A stretch of 21,416 nt of DNA from a virus. Under the pieces are notes generated by a model. The model did not search any database, was not told the DNA's origin, and was given only the letters and a program-made list of their open reading frames with translations. The stretch spans positions 1 to 21,416 of the IMG/VR virus record IMGVR_UViG_3300020034_000073. One strand, 5' to 3'. Both the position numbers and the translations under genes were made by a program. Positions 1 through 21,416 of the stretch are shown piece by piece (the first letter of the stretch is position 1; the number at the start of each line of letters is the position of its first letter).

Positions 1-213
1 GGTGTACCTGATTTATGTATACCTATTCCTAAAGGAAAATTTCATGGGCTTTATATTGAAATGAAGCGACAAAAGGGTGGAAAATTATCCGATGCGCAGT
101 TATATTGGCTGACCCTTTTACGTGAGCAAGGTTATTTTGCAGAAATTGCAAATGGGTACGAAGAAGGGCGCGACATTGTAGAACGATATTTTGCATTAGA
201 TTTACCCTCATGA
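1..213 (+). CDS. VRR-NUC domain nuclease, C-terminal part (5' end outside window)
   Basis: The reading frame is open from the first base and stops at 211-213, giving 70 residues of a C-terminal part. The peptide begins GVPDL and continues to YIEMK, then has a Q..YW..LL..GY stretch and an NG turn near the end. This G-PD...(Y)IExK pattern is the catalytic core of the VRR-NUC (virus-type replication-repair nuclease) family, with D4, E20 and K22 of the visible fragment as the likely metal-binding and catalytic residues. Phage members are small stand-alone proteins of roughly 90-120 residues, so perhaps 20-40 residues lie upstream. The family is linked to PD-(D/E)XK nucleases acting on branched or nicked DNA; the exact role here is inferred. 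A terminator follows directly, so this is the last gene of the leftward unit. Confidence 0.85.
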   Translation, partial: GVPDLCIPIPKGKFHGLYIEMKRQKGGKLSDAQLYWLTLLREQGYFAEIANGYEEGRDIVERYFALDLPS

Positions 214-239
214 AAAATCCTGTTTATTGATTTATTTTT

Positions 240-265
240 CCCCTCATGGTCGAGGGGATTTTTTT
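240..265 (+). terminator. Rho-independent terminator after the VRR-NUC gene
   Basis: A perfect 6-bp stem CCCCTC/GAGGGG with a 6-base loop is followed by A and a run of seven T. It lies 27 bases after the nuclease stop codon and before the next small gene. The upstream T-run mirrored by downstream A residues is too weak to make it clearly bidirectional. Confidence 0.85.
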
Positions 266-276
266 AAAGGTTACGG

Positions 277-456
277 ATGATTGCCAGTCGATGTTGCAAA
301 GATTCTGTTTATGTCTATTCAGGCTATGAAGGGACAAGTTTCTATATGTGTAATAAATGTAATAGGCCTTGTGATACGATATTCTCTTTAGGAATGATGA
401 GCGAATGTCACGATGACACCCGAATCGAAACTAAAACTGAAACAACTATTGGTTAG
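277..456 (+). CDS. Small cysteine-rich (zinc-ribbon-like) phage protein, 59 aa
   Basis: An ATG at 277 opens a 59-residue frame that ends inside the lysozyme gene, overlapping it by 44 bases in another frame. The peptide has CC at residues 6-7 and then a CNKCNRPC block, so two cysteine pairs flank a short beta-rich stretch (VYVYSGYEGTSFYM). This spacing is that of the very small zinc-ribbon proteins common in phage genomes. It has no membrane segment, so it is not a holin despite its place before the lysozyme. Upstream it has only AAAGGTTACGG as a possible ribosome site. It may be translationally coupled to the lysozyme gene. Function is unknown; coding status rests on the cysteine pattern and the compact spacing. 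Confidence 0.6.
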   Translation: MIASRCCKDSVYVYSGYEGTSFYMCNKCNRPCDTIFSLGMMSECHDDTRIETKTETTIG

Positions 457-838
457 TCATGAATCGTATAAACAATTTCCATATACTGATACCACTGGTC
501 ATCTTACCGTGGGTATTGGGCGCAATCTCAGCGATCGTGGTATCTCTACCACTGAGGCCTTTTATTTACTGGATGATGATATTTTATATTTCACTAGTAA
601 GCTTAATCATTTCCTTAATTTCTTTTCTACCCTTGAAGAAAATAGACAAATTGCCTTAATTGATATGTGTTTTAATTTAGGTGTTCAAGGATTTCTTAAT
701 TTCACACATATGATATTGGCTTTAGAAGCTAAAGATTATGATCGTGCTGCTAATGAGATGTTGGAAAGTAAATGGGCAGAGCAGGTGGGACAAAGGGCTA
801 TTATATTGGCTAATATCGTGAGAAGTGGTGTCATTTAG
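413..838 (+). CDS. Endolysin, T4-type lysozyme (glycoside hydrolase family 24)
   Basis: This 141-residue protein hydrolyses the MurNAc-GlcNAc bond of peptidoglycan for host lysis. Residues 14-36 carry the family signature: E17, D26 and T32 sit at the same 9- and 6-residue spacing as E11, D20 and T26 of T4 lysozyme, followed by VGIGRNLSDRG. The second half has the helical core (LIDMCFNLGVQGFLNF...). T4 lysozyme is 164 residues, so this is a compact member. There is no signal peptide or N-terminal anchor (MTPESKLKLKQ), so release would need a holin, and none is visible in the window. The ATG at 413 is the only in-frame start that preserves the whole catalytic region; its ribosome site is weak and it overlaps the preceding small gene, suggesting coupling. 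Confidence 0.92.
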   Translation: MTPESKLKLKQLLVSHESYKQFPYTDTTGHLTVGIGRNLSDRGISTTEAFYLLDDDILYFTSKLNHFLNFFSTLEENRQIALIDMCFNLGVQGFLNFTHMILALEAKDYDRAANEMLESKWAEQVGQRAIILANIVRSGVI

Positions 839-977
839 CCATATTGCTCAATTGCTGAGGCGATCATTAAGATAAACCATATCAGGTAAAGTACAGCCAT
901 TGTATTTGTCCAATTATTAATTTAAAGTAATTGAAATGTACATTAAATACCAAGGATGGTCAATAGTCCGAGGTATT

Positions 978-1196
978 ATGCTTAAATTCTATAATCAAAC
1001 TAATGGTCGTTATTATTATATGTCGATAGAAAGGGATTTATTTGATGATTATGTGCTTAATGTGGTTCGGGGTGGGATTAGTAAGCGGATACACTATAAC
1101 CCGTTTGTTCATCAAGATGTTGAAAAGGTACATGGAGAAATCGCAAGATTGTCCAGGATTCGATTACAACGAGGGTATACATTAGTAAATGATTAG
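978..1196 (+). CDS. WGR-domain-like small protein
   Basis: The 72-residue product has the layout of small phage WGR proteins: an FYN...GRYYYMSIERDLFDDYVL opening, a turn motif, and an ending ...IARLSRIRLQRGYTLV, which matches the usual R...R..RGY.LV end. The defining W-G-R turn is replaced by RGG (residues VVRGGISKR), so this is a diverged member. WGR domains are found in PARP-type and DNA-associated proteins and may bind nucleic acid; the function of the stand-alone phage versions is unknown. An in-frame ATG at 936 would add 14 residues but has no ribosome site and lies outside the conserved region. The ATG at 978 has GAGG a few bases upstream. It sits alone between lysozyme and small terminase. 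Confidence 0.65.
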   Translation: MLKFYNQTNGRYYYMSIERDLFDDYVLNVVRGGISKRIHYNPFVHQDVEKVHGEIARLSRIRLQRGYTLVND

Positions 1197-1235
1197 GTAA
1201 TAATATGATCAAATCAAGCAAAGGAATTGCAAGAT

Positions 1236-1637
1236 ATGTCAGTCGCCGGAAGACCTCCAAAATATACTCCTGAAAGAATAGCTGCCATTCTGGACAGCAT
1301 CTCAAATCGTATTCCTTATGAAATAGCCGCAGAAGCCAATGGCATTTGCGAAGACACGCTTTATGATTGGATCAATACCGGAAAGGCTGATAATAAAGCT
1401 GGAATTGATAGCATACTTGCTAAATTTTCCGAGGATATTAAGAAGATTGAGCAAGAAAGAATCAAACATCACCTCGATAAATTAGATGGAAATGTTGAGC
1501 GCTGGCAGTCTGATGCATGGATATTAGAGAGACGATGGCACAAGCATTTTGGCTCAAATGTTCAATTCAAAGAAATGGATGAGCGGCTGAAGAAAATGGA
1601 AGCATTAATCACCTCTCAAGCTGAACAAGGAAAATAA
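1236..1637 (+). CDS. Terminase small subunit (putative)
   Basis: This 133-residue protein begins with GRPPKYTPERIAAILDSI and a helix-turn-helix (about residues 12-48: ...YEIAAEANGICEDTLYDWI), the usual N-terminal DNA-recognition domain of phage small terminases. The rest is helical (KKIEQERIKHHLDKL) with a C-terminal coiled coil (MDERLKKMEALI) suited to ring oligomerisation. Small terminase recognises the packaging site on phage DNA and hands it to the large subunit; the gene lies just upstream of a clear large-subunit gene, with two tiny genes between. ATG 1236 is preferred because AAGGA at 1221-1225 is 10 bases upstream; the TTG at 1227 would be almost on top of it. Assignment to TerS rests on the HTH, size and position, since small terminases diverge quickly. 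Confidence 0.8.
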   Translation: MSVAGRPPKYTPERIAAILDSISNRIPYEIAAEANGICEDTLYDWINTGKADNKAGIDSILAKFSEDIKKIEQERIKHHLDKLDGNVERWQSDAWILERRWHKHFGSNVQFKEMDERLKKMEALITSQAEQGK

Positions 1638-1639
1638 TC

Positions 1640-1762
1640 ATGCTGAAGAAGAAAGAAGAAAAAAAACCTGCGAAGAAAAAGAAATTCAATCCTGATGTTA
1701 ATCCTGTTCAAGCTAAAACCCATGCCAATGTTCATAGAACTTTAAGAGGAACTCGAAAATGA
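1640..1762 (+). CDS. Lysine-rich small protein, 40 aa
   Basis: The frame begins two bases after the small-terminase stop and overlaps the next ATG by four bases (ATGA). The first 16 residues are almost all Lys and Glu (MLKKKEEKKPAKKKKF), followed by a short mixed tail ending RTLRGTRK. The ribosome site AAGGAAAA lies inside the end of the upstream gene. No domain is recognisable. Tight coupling on both sides and the extreme composition suggest a real small basic protein, possibly nucleic-acid binding, but the function is not known. Confidence 0.6.
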   Translation: MLKKKEEKKPAKKKKFNPDVNPVQAKTHANVHRTLRGTRK

Positions 1763-1923
1763 GAGATGAAGCCCCTTTTTTAGATATGCCAGAAGGATTG
1801 AATGGCATTAGATATAAACAAGAGTTTGTGCATGCACCTAAATCACAATATCCAGATAAATCACCTCATCGTAGTATGGAAGTACCGATGACTGAAGCCA
1901 TGAAGATGTCATTAGGTAAATAA
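1759..1923 (+). CDS. Small hypothetical protein, 54 aa
   Basis: Starts at an ATG overlapping the previous stop by four bases and ends two bases before the large-terminase ATG. The product begins MRDEAPFLDMPEGL and ends MTEAMKMSLGK, with a proline- and basic-rich middle (HAPKSQYPDKSPHRSMEVP). It shows no membrane segment, cysteine cluster or motif I recognise. Its support is the precise end-to-end packing between terS and terL, with no other frame able to fill the gap. Function unknown. Confidence 0.6.
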   Translation: MRDEAPFLDMPEGLNGIRYKQEFVHAPKSQYPDKSPHRSMEVPMTEAMKMSLGK

Positions 1924-1925
1924 AA

Positions 1926-3512
1926 ATGTCATCCAGTAGTTTCGCTGCTCGATTGGAGAAAATCGAATCGTATTATAATGCGCGAACTACTCGACATATT
2001 ACGTTCGAAGAAGATAGGACAATTATACATGCCGCGGATTCAGATAAGATTTATATCCCCTCTCCAACTGGTAAACGTTTTGCTGCTAGCCGCGGTTTTG
2101 TGGACCTTGTTATCGGTCCATACGGTAGTGGAAAATCTACTATGTGCGCTCAGAGAATCGTCCAATCCACTTGTAATATGCCCTATTGGCACAATGGAAG
2201 AAGAAGAAGTCGATGGGCGATCGTTCGGAACACTTCAGGTGAGTTAGTTTCGACAACATTACAAACATGGTTAACATGGTTTGGTGATTTAGGTGATATT
2301 CGTAAACGTCAAAAACCATTACTTACTTATGAACATACATTCAATGATGGATTAGGTATTGTTGAATTAGATTTAATCTTCATAGCATTGGATAGACCTG
2401 ATGACGTACGTAAAATCAAATCACTTGAACTCACAGGAGTTTATTTAAATGAGCTTTCTGAACTTCCACAGAATGTCCTTTCTCACTTCAAAGGGCGCAT
2501 TAATGGTCGGTATCCTAGTCGTAGTTTCTGCCCTGAGCCTTATTGGTCTGGGATCATTGCTGACACAAACCCACCAGATGAAGACCATTGGATATTTAAA
2601 GATTTCGAAATAAATATCACACCTAGTTATAATGTATTTCATCAGCCATCAGGACTCATCACAGATGAACAGGGAATTTTTATTAAAGATGGTGATGGAA
2701 ATTATATACAGAATGTTCAGGCTGATAATGCTATGCATCTTAGCGGGGATTATTATCCTAAGCTTGCCGAGAAGCAGTCAGAAGGATTTATCAAAGTATA
2801 TTGCGGTGGTAAGTATGGTCTTGTCGAATCTGGCAAGCGCGTCTACCCAGAATTTAACTACGACATCCACTCAGTAAATCATATCGATGCAATACAAGGC
2901 GAACCATTATATCTTGGATTTGACTTTGGCTTAACACCAGCTTGCATCGTGGTTCAAGTGACAGCCCGGGGACAGATTCTGGTCCTCAAAGAATATCTTG
3001 CTGATGATATGGGCATAAAGACATTTGCCAATAATGTTGTCATTCCACAATTGGCGATCGATTTCCCTTATTGTAAGATTTCAGAATGGGCGGAAGCCGA
3101 TCCTGCTGGCATGCAAGGGGATCAAATCATGGAAGAGTTGTCTTGTATTGGTGAACTCAATACATTGGGTATTCCCTGTAGAGCGGCGACTACGAATGAT
3201 CCTGAAGTACGTATTAATTCCGTACGATATTTCTTAAATATTATGTTGGATGGCAAGCCTGCATTTCTGATATCTCGTACAGGATGTCCGGTGACTGTTA
3301 AAGGATTTATGTCAGGTTATCATTTCAAGCGCATGTCCATTTCTGGCGATGAAAGATTTCAAGACAAACCAAATAAAAATAAGTATTCTCATTCTCATGA
3401 TGCGTTGCAATATAGGCTAATGCCATTTGCTGCAGATAGGATTATTGGAAAGGTTGATAAACCGACAATCGATCCATTTGCGAATAATACAGTGTTTAGA
3501 TGGACAAATTAG
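1926..3512 (+). CDS. Terminase large subunit (packaging ATPase/nuclease)
   Basis: This 528-residue motor protein pumps DNA into the prohead and cuts it at the end of packaging. The ATPase domain has Walker A GPYGSGKS at residues 64-71, a Walker B-type segment LTGVYLNE at 169-176 ending in the catalytic glutamate, and a TNP coupling motif at 214-216. The nuclease domain, of RNase H type, shows its three acidic positions: D333 in LGFDFGLTPA, D392 in EADPAG and D492 in HDALQY. Length fits the family (P22 gp2 is about 500 residues). The start ATG lies two bases after the previous stop, and the next gene begins at the very next base after its stop, so translation is coupled on both sides. The P22-like portal and coat downstream suggest headful-type packaging, which is inference. 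Confidence 0.95.
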   Translation: MSSSSFAARLEKIESYYNARTTRHITFEEDRTIIHAADSDKIYIPSPTGKRFAASRGFVDLVIGPYGSGKSTMCAQRIVQSTCNMPYWHNGRRRSRWAIVRNTSGELVSTTLQTWLTWFGDLGDIRKRQKPLLTYEHTFNDGLGIVELDLIFIALDRPDDVRKIKSLELTGVYLNELSELPQNVLSHFKGRINGRYPSRSFCPEPYWSGIIADTNPPDEDHWIFKDFEINITPSYNVFHQPSGLITDEQGIFIKDGDGNYIQNVQADNAMHLSGDYYPKLAEKQSEGFIKVYCGGKYGLVESGKRVYPEFNYDIHSVNHIDAIQGEPLYLGFDFGLTPACIVVQVTARGQILVLKEYLADDMGIKTFANNVVIPQLAIDFPYCKISEWAEADPAGMQGDQIMEELSCIGELNTLGIPCRAATTNDPEVRINSVRYFLNIMLDGKPAFLISRTGCPVTVKGFMSGYHFKRMSISGDERFQDKPNKNKYSHSHDALQYRLMPFAADRIIGKVDKPTIDPFANNTVFRWTN

Positions 3513-3686
3513 ATGAATGAAAAAGAGTTTTATAAACACATAAGATTAGCTATAAAATTATCAATGAATAGATGTTATAGAGGTATTCATTTTGAGGAGT
3601 GCGAAAAAATAAAAGAAGCAACTATTCGTTCTCTTTTTCGTGAATATAAAATAGATTATCCATTTAAGGAATCTATATGCAAATAA
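3513..3686 (+). CDS. Small hypothetical protein, 57 aa
   Basis: The ATG abuts the large-terminase stop codon with no spacer, so it is probably read by ribosomes finishing terL. The product is basic and helical (MNEKEFYKHIRLAIKLSMNR, then EECEKIKEATIRSLFREYKI), with three scattered cysteines and no recognisable domain. Its end overlaps the next gene by ten bases. It opens a run of ten very small genes lying between terL and the portal. Function unknown. Confidence 0.6.
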   Translation: MNEKEFYKHIRLAIKLSMNRCYRGIHFEECEKIKEATIRSLFREYKIDYPFKESICK

Positions 3687-3823
3687 ACAATGACAAAGCA
3701 TTCGATCATCAAGTTGAATCACAAATAGGTTTAAGCGTTCAGAATTTTACTGATGCGAAAGATAGTATCTTCAATAAAGAACAAGAGTTATTTTATCGTG
3801 CGACAGATTATCGAGGCTCATAA
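3677..3823 (+). CDS. Small hypothetical protein, 48 aa
   Basis: ATG 3677 is preceded by AAGGA at 3666-3670 with a 6-base gap, a good ribosome site inside the upstream gene. The product begins MQINNDKAFDHQVESQIGLS, is polar and mildly acidic, and ends RATDYRGS. The stop TAA shares its last base with the next ATG. No motif or membrane segment is visible. Supported by the ribosome site and the overlapping start/stop junctions. Confidence 0.55.
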   Translation: MQINNDKAFDHQVESQIGLSVQNFTDAKDSIFNKEQELFYRATDYRGS

Positions 3824-4086
3824 TGGACATGCACGAATACAATAAATGGATGGGCATGCCGAAGTTTTCGGTTACGGAAATTTATGTCGATCATCTTGAT
3901 GCCATTGTTATTACCTTCGGTCATTTGAATACCAATGAGAAAGTAAATATTTGCATCGATTATCCTAGTTCGCCTCATGCATTGGCTGTTGAATTGACAG
4001 ATGTACTTAATTCTTTATTGAAATCATTTTATTTGGCGAAGAAGGAGAAAAAAGATGCCATTCAAATCGAAATCTCAAGAGCGTGA
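3823..4086 (+). CDS. Hypothetical protein, 87 aa
   Basis: The start overlaps the previous stop by one base (TAATG). The product has a beta-rich first half (KFSVTEIYVDHLDAIVITFGHLNTNEKVNICIDYP) and a helical second half with a lysine-rich end (LNSLLKSFYLAKKEKKDAIQIEI). It is soluble and has no recognised signature. The last 32 bases overlap the next gene, whose ribosome site (GAAGGAGA) lies inside this one. It is one of the larger members of the terL-portal small-gene run. Function unknown. Confidence 0.65.
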   Translation: MDMHEYNKWMGMPKFSVTEIYVDHLDAIVITFGHLNTNEKVNICIDYPSSPHALAVELTDVLNSLLKSFYLAKKEKKDAIQIEISRA

Positions 4087-4192
4087 AATGTTCGCTAACC
4101 AACCTAAGATTGCGAAGAAGTGGGCAAAGGAAACTCCTAGTATCAAATCATTGCCTGAACATGTTAAAAAGAAGAATGCTAAAAAGAAATAA
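4055..4192 (+). CDS. Small conserved phage-type basic protein (MPFKSKSQ...), 45 aa
   Basis: The product starts MPFKSKSQEREMFANQPKIA and continues KKWAKETPSIKSLPEHV, ending in a lysine-rich tail. Very small proteins of this F-KSK-Q...MFA...P-IA--WA--TP pattern recur in many phage genomes, often beside structural or terminase genes; I recall the pattern but cannot name a function. A strong ribosome site, GAAGGAGA at 4041-4048, stands seven bases before the ATG. The gene overlaps the end of its predecessor by 32 bases in a different frame. It is probably nucleic-acid binding given the charge, but this is inference. Confidence 0.7.
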   Translation: MPFKSKSQEREMFANQPKIAKKWAKETPSIKSLPEHVKKKNAKKK

Positions 4193-4212
4193 TTTAACTT
4201 AAGGATGAGACT

Positions 4213-4320
4213 ATGAAGAAGCCAGTAGATAAAAAAGATATGAAGAAAATGGAAAAGAAGATTGAAAAGAAAGATCGCAAAGAAGATAACAAGATGTATG
4301 AGAAGAAAAAGAAAAAATAA
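4213..4320 (+). CDS. Very short lysine-rich protein, 35 aa
   Basis: ATG 4213 follows AAGGATGAGA (4201-4210), the same ribosome-site sequence used before the portal gene and the gene at 14621. The 35 residues are nearly all K, E, D and M (MKKPVDKKDMKKMEKKIEKK...), predicted as one charged helix. The stop codon shares its last base with the next ATG. Low complexity makes homology impossible to judge by eye; the start signal and coupling are the evidence that it is translated. Confidence 0.5.
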   Translation: MKKPVDKKDMKKMEKKIEKKDRKEDNKMYEKKKKK

Positions 4321-4487
4321 TGTGTCCTGATTGCAATGGAACTAAATTAATAGAGACCGAAACTATTATTTTTGGTAGGCCGTACTGGAAAGATGGTGGA
4401 ATGGTTTATGATATTAAAGGTAAGAGTGATTGGGCTATGACTCAATGCCCTTGCGTTGGAGAAGATGAAAATGATGTTACAACTTAA
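4320..4487 (+). CDS. Small zinc-ribbon protein, 55 aa
   Basis: The start overlaps the preceding stop (TAATG). The product opens MCPDCNGTKLIE and later has TQCPCVG, so two cysteine pairs (CPDC and CPC) bracket a beta-like stretch of about 38 residues. This is a treble-clef or zinc-ribbon layout with the CxxCxGx motif also seen in DnaJ-type zinc fingers. The last part overlaps the next gene. Partners and role are unknown; small zinc ribbons in phages are often nucleic-acid or host-protein binders, which is inference here. Confidence 0.65.
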   Translation: MCPDCNGTKLIETETIIFGRPYWKDGGMVYDIKGKSDWAMTQCPCVGEDENDVTT

Positions 4488-4668
4488 TCCTACCATCCCT
4501 GTCTATCATGAGAAACATGGAACAGGATATGCTCTTGGATGGTTAAATCTATCCCAAGAGCATCATCTTATTTGGATAGTTGCATTTGATAAGACAGGTG
4601 AAGTATGGGAAATTCCTAATCCTGAAATACGACTACAATTTAATTATTCTATGGGAAGGGTTCAATGA
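4471..4668 (+). CDS. Hypothetical phage protein, 65 aa
   Basis: The product, MMLQLNPTIPVYHEKHGTGY followed by ALGWLNLSQEHHLIWIVAFD and ending NPEIRLQFNYSMGR, matches a small phage protein type I have seen in P22-like and other podovirus genomes (NP-IPV...G-GYALGW...EHHLIW-V...G--W--PNPE-R...N-S-GR), though no function is assigned to it. ATG 4471 is chosen because GGAGA at 4458-4462 lies eight bases upstream; the ATG at 4465 is too close to that site. It overlaps the zinc-ribbon gene at its start and the next gene by four bases at its end. The compact beta-rich sequence suggests a small folded domain. Confidence 0.75.
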   Translation: MMLQLNPTIPVYHEKHGTGYALGWLNLSQEHHLIWIVAFDKTGEVWEIPNPEIRLQFNYSMGRVQ

Positions 4669-5228
4669 GCGGTTGTTATCCATTACAAACTTGTGTGCAT
4701 GGTAGATATCATGGACAAGAAGAATGTCATTTATGTGAATTAAAGAATGAATTAATACGGGGCTATGCTGATCTCAATAATCGTATTAATGGTCTTCATT
4801 GTAATAAGCTTCAACAGATTGAGCTTAATCAAAAGGCTGAAAAAAAATTAGGATTATTGAATGAATATAAAAATAGACAAATAGATGAAAATAGAAAAAT
4901 CTCCGAAAAAGTTGATGGATTGGATGAAATAATTAATAGGATTGATCATAAATTTTGTTTTGCGACGAATAATTTGGAAGATTTAGTAAATAAATTACAA
5001 CAATCGAGAGACGCAAATTCAAAAAACAATAAAGAAATATTTGAAAGGATTAAAAAATTAGAAGATACAGCTAATAATATTTGCAATGCATTAGAAAAAG
5101 ATCGGGCACATAAAATTCCTCATAAATGTCCTGTTTGTGATGGCGTCGGAAAAATCAAACATCCTCTAAATGGATTGTTGATGTGTAAATGCGAATCATG
5201 CGAAGGCAAAAGAATTATATGGGGATAA
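4665..5228 (+). CDS. Coiled-coil protein with terminal zinc-binding motifs, 187 aa
   Basis: This unrecognised protein has three parts. Residues 1-25 hold C4, C10 and the CHLC pair (with H12 and H16 nearby), a probable zinc site. Residues about 28-148 are a long polar helix with heptad-like I/L spacing, very rich in N, K and E, probably a coiled coil. Residues about 152-187 contain CPVCDGVGK and CKCESCEGK, two CxxCxG-type repeats like half of a DnaJ cysteine-rich domain. The start overlaps the previous stop by four bases (ATGA) and follows GGAAGGG. Base composition is more AT-rich than the structural genes. It could be an adaptor that uses zinc ends to hold partners; a structural role cannot be excluded. 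No function is claimed. Confidence 0.75.
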   Translation: MSGCYPLQTCVHGRYHGQEECHLCELKNELIRGYADLNNRINGLHCNKLQQIELNQKAEKKLGLLNEYKNRQIDENRKISEKVDGLDEIINRIDHKFCFATNNLEDLVNKLQQSRDANSKNNKEIFERIKKLEDTANNICNALEKDRAHKIPHKCPVCDGVGKIKHPLNGLLMCKCESCEGKRIIWG

Positions 5229-5377
5229 TCAAGCGCATACTATGCTATTTCACATCTCATAAATATGGAGATATGAAATATGATTTATTTTGTGGAGAAT
5301 TACCTATATGTTATTCGGCGTGCGTTAAGTGTGGAAAACCTATAAAATGGTCAGAAGTTTATCGTAAAGTTAAATAA
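5219..5377 (+). CDS. Small zinc-ribbon-like protein, 52 aa
   Basis: The product starts MGIIKRILCYFTSHKYGDMK and contains LFCGELPICYSACVKCGKPI, giving several cysteines including an ACVKCGKP knuckle. This resembles the tiny phage proteins with an S-H-KYG...C.KCGK pattern, and is similar in style to the 59-residue protein at 277-456. ATG 5219 is favoured over the in-frame ATGs at 5189 and 5198 because it lies at the end of the upstream gene and begins the conserved-looking part. No function is known. Confidence 0.65.
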   Translation: MGIIKRILCYFTSHKYGDMKYDLFCGELPICYSACVKCGKPIKWSEVYRKVK

Positions 5378-5395
5378 TTGATAAGGATATCAATC

Positions 5396-5659
5396 ATGGT
5401 TCCATATATTAATTTAGTCATCGAATTAGGATTGCCTGGCCAGGCGCAAGATGGTTCTACAGTTCGTTTTATCCGAATGAAGTGTGGTAATACGTTGGCA
5501 CAAGTCGTTGCTGCTGGTTATTTAAACCCTTGGTTACATAGTCAAGGCGGTTCAGTTTATGATTCCGATTTCTTCTTTGTTGCAGCTTCTGATGGCAATC
5601 AAATCTATAAACCAGTTATTGGCGCTGATGGTGTCGTTACATTGACAGTGTTACCATAA
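5396..5659 (+). CDS. Small beta-rich phage protein, possibly structural, 87 aa
   Basis: The product begins MVPYINLVIELGLPGQAQDG and ends SDGNQIYKPVIGADGVVTLT before VLP. Alternating hydrophobic residues, glycine turns and few charged residues suggest a small beta domain. The style (V-FIRM-C--TLA-V-AAGYLNP...) is like small proteins found between terminase and portal genes of podoviruses; I cannot name a role. ATG 5396 has AAGGA at 5383-5387 with an 8-base gap; the upstream TTG at 5378 lies before that ribosome site and is rejected. It is the last gene of the terL-portal small-gene run and is followed by the tRNA-like element. Confidence 0.75.
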   Translation: MVPYINLVIELGLPGQAQDGSTVRFIRMKCGNTLAQVVAAGYLNPWLHSQGGSVYDSDFFFVAASDGNQIYKPVIGADGVVTLTVLP

Positions 5660-5667
5660 TCTCATTA

Positions 5668-5736
5668 TCGGGCGTAGTTTAAGTAAAACGCAGGGTCGCT
5701 CCCTGAGACCTAGGTTAAATTCCTAGCGCCTGACCA
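5668..5736 (+). tRNA. tRNA-like element with reduced D-arm, possibly degenerate, encoded CCA
   Basis: An acceptor stem TCGGGCG (5668-5674) pairs with CGCCTGA (5727-5733), with one G-U pair, and is followed by CCA (5734-5736). A T-arm, CTAGG/CCTAG with 7-base loop TTAAATT, lies directly before the acceptor strand. TAGTTTAAGTAAAAC (5675-5689) matches the usual TAGTTTAATGGTAAAAC D-arm with two bases missing. The anticodon arm is either CAGGG/CCCTG with a 5-base loop TCGCT, or CAGG/CCTG with loop GTCGCTC, which would put U at position 33 and anticodon CGC (Ala). The D-loop lacks the GG and the T-loop lacks C56, so the normal D-loop/T-loop contact is lost. Total length is 69 with CCA, against about 76. 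It may be a worn phage tRNA or a tRNA mimic; charging is doubtful. Confidence 0.5.
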
Positions 5737-5791
5737 ATTATCAATTTTGTAGTAATTAGTAATTCATTAGTACTTCTCAAGGATGAGAAAT

Positions 5792-8020
5792 ATGGAGCGA
5801 GACCCTAATGATGTTAATCAGGATTTTGATCCTGAGAAACTGAATGAGATGGAAGAAAGACGTATCAATCGTCTAAACGAAGCAGGAATTGACGAGAGCC
5901 AAGTTCTTGTTCAAGCTGGCAAGCATCTCAATATTTGGCAATCCTACTTCGGCGAAAACATTACACGCGGCAAAGATGATATGAATTTCGTCTTGCGTGA
6001 TCAATGGACTGCGATTGAGAGAAGCGAATTTACTCGCCTCTTTAAACCTGCCATGACGTTTAATAAATTGTACGATACTGTAAAAAAAGTAGCAGGTGAG
6101 CAACGTAAGAACAAACCAGATTTAATAGTCCGATCATTGACAGGTAAAGCATCTCAAGAACAGATAAATCTTCGAGCTGATCTAGTACGTACGATAAGCT
6201 ATCAATCTCAAAATGATCTTGTTTATCAAACAGCATTTAAATCAGCCCTTATGATGGGTTATGGCGCATTTCAAATTGTGCTAGATTATGAGTCACCAAA
6301 ATCATTCAATCAAGTTATTCGCTATGAGCTCATTTCTGATCCTACTCGAACGGCATTTGATCCGACCGCCCTTAAGCCTCATAAGGGTGATGGCAATTAT
6401 TGCGCTCGTTATTACGTATTTACTAGAGATGAGTTTTTCGCTACTTATCCATATGTTACAAATCCTGTTAGTTATGTTGATCCGTATATGCTCTTGGACT
6501 TCCAATGGCAAACGCGAGACACCATAACAGTATGTGATTATTTCGTTAAAGAATGGTTTCCGATAACCATTTATAAATTAGCTCCCACGCCTGAATTTCC
6601 ACGTGGCCAAGTGGTCAATGAAGTAGAACTTGAGAAATTGCGTAAAGATTGGAAAGTTCAATTAACGATTACGGAAGAAACACAAGAAATTAAGAAGATG
6701 GTCAAGGCAATGGAACCTCAGATCGTCAATGAACGTCAGACGCAAGATTATCGCATCATGCACTATCGGATGATTCGCGATCAAATCATTGAATTCTCTG
6801 AATGGCCAAGTAAACAATTACCGATTATATTTGTCGATGGCGATAGTTATTTTATCGAAGGCAGACAGTATACAAGGTCATTTATCCATGAAGCTCGTGA
6901 TGCTCAAAAATGCGTTAATTATTTCGGAAGCGAGATCGCTGCGGAAGTCAAAAATAGACGCCGTGAGCAGTGGCTGGGGACTCCAGACAACATATCCGGT
7001 TATGAACAGGATTGGCGCAACCCTGAGTTACAGATGGGCATTTTACGTGCGAAACCCGATCCGAAGACAGGACTCATGCCCGTTAAGCAGCCACCGTGGG
7101 ATCTCTCCCCGGCTATTATGCAAAACTTTCAACGAGCTACCCAAGATATTCGTGAGATTCTTGGCTTCAGTGAAACGGAAGCGTTACAGGGGCGGGATAT
7201 CTCTGGCAAAGCAAGACGTGAACGTAAACTTGAAGGATCAATGAGTGCCTATGTATTCCAAGACAATATGAACCAAGCGGTTGAACAAGGTGGACGCGTC
7301 GTAAATGATCTATTGCCTTATATCATTGGTGATGATGAACGCACAATGGTATTAAGCAAGAAAGATGGTAAGACTGATTCAGTTACCATGAATGAACAAG
7401 ATCGTGAAGGTAATATTAAAAATGATCTTGGTGATGGCGATTTTGATGTTGAAATTAATGCAGGCCCATCATTCGCAGTTCAGAAATCTGAAGCATTGGA
7501 ATTCTTCCAAGAAACCATGGCAAATAATCCGCAAGTGTTCCCATTGATTGCTGATTTATGGGCATCGAATCTTGATATTGAACAAATGCCAACGGTGAAA
7601 GATAGATTGAAGACATTAGTTCCGCCTGAAATATTAGCGAAAGAAGAAGGTCGACCACCTCCACCACCTAAACCAAATCCACAGGCCATGATGATGGAAG
7701 CTGAGATGAAGTTTAAGCAAGAAGAGATTAAAAATAAACAGGCTGAAGTTCAAGTGAAGATGCAGAAATTGCAACTTGAACAAGAAGAAATTGAACTTAA
7801 AAAGGCCGAGATGTTTTTAAAGGCGCAACAAGTTCAAGATAAATCGACTGCTGAAGTTTATAGTCATCAATTGGATCTTGAGAAAGCTAGAGCCGTTCAT
7901 GGTCATGATAAACATAAATCAGAAATAGACTTTGCGCATAAGGTTTCATCAGTATTAGCTGATCTTTATAAGCATGATACAAAGTTAGAACATGAGAAGA
8001 AAAATAAAGCCAAGGAATAA
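5792..8020 (+). CDS. Portal protein, P22 gp1-like
   Basis: The 742-residue product forms the dodecameric ring at one vertex through which DNA enters and leaves. Length is close to P22 gp1 (725). The first ~560 residues show the family's wing and stem sequence (WTAIERSEFTRLFKPAMTFN, then ISYQSQNDLVYQTAFKSALM, and later SDPTRTAFDPTA). After a proline run near residue 619 the last ~120 residues are a continuous charged helix (QEEIKNKQAEVQVKMQKLQL...), matching the C-terminal barrel of P22-type portals. ATG 5792 is chosen since AAGGA (5779-5783) lies eight bases before it; the in-frame ATG at 5783 overlaps the ribosome site. The stop codon is inside the loop of a strong terminator hairpin. It lies downstream of terL across the small-gene run and tRNA-like element, and upstream of the scaffold gene. 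Confidence 0.93.
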   Translation: MERDPNDVNQDFDPEKLNEMEERRINRLNEAGIDESQVLVQAGKHLNIWQSYFGENITRGKDDMNFVLRDQWTAIERSEFTRLFKPAMTFNKLYDTVKKVAGEQRKNKPDLIVRSLTGKASQEQINLRADLVRTISYQSQNDLVYQTAFKSALMMGYGAFQIVLDYESPKSFNQVIRYELISDPTRTAFDPTALKPHKGDGNYCARYYVFTRDEFFATYPYVTNPVSYVDPYMLLDFQWQTRDTITVCDYFVKEWFPITIYKLAPTPEFPRGQVVNEVELEKLRKDWKVQLTITEETQEIKKMVKAMEPQIVNERQTQDYRIMHYRMIRDQIIEFSEWPSKQLPIIFVDGDSYFIEGRQYTRSFIHEARDAQKCVNYFGSEIAAEVKNRRREQWLGTPDNISGYEQDWRNPELQMGILRAKPDPKTGLMPVKQPPWDLSPAIMQNFQRATQDIREILGFSETEALQGRDISGKARRERKLEGSMSAYVFQDNMNQAVEQGGRVVNDLLPYIIGDDERTMVLSKKDGKTDSVTMNEQDREGNIKNDLGDGDFDVEINAGPSFAVQKSEALEFFQETMANNPQVFPLIADLWASNLDIEQMPTVKDRLKTLVPPEILAKEEGRPPPPPKPNPQAMMMEAEMKFKQEEIKNKQAEVQVKMQKLQLEQEEIELKKAEMFLKAQQVQDKSTAEVYSHQLDLEKARAVHGHDKHKSEIDFAHKVSSVLADLYKHDTKLEHEKKNKAKE

Positions 8021-8033
8021 TCTTGGCTTTATT
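8003..8033. terminator. Bidirectional terminator between portal and the antisense cassette
   Basis: A perfect 12-bp stem AATAAAGCCAAG/CTTGGCTTTATT with a 7-base loop contains the portal stop codon (8018-8020) and lies two bases from the stop of the convergent minus-strand gene. Read on the minus strand it is followed by a T-rich tail (ATTTTTCTTCT), stronger than the plus-strand tail (AATTATTTT). It would end the minus-strand cassette efficiently and the portal transcript at least partly. Confidence 0.85.
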
Positions 8034-8035
8034 AA

Positions 8036-8515
8036 TTATTTTATAATTTGATTGGTATCAATTATTAATTCGTAATTTTGACTTAGATCAAATTTAACGG
8101 GAAGACTTTGTGATGCAGGAAAATTTAATTTTTGTTTCAGTAGAAAACTAAAATGGCAATTATCTGATTTTGAAGTAGTTGAAACAGCATAGGATGAAAT
8201 GGCTTCAGGGTTTTTTATAATCAAGAAAAGATGAGGTGAAGATAATGTTGTTAATACACCTACTCTACTGCCTTTTTTATAATCTAATAAGTCAGCTATC
8301 TCTTTTCCAACATAAACGGTCACAAGATTTTTATTAAGCTTATTAATATATCTTATATAAATATGCGATTTACTTAGTTTTCTCATGCTTTTATTTCCAA
8401 CGGCTAGCCATTCTTCTTCGCTTATTTTTTTAATTAAACTGAAACTATCCTCTTTCTTCTGATTATTTAATTTAACTACTTCTAATGCTCTTTTTAGATC
8501 ATTTATATCTTGCAT
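8036..8515 (-). CDS. Unrecognised protein of an antisense two-gene cassette, 159 aa
   Basis: This gene is read against all the morphogenesis genes. The N-terminal ~50 residues are a charged helix (MQDINDLKRALEVVKLNNQK...). From about residue 50 the protein is beta-rich: HIYIRYINKLNKNLVTVYVG, then EIADLLDYKKGSRVGVL, then LFLIIKNPEA, and finally LNFPASQSLPVKFDLSQNYE. The segment V-V---K-IADLL-YKKG-RV-VL followed by LI-KNP resembles the swapped-hairpin AbrB-like layout of some small phage proteins, a loose similarity only. The ATG at 8515 overlaps the stop of the HTH gene by one base and has AGGA nine bases upstream, so the two are translated together. The composition is visibly more AT-rich than portal or coat, as expected of an acquired gene. 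Function unknown. Confidence 0.8.
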   Translation of the reverse strand: MQDINDLKRALEVVKLNNQKKEDSFSLIKKISEEEWLAVGNKSMRKLSKSHIYIRYINKLNKNLVTVYVGKEIADLLDYKKGSRVGVLTTLSSPHLFLIIKNPEAISSYAVSTTSKSDNCHFSFLLKQKLNFPASQSLPVKFDLSQNYELIIDTNQIIK

Positions 8516-8724
8516 TATTTTACATCCTTATAAGCAAAAATATTATTAGCGAACCATTTATTTAGTTCGTCGACGGAATAATAAACTTTTCCTTTATCTT
8601 GAATTTTTATAAAGGGAGGAGGTTGTTTTTTGTGACGCTGTTTTTGAAACCAAGAAACTGAATAGCCATAAATATGGCTAGCCTCTTTATCAGAGATATA
8701 TTTGACACCGAAAATTTCAATCAT
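8515..8724 (-). CDS. Small helix-turn-helix DNA-binding protein (AlpA/excisionase-like)
   Basis: The 69-residue protein has the winged-helix layout of the HTH_17/AlpA/excisionase group: YISDKEASHIYGYSVSWFQK (residues 9-28) is the helix-turn-helix, PPPFIKI is the strand turn, and KVYYSVDELNKWFANN is the wing strand and last helix. Proteins of this type act as small transcription factors or recombination directionality factors. No integrase lies in the window, so control of its own cassette is the more economical role. The upstream palindrome and direct repeats (8727-8820) are candidate binding sites. AGGA lies eight bases before the ATG, inside the palindrome. It leads the minus-strand cassette lodged between portal and scaffold. 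Confidence 0.85.
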   Translation of the reverse strand: MIEIFGVKYISDKEASHIYGYSVSWFQKQRHKKQPPPFIKIQDKGKVYYSVDELNKWFANNIFAYKDVK

Positions 8725-8726
8725 GT

Positions 8727-8741
8727 ATCACATCCTGTGAT
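8727..8741 (-). promoter_or_regulatory. Palindrome over the ribosome-binding site of the HTH gene
   Basis: ATCACA-TCC-TGTGAT is a perfect 6-bp inverted repeat ending two bases before the HTH start codon. On the minus strand its centre supplies the AGGA ribosome site. It could be a dimer operator for the HTH protein or an RNA hairpin that hides the ribosome site; the 3-base loop makes a DNA operator at least as likely. Both readings predict feedback control of the cassette. Confidence 0.55.
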
Positions 8742-8765
8742 TAGGTTTCATTTAAATTATTCCTC

Positions 8766-8820
8766 TTCAAATCATTTCAAATCCTAGCAGTAATAAATTG
8801 TTAATTCTAGAAATATCTAG
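8766..8820. promoter_or_regulatory. Control region with paired 10-bp-phased direct repeats
   Basis: TTCAAATC occurs at 8766-8773 and again at 8776-8783, exactly ten bases apart. TCTAG occurs at 8806-8810 and 8816-8820, also ten bases apart, and another CTAG is at 8784-8787. Repeats one helical turn apart are typical of sites for small HTH or wing-helix proteins. No convincing -35/-10 pair is visible on either strand; TAAAAT at 8830-8835 is the best -10-like hexamer on the plus strand. The region separates the divergent HTH and scaffold genes. Confidence 0.4.
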
Positions 8821-8844
8821 CGGTAAGAGTAAAATTTAATCATC

Positions 8845-8888
8845 ACGGAAATGGATTCCGTTGGGCTTCCGAACAGCCTTACAGTTCG
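8845..8888 (+). promoter_or_regulatory. Hairpin-rich leader upstream of the scaffold gene
   Basis: Two hairpins stand in tandem: ACGGAA/TTCCGT (8845-8850 with 8856-8861, 5-base loop) and CGAAC/GTTCG (8870-8874 with 8884-8888, 9-base loop). Neither has a T-run, so they are not terminators. They end about 20 bases before the scaffold ribosome site (GGAG, 8910-8913). P22 scaffold synthesis is known to be autoregulated after transcription; a similar role for this leader is inference. Confidence 0.35.
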
Positions 8889-8918
8889 CGGGCACAAGAA
8901 TTGCCGAGTGGAGTCAGT

Positions 8919-9707
8919 ATGGATAGCGATCAGGATATGTCGGGTAACGACACGGAAAGTTTGACTGGTGATGTATTAGATGGTTTGGGTGTGCCCAAGG
9001 ATGCGATGAATGACGAAGGTCAGGAGTCGGGGGGCAATGAGAACACGGGTGAAACGCTTGCTGTTCAGAAACGTATTAAACAGTTAAAGCGTGCTCACGA
9101 GCGGGAAATGCGTGAGATGCAATCCAGGATGGATGAAATGCAATCACAATCTCAACCGAACCAAATGAATAACCAGCAAATGAATCCAGATGAAGCCGGT
9201 GACGGTGGAATCAATGATGCGATTCACAAGGCAGTTAGCTTCGCTCTCCAACATCGGGATATGGAGGAGAAAAAAGCTAAAGATCATGAGTCAAAGCAGC
9301 ATATTGCTAAGCAATATCAAGAGTTGAATAAACATCTTGATCAGACCTCAGATAAATATGATGACTTTGATGATGTTGTACGTGGAGAAGCCCCGTTCAC
9401 GGCACACATGCGAGACGCAGCATTAATGTTACCCAAAAAAGGCCCAGGAAGTGCAGGCGAAGTCCTGTATCGACTAGGCAAAGATCCTGAATCACTCGCC
9501 CGTATTGCAAAACTCCACCCCGTAGATCAAGCGTCAGAATTAGTGGCTTTAAGTCATGCCTTGATTAGTGGTGGTGAGCAGAAAGGCTCGCCCAATCGTC
9601 CTCTTGGACAAATCAAGTCAAACCCAGTCGTTAATTCTGTCGGTGTAAATGAAAAAACGCCGGTATCTGATATCAGATCACGGATGAAGGCCGGAAAGTT
9701 TAAATAA
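8919..9707 (+). CDS. Capsid scaffolding protein (putative, P22 gp8 position)
   Basis: The 262-residue product is highly polar. It has an acidic N-terminus (MDSDQDMSGNDTESLTGDVL), a basic helix near residues 50-75 (KRIKQLKRAHEREMREMQSR), a Q/N/M-rich linker, a helical middle, and a basic end (DIRSRMKAGKFK). Scaffold proteins guide coat assembly and leave the shell before packaging; P22 gp8 is 303 residues and also ends in a basic helix that binds coat. Position immediately before the coat gene is the main evidence. ATG 8919 has GGAG at 8910-8913 five bases upstream; the in-frame TTG at 8901 has no ribosome site. The hairpin-rich leader lies just upstream. Confidence 0.8.
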   Translation: MDSDQDMSGNDTESLTGDVLDGLGVPKDAMNDEGQESGGNENTGETLAVQKRIKQLKRAHEREMREMQSRMDEMQSQSQPNQMNNQQMNPDEAGDGGINDAIHKAVSFALQHRDMEEKKAKDHESKQHIAKQYQELNKHLDQTSDKYDDFDDVVRGEAPFTAHMRDAALMLPKKGPGSAGEVLYRLGKDPESLARIAKLHPVDQASELVALSHALISGGEQKGSPNRPLGQIKSNPVVNSVGVNEKTPVSDIRSRMKAGKFK

Positions 9708-9757
9708 CTTTTCTTACTTCAAAACGGACGAATTTATTCACGGATGGAGATGGCACG

Positions 9758-10969
9758 ATGCCTAATCAATTTATTACTACGCAATTGGTATCAAATACTG
9801 CATTGGCAATGTTTGCTAATAACAGCCCTTTTGTTATGACTGGATCACGGATTTATCAAGATGACTTCCAAAATTCAGGATATAAGATCGGCGACACTCT
9901 CCAAGTGCGCAGACAGAACAATTTTATCGTTGGTGATGGTTCTACTGCTGTCCCACAAGACATTATCGAAACGGTTGAGAACATTACAGTTGCTCACCAA
10001 TACCATGCACTGATCGCTTATACCGTTCAGGATTTAACATTACGTATTGAAGATTTTAGTCGTATGTTCATTCAACCTGCGATTCAAAATATCATCACGC
10101 AAATGGAACGAGATATTTGTTCTGATGCAGAACAAGAATTGTATTTCTTCCAAGGTTCAGCAGGAACCCCTATTAACTCCTTCTCAACTGTCGATTTAGC
10201 TGGTGCTAAATTATTAGAACAAGGCGTCAATATTGCATCAGATGCATATCTGGCAATGACAGTACGAGATGGTTCATCTTTGAAGTCTGCTTTACTCAAT
10301 AACTTCACACCTGTATTCAACGAAGAAATTGTGCGCCAAAGCGCGATTGGTCACTTATCATACTTTGACATTTTCCAATCTCAAAATATTGTTAATCACG
10401 TTGCTGGTGCGGGTCCTACCTTGCATCCAGGTGATGCATTAACGGTGAATGGCCAGGTTAACTCTGGTAATACGATTGTATTAGCCGGCGCCACCGGATC
10501 AGTTGTTAATTACTTCTTGCCTGGTGACTTAATATCGATTGCTGGCGTGCATTCAGTGAATCCATTAAGTCGTGCATCAACCGGTCAAAACATGCAATTC
10601 GTGATCACGGCTGCTGCAAGTTCAAGTGGTGGTGGTGCTATAACAATCACAGTAAGTCCAAATATCATTAGCTCAACTTCTTCTCCATTGCAAAATGTGG
10701 ATGGCCCAGTGTTAAGCGGTTCGGTAGTTTCTGTGGTTCCATCTTATAACGTCAACGTTGCATATCCTGCACGTGCGTTAGATATCGTTTGTCCTCCGCT
10801 TTATAAACTGCAAGTTCCCTATGCTTCCGTTGCGGTTGATCCTGAGACGGGCTTATCGCTCGCCGTGACTCAGACTGGCGATATCTTAGGTTATCAAAAC
10901 TTAATGCGTCTCGACATTCTGTGCGGCTTTAAATGGCATCCTCAATATGCTGTTAAATTACTCTCATAA
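9758..10969 (+). CDS. Major capsid (coat) protein, P22 gp5-like
   Basis: The 403-residue protein forms the T-number shell. It starts MPNQFITTQLVSNTALAMFA, continues with the strand-rich GYKIGDTLQVRRQNNFIVGD, and has the long spine-helix segment DFSRMFIQPAIQNIITQMER near residue 99, all typical of P22-type coat (430 residues). Residues about 220-330 are glycine-, serine- and threonine-rich beta sequence (PGDLISIAGVHSVNP...) at the place where P22 coat carries its inserted (I) domain. The C-terminus returns to the core fold (ARALDIVCPP...MRLDILCGFKWHPQYAVKLL). The ribosome site GGAGA is seven bases before the ATG. It is flanked by scaffold upstream and by a small gene and a terminator downstream. 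Confidence 0.93.
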   Translation: MPNQFITTQLVSNTALAMFANNSPFVMTGSRIYQDDFQNSGYKIGDTLQVRRQNNFIVGDGSTAVPQDIIETVENITVAHQYHALIAYTVQDLTLRIEDFSRMFIQPAIQNIITQMERDICSDAEQELYFFQGSAGTPINSFSTVDLAGAKLLEQGVNIASDAYLAMTVRDGSSLKSALLNNFTPVFNEEIVRQSAIGHLSYFDIFQSQNIVNHVAGAGPTLHPGDALTVNGQVNSGNTIVLAGATGSVVNYFLPGDLISIAGVHSVNPLSRASTGQNMQFVITAAASSSGGGAITITVSPNIISSTSSPLQNVDGPVLSGSVVSVVPSYNVNVAYPARALDIVCPPLYKLQVPYASVAVDPETGLSLAVTQTGDILGYQNLMRLDILCGFKWHPQYAVKLLS

Positions 10970-10980
10970 GGAATATGGAC

Positions 10981-11268
10981 ATGATGAAAGATAGATATGA
11001 TGGCGCTCCAGGGAAGGACGCAGCATTGGCAAATACTCGCCAACGACGTTATGAATCGGAACATATGGGCAAAGATAACTTTGTTAAATCAAAGCAACGT
11101 GAATTAGATAAATATGCAGGTAAAAAACCTGAGATGAAAGCTGACATGTTTGAATTTAATGCCAATATGCAGAATAACGGTGCTTGGGCACAAGAATTCG
11201 GCAAGAAATTGACCGCAGGTTTGGACAAAGTGGCATTCCCTGTCGATGGTGAAGGTAATGATTCCTAA
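10981..11268 (+). CDS. Small charged protein following coat, 95 aa
   Basis: The product (MMKDRYDGAPGKDAALANTR at the start, GLDKVAFPVDGEGNDS at the end) is hydrophilic, rich in K, D and N, and lacks a membrane segment, cysteines or a known motif. AAGGA at 10968-10972 lies eight bases before ATG 10981 and only two bases before ATG 10975, so 10981 is preferred. It follows coat by 11 bases and ends in front of a hairpin terminator, so it is the last gene of the scaffold-coat unit. It could be a minor capsid or head-assembly protein by position. Function unknown. Confidence 0.75.
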   Translation: MMKDRYDGAPGKDAALANTRQRRYESEHMGKDNFVKSKQRELDKYAGKKPEMKADMFEFNANMQNNGAWAQEFGKKLTAGLDKVAFPVDGEGNDS

Positions 11269-11281
11269 TATTGATTAATGG

Positions 11282-11317
11282 TCAGTTATTAAGAAATTCT
11301 TAATAACTGATTCTTTC
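11282..11317 (+). terminator. AT-rich hairpin terminator after the coat unit
   Basis: TCAGTTATTAAGAA (11282-11295) and TTCTTAATAACTGA (11297-11310) form a perfect inverted repeat around a single A, so the practical stem is about 11 bp with loop GAAATTC. It is followed by TTCTTTCT. The stem is AT-rich, so it is likely a partial terminator or attenuator that lowers expression of the tail genes relative to coat. Confidence 0.6.
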
Positions 11318-11338
11318 TATCATTAGGGAGACAAAGGA

Positions 11339-12376
11339 ATGTCCCAACAGGTCAAGACAACAAATGATGTCATTGTTAATGCGCTGTATTTGATCGGCGA
11401 ATTAGGCGTTGGTGAAACGCCAGATGGTTTCATGTTGTCTACAGGTTTAGAACTTATTAATGAGTTACTTGATAAGTTTGCAGCGGACAGTATTTATATT
11501 CCTTATCTCACGACATTGGATTTTAATTTAGTCGTTGGAAAAGATACTTATTCTGTTTCTGATATGGTTCCATCCGATATTCGTGCAGATCGTATTGTTG
11601 ATTTATCATTTGCAAATTATTTTGTACCTGCGAATGGAAATCCTGCGGGCGCATTACCCATTTCGACTCCTTTTACCGCGGATAGTACCACATCGTTGCT
11701 GACCCTTGCATCGACTGTTTCTTATCCGACGAATACGCCCGTAACGATTTCGACAACTGGTATTGTACCATCTCCCTTCGTTGCGACCACTACCTATTAC
11801 ACAATTCAAGTGAGTCCAACAACTTTATATTTGGCCAGCACATCGGCTAATGCTTTATTGGGTATATTTATTCCGATTTTGAATAATGGATCAGGACAAA
11901 ATATATTGACCGCCTATAACTTTCCGACGCAGCCCGTAAATGCGTCGTTAGTATATCCAATGCGGATAATCAATAAAGCAACTTATTGGAATGTCGTGCG
12001 TCAAACAAATTTATTAGCACGACCTGGTTTTATATTCTTAGATAAGCAAGCGCAAGAATCATTCCTAACGGTATATCCAGTTCCTGATCAACCTTATGCG
12101 TGTAAAGTTCAGGTGAAATCAATGCTGAATTTTCTAAGCAACCAACAGTCGATTGGTGAATTGCCTCCGAATTATTATGGTTTCTTGAAATATGCGCTGG
12201 GTCGAAAATTCCTTGCTTATTATCCATCAGGTAATTGGCCTAAACAAAATGAAGATGAGTATGATGATTATTATCAAACCTTCAAAAATTGCAATGAGAC
12301 AGATTTAACAATTCGTCCATCTGTCACCATGACTGCACCTGAGCCGTTCTATTGGCCAAACATATTGAGTTATTAA
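11339..12376 (+). CDS. Tail accessory factor, P22 gp4-like, with inserted module
   Basis: In P22, gp4 (166 residues) binds the portal after packaging and starts tail assembly. The first ~100 residues here (TNDVIVNALYLIGELGVGET, then ELINELLDKFAADSIYIPYL) and the last ~140 (the conserved end PPNYYGFLKYALGRKFLAYY, then DEYDDYYQTFKNC) match that head-completion family. The protein is twice the usual length, 345 residues, largely because residues about 111-192 form an inserted beta-type module (FTADSTTSLLTL...STTG...YY-IQVS...ILNNGSG), also present in the next gene. GGGAG at 11326-11330 gives a good ribosome site. The gene lies between coat and gp10-like genes, exactly as in P22. The core assignment is firm; the role of the insert is unknown. 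Confidence 0.88.
   Translation: MSQQVKTTNDVIVNALYLIGELGVGETPDGFMLSTGLELINELLDKFAADSIYIPYLTTLDFNLVVGKDTYSVSDMVPSDIRADRIVDLSFANYFVPANGNPAGALPISTPFTADSTTSLLTLASTVSYPTNTPVTISTTGIVPSPFVATTTYYTIQVSPTTLYLASTSANALLGIFIPILNNGSGQNILTAYNFPTQPVNASLVYPMRIINKATYWNVVRQTNLLARPGFIFLDKQAQESFLTVYPVPDQPYACKVQVKSMLNFLSNQQSIGELPPNYYGFLKYALGRKFLAYYPSGNWPKQNEDEYDDYYQTFKNCNETDLTIRPSVTMTAPEPFYWPNILSY
11669..11914 (+). repeat. Shared protein module, copy 1 (inside the gp4-like gene)
   Basis: Encodes about 82 residues starting FTADSTTSLLTLAS and ending NNGSGQNIL. Copy 2 at 12939-13190 in the neighbouring gene shares FTADSTT-LLT, STTG--P-P-VA-T-YY-I-VS and I-NNGS in the same order. The DNA has diverged, so this is an old duplication or two separate acquisitions of one domain type. 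Domains of this kind (GTPV-VSTTG-LP-GL--GT-YYV) recur in phage virion proteins. Confidence 0.75.
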
Positions 12377-12377
12377 T

Positions 12378-14291
12378 ATGCCTATTGAAGATTATGAAAT
12401 CGTAGGTAGTTACAATAATCAGCGCGTGACGAATATCGATGCTGAACGCACGATTAATATGTTTGAATATCTTGATGCAAAAGGCAAGAAACCAAAATCA
12501 TTGTTACCCACATCAGGAATTTTAAATACGGATTTAGTTTTCACGGGTTCTATTGGTGGGTTTCGTGCTGAATTTGTTTTAAATCAATTTGAATATCTTG
12601 TTATAGGTACAGATATTTGGCGTAGAGATCAATTTAATAATTTAACAAAATTAAATAATGCACCCTTAGCAACAGGATTTGGATATGTAGGAGTGGATGC
12701 AAATAATAATGCAAATGGCGAACAAATATTATTTGTAGATGGCGAAAAAGGGTATATCTGGGATACAGGGACGGATGAATTTACATTTGACGTTAGAACA
12801 GTTGATCCAGCATTTCCAGCGGCGCCAGTTGATGTGTGTTTTATTGATGGATTTTTATTGGTCGCGAATGGTGGCACTAATACGTTTCAGTTGTCAGCGC
12901 TTAACAATGCTTATAGTTGGGGATTGGTTTCAAATACTTTTACGGCTGATAGTACAACTGATTTGTTAACCGTTTTAACAGATATGCCAACAGGTTCCGT
13001 ATTTGAAGTGTCAACAACGGGATCTTTGCCCGTTCCATTAGTCGCAGGAACACCTTATTATGCAATAAGAGTTAGTACAAATCCTCCAATGCCTTCTAAT
13101 ACCATTCGAGTCGCAACCACTTTTCAAAATGCCATTTCAAATATTTTTATCGATATTACCAATAATGGATCCCCAACAAATACCATTACAAATGCCGGTA
13201 TTAATCCCACTGGAACACAAGCATTTGCACCTGGTCAACTACAATTAGGCGCAATCAATTCTCATCCTGGAAATATTGTTGCCTGTCGTACATTACATAG
13301 ACGTGTATTTTTATTTTCAAATAATTATACTGAGGTTTGGGAAAATGCGGGCATTGGAACAAATCTTCCTTTGCGTCGAAATAATGGATTGCTGATGGAG
13401 TATGGAACGCCATCAATCGGTTCGATTGTGACTGGTTTTGATAAAATGATTTTCTTATCACAAGATCGAGACGGACTTGGATCAGTGATGGAAGTCATCG
13501 GCACAGAATCCATTCCGATTAGTACACGTGCATTGGATTTCCAATTAGCTCAATATGCACAAGCTCAACAAATAAGCGATGCGCGCGGTATATTCATTAA
13601 AGAAAATGGCATTATTTTCTATCGATTAAATTTCACCGCAGCCAATCATACCTATGTTTATAATGTGACCTTAAGCAATCCTCAAACGGAAGAAGGCAGA
13701 TTATGGCATGAGGAACAAATATTAAATGGTGATAGACATCCCGCACAAACCCATGGTTATTTCTTCGGAAATAACTATTTTGGAAGTTTTGATCAGCCAA
13801 TTTTATATCAAGTGGATAGTGCATTTGTTACGAATGACGGTGAACCAATACCCAGAATAAGAATTGGCCGATGTTATGTGCCATCGACCTATAATAGAAC
13901 CCGCGTTGATCGTTGGATGTTAGATATTGTCCAAGGTTTGCCAATTATCAATAATTTAACAAATATATTAGATTTATTGGCCGAAAACGGTAACACGATT
14001 ATCACCGAAGGTGGTCTTGATATTATTTTGGAAGAAAGCTCTAACAGTCCAATATTTTTAACTATACAGCCGCCAGTATTTTTATCTGTTTCTAAGGACG
14101 GTGGCGTGACCTATGGATATCGTCAGACAGCAACTATGGGCGCCATAGGGGATAGAAAACATCGTACAATCTGGCGCAAATTAGGTGTCATCCCAAGAGG
14201 ACAAGGATTTATTCCTAAGATTGAATTTTTTAGTGAAGTACCTTTTATTATTTTGGGCGCTGCTTGGTTTTATGAAGTATTGCCGGAGTAA
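12378..14291 (+). CDS. Head-closure/tail hub protein, P22 gp10-like (DNA stabilisation)
   Basis: This 637-residue protein matches the packaged-DNA stabilisation family of P22 gp10 (472 residues), which binds below gp4 and keeps DNA in the head. Family segments include the beta-propeller-like GSIGGFRAEFVLNQFEYLVI, the blade SHPGNIVACRTLHRRVFLFS, then ISTRALDFQLAQYAQAQQIS, and the C-terminal PVFLSVSKDGGVTYGYRQTA. Two insertions explain its extra length: residues about 188-271 repeat the module of the gp4-like protein, and residues about 525-553 form a short ILDLLAENGNTIITEGGLDI module. Its ATG comes two bases after the upstream stop without a clear ribosome site, so it is probably translated by coupling with the gp4-like gene. 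Confidence 0.9.
   Translation: MPIEDYEIVGSYNNQRVTNIDAERTINMFEYLDAKGKKPKSLLPTSGILNTDLVFTGSIGGFRAEFVLNQFEYLVIGTDIWRRDQFNNLTKLNNAPLATGFGYVGVDANNNANGEQILFVDGEKGYIWDTGTDEFTFDVRTVDPAFPAAPVDVCFIDGFLLVANGGTNTFQLSALNNAYSWGLVSNTFTADSTTDLLTVLTDMPTGSVFEVSTTGSLPVPLVAGTPYYAIRVSTNPPMPSNTIRVATTFQNAISNIFIDITNNGSPTNTITNAGINPTGTQAFAPGQLQLGAINSHPGNIVACRTLHRRVFLFSNNYTEVWENAGIGTNLPLRRNNGLLMEYGTPSIGSIVTGFDKMIFLSQDRDGLGSVMEVIGTESIPISTRALDFQLAQYAQAQQISDARGIFIKENGIIFYRLNFTAANHTYVYNVTLSNPQTEEGRLWHEEQILNGDRHPAQTHGYFFGNNYFGSFDQPILYQVDSAFVTNDGEPIPRIRIGRCYVPSTYNRTRVDRWMLDIVQGLPIINNLTNILDLLAENGNTIITEGGLDIILEESSNSPIFLTIQPPVFLSVSKDGGVTYGYRQTATMGAIGDRKHRTIWRKLGVIPRGQGFIPKIEFFSEVPFIILGAAWFYEVLPE
12939..13190 (+). repeat. Shared protein module, copy 2 (inside the gp10-like gene)
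   Basis: Encodes about 84 residues, FTADSTTDLLTVLTDMP through NNGSPTNTI, in the same motif order as copy 1 at 11669-11914. It interrupts the propeller region after the AYSWG segment. A few extra residues (NPPMPS) separate the strand motifs compared with copy 1. The two carrier proteins are expected to touch in the assembled tail, as gp4 and gp10 do in P22. Confidence 0.75.
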
Positions 14292-14293
14292 GT

Positions 14294-14602
14294 ATGGCAA
14301 ATAGTATTGATCAATTAAATTATTATGATCCACTGACTAAAAATAGTCAGGATAAAATGAGTGAAGAATGGATATCGCAAATAAGCTCATTGATTGATGT
14401 GTTAGTCAGTTATTTACAGCCTTATGGAATAATGATTCCACAACTTACGACCGAACAAAGAAACGAAATACAATCGCCAGTTGAAGGGCAAATGATTTAT
14501 AATACTGATGCAACTGTTGGGCCGCCTGCGAGTGCTGAAATACAAGTTTGGCAAGTAAAAGCAGGTGTTGCCGCATGGAGAATAATCACAACAGTTCCAT
14601 AA
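14294..14602 (+). CDS. Small virion-type protein near the tail-needle position, 102 aa
   Basis: The product has a helical N-terminal half (SEEWISQISSLIDVLVSYLQ) and a C-terminal half with the LTTEQRNEIQSPVEGQMIYN motif followed by IQVWQVKAGVAAWRIIT. The second motif (LTT-QR--I-SPV-G-MIYNT...W---W--I) is common in phage fibre and structural proteins. Order places it where P22 has the tail needle gp26 and gp14, but at 102 residues it is too short to be a normal needle (gp26 is 233) and has only a short helical segment. GGAG five bases before the ATG lies inside the end of the gp10-like gene. Virion role likely; the identity is uncertain. Confidence 0.75.
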   Translation: MANSIDQLNYYDPLTKNSQDKMSEEWISQISSLIDVLVSYLQPYGIMIPQLTTEQRNEIQSPVEGQMIYNTDATVGPPASAEIQVWQVKAGVAAWRIITTVP

Positions 14603-14620
14603 ATCTAAGGATGAGATGAT

Positions 14621-15268
14621 ATGGATCCATCGATATTGGCGAGTATGTTTCAAGGAATGGGTGGTGGTTCAGGCGGCGGCCAAGGAATGATTGGTGGTGG
14701 TCATCTAGCTGGAATAGGCCAAATATTAAGTGGTCTTTTTGGTGATTCAGGTGCGCCTTATGAAGATGCCATGAAGCAATATGAAAAATGGGGTCAAAAA
14801 GGGCAAGAAGCTCAAAACCCTTTTATGAATATGGGCAAACAGGCTATTCCTCAATTTCAAGAATGGTTGCAAGGTCAAAAAGATCCATCTTCCTTTATCA
14901 ATCATTTGATGAATGGTTATCAAGAATCGCCTTGGGCTAAATATCAACAAGATCAATCTTCACGTCGATTTGGTAATTCGGGATCTGCATCTGGTATGAC
15001 AGGTTCAACACCTCTCATGCAAGCTGAACAACAAAATATGCATGATATATCATCTCAAGATCAAGGAAGTTGGCTTGATCGTGTTTTGGGTGTTAACACT
15101 CAATATGGAAATGGATTAAATAGTCAAATTCAAGGTGGCCAGCATGCCGCGGATTCATTGACTAATCTATTTGGCGATATGGGTAATAGAATGGGTGAAG
15201 CGGCTTATGGAAAGAAAGCCGGTGAACAACAAGATCGAAATAGTATTTGGGGTGGATTGTTCGGTTAA
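14621..15268 (+). CDS. Putative DNA-ejection protein (P22 gp7 position)
   Basis: The 215-residue product opens with an amphipathic, glycine-rich stretch (FQGMGGGSGGGQGMIGGGHL) and is rich in G, Q, S and N with almost no charged blocks. This is typical of virion proteins that leave the head with the DNA and build a channel in the host envelope. The middle (SPWAKYQQDQSSRRFGNSGS) and the later helix (QHAADSLTNLFGDMGNRMGE) resemble small ejection proteins of P22-like phages in style. P22 gp7 is 229 residues and lies at the same place, ahead of gp20 and gp16. AAGGATGAGA lies upstream of the ATG. The assignment is by position, size and composition. Confidence 0.7.
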   Translation: MDPSILASMFQGMGGGSGGGQGMIGGGHLAGIGQILSGLFGDSGAPYEDAMKQYEKWGQKGQEAQNPFMNMGKQAIPQFQEWLQGQKDPSSFINHLMNGYQESPWAKYQQDQSSRRFGNSGSASGMTGSTPLMQAEQQNMHDISSQDQGSWLDRVLGVNTQYGNGLNSQIQGGQHAADSLTNLFGDMGNRMGEAAYGKKAGEQQDRNSIWGGLFG

Positions 15269-15280
15269 AAGGAATTAATT

Positions 15281-16690
15281 ATGGCATTACCATTACCGAA
15301 AGTAGTTGCGGATGTTGAGCGTGGCGGACCGTTTGTAACGGCTGCGCGTGGATTAAACGCGCTGAAAAAAGAGAAATCAGATGCACAATATGCGCCTTAT
15401 ACTAATTATGCAAATGCATTATCTAAGATTGCTTATGCGAAATATGCACCTGCTAATGCAATCGCGCAAATGATGTCTGGCCCTGGTGCTGCACAAATGA
15501 CAAAAGAACAAGCAACTGCCTTGGCATCACAATTTCAAAATATGGTGAAAAATTCTGGAGATTATTCGAATAATCTGCCTGTGCCAAATGGGGGAGGGAA
15601 TATTTTCGGTGGAAGTTTAGCTGGAAATATCGGCGGTATGGCTATGAAAGGATTAAAATCCATATGGGATAAGGTTATGCCTGGCGCGCAAGTCGATGCT
15701 AATGATTCTGGCAATCCAATGAATATGCCTCAAACGAGAAATGATTTTACACCTATGGATCAATTGCCTGAAGGATCAAATAATCAACCTCCATCCATGC
15801 CACAACCACCTAAGTCTAGTGGATCAAGATTTCAAAATTTAGCGCAATCATTAAGAATGCCTGGCGCACAAGGTGGTGAAAACGCCAATTCTGGTGCAGA
15901 AGCAGAAAAAACTAGATTGGTAACTGGTGCAGGCGCTGAAGCTTCATCTCAAGTTAAGCAACAAGCTGAAATGGAAGAAAAAGATATCGCTGCTTCCAAT
16001 GCTTCGGTTGAAATGACTAATCAAATTAAAAAATTAAGGGAATCCAGAAAAAGATTATATGGATTTGAGAAAGGAAATGTATTGGGAATTCCATTAGGTT
16101 CTGGCCCTGCTATGACATCGGCTGCTCAAGAATCAGATAATGCTAAGCAAAATATCGCTAATACCATCGCATCAATGGCTCAAAGCGGTCATATCAATGT
16201 AGCGGATAGAGACATTGCCAATACAATGAAAGCAGGTAGAGAAGTAAATGATCAAGCATTCGAAAATTTAACTAACTATGCAGAAGGTGCTGCTCATCGA
16301 GTAAATGAAAAACCGGCTTTTAATCGTGCTATGGCTCAAGCTGGATTAACCCCATCGGAAACTCAAATTCTATGGGCAAATTATAATTTGAATAAACCAT
16401 TTTATGATTCTAACTCTCATCAAATTGATGATCATAACTTAGGAAGTTGGGAAAAGTTTTATGGTAATACAAAAAATATTGAAGCAGCGTTTAGTCCTCA
16501 AGCACAAAAGAAAATAAATGTATCGCAAAAAAGTTCAGAGAAAAATATGTCTGGTATTTCTGCTGCCAAGAAAAATCAAAAAACTCCAAAAGGAAAAACA
16601 CATATAAGAAATAAAAAAACAGGTGAAACAGGCTATATTCCTAAAGATAGACTAGAAGCATATCAGGCGAATGGCTATGAAGAAATTTAA
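15281..16690 (+). CDS. Putative DNA-ejection protein (P22 gp20 position)
   Basis: The 469-residue product matches P22 gp20 in length (471) and order. The N-terminus (MALPLPKVVADVERGGPFVT) and the following alanine-rich tracts (YAPYTNYANALSKIAYAKYA) are typical of the phage ejection group. The middle is low-complexity with P, N and Q (DQLPEGSNNQPPSMPQPPKS), and a helical region follows. The last ~35 residues (GKTHIRNKKTGETGYIPKDR, then LEAYQANGYEEI) form a short beta tail with a G-IP---L--Y---GYE-I pattern that recurs at the C-termini of phage virion proteins. Ribosome site AAAAGGAATTAATT precedes the ATG. The 3' end overlaps the next gene, suggesting coupled translation. Confidence 0.75.
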   Translation: MALPLPKVVADVERGGPFVTAARGLNALKKEKSDAQYAPYTNYANALSKIAYAKYAPANAIAQMMSGPGAAQMTKEQATALASQFQNMVKNSGDYSNNLPVPNGGGNIFGGSLAGNIGGMAMKGLKSIWDKVMPGAQVDANDSGNPMNMPQTRNDFTPMDQLPEGSNNQPPSMPQPPKSSGSRFQNLAQSLRMPGAQGGENANSGAEAEKTRLVTGAGAEASSQVKQQAEMEEKDIAASNASVEMTNQIKKLRESRKRLYGFEKGNVLGIPLGSGPAMTSAAQESDNAKQNIANTIASMAQSGHINVADRDIANTMKAGREVNDQAFENLTNYAEGAAHRVNEKPAFNRAMAQAGLTPSETQILWANYNLNKPFYDSNSHQIDDHNLGSWEKFYGNTKNIEAAFSPQAQKKINVSQKSSEKNMSGISAAKKNQKTPKGKTHIRNKKTGETGYIPKDRLEAYQANGYEEI

Positions 16691-18479
16691 ATTCGATACG
16701 AGTGATTTTGAACCTACTAATAGTGGGAATAATTCATTTAATCCTCATGATTTTGAGCCAACATCAAAAAATGAAGGTACAAAACCAATTCATATATTTT
16801 CAGGAAAAATGAATGAAAACGAGGAAAATAAATTTAAAAATGAATCTAGGAAAACATTGATAGATGCTTCTTTGGGTGGGGTTCAAGGCATTGCAAATAT
16901 TCCTAGTGGAACGGCTGAATTATTGAATCCAACTTCCCATAAAATTCCGAGATTTGATTTTGCCCCCAAAACTGGCGCCTCACAAGCTGGACAAATCGCG
17001 GCACCATTTCTAGGCCCTCAAGGTGTAGAAATGGGCGCATTAAAAGCCCTTCAATATACTCCAAAGGCATTAAATTATCTTACAAAATTATCGAATGCTG
17101 CTAAAGCGAAACCTGTTACTAATGCATTATTGAAAGGTGGTAAAACAGCAGCAGAAGTTGGCTATATTAATGCGTTAGAAAATCCCGATAATGCTAAACA
17201 TGAATTTATGAAAGGCGCAGCATTTGGCGCCCCATTTGGTGCATTAAGTTCTGTAGCCGCACAAGGCGCTAAATATGCCACGCCCATTGCAAAGGCTGCA
17301 ATGGGCGCCTTAATTGGTAATCAGTTTGGTCATCCGTATTTAGGCGCTGTAACAGGATTAGGCTTCCCAATTAGAGGGGCTTTAGGAATGGAGCCAGCTA
17401 ATAAAATATCTGAGGATATGTTATCTGGTTTGAATGAAAAAGATGTGATGAAAACTGTCAATGCAAATAAACGTCTTAGAACTAATATAACGCCTGGTGA
17501 AGCAAGCGGCAATTATGTAAGAGGCGCTCAAGAAGGCGCGTTGAAACGTACGGCTGGTGGTGGACAATTAGGTTATAGATTAGAAGAAGGCGAAAAATAT
17601 AAGCAAAATAATGCTATAAATCGCATGCTTGATAAAATTTATAAGCCGACTAAAGAAAATGAAAACAAAATAAATACTTTATATGAAAAGGCATATAAAC
17701 AAGATGTTGATCCAGCTATCGTTGAAAATATGATGAAAAACCCCACAATGCGCAAGGCAATTGAAAATGTTCAATTAAACCCAGCCTTTGAAGGAGTTGC
17801 TCCAAATAATTATAAATTCCTTGCTCAAGTAAATAGAGAATTGAGAAATGATATAAATTCATTATCTAATTCGGCCATGGGTTCAGAAAGAATAACTGCG
17901 CATCATCTTGAACAGAATAGAAAACCATTTGATAAATTCTTAAAAGAAAATAATCCTGATTATAAAGCGGCAACTGAAGTTGCACATGGGAAATTAACGC
18001 GAGAAGAAATAGAAAGAAAAGGTAATAAAGATTTAGAAGACTTAACGGCCAAAACTTTTTATTCTAAGTTTCTAACCAATAGAAAACCTTATAAAGAGTT
18101 ATTGCAACAAACTTCTAAATTTCCAGAAGCTCAAAGTATGATTAAGGATATGAGGACTGGATGGAAAAATTTGTCTAATATGAAAACAGTTGGGCAAAGT
18201 GAAGCGCAAGCAAAATCAAATATTGATAACCTAAGAAATATGGGGAGCTATATCATTAATATGGTTAAAAATATGGCTGGCGCTAAAGGAGATATTGCGA
18301 GGCTTAAATTTATTTATAGTCCTGACTGGCAAAAAGGATTTCAGCAAAGAGCTTTAATTCAAGACAGAAATAAAAGAATAAATGAAATATCGCATTATAT
18401 TGTAAATACCGGATTAAAAGCTGGTATCGCCAAGAATAAAATTGATAATCTTATTGGCGCATTAAATGAAAAAGACTGA
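16677..18479 (+). CDS. Putative DNA-ejection protein (P22 gp16 position)
   Basis: At 600 residues it is the size of P22 gp16 (609) and sits in the same place. The N-terminus carries two short repeats, DTSDFEPT and NPHDFEPT, in a disordered charged leader. Residues about 60-240 alternate helices with glycine- and alanine-rich stretches (EFMKGAAFGAPFGALSSVAA, AKAAMGALIGNQFGHPYLGA) suited to crossing a membrane after ejection. The rest is charged helical sequence. P22 gp16 is needed for DNA transfer across the inner membrane; this role is assigned by position and style. ATGs at 16671 and 16677 are both possible; AGG at 16665-16667 fits 16677 better. It overlaps the upstream gene by 14 bases. Confidence 0.75.
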   Translation: MKKFKFDTSDFEPTNSGNNSFNPHDFEPTSKNEGTKPIHIFSGKMNENEENKFKNESRKTLIDASLGGVQGIANIPSGTAELLNPTSHKIPRFDFAPKTGASQAGQIAAPFLGPQGVEMGALKALQYTPKALNYLTKLSNAAKAKPVTNALLKGGKTAAEVGYINALENPDNAKHEFMKGAAFGAPFGALSSVAAQGAKYATPIAKAAMGALIGNQFGHPYLGAVTGLGFPIRGALGMEPANKISEDMLSGLNEKDVMKTVNANKRLRTNITPGEASGNYVRGAQEGALKRTAGGGQLGYRLEEGEKYKQNNAINRMLDKIYKPTKENENKINTLYEKAYKQDVDPAIVENMMKNPTMRKAIENVQLNPAFEGVAPNNYKFLAQVNRELRNDINSLSNSAMGSERITAHHLEQNRKPFDKFLKENNPDYKAATEVAHGKLTREEIERKGNKDLEDLTAKTFYSKFLTNRKPYKELLQQTSKFPEAQSMIKDMRTGWKNLSNMKTVGQSEAQAKSNIDNLRNMGSYIINMVKNMAGAKGDIARLKFIYSPDWQKGFQQRALIQDRNKRINEISHYIVNTGLKAGIAKNKIDNLIGALNEKD

Positions 18480-18497
18480 ATCATAAGGATATGATAA

Positions 18498-20093
18498 ATG
18501 GCAATTACATTTTCGATCCAACCTAATCCCCATTGGGTCATTATTGATAACTTTTCGAAGTTACCAAATGGCGCGGCCATTTATACTTATAGTAGTTTAA
18601 ATCCTTCGCAATTTAAGCCTGCGTTTCAAGATGATAGTGGTGATCCTGATAGTGCTTATGGCCAACCCATTGTTGGATTTGGTAATGGAACAATGCCTCC
18701 TATATTTTGGGCATTTGATTCTGATAATCCAGATGATACTTATTATATTCGAGTTTATGATTCAGCAGATCCTACCATACAAAATTTTCTATGGGATTTT
18801 GATGGATTATCAGGTGCAACTAGCGGTGGTGGCGGAACCATTGTTACCAATAATAGTATTAAAAATTTAATTACGAATGGTCAATTTTATCGTAATGCTG
18901 GAACTATATCATCAGTGAGTACCTTTCAAGTTTTAGCACCGAGTAATAATGCAGGTTATGTTGGAAATTTAGCGGATTCTAGTGGGCCTGCGGCACCCGA
19001 TATTATATTTGCAAAAAGTAATATATCGTCTACTGATTCTATTTCATTTCCCAATGTACCTACTAATACCTTACCGGGAAATGCAGCCTTAGCACCCAAT
19101 CCTACTCCTCCACAATATTTTAATTATACTTGTTCGGGTGCAGGATCAGGCGAGACTTATAAATATTTACAATTCCCTATTGTGCAAGGTTTACAGAATT
19201 TAAGTGGTGCCACAATCAGTATTAAAATTTATGCACGCTTAAATAGTGGCGATGATAATGTGACTTTAACTTTACGCCAGTTCTTTGGAAATGGTGGGGC
19301 GGCAACACCTGATTTGTTAACACCTATTAGTGGTATCACAGATCTAAATAATACTTGGCAATCATTCATTTTTAATTCGATTGTTGTCCCAAGCATTGCA
19401 ACCAAAACATTAGGTTCATGTGGAAATGACGCATTATTTCTTCAAGTGAATATGCCATTATCACCGGCATTAATTAATTTTGATTGTGTCTTGGCATCTG
19501 TTTATGTGAGTCCGTCCGTCTCCAATGTAGATTTTAATACGAATGATCAGACTGATTCGATTATTAGTTTGCCGCGTACGGGTGACATTAGAATGGGTTT
19601 AAATTCATTTTCCCCATTTGGTTGGGTGCCAATGAATGATGGCAGTATAGGAAGTGCAGCATCAGCGGCAACGACTCGCGCTAATATTGATACCTTTCCA
19701 TTATTCGATCTCATTTGGAATGCGGTTCCTGATGCTAATGCACCTGTTAGTGGAGGACGCGGGGCAAGCTCGATTGCAGATTTTGTCGCAAATAAAACCC
19801 TTACATTAACATTACAAACTGGTAGAGTCATAGCAGGCATATCAAGTACTCATTTAATTGGAACAACAGGTGGTGCTGATACGCATGTTAATACACTTAG
19901 TGAACTTGCAGCACATACGCATGGTCCTGGTGCCGGTACTGGCTTTATCAATTCTGGAGCAGCTAGCAATCTTTCATTTGGAGCGCCGGATGTGACTATT
20001 ACGACATCGGGTGTTACGGCTTCCTCAGGCAGTAGTACGGCATGGGATGTAAGACAACCAACAGTTTATCAAAACATTTTTATTAAGCTATAA
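18498..20093 (+). CDS. Tail fibre/receptor-binding protein with collar-type C-terminus
   Basis: The 531-residue protein has three parts. Residues 1-105 (NFSKLPNGAAIYTYSSLNPS ... YYIRVYDSADPTIQNFLWDF) form an N-terminal virion-anchoring domain common in fibre proteins. Residues about 120-350 are a jelly-roll-like beta domain beginning NLITNGQFYRNAG, of a carbohydrate-binding type. The C-terminus has the tail-collar pattern: GDIRMGLNSFSPFGWVPMND, then FPLFDLIWNAVPD, LTLQTGRVIAGISS, AAHTHGPG and the ending RQPTVYQNIFIKL. In P22 this place is taken by the tailspike gp9; here a fibre is used instead. AAGGAT precedes the ATG. It probably decides host range. Confidence 0.85.
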   Translation: MAITFSIQPNPHWVIIDNFSKLPNGAAIYTYSSLNPSQFKPAFQDDSGDPDSAYGQPIVGFGNGTMPPIFWAFDSDNPDDTYYIRVYDSADPTIQNFLWDFDGLSGATSGGGGTIVTNNSIKNLITNGQFYRNAGTISSVSTFQVLAPSNNAGYVGNLADSSGPAAPDIIFAKSNISSTDSISFPNVPTNTLPGNAALAPNPTPPQYFNYTCSGAGSGETYKYLQFPIVQGLQNLSGATISIKIYARLNSGDDNVTLTLRQFFGNGGAATPDLLTPISGITDLNNTWQSFIFNSIVVPSIATKTLGSCGNDALFLQVNMPLSPALINFDCVLASVYVSPSVSNVDFNTNDQTDSIISLPRTGDIRMGLNSFSPFGWVPMNDGSIGSAASAATTRANIDTFPLFDLIWNAVPDANAPVSGGRGASSIADFVANKTLTLTLQTGRVIAGISSTHLIGTTGGADTHVNTLSELAAHTHGPGAGTGFINSGAASNLSFGAPDVTITTSGVTASSGSSTAWDVRQPTVYQNIFIKL

Positions 20094-20142
20094 TGATTCA
20101 ACAAATGGAATTTGTGATCATAAATTAAAAGGAATTAATATC

Positions 20143-20928
20143 ATGGCATTAACTCAATATAATCTTACTCCTACCTTAACGCCTGTCAGACTTTGTGCAA
20201 CCTCAAATCAAACAGGCATCTATTTCAATGGCCAAGTAAATAATGGTGTTGGCGCAACCTTTACTTATGCGACCGGTGCATTAACCATTGATAGCGTTGT
20301 TGTAAATGTAGGTGATCGAATTTTACTTCAAAATCAAACTGCACCCGAACAAAATGGTATTTATGTTTGCAATGTGGCAGGCGCTACAGGCATCGCAGCA
20401 ATATTACAGCGTTCCGCTGATATGCAAAATATTGAACAAATTCGTGGTGGTTTCTATGTTAGCGTTTCAGCCGGAACTGTAAATGCAAGTTCTATCTGGT
20501 GCATCATTGAACCTTTACCAGCTCACTTTGGTCTTGATGGCCTTGTTTTCTCAGCAGCATCTGCATCTGGATTAGGTACCTTAGCATCACAAAATGCGAA
20601 TGCTGTGAATATTACTGGTGGCACCATTGTCGGTATTACCGATTTAGCCGTTGCTGATGGTGGAACAGGCGCAAGTACGGGTCCACTTGCCTTAACTGCA
20701 TTAGGTGTTAAGCGTGCAACAACCGCTGCTTATGCTGGAGGTGGAACATCAAACGCTTTTACCGCAACAGGTTTAGCATCAACCGATATTGTTGTTGCCA
20801 CGATTCTTGCGTCTACGAACTCAGTTGCAATTACAAAAGCTGTTCCAACGACCAATACCCTAACCGTTACATTCAGCGCCGATCCTGGTGCCGGTACAAC
20901 CGTCCAATGGCATGCATTGCCTGCTTAA
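20143..20928 (+). CDS. Fibre-like virion protein, 261 aa
   Basis: Residues about 14-125 hold a beta domain with VGATFTYATGALTIDSVVVN, GDRILLQNQTAPEQNGIYVC, QRSADM and GGFYVSVSAGT, the same pattern found in the N-terminal parts of many phage tail-fibre proteins. Residues 150-185 contain GTLASQNANAVNITGGTIVG and VADGGTGASTG, the shaft-like repeats of trimeric fibres. The remainder (AFTATGLASTDIVVATILAS to the end) is beta-rich. The protein is short for a complete fibre, so it may be a fibre segment or a decoration protein. AAAAGGAATTAAT precedes the ATG, the same 15-base start region as at 15265-15279. It ends at a strong terminator. Confidence 0.82.
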   Translation: MALTQYNLTPTLTPVRLCATSNQTGIYFNGQVNNGVGATFTYATGALTIDSVVVNVGDRILLQNQTAPEQNGIYVCNVAGATGIAAILQRSADMQNIEQIRGGFYVSVSAGTVNASSIWCIIEPLPAHFGLDGLVFSAASASGLGTLASQNANAVNITGGTIVGITDLAVADGGTGASTGPLALTALGVKRATTAAYAGGGTSNAFTATGLASTDIVVATILASTNSVAITKAVPTTNTLTVTFSADPGAGTTVQWHALPA

Positions 20929-20932
20929 AAAG

Positions 20933-20959
20933 AAAAAGGGGACAAGACGTCCCCTTTTT
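20933..20959. terminator. Rho-independent terminator between fibre-region genes
   Basis: AAAAAGGGGAC/GTCCCCTTTTT forms a perfect 11-bp stem with loop AAGAC, giving a T-run on the plus strand and an equal T-run on the minus strand. It follows the fibre-like gene stop by five bases and precedes the next ribosome site (AAAGGA, 20968-20973). It probably lowers expression of the genes beyond it unless antitermination applies. Confidence 0.9.
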
Positions 20960-20982
20960 ATTACTTAAAAGGATTTTAATTT

Positions 20983-21303
20983 ATGTCTATGCCTTATTCT
21001 TTAATTCCACCCTTAGACCCGAATCTTTATACCTCACAAGTTCGGACACTAAGCGGCCCTGCTCGTACAGGTACCGTCACCTATGATACGGGTTTCACCA
21101 ATTCTACAACTCCTCCAGGTGTATTGGAATTTTGTCGATGGATCTATGTCGGCACGACTGGAAATTTAGCCTACACCAAATGGGATCAAACAACTGAATT
21201 ACTGCCTAATTTAGCAGCCGGGATTTGGCATCCTATTTTTGCGATCAGTATTTTAAGCACTGGATCAACGATTGCTGCTTCTCAATTGAGATGGGGTAGC
21301 TAA
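20983..21303 (+). CDS. Small beta-rich virion-type protein, 106 aa
   Basis: The product has a proline-rich N-terminus (MSMPYSLIPPLDPNLYTS) and then FCRWIYVGTTGNLAYTKWDQ, LLPNLAAGIWHPIFAISILS and TGSTIAASQLRWG. This C-R-IYVGT-GNLA...PN--AG--HPI-----TGST-A pattern is that of small phage proteins that often sit beside fibre or decoration genes, probably forming a beta-sandwich of about 80 residues. The exact role is not known to me. The ribosome site AAAGGA lies nine bases before the ATG. The stop codon overlaps the start of the next gene by one base, so the two are coupled. Confidence 0.78.
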   Translation: MSMPYSLIPPLDPNLYTSQVRTLSGPARTGTVTYDTGFTNSTTPPGVLEFCRWIYVGTTGNLAYTKWDQTTELLPNLAAGIWHPIFAISILSTGSTIAASQLRWGS

Positions 21304-21416
21304 TGTGGTCTTTGGGCAGTGTGGCCATTCTTTATTATCCATTATCTGGCGAAGAAGTTCCTATTCCGCCGAGTGGATTCTTATTGCTGACTGACCATAC
21401 CAATTTGTTAATGACA
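21303..21416 (+). CDS. N-terminal part of an unknown virion-region protein (truncated by window edge)
   Basis: An ATG sharing one base with the preceding stop (TAATG) opens a frame that runs to the last base, giving 38 residues. It begins MWSLGSVAILYYPLSGEEVP and continues with a FLLLTDHTNLLMT segment. The second part resembles the short LL-E-DG-type repeat found in phage virion proteins, a relative of which is also seen in the gp10-like protein at about 13950-14036. Too little is visible to assign a function; coupling to a small virion-type protein suggests another fibre or decoration component. Confidence 0.6.
   Translation, partial: MWSLGSVAILYYPLSGEEVPIPPSGFLLLTDHTNLLMT

What the first reader, a model, noticed from the sequence alone, without database searches (positions are those of the whole stretch)
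8036..8724. Antisense HTH plus unknown-protein cassette lodged between portal and scaffold
These are the only minus-strand genes in 21 kb of co-oriented morphogenesis genes. They are coupled (TAATG), have their own control region, end at a strong hairpin, and are more AT-rich than their neighbours. This is the signature of a moron: a unit expressed separately from late genes, often from a prophage, giving exclusion, defence or host change. The 159-residue partner has no family I can name firmly, so this could be an undescribed two-gene system.
Basis: partly seen in the sequence, partly recalled or inferred. Interest (0 to 1): 0.65.

Follow-up and report, generated by a model that had tools for sequence, protein, structure and literature searches.

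The report
Mobile antisense phage cassette beside scaffold
A small backwards-facing pair of genes sits in a spot between two head-building genes where related viruses of bacteria carry either nothing or a changing assortment of extras; the regulator half moves between distantly related phages and swaps partners, and the partner is an undescribed protein probably aimed at the host cell.

Summary
The two antisense ORFs are real, conserved genes. The window is a fragment of an uncultured P22-like podovirus. In 26 loci (window included) the portal-scaffold gap is a cargo slot: 12 have it empty (35-137 bp), one holds only a tRNA, and 13 carry 443-2326 bp of varied, mostly antisense cargo. The HTH gene with its upstream region is the constant part (5 of 26). 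Its partners differ: p159-type proteins, an endonuclease VII-type HNH, a 73-aa ORF, or none. It is 77% identical in a P22-like lineage whose portal and coat are only 24-25% identical, so it moves horizontally to the same position. The 159-aa protein evolves fast, matches no named family, and has a relative without the HTH elsewhere. So 'moron' is supported; 'two-gene system' and 'prophage' are not: partners swap, and no integrase or resolvase was found in 11 relatives. The hairpin also exists in an empty relative. Best model: an HTH-led, self-regulated accessory cassette with an exchangeable host-directed effector; regulation and function are inferred. Side finding: the slot's right border is a strongly covarying pseudoknotted leader RNA before the scaffold gene, absent from Rfam.

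The parts
8515..8724 (-). 69-aa HTH_17 / excisionase-like DNA-binding protein, first gene of the cassette and its constant part
   Evidence: Pfam HTH_17 E 6e-5 (below the curated cut-off); PHROG excisionase/regulator E 4e-4; 64-80% identical in 5 other loci
8036..8515 (-). 159-aa protein of a fast-evolving family; variable N-terminal region and a confident beta-rich domain at about residues 50-159
   Evidence: No Pfam/PHROG/NCBIfam/PADLOC family; relatives in L003, L005, L011, L037; AF2 model pLDDT about 83-90 from residue 50
8725..8800 (-). Upstream control region of the HTH gene, conserved only with the HTH (motif GAATAATTTAATTGAAAC)
   Evidence: no sigma-70 promoter above chance
8727..8741 (-). 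Palindrome ATCACAGGATGTGAT holding the HTH Shine-Dalgarno sequence; outer pair changes from A-T to T-A among relatives; candidate RNA hairpin or operator
8003..8033 (.). Bidirectional terminator-like hairpin that contains the portal stop codon; shared, not part of the cassette
   Evidence: same hairpin in empty relative L009
8830..8835 (+). TAAAAT, -10-like element of the conserved AGAGTAAAATTTAATCAT block before the scaffold leader (right border of the slot)
   Evidence: Seen in occupied and empty relatives
8841..8922 (+). Structured leader RNA of the scaffold gene: hairpin P1 (8846-8850/8856-8860), H-type pseudoknot (8864-8867/8875-8878 with 8870-8874/8884-8888), hairpin P3 (8891-8894/8902-8905), then GGAGT and ATG 8919
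   Evidence: 24-sequence covariation; covariance model hit E 3e-28 (the window is in the training set)
5783..8020 (+). Portal protein gene, left neighbour of the slot
   Evidence: P22_portal E 1e-103
8919..9707 (+). Scaffolding protein gene, right neighbour of the slot
   Evidence: PHROG head scaffolding protein E 2.5e-13; start inferred from the alignment of leaders

Best explanation
This is a moron: a mobile accessory cassette lodged antisense in a variable slot between portal and scaffold of an uncultured, probably virulent P22-like podovirus. Shown: the slot is empty or differently filled in relatives; the HTH gene with its upstream region is the portable constant part; the second gene is exchangeable; p159 diverges much faster than its neighbours. 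Inferred: the HTH protein binds its own upstream region and limits transcription of the cassette so that it does not run against the late genes, while p159 is an effector that acts on a host process (most likely counter-defence or takeover). Transcription from the cassette would end at the portal hairpin; its upstream region is separate from the conserved promoter-like element and leader of the scaffold gene.
For: Slot sizes are bimodal in 26 loci: 12 with 35-137 bp, one of 155 bp with only a tRNA-Thr, 13 with 443-2326 bp. HTH loci: window and L003 (p159 type), L011 and L005 (more distant p159 relatives; L005 also has a 193-aa ORF and an endonuclease VII-type HNH), L004 (HNH), and in other P22-like lineages L040/L043 (73 aa) and L046 (alone). 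HTH is 77% identical to L043 while portal is 25% and coat 24%, with upstream sequence conserved too. Against L003: p159 50%, HTH 80%, portal 85%, coat 95% identical; dN/dS about 0.43 for p159 and 0.14 for HTH. A p159 relative lies without HTH on the plus strand in L037. No integrase or resolvase in 11 relatives.
Against: No expression data. No promoter above chance by consensus scan. Autoregulation rests on a conserved upstream region and a 15-nt palindrome only. p159 has no named family or solved fold, so an effector role rests on its rapid divergence and position. The HTH loci in other lineages are few, and all relatives are metagenomic contigs, which can be misassembled.
Confidence: 0.6

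Rival explanations
1. The slot is in origin a homing-endonuclease slot. A free-standing HNH gene (endonuclease VII type) with an HTH leader spread itself into the portal-scaffold gap; the window carries a derivative that lost the nuclease and kept HTH plus a hitch-hiker.
For: Endonuclease VII-type HNH genes lie antisense at the portal end of the slot in L004, L005 and L014; the record of L004 has three more antisense HNH_3 genes. T4 segD is a known antisense free-standing endonuclease between capsid genes (PMC2988022).
Against: No nuclease domain in the window cassette. The slot also holds tRNAs, a cytosine methylase and other ORFs. HTH occurs with p159-type genes and no nuclease in three loci and alone in L046.
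Confidence: 0.25
2. An anti-CRISPR-type operon: the HTH is an Aca-like autorepressor and p159 an anti-CRISPR or other anti-defence protein (a narrower form of the best explanation).
For: A conserved small HTH with changing small partners is the pattern by which aca-associated genes were recognised (PMC6538845); Aca proteins repress their operon from inverted repeats in the promoter (PMC9410906); a palindrome sits before the HTH.
Against: aca genes typically follow acr genes, here the HTH comes first. The HTH profile matches no solved Aca protein. PADLOC finds nothing (it lists defence rather than anti-defence proteins). The palindrome overlaps the Shine-Dalgarno sequence, not a recognised promoter.
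Confidence: 0.2
3. A lysogeny or immunity control pair like P22 immI (repressor plus antirepressor), or a Cox/Xis-type switch.
For: HTH_17 is common in excisionases; P22 relatives carry repressor genes in their ant moron (PMC2629481).
Against: No integrase or resolvase in 11 relatives of 22-39 kb; pattern scans of the bacterial and archaeal genome collection found no relative of portal or HTH; the cassette is absent from most relatives.
Confidence: 0.05
4. A toxin-antitoxin pair (HTH antitoxin, p159 toxin) used for maintenance or exclusion.
For: Two small overlapping genes, HTH first; half of p159 weakly resembles AbrB/MazE-type domains.
Against: The pair is not stable: HTH with other partners or alone, p159 relative without HTH. 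No TA family hit.
Confidence: 0.1

Closest known systems
Ant moron of P22-like phages (between genes 16 and 9; PMC2629481)
   Same: Variable, non-morphogenetic gene set with DNA-binding regulators inserted in the late gene cluster of P22-like phages; absent in some relatives
   Different: Different site (portal-scaffold), HTH_17 rather than Mnt/Arc-type repressor, no antirepressor, no sign of lysogeny. That paper states that no morons are found at other places in the morphogenetic clusters of the phages compared
Free-standing homing endonucleases of phages (e.g. T4 segD antisense between genes 23 and 24; PMC2988022)
   Same: Antisense mobile gene in an intergenic space among head genes; HNH genes occupy the same slot in L004, L005, L014
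   Different: The window cassette has no nuclease domain; it carries an HTH and a beta-rich protein
acr-aca operons (PMC6538845, PMC9410906)
   Same: Conserved small HTH regulator with exchangeable small partners on mobile phage DNA
   Different: Gene order reversed; no sequence match of the HTH to solved Aca proteins; anti-CRISPR activity untested
Uncharacterised phage proteins A0A6J5SFY0, A0A6J5RP58, A0A6J5L3G4, G8DH80 (BFVD)
   Same: Predicted fold similar to p159 (Foldseek E 4e-5 to 1e-3, TM up to 0.70)
   Different: 9-15% identity, no known function

Membership tests
Moron | Inserted between genes that are adjacent in relatives | tested here: met
   12 of 26 loci have 35-137 bp there; adjacent in BA3, P26218 and Vibrio phage 1.211
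Moron | Horizontal acquisition / different base composition | tested here: met
   HTH 77% vs portal 25% identity to L043; GC 0.28 vs about 0.39-0.49
Moron | Own promoter and terminator, expressed apart from the late operon | tested here: inconclusive
   Terminator-like hairpin present but shared with portal; upstream region conserved but no promoter above chance; no expression data
P22 ant moron | Located between homologues of genes 16 and 9, with Mnt/Arc/Ant genes | tested here: not met
   Located between portal and scaffold; HTH_17, not ribbon-helix-helix
Free-standing homing endonuclease | HNH, GIY-YIG or LAGLIDADG nuclease domain | tested here: not met
   No such hit in either window protein; met in relatives' slots L004, L005, L014
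acr-aca operon | HTH related to a known Aca family | tested here: not met
   Only Aca proteins with solved structures could be compared; no match
acr-aca operon | Partner inhibits a CRISPR-Cas system | not testable with these tools
   Needs an experiment
acr-aca operon | Inverted repeat in the core promoter bound by the HTH | tested here: inconclusive
   15-nt palindrome over the Shine-Dalgarno sequence, conserved in 5 of 6 aligned loci
Toxin-antitoxin system | Obligate, co-inherited pair | tested here: not met
   Partners exchange; HTH alone in L046; p159 relative alone in L037
Excisionase (Xis/Cox) of a temperate phage | Integrase in the same genome | tested here: not met
   PF00589 and PF00239 absent from 11 relatives; the window's own record is only a 21-kb fragment
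AbrB/MazE-like (swapped-hairpin) domain for p159 | Profile or fold match | tested here: inconclusive
   Beta-beta-alpha-beta-beta order in two models; residues 50-104 vs AbrB/SpoVT/MazE hhalign score 20.7 vs at most 11.1 in 30 column shuffles, but no Pfam hit and no PDB fold hit
Known Rfam RNA family for the scaffold leader | Match to any of 4227 models | tested here: not met
   No match at the leader in the window (E up to 1) or in L009 and L024 (E up to 10)

The most novel reading that the evidence does not exclude
The HTH gene with its upstream region is a portable, self-limiting expression platform that phages use to load exchangeable anti-host effectors into one tolerated spot of the late region, and p159 founds a new family of phage counter-defence proteins.
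Probability: 0.2. Interest if true: 0.7.

Novelty: new variant of a known kind. Interest (0 to 1): 0.5.

Why it matters
A published comparison of P22-like phages found morons at only one place in the morphogenetic cluster (PMC2629481). Here a second place, next to the scaffold gene, is a busy cargo slot in an uncultured P22-like group, and one small regulator marks it across distant lineages. That regulator can serve as a handle for finding new host-directed phage proteins by association. The slot's right border, a pseudoknotted scaffold leader, gives a concrete RNA candidate for how scaffold synthesis is controlled; P22 scaffolding protein is known to limit its own synthesis after transcription (from my own knowledge, not retrieved here).

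Tried and rejected
p159 against Pfam, PHROGs, NCBIfam, PADLOC, PDB sequences and cultured phages: nothing. Fold search against PDB with two models: nothing below E 0.001. Genome scans with a portal and an HTH alignment: no relatives; the p159 alignment A2 had too little conservation to scan genomes. HTH in cultured phages, and the L004 HTH in plasmids: nothing. Internal duplication of the p159 domain (two AbrB-like halves): not supported (score 9.5). L027 p101 as a p159 relative: weak only (E 4e-4 pairwise, E 0.15). Prophage origin and stable two-gene system: rejected, see above. MFE folding of the leader alone is not exceptional (z -0.27); the case rests on covariation including the pseudoknot.

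Full report
Setting. The window is a 21,416-base virus record with no larger genome behind it. Gene content and order are P22-like: terminase, P22-type portal (E 1e-103), scaffold, P22-type coat (E 4e-25). The nearest relatives are uncultured contigs (portal up to 85-90% identical); cultured phages reach about 25% portal identity.

Observation. The region is AT-rich. The hairpin at 8003-8033 is real and terminator-like on both strands, but it contains the portal stop codon and is present in L009, whose slot is empty.

The slot. With the portal stop and the conserved scaffold leader as borders, 26 loci (window included) fall into two groups: 12 with 35-137 bp, L023 with 155 bp and a single antisense tRNA-Thr, and 13 with 443-2326 bp. 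The fillings differ: HTH plus p159-type gene (window, L003, L011), HTH plus p159-type gene plus 193-aa ORF plus endonuclease VII-type HNH (L005), HTH plus endonuclease VII-type HNH (L004), tRNA-Thr pairs with small ORFs (L007, L015), small ORFs (L013, L019, L022), a sense ORF (L021), a cytosine methylase plus antisense ORFs (L027), and one stretch without a clear gene (L029). Most are antisense. In three cultured P22-like phages the two genes are adjacent (BA3, P26218, Vibrio phage 1.211).

The HTH. It is an HTH_17/excisionase-like protein. It keeps 64-80% identity across six loci together with about 75 bp upstream, which include the motif GAATAATTTAATTGAAAC and, in five of six, a palindrome around the Shine-Dalgarno sequence. 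Horizontal movement is shown by L043: the HTH is 77% identical there while portal is 25% and coat 24% identical, and it lies again antisense just upstream of the scaffold gene. More distant HTH relatives in L046 and L047 lie at the same place.

The 159-residue protein. No named family. AlphaFold2 gives a confident beta-rich domain from about residue 50, reproduced with the L037 relative as query. No solved structure matches; uncharacterised phage proteins do. Against L003 it is 50% identical, against 85% for the portal and 95% for the coat, and a relative occurs without HTH on the plus strand between terminase and portal in L037. So it is an independent, fast-changing cargo gene.

Mechanism. 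Shown: an exchangeable cassette in a variable slot. Inferred: the HTH regulates its own unit, and p159 acts on the host. Not supported: prophage life style and an obligate pair.

Side finding at the right border. All 24 aligned loci keep an 80-nt leader between a TAAAAT-like element and the scaffold ATG. The structure I propose (hairpin, H-type pseudoknot, hairpin) is formed in 92.8% of cells, with 88 double changes against 24.5 +/- 4.6 in shuffles, while sliding the partners by 1-3 columns leaves 31-40% paired. RNAalifold found the three nested helices by itself. A covariance model finds it just before the scaffold gene in 26 loci, including L027 and L032 outside the training set, with no strong second copy; it is absent from five cultured or named relatives and from Rfam at this place. 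Its role is unknown; an autoregulatory site for the scaffolding protein is my suggestion.

Limits. All comparisons rest on metagenomic contigs; the host is unknown; no expression or binding data exist.

Noticed in passing
window 8841-8922 (+) and the same place in 25 relatives (e.g. L009:8241-8321, L032:8313-8394): Strongly covarying pseudoknotted leader RNA directly before the scaffold gene, absent from Rfam; candidate new cis-regulatory RNA family, possibly the site of scaffold autoregulation. The P1 loop often reads ANGGA, like CsrA-binding hairpins (own knowledge).
   Followed up: yes
L049:8455-8943, 11346-11825, 17813-18337 (-): Three more antisense HNH_3 genes in the record of L004; free-standing HNH genes recur in this phage group.
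   Followed up: partly
L007:4313-4460, L015:8941-9090, L023:2266-2338 (-): Antisense tRNA-Thr genes as slot cargo, in two loci as a CGT/TGT anticodon pair.
   Followed up: partly
window 5668-5735 (+): tRNA-Ala with anticodon CGC just before the portal gene.
   Followed up: no
L043, L046, L047 upstream of scaffold: Distant P22-like lineages have a different, repeat-like leader before the scaffold gene, perhaps another structured RNA.
   Followed up: no
window 8901 vs 8919: The scaffold ORF as listed starts at TTG 8901 inside hairpin P3; the conserved start is ATG 8919.
   Followed up: yes
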